Shown in pieces: positions 1 through 64,000 of a DNA stretch of 64,000 bases (the stretch's first letter is position 1; each line of letters starts with the position of its first letter). The notes under the pieces are model-generated. The model saw only the letters and a program-made list of their open reading frames with translations. It had not been told where the DNA came from and did no database searches. The translations under genes and the position numbers were made by a program. Source of the stretch: Xaviernesmea rhizosphaerae (GTDB lineage Bacteria > Pseudomonadota > Alphaproteobacteria > Rhizobiales > Rhizobiaceae); the NCBI RefSeq assembly GCF_001938945.1, contig NZ_MKIO01000020.1, positions 62,001 through 126,000 on the forward strand, in the 5' to 3' direction.

Positions 1-530
1 TGCCCTTCGCCCTGCCCACGGCGGTCGCCGGCATCGCGCTGACCACGCTGTTTGCCCCGGGCGGCTGGTTCGGCCATGTGCTCGATCCGCTCGGCATCCG
101 CGTCGCCTATACGCCGCTTGGCATCATCATCGCGATGGCGTTTACCAGCCTGCCCTTCATCGTGCGCACGGTGCAGCCGGTGCTGGAGGAGCTCGATCCG
201 GCGCTGGAAGAGGCAGGGCTTTCGCTGGGGGCGAGCGACCGCGAGGTCTTCACCCGCGTGGTGCTGCCGCTTCTCGCGCCTGCTGTTCTGGCCGGCCTGT
301 CGCTCTCCTTCGCCCGCAGCCTGGGCGAGTTCGGGGCGATCATCTTCATCGCCGGCAACCAGCCGATGTCGACCGAGATCACCGCGCTGCTCGTCTTCAT
401 CCGGCTGGAGGAATATGAGTATCAGGCCGCCGCCGCCATCGCCTCGGTGCTGCTGATCACCGCCTTCGTCATGCTGGCCGTCACCAATCTGATCCAGCGC
501 CGCGCGCTGCGCTACCTGCAGAAGGATTGA
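1..530 (+). CDS. cysT: Sulfate/thiosulfate ABC transporter permease CysT, 5' truncated by the window edge
   Basis: Inner-membrane permease of the CysTWA-Sbp importer for sulfate and thiosulfate. The reading frame is open from base 3 and carries the conserved stretch PTAVAGIALTTLFAPGGWFG, followed by the EAA-type loop (EEAGLSLGASDREVF) that contacts the ATPase. About 176 C-terminal residues of a protein usually near 280 are present, so the N-terminus and the first membrane segments lie upstream of the window. The next gene, cysW, begins at or overlapping this stop codon, and cysA follows with an ATGA overlap, which indicates one transcript. A sulfate-binding protein gene is not in view and is probably upstream. 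The identity follows from family resemblance and operon order. Confidence 0.93.
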   Translation, partial: PFALPTAVAGIALTTLFAPGGWFGHVLDPLGIRVAYTPLGIIIAMAFTSLPFIVRTVQPVLEELDPALEEAGLSLGASDREVFTRVVLPLLAPAVLAGLSLSFARSLGEFGAIIFIAGNQPMSTEITALLVFIRLEEYEYQAAAAIASVLLITAFVMLAVTNLIQRRALRYLQKD

Positions 531-535
531 TCCGG

Positions 536-1444
536 ATGGCGTCTTCCACCCGTTCCCGGCGCATGGGGCCCGTGCGCGTGGGCGAAAGCCCTGCTGTGCG
601 CCGCACGCTGATCGGCCTCGTGCTGGCGCTTTCGGCGCTGGTCATCGTCGCACCCCTGGCGGTGATCGCCGTCGAGGCCTTTTCCAAGGGCTTCGGCGTA
701 TTCGCCGCCACCATCGCCCATCCCGATACACGAAGCGCGGTGGTGATGACCCTCGTCACGGCGCTGATCGCGGTGCCGGTCAACACGCTCTTCGGCATCG
801 CCGCCGCCTGGTCCATCACCAAGTTCGACTTTCCGGGACGGGGCCTGCTGCTGATCCTGATCGAGATCCCTTTCTCGGTCTCGCCGATCGTCGCCGGGGT
901 CGCCTATCTCTTCGTCTATGGCATGCAGGGCCTGTTCGGTGCGTTTCTGCAGGATGCCGATATCAAGATCCTTTTCGCCCTGCCGGGCATCGTGCTCGCC
1001 TCGATGTTCGTCACCGCGCCCTTCGTCGCGCGCGAGCTGATCCCGCTGATGCAGGCGCAGGGGCGCGATCTGGAGGAGGCGGCCGCCTCGCTCGGCGCTT
1101 CCGGCTGGCAGACCTTCTTTTCCGTGACGCTGCCCAACATCAAATGGGCGCTGCTCTATGGCGTCATCCTGTGCAATGCCCGCGTGATGGGCGAGTTCGG
1201 CGCGGTGTCGATCGTCTCCGGCAATATTCGCGGGCAGACCAACACGCTGCCGCTGCATATCGAGCTGCTCTATCATGATTACCAGACGGCCGGCGCCTTC
1301 TCCGCCGCGCTGATCCTCACCGTGATCGCCGTCTTCACCATCATCGCCAAGGCCCTGCTGGAGCGGCGCGGCGCCGGCCGCGTGCGCGCGGCCACGCTCG
1401 CCCCCACAGCTGGCCCCGCCGAGGCGGCAAAGGAAACGCCATGA
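536..1444 (+). CDS. cysW: Sulfate ABC transporter permease CysW
   Basis: Second permease subunit of the sulfate/thiosulfate importer, an inner-membrane BPD_transp_1 protein of 302 residues and about six membrane helices. Typical CysW stretches are visible: the IEIPFSVSPIVAGVAYLFVYG region, the EAA loop LEEAAASLGASGWQTFF, and ARVMGEFGAVSIVSGNIRGQ near the C-terminus. I chose the ATG at 536. A TTG at 527 that overlaps the cysT stop would add three residues and cannot be excluded. The stop overlaps the cysA start as ATGA, so translation is probably coupled. Confidence 0.93.
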   Translation: MASSTRSRRMGPVRVGESPAVRRTLIGLVLALSALVIVAPLAVIAVEAFSKGFGVFAATIAHPDTRSAVVMTLVTALIAVPVNTLFGIAAAWSITKFDFPGRGLLLILIEIPFSVSPIVAGVAYLFVYGMQGLFGAFLQDADIKILFALPGIVLASMFVTAPFVARELIPLMQAQGRDLEEAAASLGASGWQTFFSVTLPNIKWALLYGVILCNARVMGEFGAVSIVSGNIRGQTNTLPLHIELLYHDYQTAGAFSAALILTVIAVFTIIAKALLERRGAGRVRAATLAPTAGPAEAAKETP

Positions 1445-2478
1445 AGATAAACCTCGACCACGTCGTCAAGACCTTCAACACCTTCCGCGCCGTCCACGAT
1501 GTCTCGCTGAGCGTGGAGAGCGGCGAGCTGGTGGCGCTGCTCGGCCCCTCCGGCTCCGGCAAGACCACGCTTCTGCGCATGGTTGCGGGGCTGGAGTTTC
1601 CGGATGCCGGGCAGATCCGCTTCGGCGAGCAGGATGCCACGCAGATCCCGGTGCGCGAGCGCGGCGTCGGCTTCGTTTTCCAGCATTATGCGCTGTTTCC
1701 GCATCTGAGCGTCGCCGACAACATCGCCTTCGGCATGCGCACCGCCCGTGCGGCCAGGCGCAGCAAGGCCGAGATCGATGCGCGCGTCGAGGAGCTTCTG
1801 CGGCTGGTGCAGCTCTCGAGCCTTGGCAACCGCTTCCCCGCGCAGATCTCCGGCGGCCAGCGCCAGCGCGTGGCGCTCGCCCGCGCGCTGGCGGTTGATC
1901 CGAAGGTCCTGCTGCTCGACGAGCCCTTCGGCGCGCTCGATGCCAATGTCCGGCGCGACCTGCGCCGCTGGCTGCGCGAGATCCATGCCGAGCTCGGCAT
2001 CACCACGCTGTTCGTCACCCATGACCAGGAGGAGGCGCTGGATCTGGCCGACCGCGTCGTCATCCTGCAGCAGGGCCGCATCGTCCAGCAGGGCACGCCG
2101 CGCGCGGTGACCCGCCAGCCGAACTCCGCCTTCGTCATGCGCTTTCTCGGCGACACCCACCAGCTCTCCGCCACGGCGAAAGGCGGGCAGGTGACGCTCG
2201 GCGATCTCAGCCTTGATGCCACCGGCCTGGCCGATGGCCCGGTCGATGTCTTCGTGCGGCCCGCCGATCTCGAATGGGCGGGGCAGGGCAGCGGGGACCA
2301 GCCGGGCCCGGGCCTGCCGGCAACCGTCACCCGCGTGATCGACCGGCCCGGGGCGCGCCGGCTGGCGGTGTCCTTCGAGGGGCATGGGCTGGAACTCGAC
2401 GTGGCGCCCGAGGTGGAGGTGGCGGCCGGTGACCGCGGACGGCTGCGCATCCTGCGCTCCCGCATCTTCCCTGCCTGA
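1441..2478 (+). CDS. cysA: Sulfate ABC transporter ATP-binding protein CysA
   Basis: ATPase that energises the CysTW permease on the cytoplasmic face. It has 345 residues, the normal family length. Walker A (GPSGSGKTT) lies near residues 35-43, the Q-loop is in VFQHYALFPHL, the signature is [14 protein letters not shown], Walker B is LLLDEPFGALD, and the switch histidine is in FVTHDQEEAL. A C-terminal TOBE-like extension of about 110 residues follows. The start overlaps the cysW stop by four bases. No clear terminator follows before the next operon, which begins with its own promoter-like sequence. Confidence 0.95.
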   Translation: MKINLDHVVKTFNTFRAVHDVSLSVESGELVALLGPSGSGKTTLLRMVAGLEFPDAGQIRFGEQDATQIPVRERGVGFVFQHYALFPHLSVADNIAFGMRTARAARRSKAEIDARVEELLRLVQLSSLGNRFPAQISGGQRQRVALARALAVDPKVLLLDEPFGALDANVRRDLRRWLREIHAELGITTLFVTHDQEEALDLADRVVILQQGRIVQQGTPRAVTRQPNSAFVMRFLGDTHQLSATAKGGQVTLGDLSLDATGLADGPVDVFVRPADLEWAGQGSGDQPGPGLPATVTRVIDRPGARRLAVSFEGHGLELDVAPEVEVAAGDRGRLRILRSRIFPA

Positions 2479-2607
2479 TCGATCCCTCTAGGAAGCCGGA
2501 GCGCGGGCAACCGACAGGATGCATTGGGGAAACATGATAAAAATCCTCTTGTTTATAATCGGGGCTTGAATTAAGCGGTGCGCATCTAATCGTTTCGAGG
2601 ATGGTCC
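2479..2607 (+). promoter_or_regulatory. AT-rich intergenic region with a promoter-like TATAAT before the iron/cobalamin ABC operon
   Basis: The gap is distinctly AT-rich compared with its flanks and holds TATAAT at 2554-2559, about 50 bases before the ATG at 2608. No convincing -35 element with normal spacing is visible. The position fits a metal- or B12-regulated promoter, but I do not see a cobalamin riboswitch core or a clear Fur, Irr or RirA site. Confidence 0.4.
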
Positions 2608-3621
2608 ATGCGCCCCGTGAAGTCCCTTGCCGCCGCTTTCGCCCTGCTTGTCGCCTCGGTCGCGCCGGCGCTCGCCGCCACCACCTATCCGCTGACGATC
2701 GAGAATTGCGGCAAGAGCGTCACCTTCGAGAAGGCGCCGCAGCGCGCCATCGGCCTCGGCCAGAACAGCGCGGAAATCCTCCTGATGCTCGGGCTTGAGG
2801 ACAGGATGGCCGGCACGGCCTTCTGGCCGAGCAAGGTTCTGCCGGAGCTGGCGGAGGCCAATGCCAAGGTCAAGCTTTTGACCGTCGAGTTTCCGACCTT
2901 CGAGTCGATCCTGGCGCAGGACCCGGATTTCGTCGCCGCCGCCCTGCCGAGCCTGCTCGGGCCGGACAGCAAGGTGGCCAAGCGCGAGGATTTCGAAAAG
3001 GTCGGCGTGCCCACCTATCTCTCGCCCAGCACCTGCCTCGGCACGGCGGGCGCCAAGGATGTCTATGGCAGCCGCAAGCAGCTGTGGAGCATGGAGACGC
3101 TCTATCAGGAGATCGACGAGCTCTCGCGCATCTTCGACGTGGCCGATCGTGGTCAGGCGCTGATCGCCGATTTCAAGGCGCGCGAAGCGAAGCTGCGCGC
3201 TTCCGTGCCGCATGACGGGCAGAAGCTTTCCTATGTCTTCTGGTTTTCCAGCCCTTCGCCCTCGGCCGATGCCTATCTCGGCGGCAAGAACGGCGCCTCC
3301 GGCTTCATCGCCGACGTTCTGGGTGGCGTGAATGCGATTTCGTCCGAGGCCGAATGGCCGGCCATGGGCTGGGAGGGCATCATCGCCGCCAATCCCTCGG
3401 TCATCGTCGTCGCCAGCCTCGATCGCAACCGCTGGGAACTGGACAAGCCCGAAGCCAAGATCAAGTTCCTGACCACAGATCCGGCCACCAGCCAGATGCC
3501 GGCGGTCAAGAACAATGCGATCGTCACCATGGACGGCCAGGCGATGAACCCGACCGTTCGCACGCTGCTGGGCGCCGAGCAGGTGGCCGAGCAGCTCAAG
3601 GCGCGCGGTCTTCTGAAGTGA
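2608..3621 (+). CDS. ABC transporter substrate-binding protein, iron-siderophore/cobalamin (FecB/BtuF) type
   Basis: Periplasmic binding protein of 337 residues for a metal-chelate importer. A Sec signal peptide ends near residue 24 (LLVASVAPALA-ATTYPL); there is no lipobox cysteine, so a soluble periplasmic protein is expected. After it come the family-typical ENCGKSVTFEKAPQRAIGLGQNSAEILLMLGL and a C-terminal lobe with NPSVIVVASLD. It is followed by FecCD-type permease and FecE-type ATPase genes that overlap by four bases each, so the three form a complete class II importer. The exact ligand (ferric siderophore, haem or corrinoid) cannot be read from the sequence. Confidence 0.85.
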   Translation: MRPVKSLAAAFALLVASVAPALAATTYPLTIENCGKSVTFEKAPQRAIGLGQNSAEILLMLGLEDRMAGTAFWPSKVLPELAEANAKVKLLTVEFPTFESILAQDPDFVAAALPSLLGPDSKVAKREDFEKVGVPTYLSPSTCLGTAGAKDVYGSRKQLWSMETLYQEIDELSRIFDVADRGQALIADFKAREAKLRASVPHDGQKLSYVFWFSSPSPSADAYLGGKNGASGFIADVLGGVNAISSEAEWPAMGWEGIIAANPSVIVVASLDRNRWELDKPEAKIKFLTTDPATSQMPAVKNNAIVTMDGQAMNPTVRTLLGAEQVAEQLKARGLLK

Positions 3622-4658
3622 GGCAGAACAGGCGCAGCTTCGGGCAGGCCCTCCTTGCCGGCGCGCCGTTCCTGGCCGCGCTGGCGGCGATCCCCTTCGT
3701 CATCGCCATCAGCGTGGGGATCGGCGACCTGCCGATTCCCGTGACCACCACCTTCCTGGCCATCACCAACCGACTGGGATGGACGGCGGCCACGCTCAGC
3801 CGCATTCATGAGACGGTGATCTGGGACTACCGCCTCAGCCGCGCGCTGGTCGCCGCCTTCTGCGGCGCGGGGCTGGCGCTTTCGGGCGCGATCATGCAGT
3901 CGCTGCTGCGCAATCCGCTGGCCGAGCCCTATGTGCTCGGCATTTCCGCCGGGGCTTCCACCGGTGCCGTCGGCATCGTCATTCTCGGCATCGGCTCGGG
4001 CGTCGCCTCGCTCTCGGCCGGCGCCTTTGTCGGGGCGTTTGCCGCCTTCCTCTTCGTCGCGCTTTTGTCCAACGGCACGCGCGGCGGGTCCGACCGCACC
4101 ATCCTGGCCGGCGTGGCCGCCTCGCAGCTGTTCAATGCCGTCACCTCCTATGTGGTAACCACGGCCGGCAATGCGCAGCAGGCGCGCGACGTGATGTTCT
4201 GGCTGCTCGGCAGCTTCGGCGGCGTGCGCTGGCCGGAATTCATGCTGGTCTCGGTCGTCGTCAGTCTCGGCCTTGTCGCCTGTCTGGCCTATGCCCGGGT
4301 GCTGGATGCCTTCGCCTTCGGCGACGAGGCAGCCGCCGCGCTTGGCGTCAATGTCGGTCGGGCGCGGCTGACGCTGTTCAGCATCACCGCGCTGCTCACC
4401 GCCACCATCGTCAGCATGGTCGGCTCCATCGGCTTCGTCGGGCTGGTCATGCCGCATGCGGCGCGTTTCGTCGTCGGTCCCCTGCACGTCCGGCTCCTGC
4501 CGGCCTGCGCCATTGGCGGGGCGATCTTCATGGTGCTGGCCGATATCGCCGCGCGCGTGCTGATCCCGCAGCAAGTGCTGCCGATCGGCGTCGTCACCGC
4601 GCTGGTCGGCGTGCCGGTCTTCTCCGTCATCCTCTATCGATTCCAGCGTGGCGCATGA
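3618..4658 (+). CDS. Iron/cobalamin-type ABC transporter permease (FecCD family)
   Basis: Permease of 346 residues with about nine or ten membrane helices and the FecCD/BtuC hallmarks: RLSRALVAAFCGAGLALSGA, then QSLLRNPLAEPYVLGISAGAS near residues 95-115, and GSIGFVGLVMPHAAR toward the C-terminus. The GTG at 3618 overlaps the stop of the binding-protein gene (GTGA) and gives a normal family length. The frame stays open upstream of that GTG, but that part overlaps the binding protein and is not family-like. A single permease gene implies a homodimer. Confidence 0.9.
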   Translation: MRQNRRSFGQALLAGAPFLAALAAIPFVIAISVGIGDLPIPVTTTFLAITNRLGWTAATLSRIHETVIWDYRLSRALVAAFCGAGLALSGAIMQSLLRNPLAEPYVLGISAGASTGAVGIVILGIGSGVASLSAGAFVGAFAAFLFVALLSNGTRGGSDRTILAGVAASQLFNAVTSYVVTTAGNAQQARDVMFWLLGSFGGVRWPEFMLVSVVVSLGLVACLAYARVLDAFAFGDEAAAALGVNVGRARLTLFSITALLTATIVSMVGSIGFVGLVMPHAARFVVGPLHVRLLPACAIGGAIFMVLADIAARVLIPQQVLPIGVVTALVGVPVFSVILYRFQRGA

Positions 4659-5419
4659 GCTTCGCCGCCGAAAACATCTGCTGGAAGATCCGGTCCAAGA
4701 CCGTGCTTGACGGCGTCTCCTTCACCGTGCGCCCGGGCGAGATGCTCGGCCTGCTCGGCCCCAACGGTTCGGGCAAGACCTCGCTCCTGCGGCTGATGGC
4801 CGGGCTGAAGCGGCCGCATGCCGGCCGGGTGACGCTGGAGGGCGAGGATCTGCAGGCCATTGCGCGCCGCCGCGTGGCCCAGCGGGTCGCCTTCGTTGAG
4901 CAGCACGCCACCACCAATGCCAGCCTGATGGTGGAGGATGTGGTCCGGCTCGGCCGTTTCCCGCATCGCGGGCTGTTTTCCAGCTGGAGTGGCGAGGATG
5001 AGGCCTGCGTCGAGCATGCGCTCGCGCATGCCGGCATGGCGCACAAGCGCCGCGACCGCTGGCAGACCTTGTCGGGCGGCGAGCGCCAGCGCGCCCATAT
5101 CGCCCGCGCGCTGGCCCAGAGCCCGCGCGAGCTGATCCTCGACGAGCCGACCAACCATCTCGACGTGCAGCACCAGATGGCGCTGCTGGCGCTGATCGCG
5201 CGCCTGCCGATCACCAGCATCATCGCCCTGCACGACCTGAACCACGCCGCCCTGTTCTGCGACCGGCTCGTCGTGCTCAAGGAAGGGCGCGTCGTGGCAG
5301 AGGGCACGCCGGAAGCGGTGCTGACGGAAGCGTTGATGCGCAGCGTCTTCCAGGTCGAGGCGCGCATCGCGCCCTCACTCTATCACGGCCGGCCGCATAT
5401 CCAGTTCCTGCCGGGCTGA
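4655..5419 (+). CDS. Iron/cobalamin-type ABC transporter ATP-binding protein (FecE/BtuD family)
   Basis: ATPase of 254 residues, the usual size for FecE and BtuD. Walker A is GPNGSGKTS, the signature is LSGGERQRAHIARAL, Walker B is LILDEPTNHLD, and the H-loop is in IIALHDLNHAALFCDR. The DEPTNHLD form of Walker B is typical of siderophore, haem and B12 importers. Its ATG overlaps the permease stop by four bases. It is the last gene of the three-gene importer; about 220 bases separate it from the hydrolase cluster. Confidence 0.92.
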   Translation: MSFAAENICWKIRSKTVLDGVSFTVRPGEMLGLLGPNGSGKTSLLRLMAGLKRPHAGRVTLEGEDLQAIARRRVAQRVAFVEQHATTNASLMVEDVVRLGRFPHRGLFSSWSGEDEACVEHALAHAGMAHKRRDRWQTLSGGERQRAHIARALAQSPRELILDEPTNHLDVQHQMALLALIARLPITSIIALHDLNHAALFCDRLVVLKEGRVVAEGTPEAVLTEALMRSVFQVEARIAPSLYHGRPHIQFLPG

Positions 5420-5639
5420 CCCCTCTTTCCCCGTCGATTTCCTGCTGGCCGCTTCGCGAAGGGCTGCGGCTTGCCTCGCCGTGATCAGGGCGACAGACCG
5501 TGCTTCCACAAGCAATCCTCGCGCGCGCGATCTTCGCGGTCCGATCGTTCAAAACGCGCGACTTCTCGACAAGAATTCCACCGGCTGGCGAAGGAATATG
5601 CGTCCCGACACGATCGAACCGATCACACTGGAGGGACAG

Positions 5640-6296
5640 ATGACTGTCAACGCCACCCCGACCCCCGGCCCGCTGCTGGTTTCGCCTGAGGACCATGCGC
5701 TCGTCATGATCGACTTCCAGTCGCAAATGTCCTTTGCGACCAAGTCGATCGACGCCGTCAACCTGCGCAACAATGCCGCCCTCGTCGCCCATGCGGCCAA
5801 GGGTTTCGGCGTGCCCGCCATCCTGACGACCGTGGCCGAGAAGACCTTTTCCGGCCCGATGTTCAGCGAGATCACCGATGCCTTTCCCGGACAGGCACTG
5901 CTCGACCGCACCTCGATGAACACCTGGGAAGACGCCGCCGTGATCGACGAGATCAACCGCATCGGCCGCAAGCGGCTGGTCTTCTGCGGGCTGTGGACCT
6001 CGGTCTGCATCGTCGGCCCCACTTTGTCGGCGCTGGAGCAGGGCTTCGAGGTCTATGTGATCGCCGATGCCTGCGGTGATATTTCCGAAGAAGCGCATGA
6101 ACGGGCGATGGAGCGCATGTTGCAGGCGGGCGTGCGGCCCATGACCTCGCTGCAATATCTCCTGGAGCTGCAGCGCGACTGGGCCCGCACCGGCACATAC
6201 GAGATGACCACCGGCATCGCCAAGAAGTTCGGCGGCGCTTACGGTCTCGGCATCATCTACGCCAAGTCGATGTTCGGCGCCTCCGAAGGGCACTGA
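5640..6296 (+). CDS. Cysteine hydrolase of the isochorismatase superfamily (YcaC-like)
   Basis: Cytosolic hydrolase of 218 residues. Asp25 in the strand LVMIDFQSQM and Cys123 in GLWTSVCIVGPTLSA are the expected nucleophile partners; the third position, usually Lys, falls near RTSMNTWED, where an Arg sits instead. This resembles the YcaC subgroup, whose substrate is unknown. The ATG at 5640 follows GGAGGG at 5630-5635; the frame is open further upstream but without a better site. It opens a run of same-strand genes (alpha/beta hydrolase, XapX, amidohydrolase, DoxX, MFS). Confidence 0.85.
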   Translation: MTVNATPTPGPLLVSPEDHALVMIDFQSQMSFATKSIDAVNLRNNAALVAHAAKGFGVPAILTTVAEKTFSGPMFSEITDAFPGQALLDRTSMNTWEDAAVIDEINRIGRKRLVFCGLWTSVCIVGPTLSALEQGFEVYVIADACGDISEEAHERAMERMLQAGVRPMTSLQYLLELQRDWARTGTYEMTTGIAKKFGGAYGLGIIYAKSMFGASEGH

Positions 6297-6341
6297 GCCG
6301 GCCATTCTTCCCAGACAGACAGACAGAAGGAAGGGCATGAG

Positions 6342-7049
6342 ATGACGCAGGATGCGCGAAAGAGCGTGACCGTGGTTCTGGTGCACGGGGCCTGGGCGGA
6401 TGCGTCCAGCTGGCGGGCGGTGATCGCCCGCCTTCAGGCCCAGGGTGTCGCCGTGCTGGCCGTGCAGAACCCGACGACCTCGCTTGCCGAGGACGTCGCG
6501 GCCACGAGCCGGGTTCTCGCCCGGATCGATGGGCCCGTGGTGCTGGCGGGCCATAGCTGGGGCGGCACGGTGATTACCGAGGCGGGCGCCGACGACAAGG
6601 TGAAGGCGCTGGTCTATGTCGCCGCCTTCGCCCCCGATGTGGGCCAGTCGACCGGCGACCAGGTGGGCGCCCATCCCGCGCCGCCGGGCCTGTCGGAAGT
6701 CAGCCAGGATGGCTTTGGCCAGTACTGGATGAGCGAGCGCGGCTGGACCGATTGCGTGGCGCAGGACCTTCCCCCCGAAGAGGCCCGCGTGCTCTGGGCC
6801 TGCCAGCCGCCGCTCGGCGCCTCGACCTTTGCCGATGCCGTCAGCCAGGCCGCCTGGAAGGACAAGCCGGTCTGGTATCTGCTCTGCTCGCAGGACCGGG
6901 CGGTGAGCACCGAGCTGCAACGCGCGCTGACCAAGCGGCTGCAGGCGCGCACGACCGAGATCGCCTCCAGCCACCTGCCGCTGCTCTCGCATCCTGATGC
7001 GGTGGCCGAAGTGCTGCTCGACGCCGTGGCCACGGTCGCGGCCGGCTGA
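6342..7049 (+). CDS. Alpha/beta hydrolase
   Basis: Small cytosolic esterase-like enzyme of 235 residues. The oxyanion region is LVHGAWADASSW, the nucleophile is Ser72 in the elbow GHSWGG, the acid is probably the Asp in CSQDRAVS, and the base is the His in SSHLPLLSHP. It belongs to the compact HNL/EstC-like subgroup common in soil proteobacteria; the substrate is unknown. A purine-rich AAGGAAGGG lies just before the start. It follows the isochorismatase-like gene by 45 bases, probably in one transcript. Confidence 0.88.
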   Translation: MTQDARKSVTVVLVHGAWADASSWRAVIARLQAQGVAVLAVQNPTTSLAEDVAATSRVLARIDGPVVLAGHSWGGTVITEAGADDKVKALVYVAAFAPDVGQSTGDQVGAHPAPPGLSEVSQDGFGQYWMSERGWTDCVAQDLPPEEARVLWACQPPLGASTFADAVSQAAWKDKPVWYLLCSQDRAVSTELQRALTKRLQARTTEIASSHLPLLSHPDAVAEVLLDAVATVAAG

Positions 7050-7141
7050 AAACCGCGGCATCGGGCCGCTTGCGATTTTCAGCCCGATGCCGCGCGCGGT
7101 TTGCGCCCTTGCGCAGGCCGCCACCAATCGAAAGGGCCGTC

Positions 7142-7402
7142 ATGAAACTCTATCTCGCTTCGCTCGGCGCCGGGCTGGTCGTCGGACTGATCTACAGCCT
7201 GCTCAATGTCCGCTCGCCGGCACCGCCCGTCGTGGCGCTCGTCGGCCTGCTCGGCATTCTGCTGGGCGAACAGATCCTGCCGCTGGCCCGCACGCTGATG
7301 AACCGCGATCCCGTCGCCGTCTCCTGGCGTCATCATGTGAAGCCGCATGTCTTCGGCCATCTGCCGAAGGCGCAGAAGCCGGAGGACGGCACGCCGTCCT
7401 GA
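7142..7402 (+). CDS. XapX (DUF1427) small membrane protein
   Basis: Small protein of 86 residues. The first half reads as two membrane helices, ASLGAGLVVGLIYSLLNV and VVALVGLLGILLGEQILPL, with the XapX-typical RSPAPPVVALVGLLGILLGEQ; a polar His-rich cytoplasmic tail follows. The ATG at 7142 sits after GAAAGGG. Its role is not known; XapX genes recur beside amidohydrolase and isochorismatase-like genes in proteobacteria, as here. Confidence 0.85.
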   Translation: MKLYLASLGAGLVVGLIYSLLNVRSPAPPVVALVGLLGILLGEQILPLARTLMNRDPVAVSWRHHVKPHVFGHLPKAQKPEDGTPS

Positions 7403-7437
7403 CGGGGCGCCTGACGGACGTGAGCCCGTTTTCCCAA

Positions 7438-7534
7438 GGGCATCGGACGGATGACCATTTTCCGTCCGATGCTCCAGATCTCTGTTTCGCATCGGATTTT
7501 TCCAAAAGCCTGAAGCCAGTTTCGGGCCGATGCC
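7438..7534 (+). repeat. Intergenic palindrome family, copy A
   Basis: Starts GGGCATCGGAC and ends with GGGCCGATGCCC, with internal CCGTCCGATGC and GCATCGGATTTTTCC. The arms are complementary, so the element folds as one or two hairpins. Related copies occur at about 16011, 30453, 31090, 32518, 35367, 40386, 41635, 59441 and 62841. It ends just before the ribosome-binding site of the amidohydrolase gene. Confidence 0.8.
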
Positions 7535-7555
7535 CTGTTCCAAGGAGGTCCCGCG

Positions 7556-9448
7556 ATGACCGCTGACACCATTCTCCTGAACGGCCGCTTCACCACGCTC
7601 GACCGGGCCAATCCGCAGGCTGACGCCGTGGCGATCGAGGGCGGCGCTTTTCTGGCGGTGGGCCGGGAGGCCGAGGTCATGACCCATGCCGGGCCGACCA
7701 CGCGCATCATCGACCTCAAGGGCCGGCGCGCCCTGCCGGGCCTGTGCGACAACCACACCCATGTGATCCGCGGCGGGCTGAATTTCAACATGGAGCTGCG
7801 CTGGGACGGCGTGCGCTCGCTGGCCGATGCGATGGATATGCTCAAGCGTCAGGTGGCCATTACGCCGCCGCCGCAATGGGTGCGCGTCGTCGGCGGCTTC
7901 ACCGAGCATCAATTCACGGAGAAGCGCCTGCCGACGCTCGAGGAGATCAATGCGGTGGCGCCGGAAACGCCGGTTTTCCTGCTGCATCTCTATGACCGCG
8001 CGCTGCTCAACGGTGCGGCGCTGCGCGCCGTCGGCTACACCAGGGACACGCCTAATCCGCCCGGCGGCGAGATCCAGCGCGACGGCGCCGGCAATCCCAC
8101 CGGCATGCTGATCGCCCGGCCCAATGCCGGCCTGCTCTATGCCACGCTCGCCAAGGGGCCGAAGCTGCCCTTCGACTATCAGGTCAATTCCACCCGCCAC
8201 TTCCTGCGCGAGCTGAACCGGCTCGGCGTCACCAGCGTCATCGACGCCGGCGGCGGCTTCCAGAACTATCCCGACGACTATGCGGTGATCGAGAAGCTGG
8301 CCGCCGAGGGCCAGATGACCGTGCGGCTCGCCTATAATCTCTTCACCCAAAAGCCGAAGGAGGAGAAGGAAGACTTTCTCAAATGGACGGCCTCGGTCAC
8401 CTACAAGCAGGGCGACGACTATTTCCGCCACAATGGCGCGGGCGAGATGCTGGTCTTCTCCGCCGCCGATTTCGAGGATTTCCGCGAGCCCCGACCGGAC
8501 ATGCCGCCGGAAATGGAAGCGGATCTGGAAGGCGTGGTGCGCATTCTCGCTGAGAACCGCTGGCCCTGGCGGCTGCACGCCACCTATGACGAGACCATCT
8601 CCCGCGCGCTCGACGTGTTCGAAAAGGTCGACCGCGACGTTCCCCTGCATGGGCTCAACTGGTTCTTCGACCATGCCGAGACCATTTCCGAGCGCTCCAT
8701 CGACCGTATCGCCGCGCTCGGCGGCGGCATCGCCGTGCAGCACCGCATGGCCTATCAGGGCGAATATTTCGTGGAGCGCTACGGCCACCGCGCGGCCGAG
8801 GCCACGCCGCCGGTCGCCCGCATGCTGGAAAAGGGCGTGCCCGTCTCCGCCGGCACGGATGCGACCCGTGTCGCCTCCTACAATCCGTGGGTCTCGCTTG
8901 CCTGGATGATCACGGGCAAGACCGTGGGCGGGCTCTCGCTCTATCCGCGCGCCAATTGTCTGGATCGCGAAACGGCGCTCCGGATGTGGACGGAAAACGT
9001 CGCCTGGTTTTCCAACGAGGTCGGCCGCAAGGGCCGGATCGCCGCCGGGCAGCTTGCCGATCTCATCGTGCCGGACAAGGATTTCTTCGCCTGCGCCGAG
9101 GACGAGATTTCCTTCCTCACCTCCGATCTGACCATGGTCGGCGGGCGCGTGGTCTATGGCGCGGGCGATTTCGCCGCCCTTGACGACAATCCGCTGCCGC
9201 CGGCTATGCCCAACTGGTCGCCGGTCAACCGTTTCGGCGGCTATGGGGCCTGGGGCGAGCCGGAGGGCGCCGGCCGCCATTCCCTGCGCCGCCACTCCCT
9301 GCGACACCAGGCCATTGCCGGCTGCGGCTGCGCGCAAAGCTGCGGCGTGCATGGCCATGACCATGCCGCCGCCTGGGGCGCCAGCCTGCCGGTGGGCGAT
9401 CTCAAGGGCTTCTTCGGCGCGCTCGGCTGCGCCTGCTGGGCGGTGTGA
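7556..9448 (+). CDS. YtcJ-type amidohydrolase with Cys/His-rich C-terminal tail
   Basis: Metal-dependent amidohydrolase of 630 residues. The N-terminal part has the urease-like start (ILLNGRFTTLD, then ALPGLCDNHTHVIRGG near residues 60-75, carrying the HxH metal ligands), followed by the barrel, with a probable metal aspartate in VSAGTDATRVASYNPW and the closing ADLIVPDKD motif. The last 35-40 residues are unlike the barrel and rich in Cys and His: CGCAQSCGVHGHDHAA and GALGCACWAV. An AAGGAGG site at 7541-7547 sets the start. Substrate unknown. DoxX and MFS genes follow immediately on the same strand. Confidence 0.88.
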   Translation: MTADTILLNGRFTTLDRANPQADAVAIEGGAFLAVGREAEVMTHAGPTTRIIDLKGRRALPGLCDNHTHVIRGGLNFNMELRWDGVRSLADAMDMLKRQVAITPPPQWVRVVGGFTEHQFTEKRLPTLEEINAVAPETPVFLLHLYDRALLNGAALRAVGYTRDTPNPPGGEIQRDGAGNPTGMLIARPNAGLLYATLAKGPKLPFDYQVNSTRHFLRELNRLGVTSVIDAGGGFQNYPDDYAVIEKLAAEGQMTVRLAYNLFTQKPKEEKEDFLKWTASVTYKQGDDYFRHNGAGEMLVFSAADFEDFREPRPDMPPEMEADLEGVVRILAENRWPWRLHATYDETISRALDVFEKVDRDVPLHGLNWFFDHAETISERSIDRIAALGGGIAVQHRMAYQGEYFVERYGHRAAEATPPVARMLEKGVPVSAGTDATRVASYNPWVSLAWMITGKTVGGLSLYPRANCLDRETALRMWTENVAWFSNEVGRKGRIAAGQLADLIVPDKDFFACAEDEISFLTSDLTMVGGRVVYGAGDFAALDDNPLPPAMPNWSPVNRFGGYGAWGEPEGAGRHSLRRHSLRHQAIAGCGCAQSCGVHGHDHAAAWGASLPVGDLKGFFGALGCACWAV

Positions 9449-9452
9449 GCCC

Positions 9453-9914
9453 ATGGCGCCCCGCAACAGAACCGCACCCCCTCTGGCCGGCCGCATGCTG
9501 CCGCGCCCGCTTGCCGGCGCCCTGTCCTCGCCAGCTGTCACCTTCGTCGCGCTGCTGGCGCTGTGCTCGGCCTATCTCCAGGGCGCGCTGACCAAGCTGT
9601 TCGACTTTAACGGAGCGCTGGCGGAAATGCAGCATTTCGGGCTGCAGCCCGCGCCGCTCTTCGCCGTCGGCGTCATCCTCTTCGAGCTGTCGATGTCGGC
9701 GCTGGTGCTCTCGGGCGTGCTGCGCTGGCTCGGCGCCCTGGCGCTCGCCGGCTTCACCGTGCTGGCCACCTTCCTCGCCTTCCGCTTCTGGGAACTGCCG
9801 GCCGGCATGGAGCGGGCGATGATGACCAACGGCTTCTTCGAGCATCTCGGCCTGGTGGGCGCCTTTCTGCTGGTGGCCATCCGGGATGTCGCGCAGCGGG
9901 GAGGCCAGCCATGA
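9453..9914 (+). CDS. DoxX-like membrane protein
   Basis: Inner-membrane protein of 153 residues with four predicted helices. The first (VALLALCSAYLQGALTKLFDF) carries the family-typical region before a reentrant turn, and the C-terminal pair (GFFEHLGLVGAFLLVAIRD) fits DoxX/TQO-type proteins. The ATG at 9453 lies four bases after the amidohydrolase stop; the frame is open upstream but overlaps that gene. Its stop overlaps the MFS start as ATGA. Function unknown; DoxX proteins are often linked to redox or thiol stress. Confidence 0.78.
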   Translation: MAPRNRTAPPLAGRMLPRPLAGALSSPAVTFVALLALCSAYLQGALTKLFDFNGALAEMQHFGLQPAPLFAVGVILFELSMSALVLSGVLRWLGALALAGFTVLATFLAFRFWELPAGMERAMMTNGFFEHLGLVGAFLLVAIRDVAQRGGQP

Positions 9915-11557
9915 GCGGCGTGTCGCCTCCAAATCCATCGCAGCCGAACCCATCGCAGCCGGCCGGCTCGGGCAGCCTCGGGCCGCTGCGCCAGCCGGTT
10001 TTCGCCGTGCTCTGGGCCGCCACCGTGCTCGGCAACACCGGCAGCTTCATGCGCGACGTCGCCAGCGCCTGGCTGATGACCGACCTTTCGGCGGCACCTG
10101 CCGCCGTGGCGCTGGTGCAGGCGGCGGGCACCCTGCCGATCTTCCTCCTGGCCATTCCCGCCGGGGTGCTCTCCGATATTCTCGACCGCCGCCGCTTCCT
10201 CATCGCCGTGCAGATCCTGCTCGGCTCCGTCAGCCTGGCGCTGATGCTGCTGGCGTCGAGCGGCATGATGTCGGTCAGTGCGCTGATCGCGCTTACGTTC
10301 CTCGGCGGCGTCGGCGCGGCGCTGATGGGGCCGACCTGGCAGGCGATCGTGCCGGAGCTGGTCGATCGCGGCGAGGTGAAGGCGGCCGTGGCGCTGAATT
10401 CGCTGGGGATCAACATTGCCCGCTCCATCGGCCCGGCGGCCGGCGGGTTGCTGCTGGCGAGCTTCGGCGCGGCCGTCACCTATGGCGCCGATGTGGCGAG
10501 CTATGTCATCGTCATCGCCGCGCTGATCTGGTGGCCCCGGCCGAAAAATGCCGATGACGCGCTGTCGGAAGGCTTTTTCGGCGCCTTTCGCGCTGGCATG
10601 CGCTATGCGCGCGCCAGCCGGCCGCTGCACCGCGTGCTGATCCGCGCCGCGATCTTCTTCGCCTTTTCCAGCGCGGTCTGGGCGCTCTTGCCGCTGGTGG
10701 CGCGCAATCTTCTGGGCGGCGATGCCGGCTTTTATGGTCTGCTGCTCGGCGCGGTGGGGGCGGGCGCCATTGGCGGCGCTCTGCTCATGCCGCGGCTGCG
10801 CGCCCGGTTCGATTCGGATGGGTTGCTGCTCGGCGCAGCCCTGGTGGCGGCCGTCGTGATGGCGGCGCTGGCCTTTTCCCCGCCCAAGCCTCTCGCGCTC
10901 GCGCTGCTCCTGTTTCTCGGCGGCGCCTGGATCACGGCGCTGACCACGCTCAACGGCGCGGCCCAGGCGATCCTGCCCAATTGGGTGCGCGGGCGGGGGC
11001 TCGCCATCTATCTCACCGTGTTCAACGGCGCCATGACCGCCGGAAGCCTCGGCTGGGGCGCGGTGGGCGAGGCGGCCGGCGTACCGGCGACGCTGCTCAT
11101 CGGCGCCGCGGCACTCGCCATCGCCGCCCTTGTCATGCACCGGGTGAAGCTGCCGCAGGGCGAGGCGGATCTGGTGCCCTCCAACCACTGGCCGGAGCCG
11201 CTTGTGGCCGATCCCGTCGCCCATGATCGCGGGCCGGTGATGATCCTGATCGAATATCGCGTGCCGCGCGACCGGCACGCGCCGTTTCTGGACGCGCTCA
11301 CCCGCTTTTCCGAGGAGCGGCGGCGCGACGGCGCCTATGGCTGGGGCGTGACCGAGGATGCCGCCGACCCCGACGTGATGGTCGAGTGGTTCATGGTCGA
11401 ATCCTGGGCCGAGCATCTGCGCCAGCACAAGCGCGTCTCCCGGGCCGATGCCGATCTGCAGGCCGAGGTGCTGGCCCACCATGCCGGCACGGAACGCCCG
11501 CTCGTGCGCCATCTTCTGGCCATCGACCGGCCGGGGCGCGCCCGTGGCGAGACCTGA
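9911..11557 (+). CDS. MFS exporter of the enterobactin-exporter/MFS_3 type
   Basis: Major facilitator protein of 548 residues. Twelve helices are predicted in the first 410 residues, beginning at QPVFAVLWAATVLGNTGSFM; the loop DILDRRRF after helix 2 is the conserved MFS charge motif. The last 130 residues form a soluble domain (MILIEYRVPRDRHAPFLDAL...) typical of the MFS_3 group, where it looks like a ferredoxin-fold antibiotic-monooxygenase-like module. Export of a small molecule is inferred. The start overlaps the DoxX stop by four bases. RBS-linked continuation to the next hydrolase suggests one transcript. Confidence 0.87.
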   Translation: MSGVSPPNPSQPNPSQPAGSGSLGPLRQPVFAVLWAATVLGNTGSFMRDVASAWLMTDLSAAPAAVALVQAAGTLPIFLLAIPAGVLSDILDRRRFLIAVQILLGSVSLALMLLASSGMMSVSALIALTFLGGVGAALMGPTWQAIVPELVDRGEVKAAVALNSLGINIARSIGPAAGGLLLASFGAAVTYGADVASYVIVIAALIWWPRPKNADDALSEGFFGAFRAGMRYARASRPLHRVLIRAAIFFAFSSAVWALLPLVARNLLGGDAGFYGLLLGAVGAGAIGGALLMPRLRARFDSDGLLLGAALVAAVVMAALAFSPPKPLALALLLFLGGAWITALTTLNGAAQAILPNWVRGRGLAIYLTVFNGAMTAGSLGWGAVGEAAGVPATLLIGAAALAIAALVMHRVKLPQGEADLVPSNHWPEPLVADPVAHDRGPVMILIEYRVPRDRHAPFLDALTRFSEERRRDGAYGWGVTEDAADPDVMVEWFMVESWAEHLRQHKRVSRADADLQAEVLAHHAGTERPLVRHLLAIDRPGRARGET

Positions 11558-11591
11558 GACAAAGCACCAACCGACCACGCAAGGAGCCGCC

Positions 11592-12578
11592 ATGACCGAC
11601 GACGTGCATTCCGTACCGGAGCGATGCTCCGAACTGACCCGCCGCAGCCTTCTTGTCGCCGGTGCGGCGCTTGCCACGCTCACGGCCCTGCCGGCGGGCC
11701 TTGCCTTCGCAGCTTCCAACCCTGAACCAGGAGAAATGACCATGGGTTTCGTCACCGCCAAGGATGGCACCGAGATCTTCTACAAGGACTGGGGTCCGAA
11801 GGACGCCCAGCCGATCATGTTCCACCACGGCTGGCCGCTGTCGTCGGACGACTGGGATGCGCAGATGCTGTTCTTCCTGTCCAAGGGCTTCCGCGTCGTC
11901 GCGCATGACCGGCGCGGCCATGGCCGCTCGGCCCAGGTCTCCGACGGGCACGACATGGACCATTATGCGTCCGACGCCTTTGCCGTGGTCGAGGCGCTGG
12001 ACCTGAAAAATGCCGTCCATATCGGCCATTCCACCGGCGGCGGCGAAGTGGCGCGCTATGTCGCCAAGCATGGCGAGCCGGCCGGCCGCGTGGCCAAGGC
12101 CGTGCTGGTCTCGGCCGTTCCGCCCCTGATGCTGAAGACCGAGGCCAATCCGGAAGGCCTGCCGATCGAGGTCTTCGACGGCTTCCGCTCCGCGCTCGCC
12201 GCCAACCGCGCCCAGTTCTTCCGCGACGTTCCGGCCGGCCCCTTCTACGGCTTCAACCGCGAGGGCGCGACGGTGCACGAAGGCGTAATCCAGAATTGGT
12301 GGCGCCAGGGCATGATCGGCGGCGCCAAGGCGCATTATGACGGGATCAAGGCCTTCTCCGAGACCGACCAGACCGAGGATCTCAAGGCGATCTCCGTGCC
12401 GACGCTGGTGCTGCATGGCGAGGACGACCAGATCGTGCCGATTGCCGACGCCGCCCACAAGTCGATCAAGCTCCTCAAGAACGGCACTCTGAAGACCTAT
12501 CCCGGCTTCTCCCACGGCATGCTGACCGTGAATGCCGATGTGCTGAACGCCGATCTCCTGGCCTTCATCAAGGGCTGA
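11592..12578 (+). CDS. Alpha/beta hydrolase of the non-haem chloroperoxidase/arylesterase family with an N-terminal Tat-like signal
   Basis: Protein of 328 residues. From residue 51 it is a textbook cofactor-free chloroperoxidase/arylesterase: MFHHGWPLSSDDWD, nucleophile Ser147 in GHSTGGGEVARY, Asp in GEDDQIVP, His in GFSHGMLTV. Ahead of it is a 50-residue extension with TRRSLLVAGAALATL, a twin-arginine-like signal ending at GLAFA. The ATG at 11592 has an AAGGAG site. A second site AGGAGA at 11728-11733 precedes in-frame ATGs at 11736 and 11742, the latter being the usual family start, so a cytosolic form may also be made. A perfect hairpin follows the stop. Confidence 0.9.
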   Translation: MTDDVHSVPERCSELTRRSLLVAGAALATLTALPAGLAFAASNPEPGEMTMGFVTAKDGTEIFYKDWGPKDAQPIMFHHGWPLSSDDWDAQMLFFLSKGFRVVAHDRRGHGRSAQVSDGHDMDHYASDAFAVVEALDLKNAVHIGHSTGGGEVARYVAKHGEPAGRVAKAVLVSAVPPLMLKTEANPEGLPIEVFDGFRSALAANRAQFFRDVPAGPFYGFNREGATVHEGVIQNWWRQGMIGGAKAHYDGIKAFSETDQTEDLKAISVPTLVLHGEDDQIVPIADAAHKSIKLLKNGTLKTYPGFSHGMLTVNADVLNADLLAFIKG

Positions 12579-12596
12579 GGACGCGGCATGGCCAAA

Positions 12597-12623
12597 CGAT
12601 GGCCGCGCCGCGCGCGCGGCCAT
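12597..12623. terminator. Perfect hairpin between convergent genes
   Basis: Arms CGATGGCCGCG (12597-12607) and CGCGGCCATCG (12613-12623) are perfectly complementary around a five-base loop. It sits between the chloroperoxidase-like gene and the convergent AraC regulator, where a bidirectional terminator is expected. There is no U-run on either side. Confidence 0.65.
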
Positions 12624-12626
12624 CGG

Positions 12627-13532
12627 TCAATCCAGCCGGCGGCGGCGCCAGGCGCCGGGCGGCGCGCCCATGCTGGCGGCGAAGACGCGGCTGAAATGGG
12701 CGCCATCGGCAAAGCCGCAGGCCTCCGCGATCGCGGCAAGCGGGGCATCGCTGTTCAAAAGCAGGTCGCGCGCCTTGTCGAGCCGCTGCTCCACCAGCCA
12801 TTGATGCGGCGTGCGCCCTGTCGTTTCGCGGAAGGCGCGCAGGAAGATGCTGCGCGACAGGCCGGTCAGCGCGCAGAGCTCGTCGATGCCCGGATCGCCC
12901 TTCGGCTGCGCGCGCATGCGCTGCGTGATGAGGCCGAGCTGGCGCGGGGTCAGGCGCCGCCCGCCCTGCGGCTCGGTCGTGCGCCCCTCGCCATAGCGGC
13001 GCACCAGATGCGTGCCGATCGCCGCGCCGATCTGGGCGATGAAGAGCGGGCTCGTCGGCATGGGGCCCTGAGCATGGGCAAACAGCGCCCGCGTGAGCCC
13101 GCCGAGCACGAGATCGGCCGCGCCCGCCTGCTCGCTCAGGCCCTCAACATGGCGGCATTCGGCCTGGTCGGCGATCGTCGCCAGTGCTGCGGCTGAGATT
13201 TCCATCAGCGCGAAATCGAAGGAGCCGGCCATCTCGGCCTTGTAGGGATCGGCGAAGCGGCGGATGTAGAGGCCGTTTTCGGCAAAGTCATGCAGGGAGG
13301 CATGATGCGCATGGTGGATGCGGCGCTGATGCCCCGGCTTCATCGACAGGCCGATCAGCGTGCCACGGCCCGAGGCGGGCGTGGAGACGAACCCCTCAGG
13401 CGCCCGCGCCGCGCGGCGGCGGATGAAGCGGATATCGGCGCCGATGAGCACGTCATCCTCCTCCAGCCCGGCGAGCGAGCAGCCGAAGCGATCGCGGTCG
13501 GTTGCCGCCGGCTTTCCATCTCGTGCGAACAT
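12627..13532 (-). CDS. AraC family transcriptional regulator
   Basis: Regulator of about 301 residues. The C-terminal 100 residues hold two helix-turn-helix motifs: LTPRQLGLITQRMRAQPKGDPGIDELCALTGLS and the distal ACGFADGAHFSRVFAASMG that ends the AraC domain. The N-terminal 190 residues are a ligand-sensing part that I cannot assign further. I chose the ATG at 13532; ATGs at 13598 or 13625 would lengthen the protein with residues that look non-conserved. It converges on the hydrolase cluster and is the obvious candidate to control it, though this is inference. Confidence 0.87.
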   Translation of the reverse strand: MFARDGKPAATDRDRFGCSLAGLEEDDVLIGADIRFIRRRAARAPEGFVSTPASGRGTLIGLSMKPGHQRRIHHAHHASLHDFAENGLYIRRFADPYKAEMAGSFDFALMEISAAALATIADQAECRHVEGLSEQAGAADLVLGGLTRALFAHAQGPMPTSPLFIAQIGAAIGTHLVRRYGEGRTTEPQGGRRLTPRQLGLITQRMRAQPKGDPGIDELCALTGLSRSIFLRAFRETTGRTPHQWLVEQRLDKARDLLLNSDAPLAAIAEACGFADGAHFSRVFAASMGAPPGAWRRRRLD

Positions 13533-13700
13533 CTTGCTGCCCGTGCCCCGTCGGAGAGAGTCTGTCGGATGGATCGTGTGCTTTAGAATGGCCGCCATCA
13601 AGACATAGACGCTGCCCCTTGTCAAAGCGCAGAGATCAAAGCGCTGCCGCGGTAAGACCGGGGAAGGCAGGGCGCGTGCACCCTGCCTCCGTAGCGCTTC

Positions 13701-15077
13701 TCAGCGCTGGGCCCGCGCCCGGCGGCCGAAACGCTGGACGATCTGATCCAGCGCCAGCATGACGAGCAACGACAGGCCGGTGAGCGGGAACAGCAGGCCG
13801 AAGAGGGCCATCAGCGCGACCAGCCCGCGAAAGATGCGCGGATCGGCCGGCATGGGCGGCACGCCGAGCCCGCCCTTCGGCCGGCGCTTCCACCACATCA
13901 CGGCGGCCGACAGGCAGAGCAGGACGATGGCGATGCAGGCCGCGAGCAGCACCAGCTGGTTCGCCAGCCCGAACTCCTGCCCCATATGGACATTGATGCC
14001 CCATTCCAGCGCCTTGCCCAGCGGGCCGTAATCGGCATAGGTCATGTCGATCAGGGGCTTGCCGCTATATTGGTCGAGATGCACCACGCGCTGGCGCGAG
14101 AGGTCGTCGGGATAGACCGAACCGGTGTAGACGCCCGTCGGCTGGCTCGGCAGATTGACCGCATAGCCGCGATGCAGGCCGAGGCCGTCGAGGATCGCCA
14201 CCGCGCGGTCGAGGCCGATCGGCGCCATGCCGTGATCATGCACGGGCGATTGCGGCATCTGCGCCTGTTCAAGCGACCAGGAAGTCTTGGCCAGATGGTC
14301 GAGATGCTCGTCGGACATGGGCACGGCCACGCGCACGCCGGCGGGATAGCCGAAATTATTGCCATTGGCCCATTCATTGACCTTGGCGCCCCAGACACCG
14401 GACCACGGCATGCCGGTCAAGGCGAGGAAGACGATGACGCCGCCGACGAAGAGGCCGGTGACGGCATGCAGGTCACGCCAGAACACCCGGCGCGCCGGCG
14501 TACCGCGCAGGCTGACCACGCCGCCGCTGCGACCGCGCGGCCACCAGAGATAGAGCCCCGTCGCCACCAGAAGCATCGCCCAGCCTGCGGCGATCTCGAT
14601 CACCGCCCGGGTGACGCTGCCGAAATATTTCAGGCTATGCAAGGTGCGGATCGTCCACATGATCGTGCCGCGATCGGGCAGGCTGCCCAGCACCCGGCCG
14701 TCATAGGGATCGACATAGACGGCGCGCTTTCCCTGGCTCTCGGTCGCCACGGTGATTTCGGCGGAGCTTGTCGGCGTCGCGGGATCGGTGAACTTCACCG
14801 CCGTGCCCGGTTGTGCCGCGAGCGCTGCCGCCACCATGGCCGAGGGCGCCACGCGCGCGGCGTCCTGGCGTGCCTCCACCCGCTTGAGATCGGCATGGAC
14901 GAGACCGTCGATTTCGTCGCGGAAGAGGTAGAGCCCGCCGGTGATGGCGAGCGAGATCAGAAAGGGCAGAACGAGCAGCCCGGCATAGAAGTGCCAGCGC
15001 CAGACGGCGCGATAAAGGTCGGATGCGGCAGGGGCGGCCGTAACGGCACGCGCCCGCCCGATCGAAAGATCGGTCAT
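13701..15077 (-). CDS. PepSY-associated TM helix protein (iron-uptake-linked membrane reductase type)
   Basis: Inner-membrane protein of 458 residues. The first helix follows YRAVWRWHFYAGLLVLPFLISLAITGGLYLF, the conserved PepSY_TM entry. Further helices lie around IEIAAGWAMLLVATGLYLWW, GLFVGGVIVFLALTG and the C-terminal pair, with two periplasmic PepSY-like segments between them. Families of this type sit near TonB receptors and are thought to act in periplasmic iron or copper reduction. ATG at 15077 with GGAG in front. A DUF2946 gene lies just upstream on the same strand, a pairing often seen. Confidence 0.85.
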   Translation of the reverse strand: MTDLSIGRARAVTAAPAASDLYRAVWRWHFYAGLLVLPFLISLAITGGLYLFRDEIDGLVHADLKRVEARQDAARVAPSAMVAAALAAQPGTAVKFTDPATPTSSAEITVATESQGKRAVYVDPYDGRVLGSLPDRGTIMWTIRTLHSLKYFGSVTRAVIEIAAGWAMLLVATGLYLWWPRGRSGGVVSLRGTPARRVFWRDLHAVTGLFVGGVIVFLALTGMPWSGVWGAKVNEWANGNNFGYPAGVRVAVPMSDEHLDHLAKTSWSLEQAQMPQSPVHDHGMAPIGLDRAVAILDGLGLHRGYAVNLPSQPTGVYTGSVYPDDLSRQRVVHLDQYSGKPLIDMTYADYGPLGKALEWGINVHMGQEFGLANQLVLLAACIAIVLLCLSAAVMWWKRRPKGGLGVPPMPADPRIFRGLVALMALFGLLFPLTGLSLLVMLALDQIVQRFGRRARAQR

Positions 15078-15191
15078 GGGAACTCCAGACGAAGAGCAGG
15101 ATGGGAGCAAGGGCACGAAGGCGCGTTCGCGCCCTCGGGAAAGCCCGATGCTTGCGGGGTGGGACGGCGCGGGGCCGTCCCGGCCTTCCTG

Positions 15192-15632
15192 TCAGGAGGA
15201 GAGGGGTGGCGCGCGGGGCTGTCCGGTCAGCCCGCGTTCGATGCGCAGGAAGAGAGGAATGAACGGGCGGCTGGCCGAAAGGCTTGCCGGCGCGCGCGGC
15301 GCCGCAAGCTGGGGCGGCAGGGAGATCAGCGCCAGCGTCGTGGCCGCCAGGCGGCACAGCGTGGCGCAGGGGCAATCCGGCGCCTTTCCGTGCGGCGCGC
15401 CCTGGCGATCCTCCGGCGCCGTGGCCAGCTCTGGCTCAGCGGCCGGCTGCGGCGCGGCCAGGTCGAGCCCGACCGTCATGCAGAGGGCATGCAGCGGATC
15501 GAGCGCCTCGGCCGCCATGCGGCTCTGGCCGATCTGGCCGACCAGACCCTGCAGCGTCAGAACGAGCGCGATCACCCAGGCAAGCGCGCCCGCCGTCTGT
15601 CTGTCCGCCAAGATCTGCCGCATCATCCGCAT
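15192..15632 (-). CDS. DUF2946-like small membrane/secreted protein
   Basis: Protein of about 146 residues. One N-terminal helix (ALAWVIALVLTLQGLVGQI), then a variable linker and a Cys-rich motif CPCATLCRLAATTLALISLP, which resembles the conserved cysteine/histidine motif of DUF2946, found next to copper and TonB-linked loci. Start uncertain: ATGs at 15632, 15626 or 15650 are possible. The PepSY gene begins about 115 bases downstream, and the two are probably cotranscribed. Function unknown. Confidence 0.65.
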   Translation of the reverse strand: MRMMRQILADRQTAGALAWVIALVLTLQGLVGQIGQSRMAAEALDPLHALCMTVGLDLAAPQPAAEPELATAPEDRQGAPHGKAPDCPCATLCRLAATTLALISLPPQLAAPRAPASLSASRPFIPLFLRIERGLTGQPRAPPLSS

Positions 15633-15650
15633 GGACCCGCCATGCCACAA

Positions 15651-16138
15651 AGCTGCCGCATTGTCACCAGCAGGCTTTGCGAGCCTGCGGCTGCTGCGCT
15701 GTTGCGCCGCAGCGGGGGAGCGTCGCGAGCGGGGGCGATTTCCCGGCCCGTAAGGCCAGCCGCCCGCGGCCTGTGCACCGCCTGCAACAATGCGCGCAGA
15801 GGCATGCCCGGAAGACCTTTTCTTGTCCCTTGAGCACAGGAAACAGCGTTCGCTCGCGCTTTCTTAACCTTGTGCCGGCTAAATCGACGGATTGTCCTTT
15901 GCGCGCCTTAATCCGGCCCGATCCTTGCCGTGTGGGAGTCCATCGCCATATGGCACGCAAAAAGGGTCGATCCCCGCATCTTCAGGAAAACGATCCTGGA
16001 TGAAGCCTTGGAGCATTGGACCGAAAAGTGGGAACCGGTTTTCGGAAGAATCTGATGCAAAACAAAAATCCGGAGGATCGGGCGGCAGAGGATGGTCCGT
16101 CCGATGCTCTCGCAGGGACGGCCGAAAGGCGGGCTCCG
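15651..16138. other. Intergenic region with repeat copy B (16011-16110)
   Basis: The only structure recognised is the palindrome-family copy in inverted orientation from GAGCATTGGACC to CCGATGCTCT. The frame of the following gene runs open through this repeat, so its N-terminal extension upstream of 16139 is not trustworthy. A short hairpin GCAGGC...GCCTGC lies near 15668. I see no gene. Confidence 0.7.
16011..16110 (-). repeat. Intergenic palindrome family, copy B
   Basis: Inverted orientation. GAGCATTGGACCGAAAAGTG, GGAACCGGTTTTCGGAAG, TCTGATGC, AAAACAAAAATCCGG and CCGATGCTCT. It is the second-best-preserved copy in the window. Confidence 0.8.
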
Positions 16139-17308
16139 GTGCGCCGGCGCACGGTCCTGCATTTTCCCGGTTTCGAGCCGCTCGACGCTGCCGCTCATCA
16201 CCGCCGCTATGGTCGCGCGGCCGAACAGAGTGCGCGCGTCTGGGATCTGGGGCTCACCGTGGGGCCGCTCCTGCCGGCCGGCGGGCAGGGTGCCGGCACG
16301 CCTGCGGTCGCCGCCTTCGATGTCGCCTGCCGCTCGGCCAATTGCGCCACCGACAGCCGCATCCACATCTTCGACCATGATGCGCTGGTGCGCCACTTCA
16401 ACGGACGCAGCCTGACGGCGCGCCTTCTCGGCGGCTTTCGCAGCGGCGGGCGCGTCGTGCTTCAGGGCGGGATGACGGCCTATTTCCGCCATGCCTGGCG
16501 CTTCGGCCTGTTCTTCGTCTTCCCCTTCCTCTTCACCGCGCTGGCGCTGATGCTGGCGCTTCTCTTCGCCGCGCTGCCGCTGCTGGCAGGCTTCAGCCCC
16601 TGGACGCTGCTCGCCAGCCTGCCGGCGGCGCTCTTTCTCTTCGCCCTTTTGTTTCCGCGGCTCTCCGCCCGGCTGCATGTGCTGCATCTTCTGGCCGACT
16701 GGCAGCTGGCCGTGGCCGTGGCGGCGCTGGACGATGCCACCGTGCGCCTGTGGATCGAGGGGCGCGTGGCCGCCGCCCGCCAGGCGCTGCAGCAGGAGAG
16801 CGACGAGGTGGTGATCAGCGCCCACAGCATGGGCGCGAGCCTTGCCGCCCATGTGCTCGGCACGCTGATCGAGCGCGAGCCGGCGCTGCTGGATGGCCGG
16901 CGGGTGGTCTTCGTCGGCCTTGGCGGCGCGCTGCTGCAATGCGCGCTGCTGAAATCCGCCACGCGGCTGCGCGCCCATGTCGGGCGCATCGCCGCTGCTC
17001 CCGGCGTCACCTGGTTCGAGGTGCAGTGCCTGACGGATGCGATCCATTTCTACCGCGCGCCGCTGGTGGCGCTCTGCGGCCATCCCGGCCTGGCGCAGCC
17101 GCGCCTGGTCTTCATCCGCCTGCGCCAGATGCTGGAGGCCACGCGCTATCGCCGCATCCGCCTGAATTTTCTGCGCGTCCACCGCCAATATGTCCTGGCC
17201 GCCGACCGGCCGGCACCCTTCGACTTCACCCTGATGACCGCCGGCCCCTTGCCCGCCGCCGACTTCGCCCGCTTCTCGCAAAGCCGCCTGCCGCAGCTTG
17301 GGTGCTGA
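16139..17308 (+). CDS. Unknown membrane protein with an alpha/beta-hydrolase-like nucleophile motif
   Basis: About 389 residues from a GTG at 16139 (GTG-CGC-CGG, giving MRRRTVLHFPGFEPLD) preceded by AAAGGCGGG. Residues 1-90 look like the start of a hydrolase fold with HFPGFEPLD. A pair of strong membrane helices follows (FGLFFVFPFLFTALALML and LLASLPAALFLFALLF). Then comes VISAHSMGASLAAHVLG, a nucleophile-elbow-like GxSxG variant (A-H-S-M-G). An ATG at 16016 would add 41 residues translated from repeat copy B and is judged spurious. I know no characterised relative. Possible membrane-bound lipase or acyl-carrier processing enzyme; this is only inference. Confidence 0.7.
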   Translation: MRRRTVLHFPGFEPLDAAAHHRRYGRAAEQSARVWDLGLTVGPLLPAGGQGAGTPAVAAFDVACRSANCATDSRIHIFDHDALVRHFNGRSLTARLLGGFRSGGRVVLQGGMTAYFRHAWRFGLFFVFPFLFTALALMLALLFAALPLLAGFSPWTLLASLPAALFLFALLFPRLSARLHVLHLLADWQLAVAVAALDDATVRLWIEGRVAAARQALQQESDEVVISAHSMGASLAAHVLGTLIEREPALLDGRRVVFVGLGGALLQCALLKSATRLRAHVGRIAAAPGVTWFEVQCLTDAIHFYRAPLVALCGHPGLAQPRLVFIRLRQMLEATRYRRIRLNFLRVHRQYVLAADRPAPFDFTLMTAGPLPAADFARFSQSRLPQLGC

Positions 17309-17329
17309 GGTTCACTTAAAACCTTTCCG

Positions 17330-18514
17330 TCAGTACCCCGTCATCTCCAGATAGCCCCGGCCGCTGCGCGTGCCGGAAAAGCGGATCGGGCCTTCCCAAT
17401 AGGGCGTGCGGGTGGCCATCCAGGCTTCAGGGTTCAGCGCCGTGGTGGTGATGTCGATGCCCTTTTGCGGCAGCTGCAGCCGCCAGCCGACCGGAACCCG
17501 CCGGCCGGCGACCATGGCGTTCTCGAGCGGCGTCAAGACGAGCGCACCGGCCGGCAGAGGCTCCGGCGTGCCATCGGCGGCAATGAAGGTGGCGGAGGTA
17601 TAGCCGGCACCCTTGTCACGCAGGCGAAAGCCCATCAGCTTCTCGCCGCCATCGAAATGCAACGAGAACCAGTCCCAGCCGGTCTGATCGGCGGAAAGCG
17701 GCTGGGAGGACCATTCGCGATCGAGCCAGGCTTCGCCCGTCACCGTCACCGGGCCCTCGGGCAGGTCCAGCCGGCCGGCGACGCGGTAGAAGGGCTGGGA
17801 GTAATAGAAGCTTGCCTGTCCCGCGGCGGATTTCACCGAATAACCGTTCTGCCCTTGCGGCACCAGCGGGCCGGTGGCGGTCAGATCCAGCGCATAGCGG
17901 AAATCCTTGCCGCTGGCCGAGAGCGTCAGACGGTTCAGCGGATCGGTGCCGGCGGCTGCCCCGGCCTGTTCGCCGGTCTGCTCGCTTGCCTGCCCGCCGG
18001 TTTGGTCGCTTGTCCGCTCCCGCATGGCCCAGTCGTCGATGGTGGCGGAAAAGGGGCTGGCGGCCACGCCGGCCTGGCCGATGCCGCCGCGCGCCAGCCG
18101 CTCGGCCACATGCTGGGCGGTCGGCGTGGTCACCGCGGCATGGCCGAGCCAGACCTGCGGGCTTTCCCAGCCGGGCCGCTCGCCCGGTTGAAGCGCGCTG
18201 CGAAACAGCGTCCACTGCACGCCATAATCCTTGCCGTCGTCGCCCTTCAGATTGGCGGTGAGATACCACCATTCGATGCGGAAGTCGGGATGCGGCCCGT
18301 GATCGGCGGGAAAGCTTAAGGCAACGCCCGGCTGCGGCACGGCAAAGCCTTCCGCCGTCGTGCCGAGCCCGGCAAAGCCCTGGGCGTGGGCGGCCTGGCC
18401 GAAGTGGGGCGCGCAGGCGAGAAGGCCGGCGAGGAGGAGCGAGCGGGCGCGGCCAAGCGCGCGCCATGCTCTCCTGTGGCCGGCCTGCGCCCTGCGCAAA
18501 ATCTCAGCGTTCAT
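17330..18514 (-). CDS. Secreted lipocalin-like protein of the AttH/CrtC-related family
   Basis: Exported protein of 394 residues. The signal peptide is in SLLLAGLLACAPHFGQAAHAQ (roughly residues 25-48). The mature part has the AttH/COG5621 signatures: PADHGPHPDFRIEWWYLTANL near residue 75, then QWTLFRSAL, AWLDREWSSQPL, GWDWFSLHFDGG, and a terminal YWEGPIRFSGTRSGRGYLEMTGY. The fold is related to carotenoid 1,2-hydratase. The low-complexity QTGEQAGAAAG stretch is an odd insertion of alternating T, G, Q. Its start overlaps the end of the ABC permease gene by 11 bases, which is the usual AttE/F-AttH arrangement. Probable role in envelope lipid or isoprenoid handling. Confidence 0.82.
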   Translation of the reverse strand: MNAEILRRAQAGHRRAWRALGRARSLLLAGLLACAPHFGQAAHAQGFAGLGTTAEGFAVPQPGVALSFPADHGPHPDFRIEWWYLTANLKGDDGKDYGVQWTLFRSALQPGERPGWESPQVWLGHAAVTTPTAQHVAERLARGGIGQAGVAASPFSATIDDWAMRERTSDQTGGQASEQTGEQAGAAAGTDPLNRLTLSASGKDFRYALDLTATGPLVPQGQNGYSVKSAAGQASFYYSQPFYRVAGRLDLPEGPVTVTGEAWLDREWSSQPLSADQTGWDWFSLHFDGGEKLMGFRLRDKGAGYTSATFIAADGTPEPLPAGALVLTPLENAMVAGRRVPVGWRLQLPQKGIDITTTALNPEAWMATRTPYWEGPIRFSGTRSGRGYLEMTGY

Positions 18515-20981
18515 GGGCGAAAACCTTCAAGAGATCGGCCGGTGCCGTCAAAGCGAGGCGGCGCAGCGGGAAGGCGGCGGCGACCAGCGCGGCGAGGAGC
18601 GCCGACAGGCCGAGCCACAGCCAGTCGGTCGGGAAGACATGCATGGGCAGCCGCCAGCCGAAGGCTTCGACATTGACGATGGCGAGCAGCACGAAGGCCA
18701 GCGCCAGCCCCACGGGCAGCGCGGCGAGGAAGGTGAGGGCGGCAAGCAGGAGCGTGCGCAGCAGTTCCAGCCGCACCAGCTGCCGGCGCGTCAGCCCCAT
18801 GGCCCAGACGGGCGCAAGCTGCGGCAGGCGCATGGCCGAGAGCGTGGTGAGGCTCGCCACCATGGCCAGCGCCGCCACGCCCAGCGTCAGCACATTCAGC
18901 GCGGCGGTCACGGCGAAGGTCTGCTCGAACACCTCGAGCGAGCGGCGCTTGACCGTGGCCTGGTCGATCATGGCTTCGGGCGGCAGCGCGAAGCGGTGCT
19001 CCAGCTCCGCCATCAGCGCGGGCACTTGGGCAGGGGGAAGGCGCAGGCCATAGCGCAGCCGCTCGACCTCGGGATAGTGCGCGGTGAGCGCCTCGGAATT
19101 GACGATGGCCTGGCCCTGCGGATTGCCATAGTCGGAATAGACGCCGGCGATCTCGACCGTCCAGCCCTCCGGCAGGGTCAGCCGGTCGCCGGGGGCGAGC
19201 CGGGCGCGGCGGGCGAGCTGCTCGTTGATCATCGCCGCCTTGCCCGAGGCCACCCGGTCCCAGCCATCGGGCAGGCTGGCGAGCAGCGGCCAGTGGTCGC
19301 GATAGGTCGCATGATCGGCCGCGCCATAGACGGCGCCGGGCGCGCCGGCCAGCTGCCCGTCCACATGCCAGATCGGCAGGATCGCATCGACCTTGCCGGC
19401 AAGGAAGGCGGTGAGCCTCTCCGCCTCGGGCCTGTTGCGGGCGGTGAGATAGAGCTCGGAGGCCAGCCGCAGGTCCAGCCAGCCGGTGAAGGTCAGGCGG
19501 AAGCTCGAGACCATGGTGCCGACGCCGATATTGGCCGACAGCGCCAGCAGCAGCGCCATCAGCGCCAGCGACAGGCCGGGCAGTTGCTGGCGAGTGTCGG
19601 CCAGAAACCATTCCGACACCGGACCGCGCGCGCGCCGCTGCATCAGCCCGAGCACCAGCGCCAGCGCCACCGGCAGCAGGAGGGCGGCCCCCAGAAGCAG
19701 CGCCCCGAGCACGGCGAAGCCCGCCACCAAGCCATGCCCGTAAAGCGCGATACCAAAGCTGATCAGCAGCAGGCCGAGCCCGCCGGCGGCCTGGCGCTTG
19801 AGCCTGGCTTCCGAGGCGCGGGCCCAGGCGCGCGGGCTGGCGGGGCTGAGCAGCGGCAGGCGCCAGACGCGCCAGAGGCTCTGCGCGGCCGCGACAAGCG
19901 TGCCGATGACGGCGATGGCCAGGCCAGAGGCCCACCACTGCGGGCGGAAGCTGAGCGTGCCGGGTACGGCCGCGCCATAAAGCCCCTGCAGCGAGGCCGA
20001 GACGCCGGGCAGGAGTGCTGCGCCGACGAGATAGCCGAGCGCCACGCCGATCAGCCCGGCGGCGAGCGCCAGCACCAGAAGCTCCAGCAGCAAAGCGGCG
20101 GTCAGTGCGCGGGCGGAGAGGCCGAGCGCGCGCAGCGTGCGGAAGGTGGCGCGCCGCTGCTCGAAGGCCAGGCCGATGGCGGCATAGACGATGAACAGGC
20201 CGACGGCGAAGGCGAGAAAGCCGAAGGCGGTGAGGTTCAGGTGGAAGCTGTCGGTCAGCCGCGCCAGATCGCCGCCCGCCTCCGGCTGGCGCACCGCCAG
20301 CTCCGGCGCGATCTGCGCCAGGGGGAGAAGCCCCATGGGCTGGTTGGGCAGGATAAGCAGCCGGCTGATCTCGTCCGGTCGGTCGAGCAGGCGCTGGACG
20401 GTGCCGATATCGGCCAGCGCCATGCCGGGCAGAAGGTTGGGCGCGGCGCGCAAGGGCGGCAGGCCGGCCACGCCCTGCAGCCGCGCCACCGTCTCCGGCG
20501 CGGCATAGAGCAGGCCCGGCGGGGTGATGAAGGCAAGGAGATCGCCCGTGCCGCCGCCCTTTTCGCCATTCTCGCCCGTTCCTCCCTCGCCCTTGCCGCT
20601 TTCGCCTGTGGGCTGGAGATCGAGCGTCTGCGCCTCGGCCGGCAGGGAGAGAGGTTCGATGCCCAGAAGGCGGAGACGCTGCCCGCCCTCCAGCCGCAGG
20701 CTCCCCTCGAGGACGGGCGAGACCTGCCAGCCGGCGCGGGCAAGCGTGAGGAAGGTGGATTGCGCCATGGGCGCGCCGTCGGCACGGGCGATGGTGCTCA
20801 GCCGGTCCTGGCCGAGCAGGGCGGCGGCGCGGTCATAGCTTGCCCTGGCCTCGGCATTGATCGCCTGCACGCCGGACCAAAGCGCGGTGGCGAGCGACAG
20901 GCCGAGCATCAGCAGCGCGAGCTGCGCCGGGCGTCGGCGCCAGTGCGACAGAAGCGCGGAAAGGGCGGTGGACAGCATCAC
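18504..20981 (-). CDS. ABC exporter permease with two FtsX domains (LolE/MacB/AttF-like)
   Basis: Inner-membrane permease of 825 residues. The N-terminal helix QLALLMLGLSLATALWSG is followed by a large periplasmic domain (about residues 35-250), then an FtsX block with GFLAFAVGLFIVYAAIGLAFEQRRATFRTLRALGLS. A second periplasmic domain and FtsX block lie in the C-terminal half (TLSAMRLPQLAPVWAMGLTRRQLVRLELLRTLLL). This duplicated layout is that of large permeases paired with a LolD-like ATPase. It extrudes or moves lipophilic substrates rather than importing solutes. Its start overlaps the ATPase stop by four bases. A short Gly/Glu/Lys repeat (GKGEGGTGENGEKGGG) occurs near residue 135. Confidence 0.88.
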   Translation of the reverse strand: MMLSTALSALLSHWRRRPAQLALLMLGLSLATALWSGVQAINAEARASYDRAAALLGQDRLSTIARADGAPMAQSTFLTLARAGWQVSPVLEGSLRLEGGQRLRLLGIEPLSLPAEAQTLDLQPTGESGKGEGGTGENGEKGGGTGDLLAFITPPGLLYAAPETVARLQGVAGLPPLRAAPNLLPGMALADIGTVQRLLDRPDEISRLLILPNQPMGLLPLAQIAPELAVRQPEAGGDLARLTDSFHLNLTAFGFLAFAVGLFIVYAAIGLAFEQRRATFRTLRALGLSARALTAALLLELLVLALAAGLIGVALGYLVGAALLPGVSASLQGLYGAAVPGTLSFRPQWWASGLAIAVIGTLVAAAQSLWRVWRLPLLSPASPRAWARASEARLKRQAAGGLGLLLISFGIALYGHGLVAGFAVLGALLLGAALLLPVALALVLGLMQRRARGPVSEWFLADTRQQLPGLSLALMALLLALSANIGVGTMVSSFRLTFTGWLDLRLASELYLTARNRPEAERLTAFLAGKVDAILPIWHVDGQLAGAPGAVYGAADHATYRDHWPLLASLPDGWDRVASGKAAMINEQLARRARLAPGDRLTLPEGWTVEIAGVYSDYGNPQGQAIVNSEALTAHYPEVERLRYGLRLPPAQVPALMAELEHRFALPPEAMIDQATVKRRSLEVFEQTFAVTAALNVLTLGVAALAMVASLTTLSAMRLPQLAPVWAMGLTRRQLVRLELLRTLLLAALTFLAALPVGLALAFVLLAIVNVEAFGWRLPMHVFPTDWLWLGLSALLAALVAAAFPLRRLALTAPADLLKVFAHER

Positions 20982-21634
20982 AGGATGCGCCCGCCGGTCA
21001 GGTGGATGCGCCGTCCCAGCCGCTCGGCCAGCCGCTGCGAATGGGTGACCATCAAGAGCGCCGCGCCGCTTTCGGCCACCAGCGACAGCATCAGCGCGAT
21101 CACCTGATCGCCGGTGGCCTCGTCGAGATTGCCGGTGGGCTCGTCGGCCAGCACCAGCTTCGGCCGGGCGGCGAGCGTTCGGCCGATCGCCACGCGCTGC
21201 TGCTGCCCGCCGGAAAGCTGCTCGGGATAGCGCGTCAGCAGCCCATCGAGCCCCAGCCTGCGGGCGAGCGCGCTCTGCCAGGCCGGATCCGACTTTCCGG
21301 CAAGCCGCGCGTGAAAGGCGAGGTTGGCGGCAACGGTGAGCGAGGGGATCAGATTGAACTGCTGGAAGATCAGGCCTACCGTGTGGCGGCGCAGCGCCGC
21401 CCGGCCGGCATCGTTGAGCGCGCCGAGATCGGCGCCGTCGATCAGCACCCTGCCGCCCTCCGCCCGGTCGAGGCCGGCGGCCAGATGCAGGAGCGTGCTC
21501 TTGCCGCTGCCGGATTCGCCCGTCAGCGCCAGCGTCTCGCCCCGGTCGAGCGTCAGGCTCAGCCGGTCCAGAACGGTCAGCGGCCCCTCGGCCGTCTGAT
21601 AGCGCTTGGTCACATCGGCAAGGGCAAGCAGCAT
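20978..21634 (-). CDS. ABC exporter ATP-binding protein (LolD/MacB-like)
   Basis: ATPase of 218 residues. Walker A is GESGSGKST, the signature [15 protein letters not shown], Walker [13 protein letters not shown]; the ADEPTGNLD form and length are those of LolD, FtsE and MacB. The ATG at 21634 has AGGA seven bases upstream; the open frame continues for over 130 codons above it but with no family similarity. With the permease and the AttH-like protein it makes a three-gene unit transcribed leftward. Confidence 0.93.
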
Positions 21635-22235
21635 GGAGGGTCCTGATGTCGTGGAAGGGGTTGCGCGGTGCGGCGGGGCATGGGGCAGGCGCGCCCTTTG
21701 TAACCCCTCATCCTGCGTTCCGCCTAGATCCCCTGAGATAGTGCGGCAGGATGCCCTGTCGACCCGCGGGAGGGACGCGGCAGGCTCTGCCATCAAACTG
21801 TCATGACAGGAGTCTATCCTGGAAACGCTGTTGGACGGTGCGAAGCGGTCCCTGGCCACCACGAGCTTTCCGGCGCGCCACCCCTTGTGGCGGGGATGCG
21901 CCAAGCGGATGCGGCGGCTTCGGATCGGCCTTGGTGGCTTCTTCGACCGGGCGCCATGAACGCGCGGCAGCGTGGCGCAAGCGGCTGCTGACGGAGGCTC
22001 TACGCCACCGGCCTGCCGCTTGATCAATCGCACTCTGATTGATCGCAGATCGGCGAACGGCGCATTCCTCGATCAGGACCTGTTTGTTGCGTGCCGGCTG
22101 TGCAAGGCGTGGCGCTTCGGCGCATGCAGGGGCCGCCGGTCAGCCCGTCCCTGTGTCGATGTCGCTTTCAGTCCTCGACATAAGCATCGCCCACTCCGTA
22201 ACCCTTGCCCCACGCAACACCTGGAAGGCTTTTCC
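21635..22235. other. Intergenic region with a CTGTCATGACAG palindrome at 21798-21809
   Basis: About 600 bases without a credible gene between the leftward ABC exporter and a rightward small gene. The only marked feature is the perfect 12-base palindrome CTGTCATGACAG. It contains the CTGTCAT half of a Pho box but lacks a second correctly spaced half. Promoters for both flanking units must lie here. Confidence 0.6.
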
Positions 22236-22562
22236 ATGGAACTTCTGCACGCCCAGGCCGCCATTGTCTCCGCCATCATCGCGGACGCGCCGAGCCCTGC
22301 CTGGGAGCACATCACCGTGAGGGTGGCGGCCGAGGGCGCAGCGCCGCAGATCGAGGCGTCGGCCCTTTGCTGGCAGGCCACGGGCGGGCTGGCGGAGATC
22401 GCCCTGCAGCCGGGCGCGCAAAGCGCGGCGGCGCTGGCCGCCTGGCTCGCGCTGGATGCCGTCAGGCAGAACCCGCAGGCGCGTCGCTTGATGCTGGAGA
22501 TCGACTATCCCGGCCGCTATCGCCTGCTGAGCGGCGCGGCGATCAAGGGTGCGGCGATCTAA
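22236..22562 (+). CDS. Hypothetical protein, 108 residues
   Basis: Starts at an ATG at 22236 preceded by GGAAGG, giving MELLHAQAAIVSAIIADAPS. The protein is mixed alpha/beta with no signal peptide or membrane helix. It reads smoothly, ending in LMLEIDYPGRYRLLSGAAIKG. Codon use matches its neighbours, so it is likely to be real. I do not recognise a family. It stands alone between the exporter promoter region and the convergent ugp-linked operon. Confidence 0.6.
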   Translation: MELLHAQAAIVSAIIADAPSPAWEHITVRVAAEGAAPQIEASALCWQATGGLAEIALQPGAQSAAALAAWLALDAVRQNPQARRLMLEIDYPGRYRLLSGAAIKGAAI

Positions 22563-22707
22563 GGCGGGCCGCTCGGCCGCGTGGCCTGACGCATCACGCC
22601 CTCTGCCGAGACGCCCGGAGATCTGCGGCCGTAGCATTTTCCATTTGCAAGATTCGAACACCTGCCCGCGCCCTTTGCACGCGCGCGGACAGGCGCTTTG
22701 TCCTGTG

Positions 22708-23628
22708 TCAGGCGGCGGCCTGCTGGCGGTCGTTGACCAGTGCGGCGAGCTTGCGGGCGCGCTCCAGGCAGGCGGGCTGTTCGGCAGCGAAGCGTTCGGC
22801 GCCGATTTCCATGATCAGCGTCGTATCCGGCAGGAAGGTCAGTTCCGAGAAGATCTCTTCCCAGGCGATGTCGCCCCAGCCGAGCGGAAGGTGCAGGTCG
22901 CCGATGCCCAGCGCCGTGGCTTCGGCCGGGTGGAAGAATTCCTTGGTCGTATAGGGCAGGCCGAAGCTGTCATGCACATGCAGATGGCCGGTGACCGGCG
23001 CCATGGCGCGCAGCTGCTCGCGGAAATCGAGGCCCTTGAAGGTGGATTCGATATAGGCATGGCTGAAATCGATCAGCGCGGCGAGATTGTCATGGCCGAC
23101 GGCCTTGACGGTTTCGGCCACCTGCGCCGGCGTCTGGCGATACTGGCCGCTTTTGGTGGTGAAGATGTTTTCCAGAACCAGGCGCACGCCATAGGTCTTG
23201 GCGACGTCCGCCATCTCGAACAGGGCCTCGCGCTCCATCTTGTCGAGATCCTCGCCATTGACGCCTTCGCCGAGCTGGGCGGCGCCGGAGTGATGCACGA
23301 CGATGCCCGCGCCGAGCCGGTTGGCCATTTCGAGCATGGCGCGCACCACCTTCTTCTGCAGGTGCAGATTGGTGGCATCCATGAAGTTGGAGCAGACCTG
23401 GCCGTGCAGCGACAGCTTCTTGAAGCTGTAGCCGCCGACGATCTCGGCGGTGCGGGCGAAACGCTCCTCGATGATGCGGCCGCCGGAGACGATCTCCTCG
23501 CCATAGATGCCGATCTCGCAGGCGTCGGCGCCGGTACCGGCCACCGCGCGCAGCGAGGCGTCGAGGGTGGACAGGTCGCCGCGACCCGTATGGTTGCAGA
23601 AGCCGATGGCGGAAATGATGCCGGTCAT
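22708..23628 (-). CDS. Sugar phosphate isomerase/epimerase (xylose isomerase-like TIM barrel)
   Basis: TIM-barrel protein of 306 residues of the AP-endonuclease-2 fold. Metal-site-like elements are visible: His in LSLHGQVCSNFMDAT, His-His in GIVVHHSGAAQL, Glu in RLVLENIFTT, Asp and His in AALIDFSHAYIE, HLHVHDSFG, and the terminal TLIMEIGAERF. It is the last gene of a leftward operon after the ugp-type transporter, in the position that a glycerophosphodiester phosphodiesterase (ugpQ) often has. Isomerase or epimerase activity on the imported sugar or polyol is inferred; the substrate is unknown. Confidence 0.82.
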   Translation of the reverse strand: MTGIISAIGFCNHTGRGDLSTLDASLRAVAGTGADACEIGIYGEEIVSGGRIIEERFARTAEIVGGYSFKKLSLHGQVCSNFMDATNLHLQKKVVRAMLEMANRLGAGIVVHHSGAAQLGEGVNGEDLDKMEREALFEMADVAKTYGVRLVLENIFTTKSGQYRQTPAQVAETVKAVGHDNLAALIDFSHAYIESTFKGLDFREQLRAMAPVTGHLHVHDSFGLPYTTKEFFHPAEATALGIGDLHLPLGWGDIAWEEIFSELTFLPDTTLIMEIGAERFAAEQPACLERARKLAALVNDRQQAAA

Positions 23629-23724
23629 GAAAGTCCCTCCTTCAGGGAGCAGCAGGCAGGTCGTGCGTGAGACGGGCGGGCCTTGCCGAGGCGCGCCGGT
23701 CCCGAAAGTTAGGGGAATGCGGGA

Positions 23725-24843
23725 TCAGGACAGGGCGGGCGCCAGCGTTGCGGCAGCGGCCCGGCTCTGTGCCGGTTCGCCGTCGATCTCGATGCGCCGG
23801 CCGGTCTCGCGGTCGAACAGGTGCAGATGTTCGGCCGGCAGGTCGAAGGCGATCGGCTGGCCGGGAGCGATGCGCACCTCCGCGCCGATGGCGGCGGCGA
23901 AGGGCTGGCCTTCCATGACGGCATGGACGACGCGGCCTGCGCCCAACTCCTCGACGAAATCGGCAATGGCGACGAGGCCGGTGCCGGGGGCGGCAAGGCG
24001 CACCTGCTCCGGCCGGATGCCGACGGTCACGGTGCGGCCTTCCAGCCCGGCAAAGGCCGGGGCGAGCGGGATCACGGCGCTGCCGAGCCGCACGGCGCCG
24101 CCTTCCACGCGGCTGTCGATCAGGTTCATGGCCGGCGAGCCGATGAAGGCGGCGACGAAGGTGGAGGCGGGGCGGTGATAGATGTCGAGCGGCTGGCCCA
24201 CCTGCTCGACCCGGCCCTTGTTCATCACCACCAGACGGTCGGCCAGCGTCATGGCCTCCACCTGGTCATGGGTGACGAAAACGGAGGTGGCGTTCAGCCG
24301 CTGGTGCAGCTTGCGGATCTCGGCGCGCATGGACACGCGCAGCTTGGCATCGAGGTTCGACAGGGGCTCGTCGAAGAGGAAGACCTTGGGCTCGCGGATC
24401 ATGGCGCGACCCATGGCCACGCGCTGGCGCTGGCCGCCGGAAAGCGCGGCGGGCCGGCGGTCGAGATAGTCGGTCAGGCCGACGATCGCCGCTGTCTCCT
24501 CCACCCGCCGGCGCCGCTCAGCCTTGGGCACGCCGGAGACCTTCAGCGCATAGCCGATATTGTCGGCCACCGACATATGCGGATAGAGCGCATAGTTCTG
24601 GAACACCATGGCGCAGCCGCGCTCGCGCGGCTCCAGCTTGTTGACCACAGTGCCGCCGATGGCGATCTCGCCCGCGGTGATCTCCTCCAGCCCCGCGATC
24701 ATGCGCAGAAGCGTGGACTTGCCGCAGCCGGAGGGGCCGAGAATGACGACGAACTCGCCGGTGGGGAAAATGAGGTCGACGCCATGGAGCGTCTGCGTCT
24801 TGCCGTAGCTTTTGCGCACGGCGCGAATATCGATCTGTGCCAT
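23725..24843 (-). CDS. ugpC: ABC transporter ATP-binding protein, UgpC/MalK type
   Basis: ATPase of 372 residues for a carbohydrate or glycerol-3-phosphate importer. Walker [11 protein letters not shown]-loop [13 protein letters not shown], signature [15 protein letters not shown], Walker [13 protein letters not shown] and H-loop [15 protein letters not shown] are all intact. The C-terminal third is the TOBE/MalK regulatory domain with [13 protein letters not shown] and [13 protein letters not shown]. It lies 40 bases after the ugpE-like permease on the same strand. Glycerol-3-phosphate is the probable substrate by operon resemblance, but MalK-type ATPases are shared by many sugars. Confidence 0.87.
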
Positions 24844-24883
24844 TGTCGTTGAGGCCTTCTGATGGGGGCTTGTCGAAAAGGGG

Positions 24884-25774
24884 TTATTTCTCGCTGGAGA
24901 CCAGGCCGCGCACGAACCAGCGCTGCAGCACGGCGACCACCAGAACCGGCGGCAGCATGATCAGCAGCGAGCCGGCCAGCGTCACGTTCCAGTCCGGCGT
25001 GCCACCATCTTCTGGCGGCAGCAGCATGCGCAGCTTCATCATGACGGTCTGGTAGGAGGGGTCGGTGACCATCAGCAGCGGCCAGAGATACTGGTTCCAG
25101 CCATAGACGAACATGATGGTCGTCAGCGCCAGGATGTTGGTGCGCGAGAGCGGCAGCAGCATGTCGAAGAAGAAGCGGACCGGGCCCGAGCCGTCCATGC
25201 GCGCCGCCTCGGCCAGCTCGTCCGGCAGGGTCATGAAGAACTGGCGGTAGAGGAAGGTGCCGGTCGCCGTGGCGATCAGCGGCAGGGTGAGGCCGGCATA
25301 GGAATTGAGCAGGTTCCACTCGATCTTCAGCTCGATGCCGGTGAAGAACTGGATCAGCAGGCGGAAGGGTGTGAACATGTCGGCCGCCACCGCGTAGGTC
25401 GGCACCACCCGCACTTCCAAGGGCAGCATCAGCGTGATGAAGACGGTCCAGAAGAACAGATGCTTCAGCGGCGAGCGGAAGAAGACGATGGCAAAGGCGG
25501 TGCAGGCTGACAGAGCCACTTTGCCGAAGGTGATCATCAGCGTCATGATCAGGCTGTTGATCATGGCATGGCCGAGATCGCCGCGCGTCCAGGCCGCCGT
25601 GGCATTGGCGAGGAACTGGTCGCCCGGCACGAAGCGGAAGGGCACGGCATTGACCTGTTGCATCGTCTGGCTGGCGCCGGCGATCACCACGAGGAAAGGC
25701 CCGATCAGCAGGAGGAAGCCGATGACCATGATCGCATAGGTCAGGGCATTGGCGAAGGGAGTGCGCTGGATCAT
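24884..25774 (-). CDS. ugpE: ABC transporter permease, UgpE type
   Basis: Second permease of the importer, 296 residues and six helices. The EAA loop is [25 protein letters not shown] (around residues 195-220), typical of CUT1 permeases. [25 protein letters not shown] resembles UgpE, whose periplasmic loop it matches in placement. The upstream permease gene stops eight bases before this start, so the two are cotranscribed. Confidence 0.87.
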
Positions 25775-25781
25775 CGCCGCC

Positions 25782-26690
25782 TCACTTGTAATGAACGCGC
25801 CGCTCGACGAAGCGGAACTGGATGAAGGTGAAGATCATGATCAGGCCGATCAGCACCAGGCTCTGGGCCGAGGCGCCGGAATAGTTCAGCCCCTGGAAGG
25901 CCTCGTCGACGATGCGGTAGACCATGAGCTCGGTGGCGTGGTTGGGTCCGCCACGGGTGGTGGCGTGCACCATGCCGAAGGTGTCGGAGCCGACGAAGCC
26001 CTCGGTCATCATGGTGACCAGCAGGAAGAACAGGGTGGGCGCGAGCAGCGGCACCTGGATGTCGATGGCGCGGCGGATCGGGCCGGAGCCGTCCATGGCG
26101 GCGGCTTCGATCAGCGAGCGCGGCACGGACTGCAGGCCGGCCAGAAGGAAGATGAAGGTATAGCCCGCCCACTTCCAGATGAAGATGATGATGACGAAAG
26201 CCAGCGCATGGCTGCCATATTTCGCCGGGTTCCAGAGATCCGGCTGGATCTCGTTCAGCATGGCCGCAAGCCCGCGCTCGGGCGAGAGGATGAAGCGGAA
26301 GGCCATGCCGCCCGCCGGACCGGCGACGGCGAAGGGGAGGATATAGAGGAAGCGGAAGAAGCCGGAGCCGGGCAGCTCGCGGTCGACGGCAAGCGCCAGG
26401 ACGAGGCCGATGAAGATGGCGGTGAGCGGCCCGCAAATGGCGAAGATGATGCTGATCATCACCGAATGCCAGTAGAGCTGATCGTTGAAAACTTCCTTGA
26501 AGTTATCGAGCCCGACGAATTCGGCCGCGCCGCCGAAGGGCGGCTCCAGGGTAAAGGCCCAGTTCAGCACGGCCGTGACCGGCCAGTAGAAGAACAGGAG
26601 GATGAGGAGGAGCTGTGGCGCGGCGAAGAGGATCGGCAGCCAGGTGCTCTTGAAGACGGAGCGCTTTTCCATGGCGAGGGTGTCCGGCAT
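25782..26690 (-). CDS. ugpA: ABC transporter permease, UgpA type
   Basis: First permease of the importer, about 302 residues and six helices. The N-terminus VFKSTWLPILFAAPQLLLILLFFYWPV matches UgpA and its EAA loop is EAAAMDGSGPIRRAIDIQVPLL. The start is uncertain: ATG at 26690 (MPDTLAMEKRS) or 26672 (MEKRS); neither has a strong Shine-Dalgarno. The frame is open further up but unconvincing. It follows the binding protein gene after roughly 110 bases. Confidence 0.87.
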   Translation of the reverse strand: MPDTLAMEKRSVFKSTWLPILFAAPQLLLILLFFYWPVTAVLNWAFTLEPPFGGAAEFVGLDNFKEVFNDQLYWHSVMISIIFAICGPLTAIFIGLVLALAVDRELPGSGFFRFLYILPFAVAGPAGGMAFRFILSPERGLAAMLNEIQPDLWNPAKYGSHALAFVIIIFIWKWAGYTFIFLLAGLQSVPRSLIEAAAMDGSGPIRRAIDIQVPLLAPTLFFLLVTMMTEGFVGSDTFGMVHATTRGGPNHATELMVYRIVDEAFQGLNYSGASAQSLVLIGLIMIFTFIQFRFVERRVHYK

Positions 26691-26798
26691 GTCGGGGGAG
26701 GAGCGGCCTGGGTACGCATTGAGATGCGGCTGCGGCCCGGGCAACAGGAGAGGGCCCGCCTTTGGCAAGGCAGGCCCCGGTGCGGATGCGGGCGCGGC

Positions 26799-28142
26799 TT
26801 AGTTCAGCTTTTCGCCGGCATAGGTCTTTTCGAAGCGGCGCAGACCCTGGTTCGAGCGCTCGACGGCCTGGTCGATCGAGCTCTGGATGTCGGCGTTCTG
26901 CATGTAGATGGCTTCGAGCGCGCTGGTGACTTCCTTGCGGATCTGCGTGAAGTTGCCGAGGCGGATGCCGCGCGTGGTGTCGGTCGGCTGGGTCAGCGTC
27001 AGGCTTTCGATGGCGATCTCGCGGCCCTTGTAGGGCGCCTTGTCGTAGAAGCCGTTCTTCTTCATGCTTTCAAAGCCGGTCTTGGTGACCGGGATGTAGC
27101 CGGTGACCGTCGACCACCACTGAACCATGTCGGGCTGGGCGATGAAGTTGAGGAAGGCGGCAGCGCCCTTGTATTCGGCTTCCGGACGACCGGCCATGAC
27201 CCACAGCGAGGCGCCGCCGACGAGCGACTTCTTGCGCTCGGTGCCCTTGAAGACCGGCAGCATGGCCACGTCCCACTTGACGCCTTCGGGCAGGGTCTTG
27301 CCGACCGTGCCGTGATCGGCGATCGAGCTCATCATGATCTGGCAGGTCTGCGAGGTGAAGGCGGGAACGATGTCCATGCCGAGCTGCTTGGTCTTGACGA
27401 CGAACAGCTTCTCGTCCTGCATCTTCTTGAAGAACTTCAGTTCGTCGATGAACTTGGTCTTGTTGACGACGAGTTCGGCGTTCAGGCCCTTATAGCCATT
27501 GCCTTCGGTGGCGATCGGCTGGTCGTGGATGGCAGAGAACTGTTCCATCAGCGGCCAGGTGTCGAAGTTGAATGCCATCGGGCATTCATAGCCGGCGGCC
27601 TTCAGCTTCTTGGCAGCTTCGGCAACCTCTTCCCAGGTCTGGGGCTTGCCGGTCACGCCGGCCTTCTCGAAGGCGCTCATGTTGTAATAGATGACGGCGG
27701 TCGAGGAATTGAAGGGGAAGGACAAGAGCTCGCCGCTACCGGTGGCATAGTAGTTGGCGATGCCGGGGAAGTAGTTGTCCCAGTCGATCTTATAGCCATT
27801 GTCGGCCATCAGCTTCTTGGCGGGAACGAAGGCCTTGGACAGCATCATGTCCAGCGTGCCGGCGTCGTAGATCTGGGTGATGGCCGGCTGCTTCTTGGCG
27901 CGATAGGCGGCGATCGTGTTCTGCAGCGTGGTGTCGTAGCCGTTCTGCGAGGTGCAGACGATTTCGAAGTCGGCCTGGCTGTCGTTGAACTTCTTGCAGG
28001 CTTCCTGAACGCGCTCACCGATGTCGCCGGTGTTGCCATACCAGAATTCGAACTTGGTCTTTTCGGCGAAAGCCGGGGCGGCGGCCAGCGTGGTGGCGGC
28101 GAACAGGCCGGCGAGGGCGGCGCGCAGAGCGGAGTTTTTCAT
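26799..28142 (-). CDS. ugpB: Glycerol-3-phosphate-type extracellular solute-binding protein, UgpB
   Basis: Periplasmic binding protein of 447 residues. Sec signal with LAGLFAATTLAAAPAFA, cut before EKTKFEFW. The mature protein shows UgpB-like order: FWYGNTGDIGERVQEACKKFN, AAYRAKKQPAITQIYDAGTLDMMLSKAFVP, GELLSFPFNSSTAVIYYN and the C-terminal RGIRLGNFTQIRKEVTSALEAIY. The ATG at 28142 has AGAGGA six bases in front. As first gene of the leftward unit ugpB-ugpA-ugpE-ugpC-epimerase, it lies 111 bases from a Pho-box-like site, which fits phosphate-starvation control of glycerol-3-phosphate uptake. Confidence 0.86.
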   Translation of the reverse strand: MKNSALRAALAGLFAATTLAAAPAFAEKTKFEFWYGNTGDIGERVQEACKKFNDSQADFEIVCTSQNGYDTTLQNTIAAYRAKKQPAITQIYDAGTLDMMLSKAFVPAKKLMADNGYKIDWDNYFPGIANYYATGSGELLSFPFNSSTAVIYYNMSAFEKAGVTGKPQTWEEVAEAAKKLKAAGYECPMAFNFDTWPLMEQFSAIHDQPIATEGNGYKGLNAELVVNKTKFIDELKFFKKMQDEKLFVVKTKQLGMDIVPAFTSQTCQIMMSSIADHGTVGKTLPEGVKWDVAMLPVFKGTERKKSLVGGASLWVMAGRPEAEYKGAAAFLNFIAQPDMVQWWSTVTGYIPVTKTGFESMKKNGFYDKAPYKGREIAIESLTLTQPTDTTRGIRLGNFTQIRKEVTSALEAIYMQNADIQSSIDQAVERSNQGLRRFEKTYAGEKLN

Positions 28143-28568
28143 CTTGGTCCTCTTCGGGAAAGGGTTCGGTGTCCTTCCGCCGGCGCTAGAGCCTGTCCGG
28201 GGATGACCCGCGGCTCTCATAGCGCCCGATTATTACAGTTTGTCTGAGGTTTTCTGACGCTATCATGACAGGAGCAGTGGAGTTTGCCCTGTCCTGGGCC
28301 CGTCTCTTGACAGAGGATCGCGGCTCCGCAGCAACGATCCATGCGCTGGGTGCAAGGGTGCCTTGAGGCATGAGCGCTGGTTTTCGACGGTTTAAAACGA
28401 TTATATTGCGGTCATCGAACAGGCCGGACGGCAAGACGCCTCGGCGGGCATGACGCTCGCGAGGCAGGCTTCCCACAGAGGGAGGCAGCCGTCGCGGTCG
28501 ATGACGGGGCCGCGAACGGCTCCACCCCCGGGAGCCGGAAGGCCGGTTCCCCACCACAGGAGACCGCC
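28143..28568. other. Intergenic region between ugpB and a DUF1127 gene
   Basis: Divergent promoters must lie here. The ugp side holds the Pho-box-like site and AT-rich sequence (28225-28262). The other side holds GC-rich sequence and AGGAG just before the DUF1127 start at 28569. I see no other gene or RNA. Confidence 0.55.
28254..28271 (-). promoter_or_regulatory. Pho-box-like site upstream of ugpB
   Basis: On the minus strand the site reads CTGTCAT-GATA-GCGTCAG. The Pho-box consensus is two CTGTCAT direct repeats spaced by four bases; the first repeat is perfect and the second matches in four of seven positions. It lies 111 bases before the ugpB start. PhoB control of ugp operons is established in other proteobacteria. 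Confidence 0.5.
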
Positions 28569-28715
28569 ATGAACCTCACCCGCTCTTTCTCCGCCTGGCG
28601 CGAATATCGTCAGACCGTCACCGAACTCGGCCGCATGAGCAACCGCGAGCTGAACGACCTCGGCATCGCCCGCGCCGACATCCGCTCGGTCGCCCGCGCC
28701 GCCGTCAAGCGCTAA
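28569..28715 (+). CDS. DUF1127 small protein
   Basis: A protein of 48 residues, MNLTRSFSAWREYRQ at the N-terminus followed by ELGRMSNRELNDLGIARADIR, the DUF1127 (YjiS-like) core of an Arg-rich helical peptide. The length is normal for the short class. An AGGAG site stands about five bases before the ATG. Such proteins in Agrobacterium and relatives act in phosphate and carbon metabolism through RNA-linked control. Placement divergent from a Pho-box-bearing ugp operon is suggestive, but a regulatory link is not shown. Confidence 0.88.
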   Translation: MNLTRSFSAWREYRQTVTELGRMSNRELNDLGIARADIRSVARAAVKR

Positions 28716-28953
28716 GGCACAATCCGGCCCGCGTGACATGAGGGTCGATAAGATTGCGCGTCAAAGACAAGGCCCCAGAGCGCCGATCTGATCCGTGCGA
28801 TCGAAAAGCGCTCTCGGCGCATCCTGTCGGGACGATCTGAAGGCAGGCTTCCGGTTTTTGGCTGATGGCAGGTCCATGCCAAACTCCAGGTGCTGAAGCC
28901 CCGAAACGTAATATCAATGCCCGGCCTGTCCTGCGCGACAGCCGGGCATTTTT
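28716..28953 (+). ncRNA. Possible small RNA or long 3' leader ending in an intrinsic terminator
   Basis: After the DUF1127 stop a 200-base noncoding stretch ends at a strong terminator (28916-28953). It could be the 3' untranslated part of the DUF1127 mRNA or a separate small RNA. No promoter is evident, and I match no known family. Confidence 0.25.
28916..28953 (+). terminator. Rho-independent terminator
   Basis: Left arm AATGCCCGGCCTGTC and right arm GACAGCCGGGCATT pair with a single bulged C around CTGCGC, followed by TTTG. The terminator serves transcription from the DUF1127 side. Confidence 0.75.
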
Positions 28954-28989
28954 GTACCTGCGGGAACCGCACCGTTTTCTGAATGCAGC

Positions 28990-29286
28990 TTTCAGCAGAG
29001 CCGGCCCCCCTTGGAAGGGCCACGCGCCGCCAAGCCGCTGGTGTGGTGCGTCGATCTGTCCGTCGGCTTCTCTCTCCAGCACGGTCCGGTGATCGCCGTT
29101 GCCGACAAGGTGCTGCCGCACCGCCTGCCGGCCGCCGCCCTCATTCTGGTGAACGCCACCATCGCGGCCTTCGTCTCCTTCCGGCTGTTTGAGCGTCCTG
29201 TCGGCATTGCCATTCAGCGCCGTTGCGGGGGCGGCCGCCGAGCTTTGCCGCGACGCCTGACGCGGAGCGTCGGAGCGACGTTTTAA
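28990..29286 (+). pseudogene. Remnant of an acyltransferase-3 family membrane protein, C-terminal fragment
   Basis: A translated stretch reads VWCVDLSVGFSLQHGPVIAVADKVLP and then AALILVNATIAAFVSFRLFERPVG, which matches the last two helices and the FRLFERPV ending of acyltransferase-3 (OafA-type) proteins. Only about 80 residues are left with no start or upstream domain. The preceding sequence is a terminator and noncoding. It is best read as the tail of a decayed gene. Confidence 0.5.
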
Positions 29287-30398
29287 CCGGAATCCTGCTC
29301 GATTCCGCCGCCGCGCGCCTTCGCGCGATAGGAGGCCTTGTCGGCGCGCGAAATCAGCGCCTTGAGGTCGACATCCTTACGGGCGGACAGCGCATAACCC
29401 AGGCTGATGCCGATGGTCAGCTCGGTGCCGGCTAGGCGATAGGGCACGGTCAGCAGGCCGATCACTGCCTGTGCCATGCGTTCGGCCTCCTCCGGCGCGG
29501 TCAGGCCCGCCTGCCACAGGATGAACTCGTCGCCCCCCGCCCGCACGACCAGATCCGGCGCGCGCACCAGTCCTTTCAGGCGGTCGGCGATCTGGATCAG
29601 CAATTCGTCGCCGACCAGATGGCCGAAGCGGTCATTGACCGACTTGAAGCCGTCGAGGTCGAAACAATGGATCGCCGTCATCGCCTTCGCGCGCGCGGAA
29701 GGGTTCTCGCGACCGGCCGGATGGTCGAAGGCATCGTAGAGCGCGCGGCGATTGGCCAGGCCCGTCAAGGCATCGCGATGGGCTTGTTTCGCCATTTGCT
29801 GCCGGATGCAGATATGCCGCGCGGTGGTGCTGTAGACGTGCATCACGCTTTGCGAGGCCGCGATGAGGAAGGCCGCGAAGATGAAGCTGATCAACCAGTG
29901 CGCTTCGCCGCCTTGCCACGCCATGGCCAGGATGGCCGGCAGGGAGGCCGTCGCGATGGATGCAATGGCGATCCTCGGGCGCACGGACACGCGGCTGGCC
30001 ACGCCGGCGGAATAGCCGAAGACCGTGCAGGTTGCCACGACCTGAAGGGCGAGGTCCGGCTCCATGAAAATCACGCTGCTGATCACACCCACCGACAGGG
30101 CCATGATCAGACTGAGGATGGCATGCCGGCGCTCCCAGCGCCGTGACCGCATCAGGTCGGCGGCCTGGCGATCGAGGTCGCGCAGATGCAGCTCCAGCAT
30201 GACGCTCTTGGCAAAACCGGCCGACACGCCGAGGATGACGGCGACCAGCACCAGGGGTTGCCCCAGCAACGACCAGGCATGGACCCCGACGATCAGCAGG
30301 ATGAACGTCATCAGCGCTGTGGGAACCGACGTATAGGCCAGCTCCGCCACCAGTTCCTGATAGACCTCGTCCGTTTCCGGTTCGACGATGCGTTTCAA
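29283..30398 (-). CDS. GGDEF diguanylate cyclase with N-terminal membrane sensor
   Basis: Protein of about 371 residues that would make cyclic di-GMP. Residues 1-190 hold around six membrane helices (from VPTALMTFILLIVGVHAWSLL to LISFIFAAFLIAAS), and residues 205-371 form the GGDEF domain: DALTGLANRRALYDAF, FDLDGFKSVNDRFGHLVGDELL, and an intact active-site GGDEF in VVRAGGDEFILW, then ISLGYAL and ADKASYRAKARGG. I prefer the TTG at 30398 because AGGGAGGG lies nine bases upstream; a GTG at 30422 is possible. The frame above that runs into repeat copy C. No inhibitory RxxD site is apparent. Confidence 0.85.
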   Translation of the reverse strand: MKRIVEPETDEVYQELVAELAYTSVPTALMTFILLIVGVHAWSLLGQPLVLVAVILGVSAGFAKSVMLELHLRDLDRQAADLMRSRRWERRHAILSLIMALSVGVISSVIFMEPDLALQVVATCTVFGYSAGVASRVSVRPRIAIASIATASLPAILAMAWQGGEAHWLISFIFAAFLIAASQSVMHVYSTTARHICIRQQMAKQAHRDALTGLANRRALYDAFDHPAGRENPSARAKAMTAIHCFDLDGFKSVNDRFGHLVGDELLIQIADRLKGLVRAPDLVVRAGGDEFILWQAGLTAPEEAERMAQAVIGLLTVPYRLAGTELTIGISLGYALSARKDVDLKALISRADKASYRAKARGGGIEQDSG

Positions 30399-30452
30399 AG
30401 GGCTGACGCCCTCCCTTGTCACAAGCCGGCCGAACGGGAGTTCGGCGCGGTG

Positions 30453-30518
30453 CTTTCTTTTTCTGTCGTCGCATCGGATGGGTCCGAATACCGCTTGCCG
30501 GTGTTCGCTCCGATGCGC
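30453..30518 (+). repeat. Intergenic palindrome family, copy C
   Basis: Contains GCATCGGATGGGTCCGAATACC and the closing CTCCGATGCGC after CTTTTTCTGTCGTC. It matches the second half of the family (GCATCGGATTT...CCGATGC) with substitutions. Confidence 0.65.
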
Positions 30519-31089
30519 TGGCAGCCGGATCCTGCGCCAGGCGCCCCTCCACATCCCCCGCGAGAGGCGGTTCTGACATCCGCCCTCCACCTGGCCGGGC
30601 CGGTTCGGAGCGGCACGGCAGGGTCATTGCCTTTTGCCTGGGCCTTTCTGCCCAGGCCCGTCTCCCCGTGCCCTTCTGCTTGAGCGAGCAAGGCGAGCGG
30701 GCCTGAGGCACACCCGCGCCGTGCGCGCCGCCAGGCGAATGCTGCCGCTAGATGAGGACATGCTGTAATGCAAATCTATTGAGAAAGCGTGTTCCGCGTG
30801 AGCTCTGTATCGATGGTGTTGCACCTGCGAAGGTGCTGGAGCGACAGGCGAGAGCCGCTTTTCGCATATGCAGGATAAAGCGAAATGCAGGAGATCGGAC
30901 GGCTTATGATCGTCTGCGCGACCCTCTGCTGAGGCCGGCGCGCCCCCTTCAAGCCGCGTGCGATGTGCCGTGAGGAAGGCGTCGGCCGCAGCCCGGGCGC
31001 AAAGCGCGTCGCGGTCTTTTTTACTTCCCGCGCTTCCCGTCATTGTCTTGCAGCACGGCACGACCGCAAACCGCTTCCCATTTTCGCGC

Positions 31090-31165
31090 GGCATGCTCTG
31101 AGCTTGTTGTTTTTGCATCGGCGTTTTCCGAAAATCAGGTCCCGCTTTTCGGGTTGATGGTCTAG
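31090..31165 (+). repeat. Intergenic palindrome family, copy D
   Basis: Reads TTGTTTTTGCATCGG, then CGTTTTCCGAAAATCAGG, TCCCGCTTTTCGGG and TGGTCTAGC. It matches the family spacer TTGTTTTTGCATCGG...CCGAAAA...CCCACTTTTCGG...GCTCTAG, with decay in the final arm. Confidence 0.7.
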
Positions 31166-31247
31166 CATCGCCGACCGCCCGAGCCGGCCATGCCGCGCGC
31201 CGATATCGGTTTGCGGCGGCGGGTCATCCGATTGCAGGAGAGTGAGA

Positions 31248-32474
31248 ATGAGCGAGATCGACCGCCAGCGCGCCGCGCGGCTGATGCAGGCGGAGGGGCT
31301 GGAGGCTCTGGTGCTGTTTCAGCCCGATGCCTTTCGCTATGCCACCGGCGCGCCGGCCGGCGTGGCCGCCATGTGGGGCCGGGCCGGCGCGGCGATCGCG
31401 CTGGTGCCGGCCGATGCGGCCTTGCCCATCGCCGCCGTGATCAGCGATCACGCCGCCCCCGCGTTGGCGCGCCTTGCGCCGGCGGTGGAGCGGCGCGTGC
31501 ATGGTATCTGGATCGACCAGTTGACGCTGGGCCCGGTGTCGAGCCTTGCCGGGGTCGAGGCGGCCTATGCCGCGCAGGGGCTTGGCCGGTCGCGCCCGGA
31601 AACCTTCGATCGCGCCGCCTGCTTCGTGCTCCTCGGCGATCTGCTGCAGACCCATGGCCTGTCGTCCGCCCGGATCGGCGTCGATCTCGCTTTCCTGCCG
31701 GCCGCCGATTTCACCGCACTTGAAGCCGCGCTGCCGCGGGTGCGCTGGGTCGATGGCTCCCTCTGCCTGATGCGGCTGCGCGCGGTGAAGACTCCGCGCG
31801 AGATCGCCCGCCTGCGCCAGGCGAGCCAGGCGGCCGAAGCGGGCCTGCGGCGCATGGCCGAGGCGGTGGCCGATGGCGTGCCGCTCGCCACGCTCTCTGC
31901 CGCCTGGAAGGCCGGCGCGGCGGATGCTGCGGCTCGGGGCGGTTTTACCCTCACCGGCACCTGGGATTATCTGTCCGTCGGCCCGGATCTCGCCGATCCC
32001 GGCGCCCGGGTTGCGCCCGGCGCGCTGATCAAGGCGGATGTCGGCACGCTGGTGGAGGGCTATTCCTCCGATGGCGCGCGCACCTATAGTTTCGGCCGGC
32101 CGCCGGATCTCGCCCGGGACATCTTCGCGGTTCTGGAGGAGGCCTTCGAAGCGGGGCTTGCGGCGATCCGCCCCGGCGCGCGCTTCGGCGATGTCCATGC
32201 CGCCATGAGCACCGTGGTTCACGGTCACGGTCTGACGCGCTATGCGCGCGGCCATTTCGGCCATTCGGTCGGCGGTGGCATGGGGATCGAGGAGGCGCCG
32301 TTCTTTTCCACTGGAAACCCTGAGCGGATCGAGCCCGGCATGGTGCTGGCAATCGAGGCGCCCTTCTACGGCCAGGGGCTGGGCGCGCTGATGATCGAGG
32401 AGATGGTGCTGGTGACCGAGACCGGCACCGAGCGCATCGACAGCCTGCCGCGCGGGCTGGTAGAACTTGGCTGA
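31248..32474 (+). CDS. M24 family metallopeptidase (Xaa-Pro dipeptidase-like)
   Basis: Protein of 408 residues with the creatinase/aminopeptidase P layout: a 160-residue N-terminal domain and a C-terminal pita-bread domain. Metal ligands are in order: Asp pair in IKADVGTLVEGYSSDGARTY, His in GHFGHSVGGGMG, Glu in LAIEAPFYGQG and Glu in MIEEMVLVTE. The ATG at 31248 follows GCAGGAGA at 31235-31242. It may be a dipeptidase or a creatinase-like enzyme. It stands alone with repeats on both sides. Confidence 0.88.
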   Translation: MSEIDRQRAARLMQAEGLEALVLFQPDAFRYATGAPAGVAAMWGRAGAAIALVPADAALPIAAVISDHAAPALARLAPAVERRVHGIWIDQLTLGPVSSLAGVEAAYAAQGLGRSRPETFDRAACFVLLGDLLQTHGLSSARIGVDLAFLPAADFTALEAALPRVRWVDGSLCLMRLRAVKTPREIARLRQASQAAEAGLRRMAEAVADGVPLATLSAAWKAGAADAAARGGFTLTGTWDYLSVGPDLADPGARVAPGALIKADVGTLVEGYSSDGARTYSFGRPPDLARDIFAVLEEAFEAGLAAIRPGARFGDVHAAMSTVVHGHGLTRYARGHFGHSVGGGMGIEEAPFFSTGNPERIEPGMVLAIEAPFYGQGLGALMIEEMVLVTETGTERIDSLPRGLVELG

Positions 32475-32517
32475 GAGAAAGGCGGCGGGTGTGCCCCGCC
32501 GCCTGCTCAGGCGTTCG

Positions 32518-32666
32518 CGCATCGGACTGAAAACCGGCTCCGGCCTTTCGGTCCGGTGGGCTAGAGCATCAGACTGAAAATCGCACGCAGTCCGATGCTC
32601 TAATTTTTTGTTTTTGCATCGGATTTGTCCGAAAACCGGTTCCCACTTTTCGGACCGATGCTCTAG
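32518..32666 (+). repeat. Intergenic palindrome family, copy E (fullest copy)
   Basis: Three hairpins are visible: GCATCGGACTGAAAACCGG, then AGAGCATCAGACTG pairing with CAGTCCGATGCTCT, then TTGTTTTTGCATCGG, TCCGAAAACCGGTTCCC, CTTTTCGG and ACCGATGCTCTAG. The final CTCTAG contains the stop codon of the convergent RpiB gene (32663-32665), so the repeat has been fixed at the gene's end. Confidence 0.85.
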
Positions 32667-33118
32667 CCCTTGTTGTACTTGGCGTCCACGGCGTTGATCG
32701 CCTCGACATTGCCGGCCGAGCGGCCGTTTTCGTCGAAGGTCTGGGCGAGATAGGCGTCGGCGATTGCCTTGGCCAGCTCGCTGCCGATCACGCGCGCGCC
32801 CATGGTGATGATCTGGGCATTGTTGGAGAGTGCTGCGCGCTCGGCCGAATAGGTGTCGTGCGTCAGCGCGGCGCGGATGCCCGGCACCTTGTTGGCCGAG
32901 ATGCAGACGCCGATGCCCGTGCCGCAGACCAGGATGGCCCGGTCATAGGTGCCGGCGAGCACGGCCGAGGCCACGCGGTCCGACAGGGTGGCATAGAAGG
33001 CATCCGGACCGGCATCGGTGCGCGAGATTTCCGCCACCTCGTGGCGCTCCTTCAGATGGTCGGCGAGAACCTTGGCCAGGCCTTCGCCCGCACTGTCTCC
33101 GGCAACGGCGATTTTCAT
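32663..33118 (-). CDS. Ribose-5-phosphate isomerase B family protein (RpiB/LacAB, EryI-like)
   Basis: Sugar-phosphate isomerase of 151 residues. Cys65 in [13 protein letters not shown] and His87 in [28 protein letters not shown] are the catalytic pair expected in the family. The ATG at 33118 follows AGGAGG at a good spacing. The start is 80 bases downstream of the TpiA-like gene stop, and a DeoR regulator lies beyond. In Brucella the tpiA2-rpiB pair (eryH, eryI) acts in erythritol breakdown; whether erythritol is the substrate here is inferred from the trio only. The stop codon lies in repeat E. Confidence 0.85.
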
Positions 33119-33197
33119 GATCTGTTTCCTCCTGGTTTGACTGATTGTGGCGAAGCTTGCCCGGCCCCGCCTGCTCGGGGGCGGGCGGATGGGATCG

Positions 33198-33971
33198 TCA
33201 GAGCGTGGCGGCGACGCGGGCGAGAATGTCGAGATAGCCTTCCACATTCCAGGCCGAGCGGCCGATGAACAGGCCGTCAATGTTCGGGCAGGCGATCAGT
33301 TCGGCGCAATTGCCCGGATTGACCGAGCCGCCATAAAGACAGGGCACGGCATGGCCGAGCACATGGCGGGCGACCTCGGCGATCTCGCGATGGCGGGCAT
33401 CGGCATAATCGGCCGTGGCCGGAATGCCCTTTTCGCCGATGGCCCAGACCGGCTCGTAGGCGAGCAGGATCGGCCGGGCGGCCTCTTCAGCGCTCAGCCC
33501 CTTCAGCGCGCCCTCGACCTCGCGGGCCAGAACCTCGGAGGCCCGGCCGCTGTTGCGGTCTTCCAGCGTCTCGCCAATGCAGATCAGCGGGGTCAGGCCA
33601 TGGCGCAGCGCCGCCTTGACCTTGAGATTCACCGTCTCGTCGGTCTCGCCGAAATGTTCGCGCCGCTCGGAATGGCCGAGCTCGACCAGGTCCAGCCCGC
33701 AATCGGTCAGCATGAGAGGCGAGATCTCGCCGGTCCAGGCGCCGCGATCCTCCCAATGCATGTTCTGCGCCCCGACCTTGACCGGCACGTCGGCCAGGAT
33801 GGTCTTGACCTCGCGCACCGCCGTGAAGGGCGGGATGACGAAGGGCTGGATCTGCGGATGGATGCGCCCATGGGCGTCCTTCAGCGTCTCGGCGAAGCTG
33901 CGGGCTTCGGCCAGCGTCTTGTTCATCTTCCAGCTGGTGCCGATCCAGATCCGGCGGTGATGCTGCGACAT
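33198..33971 (-). CDS. Triosephosphate isomerase-like protein (TpiA2/EryH-like)
   Basis: TIM barrel of 257 residues. Lys15 (in TSWKMN), His100 (in [12 protein letters not shown]) and Glu173 (in AYEPVWAIG) are the triosephosphate isomerase catalytic residues. The canonical Asn that precedes the Lys by two positions is Ser here (GTSWKMN instead of GNWKMN), which makes a second, specialised isomerase likely rather than the glycolytic one. The ATG at 33971 has AGGAGG. Paired with RpiB and DeoR, it resembles EryH of Brucella, which isomerises tetrulose phosphates. Confidence 0.87.
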
Positions 33972-34089
33972 TCTCTTTCCTCCTGGCCGTCCTTTCGGAC
34001 GGGTCTTTCTTCGCGGCGGCGATGGGGCGGACCGTCCGCCCGGCTTGCAGCAATGGCATGCGACCGGCAGGCCGCAGCCTTTTGGCTTC

Positions 34090-34938
34090 TCAGGCCTGCG
34101 CCGTGTCCGCCTCTGCCGTTTCGGGCGGGGCAATGATCAGCCGGGTTCCGGCCGTCACCAGCGCGGCGCGCACATCCTCCGGCGGCGCGCGGTCGGTGAT
34201 GATGGTGTCGAAACCGTCCAGCCGCGCCAGATGGTGCAGCGCGGTACGGCCGAAGCGGCGATGGTTGACGAGCAGGCAGCAGCGCCGCGCCGCGCCCATC
34301 ATTGCCCGCTTGCTGCGCACCACCGCCTCGTCCATGTGGTGAGCGCCTGCGCTGGAGACGGCGGGCGCGGAGATGAAGGCGAGATCGGCCGAGAGGCGGC
34401 CCAGCGCTTCCTCCGCCATCAGGCCGAGATAGGCGTTGAACTTCGGCGAATAGACGCCGCCCGGCGCCATCAGCGTGATGTCGCGCGCGGCCTTCAGCGT
34501 CTCCAGCACGGCGGCATTGTTGGTGATCACCGTCAGCGGCCGCTTCTCGCAAAGCCGCGCGCCGAGCACGGCCGCCATCGAGCCGTCATTGACGATGACG
34601 CTCATGCCGGGCTCGACCTCGTCCAGCGCCGCGCGGGCAATGGCGCGCTTGGTCTCGGTCTCCTGCAGCTCGCGAATGGAGAAATCGCTCTCGAACTGCG
34701 TGCCAGGCTCGATCGTCGCGCCGCCGCGCATCTTGCGCAGGATGCCGGCCCGCTCGAGATCGTCGAGATCGCGATGCACCGTCATGCGCGAGACGGAAAA
34801 GCGCGCAGCCAGCGCGTCGAGATCCGCTGTGCGGTTCTCGATCAGCCAGTTGACGATCGCCTGTTTCCGGTCCTCACGCTTCACGCTGCCCGTCCGGCAT
34901 CCCCTGCCGGTCTCCTCATTTGCTTGCAAATGTAACAT
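34090..34938 (-). CDS. DeoR family transcriptional regulator
   Basis: Repressor-type protein of 282 residues. The N-terminal helix-turn-helix is LAARFSVSRMTVHRDLDDLERAGILRKMRGGA; the C-terminal domain is a DeoR sugar-phosphate sensor with VNDGSMAAVLGARL, TVITNNAAVL and APGGVYSPKFNAYLG. The start is uncertain: ATG at 34938 has no clear Shine-Dalgarno, and GTG at 34884 is an alternative. Upstream is AT-rich (TTTGATTATATCGAATCAG), which looks promoter-like. It is the first gene of the unit with TpiA and RpiB and probably senses a phosphorylated sugar or polyol. Confidence 0.88.
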   Translation of the reverse strand: MLHLQANEETGRGCRTGSVKREDRKQAIVNWLIENRTADLDALAARFSVSRMTVHRDLDDLERAGILRKMRGGATIEPGTQFESDFSIRELQETETKRAIARAALDEVEPGMSVIVNDGSMAAVLGARLCEKRPLTVITNNAAVLETLKAARDITLMAPGGVYSPKFNAYLGLMAEEALGRLSADLAFISAPAVSSAGAHHMDEAVVRSKRAMMGAARRCCLLVNHRRFGRTALHHLARLDGFDTIITDRAPPEDVRAALVTAGTRLIIAPPETAEADTAQA

Positions 34939-35441
34939 TCTGATTCGATATAATCAAAGATGAAATTGTGATTTTGTGATTTTCTTGCGCGTGTCACCGC
35001 CTCGTGGCGGAGTGCGGCCGCGTCAGACCCGGCTAACCGGGCCACTTGATGCCTTCAGACAATTCGAATAAGCAAAGATAGGTGAAGGCTTTAGGCGGCT
35101 TGCCGTTTCTGACACGCCTCTGTCTCGCAGACAGGTGATGATGGTCGGGCAGACGAAGGCCGTGCGCATGGCCGGGTCGATCTCACGGCCAAGGGGCGGC
35201 GCAGCTTTCGTCTTTTCGCGCAGAGCGTTCGCCGGCGCGTTCGTGCCGGTGCGGCGGCCCCGAACGCCTGTGACAGGCATGCTGATAGCCACGGACGCGG
35301 TGCCCGTGGGTTGCCGATCTCCCTGTGCATCGTGCCGAACGTCGCCATCGGCCGCATGCGCCGGGCTTTTTGTTTTCGCATCGGATCCTCCCGAGAGCCG
35401 GTCTCCACGCTCGGTCCGATGCCCTCACGGGGAGCGATCCG
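34939..35441. other. Intergenic region between DeoR and AraC genes with repeat copy F (35367-35424)
   Basis: The first 70 bases are AT-rich and probably hold the DeoR promoter. The palindrome-family copy TTTTTGTTTTCGCATCGG, with the closing CTCGGTCCGATGCCCT, lies just before the Shine-Dalgarno of the next gene. Other open frames here look accidental. Confidence 0.6.
35367..35424 (+). repeat. Intergenic palindrome family, copy F
   Basis: TTTTTGTTTTCGCATCGG, then TCCTCCCGAGAGCCGG, CTCGG and TCCGATGCCCT. It ends about 17 bases before the start of the AraC gene. Confidence 0.72.
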
Positions 35442-36911
35442 ATGACGGACGCGCTGAGCCTGCCCATGATCCCCGACGCGACGGACACCGCCGCCGCGCC
35501 CCTTGTGCTTTTGCCGGATCGTTCCGTTTCGCCGCCCTTGTCCGAGCTCCCGTTCAAGCCTCAGCCGCGCGCCTTTGCGCCGCCGGTCTCCGGTCTCGAG
35601 GGCCTCCTGCCGCTCTCCGTGGAAATTCCGCGCGATTCGCACGGTGCGGCCGCGCCCATCCCGGCGCTGGACGCGGCCGATGAACCGGCAGCTGAGGATT
35701 ATGTGCGCTGGCTCGAGGCACTCTGGGCCAGCCGGCTGGTCGGGGAGGGGGATGTTCGACCGACCTTCACCCTCGGCGTGCTGCTCTGGCCCGGCTTTTC
35801 CCTGTTTACCCTGGCGCTGCTGCAGGAGGTGCTGCGGCTGGCGGGAGAGGCGGCGCCGACCGCGCCGCCGCGCCTGGCGCTGCTGGGGCCGGCGAGCGAG
35901 GCCGCCGTGCCGGCCGCCGGCATCGGCCTCAGGCTGGCGGCCGATACGCCCTATGTTCGCCCCGACGATCTCGACCTGCTTCTGGTTCTGGCCGGGCCCG
36001 ACACCCCGGAGCGGCTGGCCACACGCCGGGACAGGGGCGGCCTTCCGGCCAGAGAGGCAGTGGACACAAGGGGATCGGACGGGGCAGAAGCGGGCAGGGA
36101 GGCGACCGGCCGGCACCTGTCGGAAGCGGGGCCGGCCGATTCAGGCGAGCCCATCCGCCACCGCGACTATCTGCGCGTTGCCGCTGCCGCAGGGTTGACC
36201 GTGGGTGGCTGCGGTGGGGGCGTGCGCGTGCTGGTCGAGGAGGGCCTGCTCGCCAACCGGCGCTTCGGTCTCGATCAGCGCCTGCAGGCGGATCTTCACG
36301 CGGCCTTTCCCGGCCTGGCGATCGTGCCGGCAGAGGCGGTGCTCGACCAGGGCCGCATGACGTCCGCCGATGGCGTGGCCGTGCTGTCCGTGCTGCTGCC
36401 GCTGATCCGCGCCCGCCTCGGGCACGAGGCTGTGGCACGCATCGAGGCAGGGCTGCGCCTGCCGGCGCCGGTTTCAGATTTTTCCCCGCCGGGTCCGCAG
36501 ATGGCCGCCGCTGTGGTGATGGATGCCGAAAGGCCGGTGCCTGCGCGCGGACAGGCGGAAAGCCTGCCCGAGGCGCGCGCCATCGCCGATCCCCGCATTG
36601 CCCGCGCCGTCGTCCTGATCGAGGCGCGCGCCGGCCAGAATGTCTCGCCCAGCGAAATGGCCCGGGCGGCCGGCCTTTCGGCCCGGCAGTTCTCTCGGCT
36701 CTTCCGCGCCACGCTGGGCATGACGCCGAAGCATTTCATCCTGCACACGCGGCTGGCGCGGGCGCGTATCCTGGTGGAACAGGGAATGCTGTCGATGGCG
36801 GCGATTGCCGATCAGACCGGCTTTGCCGATTGCGCCCATTTCACCACCGCCTTCAAGGCCCGCTACGGCACCGCGCCGCGCAACCTGCGCCCCCGGCGCG
36901 CGCCGCGTTGA
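35442..36911 (+). CDS. GlxA-type AraC regulator with DJ-1/PfpI-like domain
   Basis: Regulator of 489 residues. Residues 1-100 are a non-conserved Pro/Leu-rich extension. A DJ-1/PfpI-like domain (about 108-345) follows: TFTLGVLLWPGFSLFTLALLQEVLRL, LDLLLVLAGPD, then ending in GGCGGGVRVLVEEGLL. It is interrupted by a polar, disordered insert around 190-235 with RGGLPAREAVDTRGSDGAEAG. The AraC domain at the C-terminus is intact: PSEMARAAGLSARQFSRLFRATLGMTPKHFILHTRLARAR and GFADCAHFTTAFKARYG. The nucleophile cysteine of true proteases is not obvious. ATG at 35442 has GGGGAG upstream. Target unknown. Confidence 0.85.
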   Translation: MTDALSLPMIPDATDTAAAPLVLLPDRSVSPPLSELPFKPQPRAFAPPVSGLEGLLPLSVEIPRDSHGAAAPIPALDAADEPAAEDYVRWLEALWASRLVGEGDVRPTFTLGVLLWPGFSLFTLALLQEVLRLAGEAAPTAPPRLALLGPASEAAVPAAGIGLRLAADTPYVRPDDLDLLLVLAGPDTPERLATRRDRGGLPAREAVDTRGSDGAEAGREATGRHLSEAGPADSGEPIRHRDYLRVAAAAGLTVGGCGGGVRVLVEEGLLANRRFGLDQRLQADLHAAFPGLAIVPAEAVLDQGRMTSADGVAVLSVLLPLIRARLGHEAVARIEAGLRLPAPVSDFSPPGPQMAAAVVMDAERPVPARGQAESLPEARAIADPRIARAVVLIEARAGQNVSPSEMARAAGLSARQFSRLFRATLGMTPKHFILHTRLARARILVEQGMLSMAAIADQTGFADCAHFTTAFKARYGTAPRNLRPRRAPR

Positions 36912-36986
36912 GCGCACAGGCTAGGGGCGCACAGGCCGGGGGCGCACGGAGCAGGGGCGCCCGCCTTCCGGGCCGCTCGGCTCGGA

Positions 36987-37877
36987 TCAGCCTTCGGACG
37001 TCGCGCCGATGCCGTCCAGCTCCGCGACGTCCTCTGCCGACAGCACCAGATCGGCAGCGGCGAGATTTTCGCGCAGATGCGCGCGCGATGACGTCCCGGG
37101 GATCAGCAGGATATGCGGCGCGCGCTGCAGCAGCCAGGCCAATGCCACCTGCATCGGTGTGGCGCCGAGCCGCGCGGCAACCCTGGACAGAAGCGAGGAC
37201 TGCAGCGGCGAGAAGCCGCCCAGCGGGAAGAACGGCACATAGGCCGTGCCCTTTTCCGCCAGCGCATCCAGCAACGCGTCGTCCTCACGATGCGCAAGAT
37301 TGTACTGGTTCTGCACGCAGACGATTTCGGTGATCTTTCGTCCCTCTTCGACCTGACGGGCGGTGACGTTGGACAGGCCGATATGCCGGATCAGCCCTTG
37401 TCGCTGCAGCTCGGCCAGAGCCGTCAGCGGCGCTTCCAGCGAGCCTTCCGCCGGGCCGTGAACATCGAACATGGCGCGCAGATTGACCACATCGAGCACA
37501 TCGAGACCGAGATGGGTGAGATTGTCGTGCACCGCCCGCGTCAGATCCTCGGCGGAGAAGGCCGGGTTCCAGGAGGCGTCCGGGCCACGCACGGCGCCGA
37601 CCTTGGTGACGATCACAAGCCCATCGCCATAGGGATGCAGCGCCTCGCGAATGATCTCGTTGGTGACATGCGGGCCGTAGAAGTCGCTGGTGTCGATATG
37701 ATCGACGCCGCTTTCGACGGCCTCCCGCAGCACCGCAATCGCCTCCGCCCGGTCCTTGGGCGGGCCGAAGACGCCGGGGCCGGCCAGCTGCATCGCGCCA
37801 TAGCCCAGCCGCTTCACCGTTCTATCGCCGAGTGTGAACGTCGCGCCGTCTTGAAGAGCCTTTTGTTGAAGAACCAT
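36987..37877 (-). CDS. Aldo/keto reductase
   Basis: NADPH-dependent reductase of 296 residues. The catalytic tetrad is visible: Asp in VDHIDTSDFYGPHVT with Tyr in DFYG, Lys in VIVTKVG, and the position usually His is Asn (LDVVNLRAMF). Cofactor loops are SNVTARQ and, near the C-terminus, IPGTSSRAHLRENL. The start has AGGAGG before the ATG. The LysR-type regulator is divergent, 112 bases apart, and probably governs this gene. Function is likely reductive detoxification of aldehydes or sugars. Confidence 0.9.
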   Translation of the reverse strand: MVLQQKALQDGATFTLGDRTVKRLGYGAMQLAGPGVFGPPKDRAEAIAVLREAVESGVDHIDTSDFYGPHVTNEIIREALHPYGDGLVIVTKVGAVRGPDASWNPAFSAEDLTRAVHDNLTHLGLDVLDVVNLRAMFDVHGPAEGSLEAPLTALAELQRQGLIRHIGLSNVTARQVEEGRKITEIVCVQNQYNLAHREDDALLDALAEKGTAYVPFFPLGGFSPLQSSLLSRVAARLGATPMQVALAWLLQRAPHILLIPGTSSRAHLRENLAAADLVLSAEDVAELDGIGATSEG

Positions 37878-37927
37878 GGGGATTGCCTCCTGTTGCAATG
37901 GCCTGACGCTAGACCCTTCCCACTGTT

Positions 37928-37948
37928 CCGATAAGTCACCATAATCGG
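37928..37948. promoter_or_regulatory. Candidate LysR operator between aldo/keto reductase and LysR genes
   Basis: Inverted repeat CCGAT (37928-37932) and ATCGG (37944-37948) with an 11-base centre forms a T-N11-A motif (T37932, A37944), the LysR-type half-site rule. It stands between two divergent genes. Confidence 0.5.
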
Positions 37949-37989
37949 CACAGCCTGTCCGAAACCGCGGACAATGAAAAGGGGATGGC

Positions 37990-38925
37990 ATGGCGGAGAA
38001 CCTGCCCGACATGGGCGACCTCAGGGCGTTTCTCCTGGTGGCGCGAGCCGGGGGTTTTCGCGAGGCGGCGCGCATGAGCACGCTCAGCGCCTCGGCACTC
38101 AGCGATGCCGTGCGGCGGCTGGAGGGCGAACTGGGCCTGCGCCTGCTCCACCGCACGACGCGCAGCGTGCTGCCGACCGAGGCCGGGCGCGGGCTGATCG
38201 CCCGGCTCGACCCCGCTTTCCGGGAGATCGCCGACGCCGTCGATCACCTGCGCAGCCTGCGCGACCGTCCGGCCGGCACGCTGACGCTCAATGTGCCCGC
38301 CAGCGCCGCGCGGCTGATCCTGCCGGCCATCGTCCCGCCCTTTCTGGCCGCCTATCCGGATATCCGGCTGGAGGTGATGACCGACGAGCAGTTCGTCGAT
38401 ATTCTGGCCGCCGGCTGCGATGCCGGCATCCGCTACGACGAGCGGCTGGAGCAGGACATGATCGCCGTGCCGATCGGCCCGCGCCGGCAGCGTTTCGCGC
38501 TGGCTGCCGCGCCCGGCTATCTCTCGCGCCACGGCAACCCGCAGCATCCGCGTGAGCTGATGCGCCATGCCTGCATTCGCGGACGCTTTGCCGGGCGACC
38601 GGTCGAGACCTGGGAACTGGAGCGCGACGGCGAGGTGATCCGCATCGATCCGCCGGGCCAGCTTCTGGTGCAGAACGGGGCTGGCAGCGATCTCGGCGTG
38701 GCCGCCGCTCTGACCGGCCTCGGCATCGTCTGCCTGTTCGAGGACTGGCTGAGGCCGCACCTCGACAGCGGTGCGCTGGCGCCGGTGCTGGAAGACTGGT
38801 GGCCGGCGTTTCCCGGTCCCTTTCTGTATTATTCCGGCCGCCGCCTGGTGCCGGCGCCGCTGCGCGCCTTCATCGATTTCCTGCGGACGCATCCCTTCGA
38901 TCCGCCGGCCGTCCCGGCAGTATGA
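37990..38925 (+). CDS. LysR family transcriptional regulator
   Basis: Regulator of 311 residues. The helix-turn-helix region is DLRAFLLVARAGGFREAARMSTLSASALSDAVRRLEGELGLRLLHRTTRSV. The effector-binding domain follows from LTLNVPASAARLILPAIVPPFLAAYPDIRLEV with a dimer interface typical of the class. The ATG at 37990 has AAGGGGA in front. It lies divergent to the aldo/keto reductase, and a T-N11-A site lies between. The inducer is unknown. Confidence 0.92.
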   Translation: MAENLPDMGDLRAFLLVARAGGFREAARMSTLSASALSDAVRRLEGELGLRLLHRTTRSVLPTEAGRGLIARLDPAFREIADAVDHLRSLRDRPAGTLTLNVPASAARLILPAIVPPFLAAYPDIRLEVMTDEQFVDILAAGCDAGIRYDERLEQDMIAVPIGPRRQRFALAAAPGYLSRHGNPQHPRELMRHACIRGRFAGRPVETWELERDGEVIRIDPPGQLLVQNGAGSDLGVAAALTGLGIVCLFEDWLRPHLDSGALAPVLEDWWPAFPGPFLYYSGRRLVPAPLRAFIDFLRTHPFDPPAVPAV

Positions 38926-38955
38926 CGGGAATCGAGAAGAGCCTTTTCATCCGCC

Positions 38956-39258
38956 TCAGGCGTTCGAACGCTCGCCGTTCTGGCGCAGCAGCGGCAGAAC
39001 GCGGCGGCAATCGGCATTATCGCCGGAAAGCAGCGTGGCCGGATCGACCATGCCGAAGGAGACGCCGATGGCATTGGCCGCCGCCCAGCCCCAATTGGCC
39101 TGCGCCCGCTCCAGAAGTCGCGGGCCTTCTGCGGCGATGCAGGCCCGGCCGGCGCCGATCAACTCATTGACCGCCACGCCGCGCAAGCGGTCGCTGACCT
39201 CCGCCTGCAGCGGATTGACGACGAAAATCGCGAAAAGCATGCTGATGAAGTCCGACAC
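38956..39258 (-). CDS. Hypothetical protein, 100 residues
   Basis: The GTG at 39258 (MSDFISMLFAIFVVNPLQ) has AGGAGG six bases upstream, which is better than the ATG at 39240 or an ATG at 39351. The N-terminus is a hydrophobic FISMLFAIFVVNPLQAEVSDRL and the C-terminal half contains ANAIGVSFGMVDPATLLSGDNADCRRVLPLLR. It may be a small exported or membrane-anchored protein. I recognise no family. It converges with the LysR gene. Confidence 0.6.
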   Translation of the reverse strand: MSDFISMLFAIFVVNPLQAEVSDRLRGVAVNELIGAGRACIAAEGPRLLERAQANWGWAAANAIGVSFGMVDPATLLSGDNADCRRVLPLLRQNGERSNA

Positions 39259-39480
39259 GACCCGCCTCCTGTGATGCCGGACAGAGATGGGGCGTGACCC
39301 CGCCCCGATCCATCCGCGATCGATCACAAAGTTGTTGCTGATCAAGGACACGGCGTGATGACGGCAAGGTTATCGGCGTCGCTGCGCTTGCGCGAAAAGC
39401 GGCCGGGGCCGCATTTCTCCCCTCGAAAAATCCCCGTCGTCGTGCATATGGCTGCCAGGACCATGAAAGGGAGACGGAGC

Positions 39481-40389
39481 ATGGGCAAGAGAATCATTTT
39501 TACCGGCGGCAGCGGCAAGGCGGGGCGTGAGGTCGTGCCCTATCTGCGCGACAGGGGCCACGAGATCTTCAATCTCGACCTGGTTCCGCTTGACTGCCCG
39601 GGGGTCAACACGCTGGTGACGGATCTCACCGACAGCGGCCAGGTGTTCAATGCGCTGTCGATGCATTTCGATTTTGCCGGGCTGGAAACGGGCAAGGGGC
39701 CGGCGCCGGTCGATGCGGTCGTGCATTTCGCCGCTGTGCCGCGCATTCTCCTGAGGCCCGACAACACCACCTTCGCCGCCAACACGCTTTCGACCTACAA
39801 TGTCATCGAGGCGGCGGTGAAGCTCGGCATCCGCAAGGTGATCATCGCTTCCAGCGAGACGACCTATGGCGTCTGCTTCGCCGAGGGCGACAAGGATTTC
39901 CACGAGTTTCCGCTGACCGAAGACTATGACGTCGATCCGATGGACAGCTACGGCCTGTCCAAGGTGGTGAACGAGAAGACCGCGCGCGCCTTCGCCATGC
40001 GCACCGGCGCCGATATCTATGCCCTGCGCATCGGCAATGTCATCTCGCCCGAGGACTATGCCAATTTCCCCGGCTTCCTCGCCGATCCTCCGTCCCGCAA
40101 GCGCAATGCCTGGAGCTATATCGACGCGCGCGACCTTGGCCAGATCGTCGATCTCTGCATCGACAAGGACGGGCTCGGCTTCCAGGTGTTCAACGCCGTC
40201 AACGACACGATCACCGCGCGGGAGCCGACGCGCGACTTCCTCGCCAAATACGCGCCGGGCACGCCGATCACCGGCCCGCTGGAAGGCTTCGCCGCGCCGA
40301 TCAGCAATGCCAAGATCCGCGAGGTGCTGGGCTTCCGCGAGGCGCATGACTGGCGGCGCCATGTGCCGCAGGCAGAGGGCGAGCGCTAG
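39481..40389 (+). CDS. NAD-dependent epimerase/dehydratase family protein
   Basis: Short-chain-type oxidoreductase of 302 residues. The Rossmann motif is GKRIIFTGGSGKAGREVV (TGxxGxxG at residues 8-15); the catalytic Tyr and Lys are in MDSYGLSKVVNEK, with Ser in IIASSETTYG. The ATG at 39481 is preceded by GGGAGACGG; the frame stays open to 39355 but without similarity. The stop codon lies at the edge of repeat G (CGCTAGAGC). The substrate is probably a nucleotide sugar or related polyol; it is not linked to a clear pathway here. Confidence 0.87.
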   Translation: MGKRIIFTGGSGKAGREVVPYLRDRGHEIFNLDLVPLDCPGVNTLVTDLTDSGQVFNALSMHFDFAGLETGKGPAPVDAVVHFAAVPRILLRPDNTTFAANTLSTYNVIEAAVKLGIRKVIIASSETTYGVCFAEGDKDFHEFPLTEDYDVDPMDSYGLSKVVNEKTARAFAMRTGADIYALRIGNVISPEDYANFPGFLADPPSRKRNAWSYIDARDLGQIVDLCIDKDGLGFQVFNAVNDTITAREPTRDFLAKYAPGTPITGPLEGFAAPISNAKIREVLGFREAHDWRRHVPQAEGER

Positions 40390-40492
40390 AGCGTCAGACT
40401 GAAAATAAGACGCAGTCTGACGCTCTAGGATTTTGTTTTTGCACCGGATTTTTTCCGAAAACCGGTTCCCACTTTTCGGTCCGACGCTCTAA
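40386..40492 (+). repeat. Intergenic palindrome family, copy G
   Basis: Begins with TAGAGCGTCAGACTG pairing with CAGTCTGACGCTCTA, then TTGTTTTTGCACCGG, CCGAAAACCGGTTCCCAC, TTTTCGG and TCCGACGCTCTA. The GCATC/GATGC core is changed to GCGTC/GACGC in both arms, a compensatory change that keeps the stem. The stop of the epimerase gene overlaps its first bases. Confidence 0.82.
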
Positions 40493-40515
40493 GCGAAGCC
40501 GTTCGCCGCGCGGGA

Positions 40516-41268
40516 TCAGCCGCCCGCGCGGCGCTGGTGGTCGATGAGGAATTGCCGGGCCTTGCGGAAGCTCCAGGTCCATGTGGCCGACGACAGGGCG
40601 CTGCCCCCCTCGATTACCTGCGCCAGCGGGCAGGCGATAAGTTGCGCCGCCTCCGTGCGATCCTGCGCCTCCTCCACCTGCCGGAGAATATCCTCGGCGC
40701 GGGACGCGCTCGGCAGAAGCAGGAAGAGTTCGGGGTGGCAGTGGACCGGGTCATAGGCAAGCCCGATCGCCAGAGCCTCGTCGCGCAGAAGATCGGTAAC
40801 GGCCAGCTCCTCCGCCACCTCCCGCGCGGCCTCGGCGAGGAGATCCACCGTGCCGGTGCTGCCCGGCTCGGCATAGCCGCCGACGAGGTAGAGGCAGCCG
40901 GGGTTCTGCTCCGCCGTCAGGTTGCGCCGCGTCAGGATCAGCTGACCGTCCACCGCCAGCACCGCCGCCGTCAGGCCCAGCGGATCGGCGCGCCCGACGC
41001 CGGGATGGCGAAGGGTGAAATTGGGGTCGCGCGTGGCGATATAGGCGGAAAAGCGCGTTTCCTGCGCGGTGATGCGCAACGCGTCGTCGGTCACGCTGTG
41101 CTGCGCCATGCGCAGAAGCCGGCCGTCAAAGGCCTCCGGGCGCTTGCCGGCAAAGGCGGCCCAGCGCGCCGCACGCTCGGCTTCCGCCATAGCCTCCAGC
41201 GCGAAAACGCCGTCGACGTGACAGAGGAGCCGGTCGGCGGGCAGGCTGAAAGATTGGTCATCAAACAT
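40516..41268 (-). CDS. NUDIX hydrolase
   Basis: Protein of 250 residues. The Nudix region is VGGYAEPGSTGTVDLLAEAAREVAEELAV: the final REVAEEL matches the REUxEE part, while the glycine-rich loop carries extra residues and the usual first Glu is not apparent, so catalysis is uncertain. The N-terminal half is a different domain of about 100 residues. The ATG at 41268 follows AGGAG. It may hydrolyse nucleoside diphosphate derivatives; a regulator role is also possible. Confidence 0.75.
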   Translation of the reverse strand: MFDDQSFSLPADRLLCHVDGVFALEAMAEAERAARWAAFAGKRPEAFDGRLLRMAQHSVTDDALRITAQETRFSAYIATRDPNFTLRHPGVGRADPLGLTAAVLAVDGQLILTRRNLTAEQNPGCLYLVGGYAEPGSTGTVDLLAEAAREVAEELAVTDLLRDEALAIGLAYDPVHCHPELFLLLPSASRAEDILRQVEEAQDRTEAAQLIACPLAQVIEGGSALSSATWTWSFRKARQFLIDHQRRAGG

Positions 41269-41339
41269 CTGCGCGCTCCTGACGGCGGGATCTCGCATCA
41301 GGGGGTCTTCAGCTTTTTTTGGCTGTCAAGATTTTAGGC

Positions 41340-41522
41340 CTTGTTTTCAACACAATCCACATCTATACATCCTGACATCGGCACTGCTGGTTGAGCGTCC
41401 CACCCAAATTCGCGGAGGCTCGCGGTTCCGATCATCGCTTCAAACTGTTGACCACGGATGTACTGGCAGGGGTGAGTTAGCGAATAGGGAAGGTCGGTGC
41501 GAATTTCGCCCCGGCCTTTTTT
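41340..41522 (+). ncRNA. Possible small RNA ending in a rho-independent terminator
   Basis: The terminator at 41490-41522 has no upstream protein gene on its strand (the NUDIX gene is on the other strand). The 150 bases before it are noncoding and include GGAGGCTCGCGG and related complementary segments, so a transcribed regulatory RNA is a fair possibility. The 5' end is not defined. Confidence 0.3.
41490..41522 (+). terminator. Rho-independent terminator
   Basis: AAGGTCGG pairs with CCGGCCTT (one G-U), continued by GCGAA with TTCGC inside, followed directly by a run of six T. Confidence 0.75.
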
Positions 41523-41634
41523 GTTGTCTTCATGCCGTCCTTGTCCCTTCCGCATCATCGCGCTTGAGATTTTTTCCACGCGGGCGACGGATCGGGCGCG
41601 CCCGCGCGTATCAGGCATGATGAGGCTGCCTGAA

Positions 41635-41732
41635 GCATCGGACAGGAAGGCGGGACGCGGTTTTCGGAAAAATCCGATGCCCAGACAGACTCAAACCGAA
41701 ATCAGGTGCAGCGTCTCGGAACGATCCGATGC
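41635..41732 (-). repeat. Intergenic palindrome family, copy H
   Basis: Inverted orientation: GCATCGGACAGG, then GCGGTTTTCGGAAAAATCC with GATGC, and a second CGATCCGATGCG. It is a decayed copy with the usual order of elements reversed. Confidence 0.7.
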
Positions 41733-41765
41733 GAAAACGAGACCCCGGAGCTTCCTGGCGGGCAG

Positions 41766-42308
41766 ATGGTGGACGATCCGGATGCGGAGCTGATCAAGGC
41801 GGTGGCGGCGGGCGAGCCCGGGGCGATGCAGGCGCTGGTGGCGCGCAAGCTGCCGCGCTTCCTGGCGCTGGCCGTGCGCATGCTGGGCGACCGGGCGGAG
41901 GCGGAGGATGTGGCGCAGGAGACCTTTCTCAGGATCTGGCGCCATGCCGGCCGCTTTCGCGCGCGCGAGGCCCGCTTCGACAGCTGGGCCCACCGGATCG
42001 CGCTGAACCTCTGCTATGACCGCCTGCGCCGGCGGCGCGAGGAGCCGATGGCCGAGCCGCCCGAGCAGGCCGACCCTGCGCCTCTGCCCGATGCGGATGA
42101 AGAGGGCGAGGCGCGGCAGGTGGAGCGGGCGCTGCAGGCTTTGGCGCCGCGCCAGCGCGAGGCGATCGTGCTGGTCTATTACCAGGACATGACCAACCGG
42201 CAGGCGGCGGAGCTGATGGGGTTGAGCATCGAGGCGCTGGAAAGCCTGTTGTCGCGCGGTCGCCGGGCGCTGGCGGCGCGTTTGAAGGGAGACTGCGATG
42301 ATGCGTGA
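41766..42308 (+). CDS. ECF RNA polymerase sigma factor
   Basis: Extracytoplasmic-function sigma factor of 180 residues. Region 2 is LALAVRMLGDRAEAEDVAQETFLRIWRHAGRFRAREARFDSWAHRIALNLCYD; region 4 is RQREAIVLVYYQDMTNRQAAELMGLSIEALESLLSRGRRAL. The ATG at 41766 has GGCGGG upstream. The next gene, an anti-sigma-like membrane protein, overlaps its end, and a periplasmic metal-sensor-like gene follows. This is the arrangement of CnrH-CnrY-CnrX and related stress sigma systems. Confidence 0.92.
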   Translation: MVDDPDAELIKAVAAGEPGAMQALVARKLPRFLALAVRMLGDRAEAEDVAQETFLRIWRHAGRFRAREARFDSWAHRIALNLCYDRLRRRREEPMAEPPEQADPAPLPDADEEGEARQVERALQALAPRQREAIVLVYYQDMTNRQAAELMGLSIEALESLLSRGRRALAARLKGDCDDA

Positions 42309-42783
42309 GGGCGAAACCGGCCTGAGCGAAGCCCGGTTCCGGGCCTTGGCGCAAGCCTATGGCGGCGAGATCGCCCGCTGGCCGGGCGCGGTGCAGGCGC
42401 AGGCGCGCGCCATGGCGGAGCGGGCGGAGCTGAGCGCCGTACTGGCCGAGGCGCGGGCGGTGGATGCCGCGCTCGACCGCTTCGCCCTTGCCCCGCCCGC
42501 GCCGGCGCTGGCCGCGCGCATCCTGCGGGAAACCGGCCGGGGGCATGCGCTGCGTCTGGCGATCAGGCGGGCGCTGATCGGCGCGGGGCTGCTGGGCGTG
42601 GGCCTTGCCGGCGGGCTGGCCGGGGCTGCGGCGGTGATGATCGCCGTGCCGCCGCCGGCTCTGACCGGTGAGGATGGCACCACCGTCTTCGGCATGCTGG
42701 CGCCGGATCTCGCCGCCGCCGATCTCAACCGGCCAGGCGCCTCCCCGCGTGACCCGGCCCCGGCCATGGAGAGAGAGCCATGA
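42298..42783 (+). CDS. Anti-sigma-factor-like membrane protein
   Basis: Protein of about 161 residues. The first 90 residues are a cytoplasmic helical part (LSEARFRALAQAYGGEIARWPG); one membrane helix follows (ALIGAGLLGVGLAGGLAGAAAVMIAV) and a short periplasmic tail. The ATG at 42298 or 42301 follows GAAGGGAG and overlaps the sigma-factor end. It has no zinc motif. The overlap with the sigma gene and the single helix support an anti-sigma role, but sequence identity is too low to be certain. Confidence 0.7.
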   Translation: MMREGETGLSEARFRALAQAYGGEIARWPGAVQAQARAMAERAELSAVLAEARAVDAALDRFALAPPAPALAARILRETGRGHALRLAIRRALIGAGLLGVGLAGGLAGAAAVMIAVPPPALTGEDGTTVFGMLAPDLAAADLNRPGASPRDPAPAMEREP

Positions 42784-43229
42784 GCGAGACAGGATTTCGC
42801 CGCCTCGTCCTGGGCCTTCTGGTGCTGAATGTTTTTCTCGTCAGCGCGCTGGCTGGCGCCGGTCTGTTCTATATCAACCGCGCGCCGCCGCCGTCCGGCG
42901 GCCGCCTGCCGCTGGCGGGCGAGGACCTGCCGCGCGAGACCCGCGCGGCCTTCCAGAAGGCGCTGTCCGATGCCCGCAGGGGTGCGCGCGCCACCACGCT
43001 CGCCGCGCAGCAGGCCCGCATCGAGGCCGCCGCGCTGATGGGACAGGAAACGCTCGACCGCGCAAGCCTCTCCGACGCGCTGGCCCGCGCGCGCGCGGCG
43101 GAGATGGCCGTGCGCGCCGCAGCCGAGGAAAAGGCCATCGACTTCGTCACCGACCTGCCGCTCGAAGACCGCCGCCGTCTCGCCCAGGGACTCATCCGCC
43201 GCGAGGCGCCGAAGCCGGCGGGGCGGTGA
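42780..43229 (+). CDS. Periplasmic heavy-metal-sensor-like protein (CnrX/CpxP-type)
   Basis: Membrane-anchored protein of 149 residues. One helix (LVLGLLVLNVFLVSALAGAGLFYI) is followed by a periplasmic, strongly helical Ala/Arg/Glu-rich domain (about residues 45-140), like the CnrX/Spy/CpxP sensor fold of PF13801. No His/Cys metal-binding cluster is seen, so what it senses is open. The start overlaps the anti-sigma gene (ATGA). Together with the sigma and anti-sigma genes it forms one signalling unit. Confidence 0.75.
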   Translation: MSETGFRRLVLGLLVLNVFLVSALAGAGLFYINRAPPPSGGRLPLAGEDLPRETRAAFQKALSDARRGARATTLAAQQARIEAAALMGQETLDRASLSDALARARAAEMAVRAAAEEKAIDFVTDLPLEDRRRLAQGLIRREAPKPAGR

Positions 43230-43368
43230 GTTTTCGCAGCGGCGCAGCCCTCACACCGCGTCCGCGCCTTGCAGGCATGTCCGCAGGGACGCCGGATCCT
43301 TTGGCGCCACAGGGGCGAGCGACAGAGGGCGGCCGGGGCGGTGCCCGGATCTGGCAGCCGTGCGAGGC

Positions 43369-44013
43369 TCACCCCATCGGCCGCAGGAGGCCGAGGCTTT
43401 CGGCCATGCGGATCAGGTCGGCCACGCTGTCGGCCTGCATCTTGCGCATGGCATGGCCGCGATGGACCTTGACGGTGATTTCGCTGAGGCCAAGCTCTCC
43501 GGCGATCTGCTTGTTCAGCCGTCCGAGCGCCACCAGCGCCATCACCTCGCGCTCGCGCGATGTCAGCGTCTGATAGCGCTCGCGCAGACTCGACAGCGCC
43601 TCGTCCTGGGCCTGGCGCGTGCGGTCACCTGCCAGCGCCTGCCTGATGGCATCGAGAAGGTCCTGTTCGCGGAAGGGCTTGAGCAGGAATTCGCTGGCGC
43701 CGGCCTTCATCGCCCTGACCGACATGGGCACGTCGCCATGGCCGCTGAGGAAGATCACCGGCACGGTCTCGGCCCGGCGCACAAGCTCGTCCTGGAAGTC
43801 CAGTCCGTTGGCGTCGGGCATGCGGATGTCGAGCACCAGGCAGCTCGGCCGGGCGCGGGGCAGGGCGGCGAGGAACTCCGCCGTCGAAGCGAAGCAGGCC
43901 GCGCGGTAGCCGACCGAGCGCAGCAGGCTGTCCAGCCCGTCACGCACGGACGGGTCGTCATCGACGACATAGACGGTCTGGGCCGCCGGTCGCGCGCTCT
44001 GTTCCTGGTTCAT
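43369..44013 (-). CDS. FixJ-like response regulator
   Basis: Regulator of 214 residues. The receiver domain has VYVVDDDPSV, the phosphoacceptor Asp62 in CLVLDIRMPDANGLDFQ and Lys in AGASEFLLKPFREQDL. The LuxR-type output domain has LTSREREVMALVALGRLNKQIAGELGLSEITVKVHRGHAMRK. The ATG at 44013 has GGAGAG upstream. The histidine kinase gene lies 170 bases upstream on the same strand and is almost surely the partner. The target genes are unknown. Confidence 0.9.
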   Translation of the reverse strand: MNQEQSARPAAQTVYVVDDDPSVRDGLDSLLRSVGYRAACFASTAEFLAALPRARPSCLVLDIRMPDANGLDFQDELVRRAETVPVIFLSGHGDVPMSVRAMKAGASEFLLKPFREQDLLDAIRQALAGDRTRQAQDEALSSLRERYQTLTSREREVMALVALGRLNKQIAGELGLSEITVKVHRGHAMRKMQADSVADLIRMAESLGLLRPMG

Positions 44014-44183
44014 CCCTGTGCTCTCCCTGCTGGCGCCCTCGGCCAGCGCGTGCCCCGTCCTTTTCGGCGAGGCGGGGCGCGGAGGCAAGGGCCTGCGGCG
44101 GCGGTGCAGGACGAATGGGACGCCTTCGTACTGGCTGGTGAAGCCTGTCGCGCGGCTGCCCGCGACCCCGAAGACAGACCGGA

Positions 44184-45263
44184 TCAGGCCGTTCCCGCCT
44201 CGCCCTGCGTTCGGACAGCCGGCAGGGTGAAGCCGAAGACGGCGCCGGTCGGATAGTTCGGCGCGGCATAGATCGTGCCGCCATGGGCCTCGACGATCGA
44301 GCGGCTGATGGCCAGCCCCATGCCCATGCCGGTCGGCTTGGTGGAGAAGAAGGCCTCGAACAGCCGCTGCTGCGCCTCGCCGCCAAGGCCCGTTCCGCTG
44401 TCGCGCACGCTCACCGTCACGCTTTTGCCGTCGCCGGCGGCGCTGACGAGGAGGTCGCGCTCCTCGGCCGGCCTCTCCGCCATGGCCTCGATGGCGTTCA
44501 GAACGAAGTTCAGCACCACCTGCTGCAGCTGTACCCGGTCGCCCATGACCTGCGGCAGCGCGTCGTCCAGCTCGGTGCGCAGGTGGATTTCGTTGCGGCG
44601 CAGCTCGCCGCGCATGACCGCCAGCGCCTCGGCCACCGTCTCCGTCAGGTCCAGCGGCTCCGCCTGCGGACCGGCGCGCGCCACCAGCCGGCGCACCCGG
44701 GCCACGACATCGCCCGCCCGGCCGGCGTCCGCGACGATCCGCGTCAGCGCGCGCCGGGCTTCCTCCTCATTGGGCGGGTCAGCCGAAAGCCAGCGCAGCG
44801 CCGCATTGCCATTGGCGGCAATGGCGGTCACCGGCTGGCTCACCTCATGGGCGATCGACGCGCTGAGCTCGCCCATCAGCATGATGCGCGACATGCGCGC
44901 GAGATCGCTCTGGGCGTGGCGGGCGCGCGCCTGCAGCCGCTCCAGCCGGACGGCGAGCCAGGTGCTGGCGCCGATGGCCAGCAGGCTGAGCGCGGCATTG
45001 GCGAGACCGGAATCGCGGTTGCCATGCCGGGTCAGTCCATAACTCGTCAGCGTCAGCACGATGCAGATGCCCGCCACCGTCAGGATCGCGCCCACCCGGC
45101 CGCTGCGCACCGCAAGCAGGATGACCACCACATGCAGCACCGCAAAGGCGATCTCCAGCTTGGTCAGCGTGTCCGCGACGAAGATCAGCCCGGCCATCAG
45201 CGTGATGGCCAGCCAGAGAAGCGGGCTTTCGCTGAGATAGCGGAGGAGTGCCGGTCTCGTCAT
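44184..45263 (-). CDS. Membrane-bound sensor histidine kinase
   Basis: Kinase of 359 residues. Four to five membrane helices (residues 12-105) make the sensor; the dimerisation site is His139 in LSASIAHEVSQPVTAIAAN; the ATPase has N-box NFVLNAIEAM, G1 DSGTGLG and G2 GMGMGLAISRSIVEAHGG. No PAS domain is present. ATG at 45263 with AGGAG. The HExxQP-type box and the FixJ-like partner place the pair near FixL/TodS-type systems. The signal cannot be read from the sequence. Confidence 0.9.
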   Translation of the reverse strand: MTRPALLRYLSESPLLWLAITLMAGLIFVADTLTKLEIAFAVLHVVVILLAVRSGRVGAILTVAGICIVLTLTSYGLTRHGNRDSGLANAALSLLAIGASTWLAVRLERLQARARHAQSDLARMSRIMLMGELSASIAHEVSQPVTAIAANGNAALRWLSADPPNEEEARRALTRIVADAGRAGDVVARVRRLVARAGPQAEPLDLTETVAEALAVMRGELRRNEIHLRTELDDALPQVMGDRVQLQQVVLNFVLNAIEAMAERPAEERDLLVSAAGDGKSVTVSVRDSGTGLGGEAQQRLFEAFFSTKPTGMGMGLAISRSIVEAHGGTIYAAPNYPTGAVFGFTLPAVRTQGEAGTA

Positions 45264-45542
45264 GCGCCTGTGCTCCTGTCGATCTCGTGCCGCCTGCCGA
45301 TCAACAAGGCTCATAACCTGACGCTGCCACGGCCGAAAGACCGCTTCCGGCTTTCGCTGGATGCCGCCTGCCTTTCGATGCTTCCTGTCGCGGCTTGGCC
45401 TTCAGTGGCAGGCAAAGAAAATGGGCGGGCGAACGGAGCCGCCAGCCGCATTTTGCCATCGACGACTGCCGCGATCGCCCCGAAATCCGGGGTCAGACGC
45501 GCTGTCGCGACGATCCGTGCTCGACGGCGGTGCCGGAGCAGA

Positions 45543-45552
45543 TTATCGATCA
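45543..45552 (+). promoter_or_regulatory. BioR-box-like site directly before the GntR gene
   Basis: TTATCGATCA lies three bases before the ATG at 45556 and differs from the two bioY operators (TTATCGATAA) by one base. A repressor bound here would block translation initiation or transcription, so this suggests autoregulation. Confidence 0.6.
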
Positions 45553-45555
45553 GGC

Positions 45556-46218
45556 ATGACCCAAGCCAAGGACGATCCCCTCGCCATGCGCATCAGCCGG
45601 GTGCTAGCCGAGCGCATTATTGCCGGCGCGCTCGCGCCGGGCGCGCGGCTGCGCCAGGGGCCGATCGCGGAGGAATTCGGGGCGAGCCACATGCCGGTGC
45701 GCGAGGCGTTTCGCCGGCTGGAATCACAGGGGCTGGTCGTCAGCGAGCCGCGCCGCGGCGTGCGTGTGGCCGGCTTCAGCCAGGCGGAGGTGAAGGAGGT
45801 GGCGGAGATGCGCGCGGCGCTCGAAGTGCTGGCCCTGCGCCATGCCGCCCCGCATCTGACCCGCGCCATTCTCGATGCGGCCGAGGAGGCGACGCGGGCG
45901 GGCGACCATGCCGGCGATGTCGAGGCCTGGGAAGAGGCCAACCGCCTGTTTCACCGCACGCTGCTGGCGCCCTGCGCCATGCCGCGCCTCCTGCGCACCA
46001 TCGACGATCTCCAGGCCGCCAGCGCCCGTTTCCTGTTTTCCGGCTGGCGGGCGGAATGGGAAGCGCCGACCGACCGCGACCACCGGGCGATTCTGGCGGC
46101 GCTCAGGGCCGGCAATGTCGATCTCGCCGCCCTGGTGCTGGGCCGCCATGTGCAATGGATCGGCCCACGCGGCCAGGATCAGGCCGGACGCCCGGCCGGG
46201 CGGCGCGCGGGGCCTTGA
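45556..46218 (+). CDS. bioR: GntR family regulator, BioR-like
   Basis: Regulator of 220 residues of the GntR/FCD class. The HTH is RISRVLAERIIAGALAPGARLRQGPIAEEFGASHMPVREAFRRLESQGLVVSEPRRG; the FCD part follows with ANRLFHRTLLAPCAMPRLLRTIDDL and DHRAILAALRAGN. The gene symbol rests on context: the adjacent bioY-bioB operon carries two TTATCGATAA operators and this gene has a near-copy at its own start. BioR of Agrobacterium and Brucella is a GntR-type biotin repressor with a box recalled as TTATMKATAA, which these sites satisfy. The effector is not proven. Confidence 0.78.
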   Translation: MTQAKDDPLAMRISRVLAERIIAGALAPGARLRQGPIAEEFGASHMPVREAFRRLESQGLVVSEPRRGVRVAGFSQAEVKEVAEMRAALEVLALRHAAPHLTRAILDAAEEATRAGDHAGDVEAWEEANRLFHRTLLAPCAMPRLLRTIDDLQAASARFLFSGWRAEWEAPTDRDHRAILAALRAGNVDLAALVLGRHVQWIGPRGQDQAGRPAGRRAGP

Positions 46219-46601
46219 AGCGGCGCGCCTTTCCCGCTCCTCGACCCTCCCGCGTTTTCCGCGATAACGCCTGTCCTCCTCCCAGGCTGCCGATGTTGAT
46301 GACGCGGCGGCAAAGGCCTGCCGCATGGTCTGGGCAGCCGGCCGACTGGCGCGGAGGTTAGGTCAGGTGGCCTTTACCGTTTCTTTTCGCCACCATCGGG
46401 TGACCGGCCGAAACCGGCTGCTGCTTTGCATCCCGCGAACGAGGGAGCCGCCGACGTTCCTGTTGGTGGGGAGTTGGCGGTGGGTGGCGATTGTCCTGCC
46501 TTCCGCAAACCGCCGATCGGGCAGTTTCAGAGCCCTGTACCCGGTCCAGCTGTTCCGGCAGGCCTGGAGCCTAGCCGGGAGAAAGCTCATCTTTCAAAAA
46601 A
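46219..46601. other. Intergenic region between bioR-like gene and bioY promoter
   Basis: About 380 bases of GC-rich sequence with no recognisable gene, RNA or repeat. Some frames read open for 100 codons but look accidental. The first BioR operator at 46602 starts the bioY promoter region. Confidence 0.55.
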
Positions 46602-46611
46602 TTATCGATAA
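46602..46611 (+). promoter_or_regulatory. BioR operator 1 of bioY-bioB
   Basis: Perfect palindrome TTATCGATAA, matching the biotin repressor box known in alphaproteobacteria. It lies 91 bases before the bioY ATG, just upstream of a second copy in an AT-rich region. Confidence 0.75.
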
Positions 46612-46674
46612 TTATTTGATCCTCTCTTGCGATCGATGTTCATCTATGGATTCATCAGGCGATAGAATCAAAAA

Positions 46675-46684
46675 TTATCGATAA
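46675..46684 (+). promoter_or_regulatory. BioR operator 2 of bioY-bioB
   Basis: Second TTATCGATAA, ending 17 bases before the bioY ATG at 46702. Spacing between the two operators is 73 bases (about seven helical turns), so both could be bound on the same face of the DNA. Confidence 0.75.
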
Positions 46685-46701
46685 TATTGAAAGGATGCCC
46701 G

Positions 46702-47265
46702 ATGACTGCCCTGAACACCCGCCTGCTCGAAAGCCGCCCGCGCGGTCTGCGCGCCGTTCTCACCCTGGCGCTCGGCGTCTCGATGATGACGCTTGCCGCC
46801 AAGGTGCAGATCCCCTTCTGGCCGGTGCCGATGACGCTGCATCTGGCGGCGGTGATGGCCTTTGCCGTTCTTTTGGGCCCGCAGCGGGCCGTGGCGATCT
46901 TCCTCGCCTATCTCGCAGCCGGGGCCGCCGGCCTGCCGGTGTTTTCGGGCACGCCGGAGCGCGGCATCGGGCTGGCCTATATGGCCGGACCGACGGGCGG
47001 CTATCTCGCTGGCTTTCTGATCGCCTCGGCGCTGACGGGGTGGCTCGCGGCCGGGCGCGGTATGATCGGGCGGATCGGCGCCATGCTGGCGGGGCTTGCC
47101 GTGATCTATGCCTGCGGCGCGTCCTGGCTGGCGCTGTTCGTGCCTGCGGAAAAGGTCATGGCCATCGGCGTCGTGCCGTTCCTTCCTGGCGATCTCGTCA
47201 AGATCGCGCTCGTGGCCTGTGGCGCCGCGCTTCTGAGCCGGGGCAAGCAGAAGGATCGCGGCTGA
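46702..47265 (+). CDS. bioY: Biotin uptake protein BioY
   Basis: Substrate-binding membrane subunit of biotin uptake, 187 residues and about six helices. Family features are [22 protein letters not shown] near residues 25-45, which form the biotin site, and [10 protein letters not shown] with [14 protein letters not shown] in the middle. The ATG at 46702 follows AAAGGA. No energy-coupling bioM/bioN genes are in view, so it may work alone or with a shared module. The stop overlaps the bioB start (TGATG). Both are expected to be repressed by biotin through the two BioR boxes. Confidence 0.94.
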
Positions 47266-48263
47266 TGGCGGGGCCTGACGGAACGCTGCGCTGCGACTGG
47301 AGCGTGGCCGAGATCGCCGCGCTCCATGATCTGCCGCTTCTGGAGCTGGTGGGCCGCGCCAATGCGGTGCACCGCGCCCATCACGACCCCAACCATGTGC
47401 AGAAGGCGAGCCTGCTCTCGATCAAGACCGGCGGATGTCCGGAAAACTGCGGCTATTGCCCGCAATCGGCCCATCATCGCGAGGTCAAGCTGACGCGCGA
47501 CCGGCTGATGGCGCCGCAAAAGGTGCTGGCTGAAGCGACGGCGGCGCGCGAGGCCGGGGCGGAGCGCTTCTGTATGGGTGCCGCGTGGCGGGAGGTGCGT
47601 GACGGGCCGGATTTCGATGCGGTGGTGGAGATGGTCAAGGGCGTGCGCGGGCTGGGCATGGAGGCTTGCGTCACACTCGGCATGCTGAAAGCGCATCAGG
47701 CCGCGCGGCTGGCCGAGGCCGGGCTGACGGCCTATAACCACAATCTCGACACCGGCCCGGATTTCTACCCCCAGATCGTCACCACCCGCACCTATCAGGA
47801 GCGGCTGGATACGCTGGCGACCGTCAGGGCGCAGGGCATCGCGCTGTGCAGCGGCGGCATCATCGGTATGGGCGAGACGGTGCGTGACCGCGCGGCGATG
47901 CTGCAGGTGCTGGCCGCTCTCGATCCGCATCCCGAAAGCGTGCCGATCAATGCGCTCGTGCCGGTGGCCGGCACGCCGCTTGCCAATCGTCCGCCGGTGG
48001 ACCCCTTGGATCTGGTGCGTATGGTCGCCACCGCGCGGCTGACCATGCCCCGGTCGATCGTCCGCTTGTCCGCCGGGCGAGCCAGTCTGACGCGGGAGGC
48101 GCAGATCCTCTGCCTGATCGCCGGCGCCAATTCGATCTTCTATGGCGATACGCTGCTGACCACGCCCAATGCCGGGATCAGCGCCGATGCCGCGCTGATG
48201 GCGGCCATCGGCCCGCGCATGCGCGACGACGAAGACTGCCAAGCCACGCAGGCCGCAGAGTAA
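47265..48263 (+). CDS. bioB: Biotin synthase BioB
   Basis: Radical-SAM enzyme of 332 residues that inserts sulfur into dethiobiotin. The [4Fe-4S] motif CxxxCxxC is in [13 protein letters not shown]; the cluster-2 ligands include Cys residues in [10 protein letters not shown] and EACVTLG and the Arg in VRLSAGR. The C-terminus is normal ([17 protein letters not shown]). It is translationally coupled to bioY through TGATG. No other biotin biosynthesis genes are in this window. A terminator follows the stop. Confidence 0.96.
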
Positions 48264-48277
48264 GACCAGAAACAGGA

Positions 48278-48303
48278 CGCCGGGCCTTCCTCAAGGCCCG
48301 GCG
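48278..48303. terminator. Bidirectional terminator between bioB and the ABC ATPase gene
   Basis: GCCGGGCCTT (48279-48288) pairs perfectly with AAGGCCCGGC (48293-48302) around CCTC. Its place between two convergent genes supports a shared terminator. Confidence 0.7.
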
Positions 48304-48327
48304 CTTCGATGTCAGCAGCGAACCTGG

Positions 48328-49680
<1,353 letters not shown>

Positions 49681-49718
49681 GGATCGAACTCCTGGAAGTG
49701 GCAGGCGGAAGGATGCGC

Positions 49719-51476
49719 TCAGTTGATGCGCATGCGCTTCTCGGCAAAAACGGTGAGAGGGCGCCAGAGCACGCGGTTGAACAGGGTGACGAACAGCGAC
49801 ATGACGGCGATGCCGAGGATGACGCGGGGGAAGTCTCCGGCCTCCGTGGCCTTGGCGATATAGGCGCCGAGGCCGAAGGCCTCGATCTTGGTGTTGCCCC
49901 AGCTCGCCACCTCGGCGACGATGCTGGCATTCCACGAGCCGCCCGACGCCGTCAGCGCGCCGGTGATGTAATAGGGGAAGATGCCGGGCAGGATCACCCG
50001 CCGCCACCAGGTCCAGGAGCGCAGGCGATAGACCGCCGCGGCCTCCCGCAGATCGGAGGGGAAGGCGCTGGCCCCAGCGATCACGTTGAAGAGAATGTAC
50101 CATTGCGTGCCCAGCACCATCAGCGGCGAGAGCCAGATGTTCGGGCTCGCCCCGGTGGAGACGATGGCCAGCACTGCCACGGGAAAGAGCACATTGGCCG
50201 GGAAGGCGGCGAGGAACTGCGCCACCGGCTGCACCTTCTGCGCAACGTGCGGCCGAAGCCCGATCCACACGCCGAGTGGCACCCAGATCACGCTGGCCAG
50301 CGCGATCAGCACGATGACGCGCACGAGCGTGGCGAGACCGCCGGCAAAGGCCTGGCCCAGATCGGCCCAGCCGAGGCTGGCGCTGACATAGGTCACCAGG
50401 CTCCACACGCCCCAGATGCCGAGCGCGCCGACCGCGCCGAACCAGAGGATGTCGAACAGCCGGCTCAGGTCGCGGCCCTTCTGCCTGACGGAGGCGGGCA
50501 GCGCCGGCACCGGCAGGCGCAGCATCATCAGCCCATCCCACAGCCCGGCGAGCGGCGCGGTGAGGATGCGCAGGAAGCGGGTGCGGCGGATCAGGTCGTA
50601 GACCCAGGAGCCGGGGCGCTGACCGCTGGCCGTCTGCTCGAAGCGGAACTTGTCGGCCCAGGCGACGATCGGGCGGAAGATCAGCTGGTCATAAAGCAGG
50701 ATGACGACGCCCATGGCCAGGACCGCCCAGGCGACCGCCTTGAAATCCTGCCGGTCGATGGCCACCGCCAGCCAGGAGCCGAGCCCCGGAAGCTGCACCG
50801 TGGTGTTGCCCACGGTGATCGCCTCGGACGCGACGACGAAGAACCAGCCGCCGGACATGGACATCATCGTGTTCCAGACGAGACCCGGCGCGGCGAAAGG
50901 CGCTTCCAGCCGCCAGAAGCGCTGCCAGGCCGAGAGCCGGAAGCCCCGGCAGACCTCGTCCAGATCGCGCGGCGCGGTGCGCAGCGACTGGTAGAAGGAG
51001 AAGGTCATGTTCCAGGCCTGGCTGGTGAACAGCGCGAAGATCGAGGCGCATTCCGCCCCCATCTGGCTGCCGGGAAACAGGCCGATGAAGAAGGTGACCG
51101 TGAAGGTGAGGAAGCCGAGAACGGGCACGGACTGGAGAATGTCGAGCGCGGGCACGATCAGCATTTCCGCCCGGCGGCTCTTGGCGGCCATGGTGGCGAC
51201 GATGAAGGTGAAGAGCAGCGAGGCGACGATGGCCGCCAGCATGCGCAGCGTGGTGCGAAGCGCATATTCGGGCAGGCGTGCGGGATCGAGCGAGATCGGA
51301 TCGCCGGCCAGCACGTTCATCGGTGCGCGCATTTCCGCTACGCCATGCGCAGCGAGCGCGCCGAGCGCGATGACGAAGGCGATGGCGATCAGGTCATAGA
51401 GATTGGGCAGGAGCCGGCTGCGCGACAGCGCGGCCATATCGCTCTGCGCCGGGCGGTCGAGGGAGTGGAACACCAT
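49719..51476 (-). CDS. NitT/TauT-type ABC transporter with two fused permease domains
   Basis: Permease of 585 residues with two BPD_transp_1 units, about twelve helices. The first unit is near residues 70-270 (RTTLRMLAAIVASLLFTFIVATMAAK, then the EAA region of GFRLSAWQRFWRLEAPFAAPGLV); the second is at 385-560 (TLVRVIVLIALASVIWVPLGVWIGLRPHV and AAAVYRLRSWTWWRRVILPGIFPYYITG). The fusion replaces the usual pair of separate permeases. The ATG at 51476 has GAGGTG near. It precedes the ATPase gene by 38 bases on the same strand. No binding protein is associated. Confidence 0.9.
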   Translation of the reverse strand: MVFHSLDRPAQSDMAALSRSRLLPNLYDLIAIAFVIALGALAAHGVAEMRAPMNVLAGDPISLDPARLPEYALRTTLRMLAAIVASLLFTFIVATMAAKSRRAEMLIVPALDILQSVPVLGFLTFTVTFFIGLFPGSQMGAECASIFALFTSQAWNMTFSFYQSLRTAPRDLDEVCRGFRLSAWQRFWRLEAPFAAPGLVWNTMMSMSGGWFFVVASEAITVGNTTVQLPGLGSWLAVAIDRQDFKAVAWAVLAMGVVILLYDQLIFRPIVAWADKFRFEQTASGQRPGSWVYDLIRRTRFLRILTAPLAGLWDGLMMLRLPVPALPASVRQKGRDLSRLFDILWFGAVGALGIWGVWSLVTYVSASLGWADLGQAFAGGLATLVRVIVLIALASVIWVPLGVWIGLRPHVAQKVQPVAQFLAAFPANVLFPVAVLAIVSTGASPNIWLSPLMVLGTQWYILFNVIAGASAFPSDLREAAAVYRLRSWTWWRRVILPGIFPYYITGALTASGGSWNASIVAEVASWGNTKIEAFGLGAYIAKATEAGDFPRVILGIAVMSLFVTLFNRVLWRPLTVFAEKRMRIN

Positions 51477-51742
51477 GGGAGGCACCTCGTGAAGACGGGG
51501 CGGGGGAAACGCCGCCGGCGCCGGGGGAGGACCGGCAGGCGGCGGGGACGGACGCGGTGCCGCAGAGAGGTTTGAGGTCTCCTGCGGCGGCCGGGAGGAA
51601 AGCGGACGCGCACGGCGGATGCCTTCGGGAGGTATGCGCCGGGGCCGGGGATGGGTCGCCGGCCGCTTCTGTGCGACCGGAGGGACGGTGAAGCAGGGCC
51701 TTCGGATCGCGTCGCGAGGCGGCAATCGGCAGGGTCCGCGCG

Positions 51743-51764
51743 GCAGGCAGGCAATCCTGCCTGC
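51743..51764. other. Hairpin in the leader of the ABC permease gene
   Basis: GCAGGCAGG (51743-51751) and CCTGCCTGC (51756-51764) are perfectly complementary around CAAT. It lies about 270 bases upstream of the permease start, in the leader transcribed leftward. No U-run follows. Confidence 0.6.
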
Positions 51765-51792
51765 TGCCCTCATGGGCGGTGCGGGACGCGAG

Positions 51793-51842
51793 GCCGTTGC
51801 TGACCGGCGCCGGGATCATCCCCGGCGGCGGTCGGCAACGGC
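51793..51842. other. Long imperfect hairpin after the small ORF
   Basis: Arms of about 22 bases pair with three mismatches, starting GCCGTTGC and closing GGCAACGGC, around ATCATC. It starts a few bases beyond the stop of the small protein at 51847 on its coding strand, where it could end transcription or protect the message. Confidence 0.55.
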
Positions 51843-51846
51843 CCGA

Positions 51847-52077
51847 TCAGGCCGCCTGCGGCAGACGCGCAAGCGGTTCCTCGGCCTCGTTGTCGTTCTG
51901 GCCGCCGGTTTCGCGGCTCCAGCGGCAGACGAGCCGGCCGGTGGCGGCATCCCGGTGCCAGGTGGCGCGCAGGACGGGGCGTTCGCGAGCGGGAGCAGCG
52001 CCGACGGGCAGGCCGAAGCCGGGCAGGGCGCGGGCGAAGAGGGCGCGGGGACCGCGCAGGAAGAGGGTTACGTTCAT
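51847..52077 (-). CDS. Small hypothetical protein, 76 residues
   Basis: The ATG at 52077 has GAGGTGA six bases in front. The protein begins MNVTLFLRGPRALFARALPGFG, then PVLRATWHRDAATGRLVCRWS, and ends with an acidic EAEEPLARLPQAA. The WHRDAATGRLVCRW segment resembles a pattern I have met in small rhizobial proteins, but I cannot name a family. It sits on the same strand, about 370 bases before the ABC permease gene, with hairpins on both sides, so it may be the first gene of that unit. Confidence 0.65.
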   Translation of the reverse strand: MNVTLFLRGPRALFARALPGFGLPVGAAPARERPVLRATWHRDAATGRLVCRWSRETGGQNDNEAEEPLARLPQAA

Positions 52078-52341
52078 GGCTCACCTCATGGGGGACCGCT
52101 CTGGCGATCCCCTGGCGCCTGAGGCGAGCCGAAGCGGCTCAGGCGGCGCGGGAAGGGCCGGAGACGGACCAGTCACTGGGCATTGTGTGAACCGTCCGGC
52201 AGCCTTGCGAAAAGGCCGGGGCCGGACGGCGGCGACTATCGCTGTCCATCGGAGTGCTTTGTCAGGTTGATCGGAGATCGACGGGCAAAGGCCGCGTCGA
52301 CAGAAGCCTCATCTCACAGGGGGCGCCGCGGATCAATCGCG
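52078..52341 (-). other. Structured leader before the small protein
   Basis: Between the palindrome at 52342 and the ATG at 52077 are three hairpins: 52091-52112 (GGGGACCGC with GCGATCCCC), 52118-52143 (CCTGAG with CTCAGG) and 52192-52229 (CCGTCCGGC with GCCGGACGG). The first one ends about 13 bases before the start codon. The leader may be an attenuator or riboswitch-like element, but it fits no consensus I know. Confidence 0.4.
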
Positions 52342-52368
52342 CCTTGGTACAGGGCGATTATACCAAGG
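52342..52368. promoter_or_regulatory. Palindrome overlapping a TATAAT -10 box
   Basis: CCTTGGTA (52342-52349) and TACCAAGG (52361-52368) are a perfect inverted repeat with an 11-base centre. On the minus strand TATAAT (52357-52362) lies inside it. This resembles a repressor operator covering a promoter for leftward transcription toward the small protein and ABC transporter. A conventional -35 is not seen. Confidence 0.55.
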
Positions 52369-52704
52369 TATCGGTTGGAAATTCGGGGAGGCACGGGTGC
52401 GTTGGCGCGGCGCGCCGGTACGGTCCGTCCGAAGGCCGGACATCCTCCGGCCGGTAGGCGGCCGCGTGCTCAAGCCTGCCCGGGTTCATCTCCGACTTTT
52501 GCCTAAGATTTTTATTTTCAAGGGGTTATCGCTGAGGCGTCCGGCTTGTCGAGGTCAGGCAGGGCCGCCACGTCCGAGAAGACGGTGTCCTCCCTGTGCC
52601 AGCTGGTCGCAGCAAGCTTTCGGAAACCATAGGCGCGCGCAAGCCGCTCATCGGCGTGCGCCAACATCGCGGTAAGAGGCCGAACCAGCTTTTGGTCCGG
52701 CTCT
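52369..52704. other. Region between the operator palindrome and the amidase gene
   Basis: No clear gene. A minus-strand frame from 52667 to 52518 would encode 49 residues starting MLAHADERLARAYGF; it lacks a Shine-Dalgarno and is not recognised, so I do not call it. The AT-rich stretch at 52505-52525 (TTTTTATTTTCAAGGGG) may be part of the terminator region for the amidase operon. Confidence 0.45.
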
Positions 52705-54099
52705 CTATGCCGATGCCAGGAGCGGAGCCTCCAAAGCCCAGCCGGTGGCGCCCAGTGGCTCACCGGCATCGGCTTGCAGAAGGGAGGCGAGGGCGGCGAT
52801 GCGGCCGTCATTCCCGGCGGGGGCCAGCAGCGTCACATTGCCAGGCCTGCCGTCCGCGCGCGCGGCGACGGGAACGGCGATGCCGCAGAGATCGATGAGG
52901 TTGACGAAATTGGTGTAGGTGCCGAGCTGGGAATTCGGGCCGATCGGATCGGCCTCGATCTCGGCGGTGGTGACGAAGCGCGGGATGGTCGGCACGCAGA
53001 GAAGATCGACTGCGCTCAGCAGCGGGGCCGCCGCGCGCTTGAGATCGGCAAGCCTGTAGATGTCGCGGAAGACATCGACCGCCCGCAGGCTTTCGGCGCG
53101 GCCGATGATGGCGCGCGTCACCGGATGCAGCGCCTCCGGCCGGTCGCGCATCAGATCCTCGATACCGGCATAGCGTTCCGCCACCCAGGCGCCATCATAG
53201 AGCAGGCTGGCGATGCGGTAGAAGGGCGCAAAATCGAGCGGCAGGATGCGGTGTCCCAGCCTTTCGAGCACGGCCAGCGTCGCCTCGAAGGAGGCTTCTT
53301 GGGTGTCGTCGCCGAAGAAGCGGCGCGAGGCGGCATCCGGCACGCCGATGGCATATCCTGCCGCAGGGGCCTCCATCACAGGCGGCGGAAAGGCGCGGGA
53401 ATAGCCGTCGGCTTCGTCATAGCCGGCGGCGGCGGAAAAGGCGGCGAAGGCGTCCTCCACCGTCAGCGCGAAGATCGAGATCGTGTCCAGCGTGCGGCAG
53501 GCGGGCACCATGCCGCTGGCCGAGAGGCTGCCGAGCGAGGGCTTGAGCCCGACGATGTTGTTGAGCGCTGCCGGCACGCGGCCCGAGCCGGCCGTATCCG
53601 TGCCCAGCGCGAATGGCACGAGCCCGCGCGCCACCGCCACGGCCGAGCCGCTGCTGGACCCGCCCGGGACAATGGCCGGATCGAGCGCGTTTTTCGGAAT
53701 CGGATAGGGCGAGCGCAGGCCGACGAGGCCGGTGGCGAACTGGTCGAGATTGGTCTTGCCGATCGGCAGGGCGCCGGCCTCCCGCAATCTCGCGACGACG
53801 AAGGCGTCCTTGGCGGCCTGATATTCGAAGGCCGGGCAGGCGCAGGTGGTGGGCATGCCCGCAACGTCGATATTGTCCTTCACCGCGAAGGGAATGCCGT
53901 AGAGCGGCTTGGCCGGATCGTAAGCGCCGAGCGCGTCTGCGGCAGCGGCCACGCTCTCCTCCTCGGCCAGATGCAGGAAGATGCCGGGATCGGCGGCCTC
54001 GGCAATGCGGCGATAGGTTTCGGCCACCACCGCTTTCGGGCTCAGGCCGCTGGCATAGGCGGCGCTGAGGCGCGCCAGGGTGAAGGGCAGCGTATGCAT
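52705..54099 (-). CDS. Allophanate hydrolase-like amidase, lacking the C-terminal domain
   Basis: Amidase-signature enzyme of 464 residues. The Ser-cisSer-Lys triad is Lys74 in GIPFAVKDNIDVAG, cis-Ser148 in PGGSSSGSAVAV and Ser172 in GTDTAGSGRVPAA; the spacings 74 and 24 are those I recall for AtzF (Lys91, Ser165, Ser189). NNIVGLKPSLG and SISIFA-type features fit allophanate hydrolase AtzF/DUR1,2. AtzF-type proteins run to about 600 residues with a C-terminal domain of 130; here the protein stops after the amidase domain. It is the last gene of the biuret-type operon, where hydrolysis of allophanate to ammonia and CO2 (or the first half of it) is the expected step. Confidence 0.82.
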   Translation of the reverse strand: MHTLPFTLARLSAAYASGLSPKAVVAETYRRIAEAADPGIFLHLAEEESVAAAADALGAYDPAKPLYGIPFAVKDNIDVAGMPTTCACPAFEYQAAKDAFVVARLREAGALPIGKTNLDQFATGLVGLRSPYPIPKNALDPAIVPGGSSSGSAVAVARGLVPFALGTDTAGSGRVPAALNNIVGLKPSLGSLSASGMVPACRTLDTISIFALTVEDAFAAFSAAAGYDEADGYSRAFPPPVMEAPAAGYAIGVPDAASRRFFGDDTQEASFEATLAVLERLGHRILPLDFAPFYRIASLLYDGAWVAERYAGIEDLMRDRPEALHPVTRAIIGRAESLRAVDVFRDIYRLADLKRAAAPLLSAVDLLCVPTIPRFVTTAEIEADPIGPNSQLGTYTNFVNLIDLCGIAVPVAARADGRPGNVTLLAPAGNDGRIAALASLLQADAGEPLGATGWALEAPLLASA

Positions 54100-54117
54100 G
54101 GGAAGCTTCCGAAATGT

Positions 54118-54465
54118 TCAGAGGATCTGGACGGGGCTCGTCCACTGGATGAGCACGACACAGCCTTCCTGCGACGAGACGGAGTGCACGCTGCCCTCCG
54201 GATTGACCACCAGGGAGCCTGGGCCGTAATGCCCATATTCGTCGCTTTGCGAGCCTTCGAGCACCAGGATGGTCTCCACGCCGGTGTGCAGGTGGCGCGG
54301 CACGCTGGCGCCGGGCGCATAGCGCAGCAGCGCCAGCTCCGGCGCGCCGCTGAAGATGCGGTAGATCTCGACCCCCTCGCGGAAATATTCGAACTGGCAC
54401 TGATGCCAGGCATCCGCAAGAAACAGGGGCATGTGCACGATGGCGGTGGGTTGTGCCTCAGTCAT
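54118..54465 (-). CDS. Small cupin protein
   Basis: Single-domain cupin of 115 residues. The motif [44 protein letters not shown] carries the cupin 1 histidines (HLH), Glu in VETILVLEG and His in SVHSVSS, so a metal may be bound. It resembles ChrR-type cupins. The ATG at 54465 overlaps the end of the hydrolase gene by eight bases; the amidase gene starts 18 bases downstream. It may be a metal-binding accessory or an enzyme acting on an intermediate. No characterised function. Confidence 0.78.
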
Positions 54466-55123
54466 CAATCGCCTCCACGATCTGATCGACGGTGGCCGCC
54501 CAGCCGACGATCGCGCCCTGCGCGGTCATCATGTCGATGGCGGCCTTCTTGAATTCGGGAAAATAGCTTTCGGTGGCGTCGGTCGCGAGCAGGCATTCAT
54601 AGCCGCGGTCGTTCGCCTCGCGCATGGTGGTCTGCACGCAGACCTCGGTGGTGACGCCGGCAAAGACGAGCTGGCGCACGCCCTTCTCTTTCAGCATCTC
54701 GCCGAGCGGGGTGGCATAGAAGGCGCCCTTGCCCGGCTTGTCGATCACGGTCTCCCCGGGGATGGGATAGAGCGCCTGGATGATGTCGGCGCCTGCTTCG
54801 CCGGCAATGAGGATGCGGCCCATGGTGCCGGGATCGCCGATTCTGAGCGAAGGGTTACCGCGCGTGCGCTTGGCGGGCGGGCAATCGGACAGGTCGGGCG
54901 CGTGGCATTCCCGCGTGTGGATCACGGGAAGGCCGGCCTTGCGGAAGCCGGCGATCAGCCGGGCGGTGGCGGGAACGATCGCCTGCAGCCGCGTCACGTC
55001 ATTGCCGAGCGTGGCGCCGAAGCCGCCGGGTTCGATGAAATCGCGCTGCATGTCGATGACGATCAACGCGGCGTTTTCGGGCGCCAGCGTGAAGTCGAAG
55101 GGGCGGGCCTTGATCGTCGCCAT
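54458..55123 (-). CDS. Second cysteine hydrolase of the isochorismatase superfamily (BiuH/TrtA-like)
   Basis: Hydrolase of 221 residues. The triad is Asp24 ([10 protein letters not shown]), Lys129 ([14 protein letters not shown]) and Cys162 ([19 protein letters not shown]). It shares with the biuret-hydrolase-like neighbour the [12 protein letters not shown] and IDKPGKG-FYAT elements, so they are paralogues with different specificity. It overlaps the ATPase stop by one base. Candidates are a triuret hydrolase (TrtA-like), ureidoacrylate-type or carbamoyl compound hydrolase; the sequence alone does not decide. Confidence 0.85.
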
Positions 55124-56661
55124 CAGTGATGTCCTGCCATGTGCTTGCCGATCTCGCCGATATCGGCGCCGGCGGCCGGTGTCTCGAACACGATCCTGCC
55201 TTCCGACATCACCAAGATGCGGTCGGAGAGTTCGAGGATTTCGTCGAGGTCCTCGCTGATCAGCAGCACGGCGGCGCCGGCATTGCGCGCGGCCATGATG
55301 CGGGTGCGGATTTCCGCCACGGCGGAAAAATCCAGGCCGAAGCAGGGATTGGCGATCAGCAGCAGATCGACCGCGCCGTTCAGCTCGCGCGAGAGCACCG
55401 CGCGCTGGACATTGCCGCCGGAAAGGGCGGCAATCGGCGTGGCGAGCGAGGCGGTCTTCACCTTGTATTCGCCGACCAGCCGGGCCGCAAGCTCGGCCAT
55501 GCGGCGCCCGTTCAGCCAGAATTTCGGCTTGCCGCCGGCAAAGTCGAAGTCGCGGAAGAAGATGTTCTCGGCCACGCTCATCTTCGGCGCGCAGGCATTG
55601 CGCAAGGGCTCTTCCGGTAGATAGCGCACATTGAATTGGCGCGCCTCGCTCCGTGTGGCGTGAAAGGGCAGGCCGCAGACCTTGATGGCGCCCTCCATCA
55701 GCGGACGCTGGCCGGAAAGGATCTCCATCAGCTCCATCTGCCCGTTGCCGGAAATGCCGGCCAGGCCGACGATCTCGCCGGACTTCACCTTGAGATCGCC
55801 GATCTCGATGGTCTTCAGGCCCGAGCGGTCGGCCGCCTTGGCGCCGGAGACCGTCATCACCGGCTTGCCGTTGACCGCCAGACGGGCGGCGGGGCGCACC
55901 AGTTCCTTCTCGCCGATCATCATTGCCGCCATCTCCGCGGTGGAGAGATCGGCGACCTTGCCGCCGCCGACATGCTCGCCCCGGCGCAAGACCGAGACCT
56001 CATCGGCAAAGGCGGTGACCTCGCGGAACTTGTGCGAGATCATCAGGCAGGTCAGCGTGCCATCCGTGGTCAGGCCGCGCACCATGCCCAAGAGTTCGTC
56101 GGCCTCCGCTGGGGTCAGCACCGAGGTCGGCTCGTCCAGAATGAGGAAGCGGCGGCCGAGATAGAGCTGTTTCAAAAGTTCCAGTTTCTGCTTCTCGCCT
56201 GCCGCCAGCCGGCCCACCGGCACGTCGAGCGGCACGGAAAAAGGCATGCGTGTCATGAAGGCGGCAAGGTCGGCGCGCTCCTTCTCCCAGTCGATGCGGG
56301 CGGGCACGTCCTTGCGGCTGATCACGAGATTTTCGGCGGCGGTGAGCGAGGGCACCAGCGTGAAGTGCTGATAGACCATGCCGAGACCGAGATCATGGGC
56401 GGCGCGCGGGTCGGGCACCGCCACCTCGCGCCCGTCCACCGTCATCTGCCCCGAGGTCGGCTTGTAAAAGCCCATCATGCATTTGACGAGCGTCGATTTT
56501 CCCGCGCCGTTTTCGCCCAGCAGCACATGGAAGGAGCCGGCGGGAATGCGGATCGATACGTCCTTGAGCGCGGTAAAACTGCCGAAGCGCATGGTCATGC
56601 CGAGCGTTTCCACGGCGATGGCGTGCTGCGGCGGGGAGGGGTCGAGCGCGGGAACCCTCAT
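55123..56661 (-). CDS. ABC transporter ATPase with two nucleotide-binding domains (BMP/nucleoside type)
   Basis: ATPase of 512 residues with two ABC domains in tandem like RbsA and YufO. The first has Walker [10 protein letters not shown], the signature [15 protein letters not shown] variant and Walker [12 protein letters not shown]; the second has a degenerate Walker [10 protein letters not shown], signature [15 protein letters not shown] and Walker [13 protein letters not shown]. The ATG at 56661 overlaps the stop of the biuret-hydrolase-like gene (ATGA). It drives the two permeases for a small-molecule substrate; context suggests a urea derivative rather than a nucleoside. Confidence 0.9.
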
Positions 56662-57335
56662 GGCAGGGCCTCGACGAAGGCGGCGCTGTTGCTGACCGCG
56701 CCGAACACGCCGCCCTGCATCTTCACCATCTTGATCGCTGCGGCATGGTTGCCGGGGTCGGTGGCGGCGCAGCAATCCTCCAGGAGCAGGCATTCGAAGC
56801 CGCGATCATTGGCCTCGCGCATGGTGGTATGCACGCAGACATCGGTGGTGATGCCGGAGAGAACGATGTTCTCGATGCCGCGCGTGCGCAGGAGCAGTTC
56901 GAGATCGGTTGCGCAGAAGGAGCCCTTGCCCGGCTTGTCGATGATCGGCTCGCCTGCCAGCGGCTTCAGTTCGTCGATGATCTCCCAGCCCGGCTCGCCG
57001 CGCACCAGGATGCGCCCGCAAGGGCCGGCATCGCCGATGCCCGCGCCGATCTGCTGCGAGCGCCAGCGCTTGTTGGGCGGCAGGTCGGAGAGATCGGGCC
57101 GGTGACCCTCGCGGGTGTGGATGACGTGATAGCCCTTCTCGCGCATGGCGGCGAGCACGGTCTTGATCGGCTCGATCGGCGCGCGGGTCAGCGCGATGTC
57201 ATAGCCCATGGTATCGACATAGCCGCCCGGCCCGCAGAAATCCGTCTGCATGTCGATGATGATGAAGGCGGTGTTCTCCGGGCGCAGGTCGCCATTATAG
57301 GGCCATAGATAGGGATCGGCATGAATCGTGGTCAT
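56658..57335 (-). CDS. biuH: Biuret hydrolase-like cysteine hydrolase
   Basis: Hydrolase of 225 residues. The triad is Asp28 ([10 protein letters not shown]), Lys134 ([15 protein letters not shown]) and Cys167 ([17 protein letters not shown]). The spacings of 106 and 139 equal those I recall for BiuH of Rhizobium leguminosarum 3841 (Asp36, Lys142, Cys175), and the N-terminal [17 protein letters not shown] and C-terminal [17 protein letters not shown] stretches also look the same. BiuH cleaves biuret to allophanate and ammonia. The ATG at 57335 has GGAGC. It lies between the permeases and the ATPase of a BMP-type transporter. Confidence 0.86.
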
Positions 57336-57376
57336 CGCAAAGCTCCAGTCGCGTGGCCGCCGCGGGCGGCGCCATT

Positions 57377-58300
57377 TTACTTGATGATGCTGAGTTCGCC
57401 GGGGGCGGAGGGCAGGGCGCGGGTGCGCGAACTGGTCGCCACCAGGAAGCCGAGGGTGAGCACGTAAGGCGCGGCATAGAAGAGGTAGTAGCCGCTGGTG
57501 ATGCCGACCGATTGCAGCGCCGGGCCGAGCGCGCCGGCCCCGCCGAAGAGCAGGGAGGCATAGAGGCAATTCACCGGATTCCAGCGCGCGAAGATGACGA
57601 GCGCCACGGCCATCAACCCCTGGCCGGAGGAAATGCCCTCGTTCCAGCTGCCGGGATAATAGAGCGAGAGATAGGCCCCGCCGATGCCGGCCAGGGCGCC
57701 GCCCGCCGCCGTCGACCAGAGACGCACGCGGTTGACGTCGATGCCGAGCGCGCGGGCCGCATCCGCGCTGTCGCCGGCGACCCGGATCGTCAGGCCGATC
57801 CGGGTGTTCTTCAGCATCCAGGCCGTGGCGAAGGCCAGAGCGATGCCGGCGAGGAACAGCACATTGACGTTCAGCGCCGCCTGCACCTGCGGCAAAGGTG
57901 ACCAGAAGCCGAGCGGGATGGCCGGCAGGTGCGGCGCGACCGGCTGGACGTAGGGCTTGCCGAAGAAGAAGGCGAGCCCCGTGCCGAAGATCATCAGCGC
58001 GATGCCGATGGCGATGTCGTTGACGCGCGGCAGGCTGCAGAGCACACCGTGCAACAGGCCGAAGAGCAGGCCGGCAAAGGCGGCGGCCAGCGTGCCGAGC
58101 CAGGGCGAGCCGGTGTGATAGGCCACGGCATAGCCGCTCATGGCGCCGAAGACCAGCGTGCCCTCGAGCCCGAGATTGATGCGCCCCGACCGCTCCGTCA
58201 GGCATTCGCCCGTCGAGACGAAGATGAAGGGCGTGGAGACGCGGATGGCGCCGCCGAGAATGGCAAGGGGCACGCCCCAGAGACCGATATCCTCGCTCAT
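57377..58300 (-). CDS. BMP-type ABC transporter permease 2
   Basis: Permease of 307 residues with about eight helices, of the YufQ/nucleoside-permease (branched-chain-like) class. It has the motif [28 protein letters not shown] and the conserved [32 protein letters not shown] block. Its start overlaps the end of the first permease gene by four bases. It belongs to the same uptake system as the double ATPase. Confidence 0.9.
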
Positions 58301-59409
58301 TTCTGCCTCCGTTCAAGGAAACTCAGGAATTTCAGCCGGTCCTGGAAGGTGTCGGAGAGGAGGATGGCGATGAACACCATGCCCTCCAACACCAGAACCG
58401 TCGCGTCCGGCAGGGCCATCCGCCGCTGGATCAGCCCGCTCGACGCCTCCAGCCCGGCCAGCAGGATGGCGGCGGGCACGATGGCCAGCCCGTTGTGGCG
58501 GGCGAGGAAGGCGATGAGGATGCCGGTGTAGCCATAGCCGGCGGCGAGCGAGGCATTGGCCGATCCATGCACCGCCGCCACCTCGAACATGCCGGCGAGA
58601 CCGGCAAAAGCGCCGCCGAGCGCGGTGAAACCGATGACCAGGCGGCCGGCAGGCAGGCCCTGGATGCGGGCGGCGCGCAGGTTCCCGCCGACGATGCGGG
58701 CGGCAAAGCCCCATGTCGTGCGCTCGATCAGCACCCAGCTGAGGATGCAGCCGAGAATGCCAACGGCAAGGCCCCAGTGCACGCCGAGCCCGGGGATCTC
58801 GCCGATCCGCCAGGCGGCGGGCAGCGGCGCGGTGGAAGGCTTGTTGAGGCTGGCGGGATCGCGCAGCAGCCCCTCGACCAGATGGTTCATGAGCGCGATG
58901 GCGACATAGGCCATCAGCAGGCTGGCAATGGTCTCGTTGACGCCGCGCAGGTGCCTGAGCGCCCCGACGCCGCCGATCCAGAGCCCGCCGACGAGCGCGC
59001 CGGCAAGGGCCATCAGCAGGATGCCGGCCGGGCCGGGCAGGCCGGGCATCAGCGTGGCCACCGCGCCGGCGGCCACGCCGCCGAGCACGATCGCCCCCTC
59101 GCCGCCGATGATGACGAGGCCGAGCCGCGCCGGCAGGGCCACGCAGAGCGCCGCCAGAAGCAGGGGCGCGGCGCGGGCCAGCGTGTTCGTCCAGGAAAAG
59201 GCCGTGCCGAAGCCGGCCTTGTAGACGAGGAGGTAGAAATCGAGCGGCGGCTTGCCGAGGAAGGCCAGGAAGATCGAAAAGGCGATCATCCCCGCCAACA
59301 GCGCCGCCAGCGGCAGGATCGCCGTCTCGATGCGGCGGGCCGTGGCTTCGCTGAGGAAGCCGGCCCGCACGGCGGCCGATGCCGTCCGTTCAGCATGCTG
59401 CATGCTCAT
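58297..59409 (-). CDS. BMP-type ABC transporter permease 1
   Basis: Permease of 370 residues with about eight or nine helices, of the YufP class. Conserved parts are [62 protein letters not shown] and [23 protein letters not shown]. An alternative start is the ATG at 59403. A repeat-rich gap of 466 bases separates it from the binding protein gene upstream. Confidence 0.9.
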
Positions 59410-59440
59410 GGCCTGTCTCCGGGCAAGGGGCGGTTTTGGT

Positions 59441-59492
59441 GTGTCGGATCGAAAAGCAGAGGACGGATTTTCGGGGAAATCCGATGAAAAAA
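59441..59492 (-). repeat. Intergenic palindrome family, copy I (decayed)
   Basis: GTCGGATCGAAAAGCAGAGG, then ACGGATTTTCGGGGAAATCC and GATG; part of the inverted form of the family. Confidence 0.6.
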
Positions 59493-59628
59493 CAGCATTT
59501 TAGAACTTTAGACGGCTTGTCAGCCACAGTACACGACGCAAACGGTTGATCGGCTAGGCAGGTCGTCCCACGAGGTTAGGAGGATTGCTTCCGCATGACA
59601 TCACATTGAGGCGGAGCCTCTTCCTCTT

Positions 59629-59714
59629 CGTCATCCTCGGGCTTGTCCCGAGGATCTGCTGACGTCCATAGAATCAAACGTTGTAGATGCTCGGGACAAG
59701 CCCGAGCATGACGA
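59629..59714. repeat. REP-like pair of palindromes
   Basis: TCATCCTCGGGCTTGTCCCG and AGGATC at 59629-59660 and, inverted, GATGCTCGGGACAAGCCCG with AGCATGACG at 59686-59714. Each unit is itself palindromic around CGGGCTTGTCCCG, like REP or BIME elements of alphaproteobacteria. Confidence 0.65.
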
Positions 59715-59875
59715 CCGAGAGGCTTCGCCTTGGATCACAGCTTCCCCAAACCGCTGCTCCGAGAGGCTCGCAATGCATTCTTAAGTTCGCCAGTAAGATG
59801 CATTGTGTATTTGGGTAGTGATCGAAGTGCAGAACGCCACGGCAGAAGCTCTCCGTCGTCTCCCATGCCGACCCT

Positions 59876-61000
59876 TTACGAGGTCGAGCCGATCACGCCG
59901 TCCACGAGATAGCTCATGCTCTCCAGCGCCACGTCGGTCTCGACGAAGGCCTGGCCGGCCGTGGCCACGACATTGCCCTTGTTGTCCTTGAGCGGGCCCT
60001 TGATGGCGGCGAAGCCGCCCTTGAGGATCTCGGCCTTCGTCGCCTCGAACTGGGCGCGCGCCTTGTCGGAAACGGCGGGGCCGAGCGGGCTCATCTTGAT
60101 GAAGCCGTCGGCGAGGCCGCCGCGCACGAAATTGTCGATCTTGCCGCCGGCCATCGTGGTCTTGACCATGTCGCCATAGACCTTGGCCCAGTTCCACTCG
60201 GCGCCGGTCAGATATTTTTCCGGGGCGAGCGCGCTCTGGTTGGCGTGGTAGCCGCACAGGAACATGCCGCGCCCCGCGCCGGTTTCCATCACCACCTTGG
60301 GCCCGTCCACATGGCAGGTGACGACATCCACGCCCTGGTCGGCCAGCGCATTGGTGGCCTCGGCCTCCTTCACCGCCAGCGACCATTCGCCGGTGAAGAT
60401 CACCTGGCAGGTGATCGACGGATCGACGGCGCGCGCGCCCAGCAGGAAGGAATTGATGTTGAGCAGCACCTGGGGAATGGGCTTGGCGGCGACGAAGCCG
60501 ATCTTCTTCGACTTTGTGGCATGACCGGCGACGATGCCGTTCAGATATTGCCCCATGCCGATATAGCCGAAATAGGAGCCGACATTCTTCGGCTTGTCCG
60601 GCGTCCACAGGCCGCCGCAATGCTCGAAGCGGACCTCGGGATATTTCGGCGCGACGGCGAGGATATGCGGATCGAAATAGCCGAAGGAGGTCGGGAAGAC
60701 GAGCGTGGCGCCGTCGAAGCCGATCATGCTCTCCATGGTCTTCTGCACGTCCACCGTCTCGGGAACCTGCTCCTCCTCGACCACGGTCACGCCCTCCATC
60801 GCCTTGACGGCGGCGGCCCCTTCGGCATGCGACTGGTTGTAGCCGAAATCATCCTTCGGGCCGACATAGATGAAGCCGACGGTGAGACCCGCGGCGCGGG
60901 CCGTGCCCGCCGGCAGGAGGCCGGAAAGGGCGGCGGCGCCGGCAAGGCCGGCCGTGCTGCGCAGAAACTGGCGGCGATTGGGCATCAGGATCCTGGACAT
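59876..61000 (-). CDS. BMP family ABC transporter substrate-binding protein with Tat signal
   Basis: Periplasmic binding protein of 374 residues. A twin-arginine signal is present: MPNRRQFLRSTAGLAGAAAL and cleavage near GTARA. The mature protein has BMP features: GLTVGFIYVGPKDDFGYNQSHAEGA, GFDGATLVFPTSFGYFDPHILAVA, SYFGYIGMGQYLNGIVAG and GVDVVTCHVDGPKVVMETGAGRG. The ATG at 61000 (GGGGAA upstream) is chosen; ATG at 61015 is possible. It is first in the leftward operon and divergent from a LysR gene. Ligand likely a urea derivative by context. Confidence 0.9.
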   Translation of the reverse strand: MSRILMPNRRQFLRSTAGLAGAAALSGLLPAGTARAAGLTVGFIYVGPKDDFGYNQSHAEGAAAVKAMEGVTVVEEEQVPETVDVQKTMESMIGFDGATLVFPTSFGYFDPHILAVAPKYPEVRFEHCGGLWTPDKPKNVGSYFGYIGMGQYLNGIVAGHATKSKKIGFVAAKPIPQVLLNINSFLLGARAVDPSITCQVIFTGEWSLAVKEAEATNALADQGVDVVTCHVDGPKVVMETGAGRGMFLCGYHANQSALAPEKYLTGAEWNWAKVYGDMVKTTMAGGKIDNFVRGGLADGFIKMSPLGPAVSDKARAQFEATKAEILKGGFAAIKGPLKDNKGNVVATAGQAFVETDVALESMSYLVDGVIGSTS

Positions 61001-61126
61001 GACAAAGTTCCCCATTTGTCGTCAAACCGGCGGCGCTTTCGGCTCTTTGGGCCGGCTTATTTGCGTTCCGGCTTTAGTAATCCAGATGGACGCGCTTCTG
61101 TCTTGTGCTATGTTTTGGCCGGGGCG

Positions 61127-61141
61127 CTGCAATAACTGCAG
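61127..61141. promoter_or_regulatory. Candidate LysR operator
   Basis: CTGCA-ATAAC-TGCAG is a 15-base inverted repeat that contains a T-N11-A motif (T61128, A61140). It stands between the binding protein gene and the divergent LysR gene, 20 bases before the LysR ATG. Confidence 0.55.
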
Positions 61142-61160
61142 CAGGGCATGAAGGGGCGCC

Positions 61161-62069
61161 ATGCGCTATCTCTCCTCCATCCGCTATATCGACGCGGTGG
61201 TGAAGGCCGGCTCGATCCGGGCGGCGGCCGATACGCTGGCCATCACCTCCACGGCGCTCAACCGCCGCATCCTCGCCATGGAGGAGGAGCTGGGCGTGCC
61301 GATCTTCGAGCGGCTGCCGCATGGGGTGCGGCTGTCGGCGGCGGGCGAGATCTACATCCACCACATCCGCAACCAGCTTTCCGACATGGAGCGGGTGAAA
61401 TCGCAGATCGCCGATCTTTCCGGCGTGCGGCGCGGCCATGTGTCGATCGCCTGCAGCCAGGCGCTCTTGCCCTATTTCCTGCCCAGCCAGATCGCGCTCT
61501 ACCGCAAGGAGCACCCCAACGTGACCTTCGGCGTGCATCTGCGCGACCGCGAGGCGGCGGAGCAGGCGCTGGTCGATCACAGCGCCGATCTCGCCATCGT
61601 CTTCGAGCCGGTGCGGCTGGCCGATTTCATGACGCTGATCCGGGTGCGCCAGCCGGTGCATGTGGTGATGGCCGCGGGCCATCCGCTGGCGGCGAAAACG
61701 AGCGTGCGGCTGTTCGAATGCGCGAGCTATCCGGTCTCGCTGCCGACCGCGCCCTATGGCGTGCGCCATCTGCTCGACATCGCCATGCGGGTCGCCGGCA
61801 TCCGGCTCGATCCGGTGATCCAGTCCGACAGCTTCGAATTCCTGCGCAATCACGCGGTGGCGGAGGATATCCTCACCTTTCAGATCCCGATCGGCCTGGG
61901 CGACGAGACCTCGACCGGCCAGATGGTCTCGCGCCCGATCGACAGCCGCGATGTTCCTTCGGGCATTCTCTATCTCGGCCAGCTGAAGGGCCGCACCCTG
62001 CCGGTGGCCGCAGCTCGCTTCGCCGCGCAGCTGACCAGCACGCTGGCCAACCAGTTCGAGGTTTCGTAA
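61161..62069 (+). CDS. LysR family transcriptional regulator
   Basis: Regulator of 302 residues. The HTH is YIDAVVKAGSIRAAADTLAITSTALNRRILAMEEELGVPIFERLPHGVRLSAAGE; the effector domain follows. It is divergent from the BMP-transporter/hydrolase operon with a T-N11-A site between, so it probably regulates that operon. The ATG at 61161 is used. The inducer is unknown, possibly an operon substrate or nitrogen signal. Confidence 0.92.
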   Translation: MRYLSSIRYIDAVVKAGSIRAAADTLAITSTALNRRILAMEEELGVPIFERLPHGVRLSAAGEIYIHHIRNQLSDMERVKSQIADLSGVRRGHVSIACSQALLPYFLPSQIALYRKEHPNVTFGVHLRDREAAEQALVDHSADLAIVFEPVRLADFMTLIRVRQPVHVVMAAGHPLAAKTSVRLFECASYPVSLPTAPYGVRHLLDIAMRVAGIRLDPVIQSDSFEFLRNHAVAEDILTFQIPIGLGDETSTGQMVSRPIDSRDVPSGILYLGQLKGRTLPVAAARFAAQLTSTLANQFEVS

Positions 62070-62271
62070 GCACTAACAAGCGGTGCGTTTCCGTGCAGGG
62101 AAGCTGCGTTATGTCCGGCTTTCCCGACGAAACGCTTGCGACGCGCGAGCCGCAAAGCCGAACAATCCGCCGATCACGCGAAACGTGACTTTCTTCATGC
62201 GCGCGACATGCAATCCTGCGCATGTTAAGCCATGATGGCGCGCCGATGCGGCACCACCGAAGGAGAGGAAA
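62070..62271. other. Intergenic region before the cytochrome gene
   Basis: About 200 bases with no repeat copy or recognised RNA. AGGAGAGG lies just before the ATG at 62272. I see nothing else. Confidence 0.5.
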
Positions 62272-62706
62272 ATGAAGCTCAAGACCGTTCTTTTTTCGCT
62301 AGCCCTTGCCGGGCTCGCCGCCGGCGCCGTCACGGCGGCCGAACCGCAGAAGGTCCGCGAAGGCATGATGAAGCAGATCGGCGGCTCCGTCGGCGCGCTG
62401 GGCGCCATCGCCAAGGGGCAGAAGCCTTATGATGCCGCCGTGGTGAAGACCTCGCTCGAGACGATCAGCAAGAACATCAAGGCTTTCCCGGATCAGTTCC
62501 CGGCCGGCTCGGACGCCAATTCCGAGGCGAGCCCGAAGATCTGGGCCAATATGGACGACTTCAAGGCCAAGGCTGACCACCTTGCCAAGGAAGCCGACAC
62601 GCTGCTGGCCCAGCTGCCGGCCGACCAGGCCGCCGTGGGCGCCGCCGTCGGCAAGCTCGGCCCGCTCTGTTCGGACTGTCACCAGACCTACCGTCTGAAG
62701 AAATAG
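62272..62706 (+). CDS. Cytochrome c' / c-556 type c cytochrome
   Basis: Periplasmic monohaem cytochrome of 144 residues. The Sec signal is in LFSLALAGLAAGAVTAA. The mature part is a four-helix bundle with the haem motif CSDCH near the C-terminus (SDCHQTYRLKK), the position characteristic of class II cytochromes c. AGGAGAGG lies before the ATG. It may carry electrons or bind NO; its partner may be the diheme cytochrome 320 bases on. Confidence 0.9.
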   Translation: MKLKTVLFSLALAGLAAGAVTAAEPQKVREGMMKQIGGSVGALGAIAKGQKPYDAAVVKTSLETISKNIKAFPDQFPAGSDANSEASPKIWANMDDFKAKADHLAKEADTLLAQLPADQAAVGAAVGKLGPLCSDCHQTYRLKK

Positions 62707-63028
62707 GGTCTGCCTGAAAACAGAGGGTGCCGATGGTGGCCTGGACGATTGCCGGGCCGCCGTCCCTCCCTGGCGGGCAAGCAAATGATAGAGGCCAGCA
62801 GGCGGGCAACGCCCGACACTGCGGGACGCTCTTTCCCATGGCGTCCGATGCACTGTTTTGTCTGCGCATCGGTTATTTCTGACAAGTTGAGCCGCTTTTC
62901 GGCCCGATTTCTGGTTGTCCGGTTGCCATTTTCCGCAACCGCGCCACGTCTCATGCACGATCAGAAAAACGGGATGGAGCGCCCGCATCCGCTCCGCGCC
63001 GAGCGGCGTGAGCTAGGGGAGAGAGAGC
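62707..63028. other. Intergenic region with palindrome copy J (62841-62910)
   Basis: The repeat copy (GCGTCCGATGC, TGTTTTGTCTGCGCATCGG, CGCTTTTCGGCCCG) is decayed. No gene is visible before the diheme cytochrome. Confidence 0.55.
62841..62910 (+). repeat. Intergenic palindrome family, copy J (decayed)
   Basis: CGTCCGATGCACTGTTTTG, TCTGCGCATCGGTTATTTC, then GCCGCTTTTCGGCCCG. Second arm is largely lost. Confidence 0.55.
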
Positions 63029-63946
63029 ATGGGGCGCAGGCGCGGCGGGATCGGCATCTCCCTTCTTCTCATCGCCGGCTTTGCCGGCGCGCTGGGCTGG
63101 TTCCTGACCAAGCCGGAGCGCCAGCCGGCCGCGCATTGGCAAGGCCTGCCCGCGGCTGATGTCGCCAATGGCGAGCGCATCTTCTGGGCCGGCGGCTGTG
63201 TCAGCTGTCATGCGGCGCCGGGCGCGGAAGGGCAGGCGCGGCTGACGCTGTCAGGCGGTCTCGCGCTGAAGAGCCCCTTCGGCACCTTTCACGTGCCCAA
63301 CATTTCCCCCGACGAGAAGGCCGGCATCGGCGGCTGGACGCTGGCCGAATTCGGCGATGCGATGACGCGCGGGGTGGGCCGCAATGGCGAGCATCTCTAC
63401 CCGTCCTTCCCCTATGGGTCCTATAGCCGGCTGACGCCCAAGGATGTCTCCGACCTCTTCGCCTTCGTGAAGACCCTGCCGAAGAGCGAAACGGTGGCGC
63501 CGCCGCATGAGTTGCCTTTCCCTTACAATCAGCGCCTGCTGCTGGGCGGCTGGAAGCTTCTGTTCTTCAGCGATGCGCCGCGCGTGGCCCTGGCCAATGC
63601 CGATCCGGCGGTGCTGCGCGGGCAATATCTGGTGGAGGGCCCGGGTCATTGCGGCGAATGCCACACGCCGCGCAACGGGCTGGGCGGCTTCGTCAGCGGC
63701 CAGTGGCTGGCCGGCGCGCCCAATCCGGAAGGGGAGGGCCGCGTGCCCAACATCACGCCGGCCTCTGAAACGATCGGCAGCTGGAGCGCCGGCGATATCG
63801 CCAACTATCTGGAAACCGGCTTCACCCCCGACTTCGACAGCGCCGGCGGCAATATGGTCGAGGTGCAGCAGAACATCGCCCATCTGCCGGCCGAGGACCG
63901 CGCGGCCATCGCCGCCTATCTGAAGGCCGTTCCGCCCGTCAAATGA
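63029..63946 (+). CDS. Membrane-anchored diheme cytochrome c
   Basis: Protein of 305 residues with an uncleaved N-terminal anchor (GISLLLIAGFAGALGWFLT) and two haem-c domains. The first CxxCH is in GGCVSCHAAPGAEG and the second in GHCGECHTPRNGLGG. Distal Met ligands are not certain; NGEHLYPSFPYGSYSRL and FDSAGGNMVEVQQNIAHLP are like those of diheme electron-transfer subunits of dehydrogenases. The ATG at 63029 has GGGAGAGAG upstream. It may be the electron acceptor of a periplasmic dehydrogenase not in the window. Confidence 0.9.
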   Translation: MGRRRGGIGISLLLIAGFAGALGWFLTKPERQPAAHWQGLPAADVANGERIFWAGGCVSCHAAPGAEGQARLTLSGGLALKSPFGTFHVPNISPDEKAGIGGWTLAEFGDAMTRGVGRNGEHLYPSFPYGSYSRLTPKDVSDLFAFVKTLPKSETVAPPHELPFPYNQRLLLGGWKLLFFSDAPRVALANADPAVLRGQYLVEGPGHCGECHTPRNGLGGFVSGQWLAGAPNPEGEGRVPNITPASETIGSWSAGDIANYLETGFTPDFDSAGGNMVEVQQNIAHLPAEDRAAIAAYLKAVPPVK

Positions 63947-63962
63947 GCGCGTGCCTTATACA

Positions 63963-63994
63963 GTTTCCGGCTGATCGCTTCGCGAACCGGAAAC
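63963..63994. terminator. Stem-loop after the diheme cytochrome gene
   Basis: GTTTCCGG (63963-63970) pairs with CCGGAAAC (63987-63994) around a GC-rich loop that contains CGCTTCGCG. No U-run. The window ends six bases later. Confidence 0.4.
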
Positions 63995-64000
63995 AAGAAC

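Follow-up and report, generated by a model that had tools for sequence, protein, structure and literature searches.

An eight-gene leftward operon of Xaviernesmea rhizosphaerae probably scavenges nitrogen from urea condensates, joining a BMP-type ABC importer, with biuret as the likelier main ligand, to a TrtA/BiuH/AtzF hydrolytic cascade and to a cupin that may aid decarboxylation. This reading builds on gene content, family membership, residue signatures and linkage, all of which are established here. The enzymes, the type of operon and the triuret-biuret pathway itself have already been published (PMC7948467), and what our analysis may add is a reading of the importer's ligand and a proposed role for the cupin.

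Organization and conservation of the operon

The operon spans 52705-61015 of the window, by which we mean the entire 64,000-nucleotide stretch analysed, and is flanked by a divergent regulator gene:

52705..54099, minus strand: allophanate hydrolase, an AtzF-type amidase without the C-terminal domain, 464 aa (TIGR02713, NF006043, 4cp8)
54118..54468, minus strand: small single-domain cupin with a ChrR-like fold, 116 aa (PF12973, four ligands, structure model, linkage)
54458..55123, minus strand: TrtA, predicted triuret hydrolase, 221 aa (6xix, identity, TrtA residue set)
55123..56661, minus strand: double ATPase of the BMP-type ABC importer, 512 aa (PF00005 in two stretches)
56658..57335, minus strand: BiuH, predicted biuret hydrolase, 225 aa with MTTIHADP as its start (NF050097, 6azo, identity, residues)
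57377..58300, minus strand: ABC permease 1, 307 aa (PF02653, 122 bits)
58297..59409, minus strand: ABC permease 2, 370 aa (PF02653, 81 bits)
59876..61015, minus strand: BMP-type solute-binding protein with a Tat-type signal, 379 aa (PF02608, PF10518, 6pi5, pocket)
61161..62069, plus strand: divergent LysR-type regulator, presumed to serve the operon (PF00126 and PF03466)

The original prediction had placed eight overlapping leftward genes at 52705-61000; all eight are present and the lower end holds, but the BMP gene starts at 61015 and some pairs are separated by gaps. Overlaps join TrtA to the cupin (11 nt), the ATPase to TrtA (1 nt), BiuH to the ATPase (4 nt) and permease 2 to permease 1 (4 nt), and gaps lie between the cupin and AtzF (18 nt), between the BMP gene and permease 2 (466 bp) and between permease 1 and BiuH (38-41 nt, or 20 nt if BiuH begins at a possible earlier start at 57356). 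A search of other genomes for the same arrangement, as had been suggested, recovered the order BMP-permease 2-permease 1-BiuH-ATPase-TrtA in 68 of 68 related loci with at least 19 kb of sequence; these loci are the nearest TrtA relatives (best 80 of 562), and TrtA is therefore present in them by construction. Wider class and phylum genome samples were drawn besides; the best-80 loci share two genomes with these samples, and duplicates were removed wherever sets were joined.

We presume that the LysR-type protein regulates the operon, and we take AtzR of Pseudomonas sp. ADP to be of the LysR type as well. Among the best 80 of 562 related loci, a related LysR gene accompanies 18 and a GntR gene 53. 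A search for a strict sigma-54 promoter between the BMP and LysR genes and in the 466-bp gap returned only loose GG-N10-GC matches.

A cluster on pRL10 of R. leguminosarum (johnstonii) 3841 contains the BMP gene, two permeases, BiuH, the ATPase, TrtA and the cupin in the same order as the window (PMC7948467). It differs in having an inserted formamidase and AtzD and a GntR-type regulator, whereas the window has a LysR gene, a short AtzF and neither of the inserted genes. The 11.5 kb of the 3841 cluster that was read shows no annotated allophanate hydrolase, yet PMC7948467 gives the operon an AtzF; a literature search with six locus tags around this cluster found no match.

A predicted triuret-to-ammonia cascade

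Both cysteine hydrolases of the original prediction are isochorismatase-like and carry a D-K-C triad. The product of the gene at 56658 matches the BiuH equivalog model NF050097 at 422.7 bits (cut-off 370, frame read from 57356), finds its closest solved chain in 6azo (E 1.4e-127) and is 82% identical to the crystallised Rhizobium BiuH. The other hydrolase scores 248.3 bits against the same model, under the cut-off, and is closest to the triuret hydrolase chain 6xix (E 3e-84), with 61% identity to the crystallised enzyme. It possesses the triad D24-K129-C162 and the discrimination residues F35, N41, E160, Q202 and I205 (set from PMC7948467); BiuH has tyrosine at TrtA positions 35 and 41, together with Asp160 and Val205. 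All 12 active-site and discrimination residues match, the TrtA set in one hydrolase and the BiuH set in the other, and the full sets recur in related loci (TrtA 80/80; BiuH 76/77, the 77th being gapped at one position). These data support the assignment of one enzyme as BiuH and the other as TrtA, with substrates predicted from orthologues characterised elsewhere. That the pair instead hydrolyses different ureides, for example guanylurea or ureidoacrylate, is very improbable: guanylurea hydrolases belong to the same family, and their identity to relatives reaches 65% (PMC9800807), and the RutB model, from the same superfamily, gives the two hydrolases 108-120 bits, but both stay below its cut-off of 378, and the complete residue sets and the identities to characterised enzymes argue for triuret and biuret.

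The amidase exceeds the cut-offs of TIGR02713 (an equivalog model; 583.7 bits against 511.05) and NF006043 (626 against 487), and its best solved relative is 4cp8 (E 1.3e-126). Aligned with that structure, it retains the lysine and two serines of the amidase signature, which we take to have the roles that these residues have in that signature. We found no remnant of the C-terminal domain downstream at 51500-52705 and on that ground rejected a frameshifted long gene. Because truncated AtzF467 is as active as the full-length protein (PMC3944691), the short form should be no obstacle to the cascade.

In the pathway that we propose, the importer would bring biuret and/or triuret into the cell, TrtA would convert triuret to carboxybiuret with release of one ammonia, and carboxybiuret would lose CO2 to give biuret, either spontaneously or sped up by the cupin. 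BiuH would then split biuret into allophanate and ammonia, the former being converted by the short AtzF into the last two ammonias. The triuret-to-ammonia cascade originally predicted is thereby borne out at the level of sequence, as it matches the published roles of TrtA, BiuH and AtzF orthologues and each gene passes its family or residue tests.

A BMP-type importer with a pocket lacking Glu165

In the literature searched we found no account of how biuret or triuret enters the cell. The binding protein matches PF02608 at 121.8 bits (cut-off 24.1) and has AtzT both as its closest solved relative (6pi5, E 2e-60) and as its top fold match; the ATPase has NF047930 as its best named model, at 394.6 bits and under the cut-off of 670. 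AtzT belongs to the atzRSTUVW/atzDGEHF genes of Pseudomonas sp. ADP, which share with the window a BMP-type importer, a regulator (AtzR) and an allophanate hydrolase but operate through AtzD, AtzEG and AtzH, in a strain unable to degrade biuret (PMC6834077, PMC6219798). AtzT also keeps Glu165, the side chain that bonds guanine, whereas the window protein has Gln182 there, within a pocket made of Y59, S110, F111, Q156, Q182, N186, W211, H235 and D237. Among 120 distinct BMPs of the clade, this pocket (YSFQQNWHD) occurs in 110, is incompletely covered in three and differs in seven. Glu165 is kept in 16 of 18 BMPs outside the clade, these being the 18 best-scoring weaker matches rather than all of them; two BMPs from outside the clade also have Gln at that position. 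BMPs of 49-56% identity beside BiuH have Thr or Ser at position 165 together with His139; hence no single residue code defines the pocket.

A BMP at least 49% identical lies within 6 kb of BiuH in 21 of 24 class-sample genomes and 24 of 26 phylum-sample genomes, or 44 of 49 when the samples are joined and the window's genome is counted once; the five exceptions are G057, G246, G634, G447 and G288, the last of which has both BiuH and BMP on contigs that end there. Since BMP accompanies BiuH so regularly and Glu165 has been lost, biuret or triuret is a likelier ligand than a nucleoside. An importer of purines or nucleosides, adjoining enzymes that degrade purine breakdown products, would fit the 110 nM affinity of AtzT for guanine and the Brucella structure 3s99 modelled with adenine (both PMC6834077), and it is what the name nucleoside transporter, given to bmpA-nupABC of ammonia oxidisers, implies (PMC12625717). 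We consider it improbable given the Gln139-Gln165-Asn169 combination of the clade in place of the Glu165 retained outside it; moreover, the window's own genome encodes a separate paralogue, L088 (one of four out of six that could be aligned), that carries the residues of the Brucella protein unchanged, and among the genes sought and identified in the related loci none is a purine enzyme. The contigs of the ammonia oxidisers also set BMP-type ABC genes beside trtA, biuH and atzF, as in the window (PMC12625717). The idea that a BMP-type importer of biuret or triuret would be new accordingly stands in part: the gene neighbourhood was in print in 2025 under the nucleoside label, and the ligand reading goes further.

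Between the two condensates, we think that biuret is the likelier main ligand, with biuret and/or triuret imported. An importer primarily for triuret or cyanuric acid, with biuret mostly produced inside the cell, is in our judgement rather unlikely. Twelve clusters combine BMP, BiuH and the ATPase with no adjoining TrtA, and we had considered them a sign of a biuret-only ligand; we dropped this argument since a TrtA-signature gene lies elsewhere in each of the 12 genomes, and on that account rated triuret higher as the ligand and our own reading slightly lower. Among the nearest loci (best 80 of 562), 20 carry an inserted cyanuric acid hydrolase; a search for this enzyme in the window's own genome gave no match, and neither did the control genomes in that search. 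Against a triuret-first importer, the constant physical partner of BMP is BiuH, the pocket is identical with or without TrtA or AtzD in the cluster, and AtzT binds cyanuric acid weakly (340 uM; PMC6834077). TrtA outside BiuH operons, furthermore, often adjoins another possible transporter, a protein of 530-540 aa (18 of 132 distinct TrtA loci, plus four of seven further loci).

The cupin and the carboxybiuret step

The cupin had been listed earlier with no role proposed. It matches PF12973 at 57 bits (cut-off 27), its structure model has a pLDDT of 91, and its putative metal site comprises H59, H61, E65 and H95, all of which are invariant across 74 of 74 sequences. Searches with the model ranked ChrR first, among numerous generic cupins; oxalate decarboxylase chains, at ranks 35 and 50 of one search, were not singled out.

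Its distribution may point to a part in the pathway. The cupin occurs in 77 of 90 BiuH clusters with TrtA and in 0 of 14 without, only beside operon-type TrtA, and, in the loci read, never together with an AtzH-like protein. In the class sample, of the 28 TrtA-signature genomes 10 have the cupin, eight an AtzH-like gene and none both (Fisher p 0.025, kinship ignored); the same test over 29 genomes, including G208, which counts as TrtA by identity and is without the TrtA residue set, gives p 0.027, again ignoring kinship. On the TrtA tree the cupin requires as few as five changes and the AtzH-like gene 10, so the exclusion pattern rests on few events. The two proteins appear unrelated in family: the cupin matches cupin families and not PF11533 (AtzH-like), and a search of the window's genome turned up no PF11533, one of 14 control genomes (Caulobacter) giving a match.

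The operon of Herbaspirillum sp. BH-1 has TrtA, BiuH and AtzF in common with the window, its TrtA being 61% identical, and differs in having a trtB decarboxylase, whose family the text of PMC7948467 does not state. That TrtA falls in a tree group with clusters bearing AtzH-like genes and no cupin. In ammonia-oxidising bacteria trtB is likewise named, and the word cupin is absent from the main text of PMC12625717. We infer from gene content, and from a line of that paper's abstract naming atzH, that TrtB is the AtzH-like protein.

Judging by linkage and exclusion, the cupin is a candidate carboxybiuret decarboxylase. The chances are about even, if anything slightly better, that it is not a pathway enzyme but some accessory protein, for instance a regulator or a metal sensor. 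Its closest named family and fold are those of the ChrR anti-sigma cupin domain, carboxybiuret decarboxylates spontaneously, half of it within about 20 min (PMC7948467), and neither cupin nor AtzH-like gene is in reach at 34 of 139 distinct TrtA loci (27/132 plus 7/7, some with no more than roughly 3 kb of flanking sequence at either end), as though many genomes need no gene for the step. What speaks for an enzyme, besides its tracking of TrtA and its exclusion from AtzH-like loci, is its length of 116 aa, in which no second domain was detected. The curated ChrR model TIGR02451 gives it 44.8 against a cut-off of 124.5. The joint proposal, a dedicated biuret/triuret importer with a purine pocket rebuilt by exchange of Glu165 for Gln, alongside Gln139 and Asn169, together with a metal-dependent cupin as a second, non-homologous carboxybiuret decarboxylase replacing the AtzH-like protein, is tentative, and we hold it to be possible rather than probable.

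Implications

Urea fertiliser carries biuret and triuret into soils as impurities, the former being toxic to plants. If true, a cupin decarboxylase would account for the decarboxylation of carboxybiuret in those rhizobial clusters that have no AtzH-like gene. A correct assignment of the importer, whose genes are currently annotated as a nucleoside transporter (PMC12625717), would let the use of biuret and triuret be read from genomes, including those of nitrifiers.

Gene content and hydrolases of the operon

All members of the eight-gene leftward set in the original prediction were found and assigned to families. The allophanate hydrolase comes first on the map, followed by the cupin and one isochorismatase-like hydrolase; the double ATPase separates this hydrolase from the other one of its kind, and both permeases and the BMP-type binding protein complete the set. 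A divergent LysR gene lies past the BMP end. The window covers 62001-126000 of contig C20 in genome G000 (5.53 Mb), and three of the genes in the set are:

54118-54468, leftward: cupin, 116 aa
54458-55123, leftward: triuret hydrolase (TrtA); closest solved chain Herbaspirillum TrtA; 248.3 bits against the curated biuret hydrolase model, below its cut-off
56658-57335, leftward: biuret hydrolase (BiuH); 422.7 bits against the same model (cut-off 370 bits)

The close packing of the genes is interrupted once, by 466 bp that separate BMP from permease 2, where a 30-nt inverted repeat (59628-59714; arms 93% complementary, 27 nt between them) looks like a dispersed palindromic element. Adjoining leftward permease and ATPase frames at 48328-51773 look, as we read them, like a nitrate/taurine-type ABC importer, and two rightward frames with C-x-x-C-H motifs (62272-63946) probably encode cytochromes c.

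The assignments proposed for the three enzymes held. BiuH, beyond passing the curated model, is 82% identical to its best solved chain, 6azo (Rhizobium BiuH), and its TrtA-type partner is 61% identical to Herbaspirillum TrtA and 49% to BiuH. At twelve aligned positions, which are catalytic, substrate-binding or triuret/biuret-discriminating residues according to excerpts of PMC7948467, TrtA carries 12 of 12 TrtA-type residues and BiuH 12 of 12 BiuH-type residues. Among the nearest loci (the best 80 of 562 relatives by TrtA, led by Rhizobium sp. G21 at 90% and FKL33 at 89%), the TrtA set recurs in 80/80 TrtA proteins and the BiuH set in 76/77 BiuH proteins, the 77th being gapped. These closest relatives place the host probably within the Rhizobiaceae. 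The amidase passes the equivalog model for allophanate hydrolase (AtzF); at 464 aa it is shorter than most AtzF proteins of related loci, where 50 of the 54 frames read reach at least 599 aa when counted from their first start, and the DNA after it holds no trace of the C-terminal domain. Truncated AtzF467 matched the full-length enzyme in activity (PMC3944691).

At loci L140, L141, L145 and L146 the BiuH-like proteins depart from the discrimination residues (Val205 to Ile; Glu72 to Gln and Gln202 to Glu) and may have other substrates; those of the last two loci adjoin another BMP-type system. A second ureide-type operon lies in the window's own genome (L134, contig C31, about 38-44 kb), with a full-length allophanate hydrolase, carbohydrate-type ABC genes and a pair of isochorismatase-like hydrolases that are 52% and 31% identical to BiuH and lack both the TrtA and the BiuH residue set.

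According to the same excerpts of PMC7948467, Herbaspirillum sp. BH-1 and R. leguminosarum 3841 carry TrtA, BiuH and AtzF in a single operon and free all four triuret nitrogens. The R. leguminosarum 3841 locus shares the BMP system and cupin with the window, annotated by family only, but has a formamidase and AtzD inserted, and the stretch read holds no allophanate hydrolase annotation. Formamidase (36/80) and AtzD cyanuric acid hydrolase (20/80) genes also lie in or beside the operon among the best 80 of 562 relatives (e.g. L046, 5665-6681 and 7259-8449). The window operon is a well-formed, ordinary member of these published triuret/biuret operons, and the role of each part would be that of its relatives.

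The BMP importer and its likely ligand

A search of other genomes for the same gene order, proposed with the original prediction, returned BMP, both permeases, BiuH, ATPase and TrtA together in 68/68 nearest loci of at least 19 kb, TrtA being present by selection; BMP occurs in 75/80 of the full set. BiuH orthologues (at least 74% identical) were found in 24 of 289 class-sample genomes, and in 21 of these a BMP of at least 54% identity lies no more than 6 kb away on that contig; G057 and G246 lack such a BMP, and in G288 BiuH and BMP both lie on contigs that end there. The phylum sample gave BiuH (at least 69%) in 26 of 398 genomes, with a BMP at least 49% identical within 6 kb in 24 and none in G634 and G447. 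Counting the window's genome once, the joined samples place BMP near BiuH in 44 of 49 genomes. The gene that constantly accompanies the BMP importer is therefore BiuH, which favours biuret as the ligand. Close BMP homologues also occur on 155 plasmid records, mostly of Rhizobium (118), with Klebsiella (9), Enterobacter (7) and Citrobacter (3).

In twelve clusters BMP, BiuH and ATPase stand together with no TrtA adjoining (L098, L099, L110, L136, L137, L138, L157, L158, L165, L167, L168, L169), so that BiuH rather than TrtA is constant at the importer; yet a TrtA-signature gene is present at another site in all 12 genomes (L188, L197, L212, L213, L144; L214-L220), and the same importer may take up triuret as well. 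Outside BiuH operons, the gene after TrtA often encodes a protein of 530-540 aa (L143, L148, L149, L172 and others), probably a membrane permease and a candidate triuret permease, which adjoins TrtA in 18 of 132 distinct cases, one of which is near BiuH, and in four of seven further ones; four such proteins tested gave no Pfam match and three no NCBIfam match.

The closest solved relative of the window BMP is AtzT, the guanine-binding protein of Pseudomonas sp. ADP, which is also the top structural match of its AlphaFold model (BMP fold, moderate confidence, pLDDT 78). Excerpts of PMC6834077 describe guanine contacts by Ser97, the Phe98 backbone, Glu165, Asn218 and Asn220, the ring lying between Tyr45 and Trp194. 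At positions 45, 97, 98, 139, 165, 169, 194, 218 and 220 (AtzT numbering), the window BMP reads YSFQQNWHD, AtzT YSFTENWNN and an adenine-modelled Brucella protein WSFREGWHD. The window string recurs in 72/75 BMPs of the nearest loci (best 80 of 562; the other three incompletely covered), in 18/22 from the class sample (with His139 and Thr or Ser at 165 in the remaining four) and in 22/25 from the phylum sample (with His139 and Thr, Ile or Leu in the remaining three), or 110 of 120 once the sets are joined and duplicates removed. Outside the clade, 16 of 18 BMPs keep Glu165, 15 with the exact Brucella set, and two have Gln165 with other changes. This comparison of residues inside and outside the clade indicates a pocket that keeps the aromatic sandwich and has part of its purine-reading polar side replaced.

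In excerpts of PMC12625717, bmpA-nupABC of ammonia oxidisers adjoin trtA, biuH and atzF and are named a nucleoside transporter, and among the papers retrieved on triuret/biuret transport no title or abstract opening assigns this importer to biuret or triuret. Where already noticed, the importer has probably been misnamed.

The cupin and the AtzH-like protein

In 73 of the 80 nearest loci (best 80 of 562) the cupin is the next gene downstream of TrtA, and its residues H59, H61, E65 and H95, which we take to be the canonical 3-His/1-Glu cupin site, are invariant in 74/74 sequences. All ten strong cupin matches among 31 genomes searched adjoin TrtA. Some other triuret clusters hold, in place of the cupin, an AtzH-like protein (PF11533; curated name HpxZ), which in G164 and G262 sits just after TrtA; no match to it was found in the window's own genome. 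In the loci read, the two genes never occur together:

Cupin and AtzH-like genes at TrtA and BiuH loci
BiuH loci with TrtA (90): cupin 77, AtzH-like 7
BiuH loci without TrtA (14): cupin 0, AtzH-like 1
All BiuH loci (104 distinct, at least 9 kb; 105 less one duplicate): both 0
Class-sample genomes with TrtA signature (28; leaving out G208, with neither gene and no TrtA signature, and G124, with neither in reach): cupin adjacent 10, AtzH-like within 7 kb 8, neither 10, both 0
Distinct TrtA-signature proteins (132): cupin 88, AtzH-like 17, neither 27, both 0
Further TrtA-signature loci (7): neither 7

On the TrtA tree, cupins fall within the operon-type clade and mostly share a single part of it, with AtzH-like proteins interleaved in places, a clustering that implies few independent switches. 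AtzH, which decarboxylates, belongs to the PF11533 family (PMC6219798, in excerpt). Among the 10 papers listed of 81 on cupins, biuret or allophanate, no title or abstract opening gives the cupin a role. The main rival to an enzymatic part is that the cupin is a regulator or accessory protein, for which it speaks that many TrtA loci manage with neither gene. A carboxybiuret decarboxylase is our candidate role for the cupin, at slightly less than an even chance, and this small protein may fill the decarboxylation step of the pathway.
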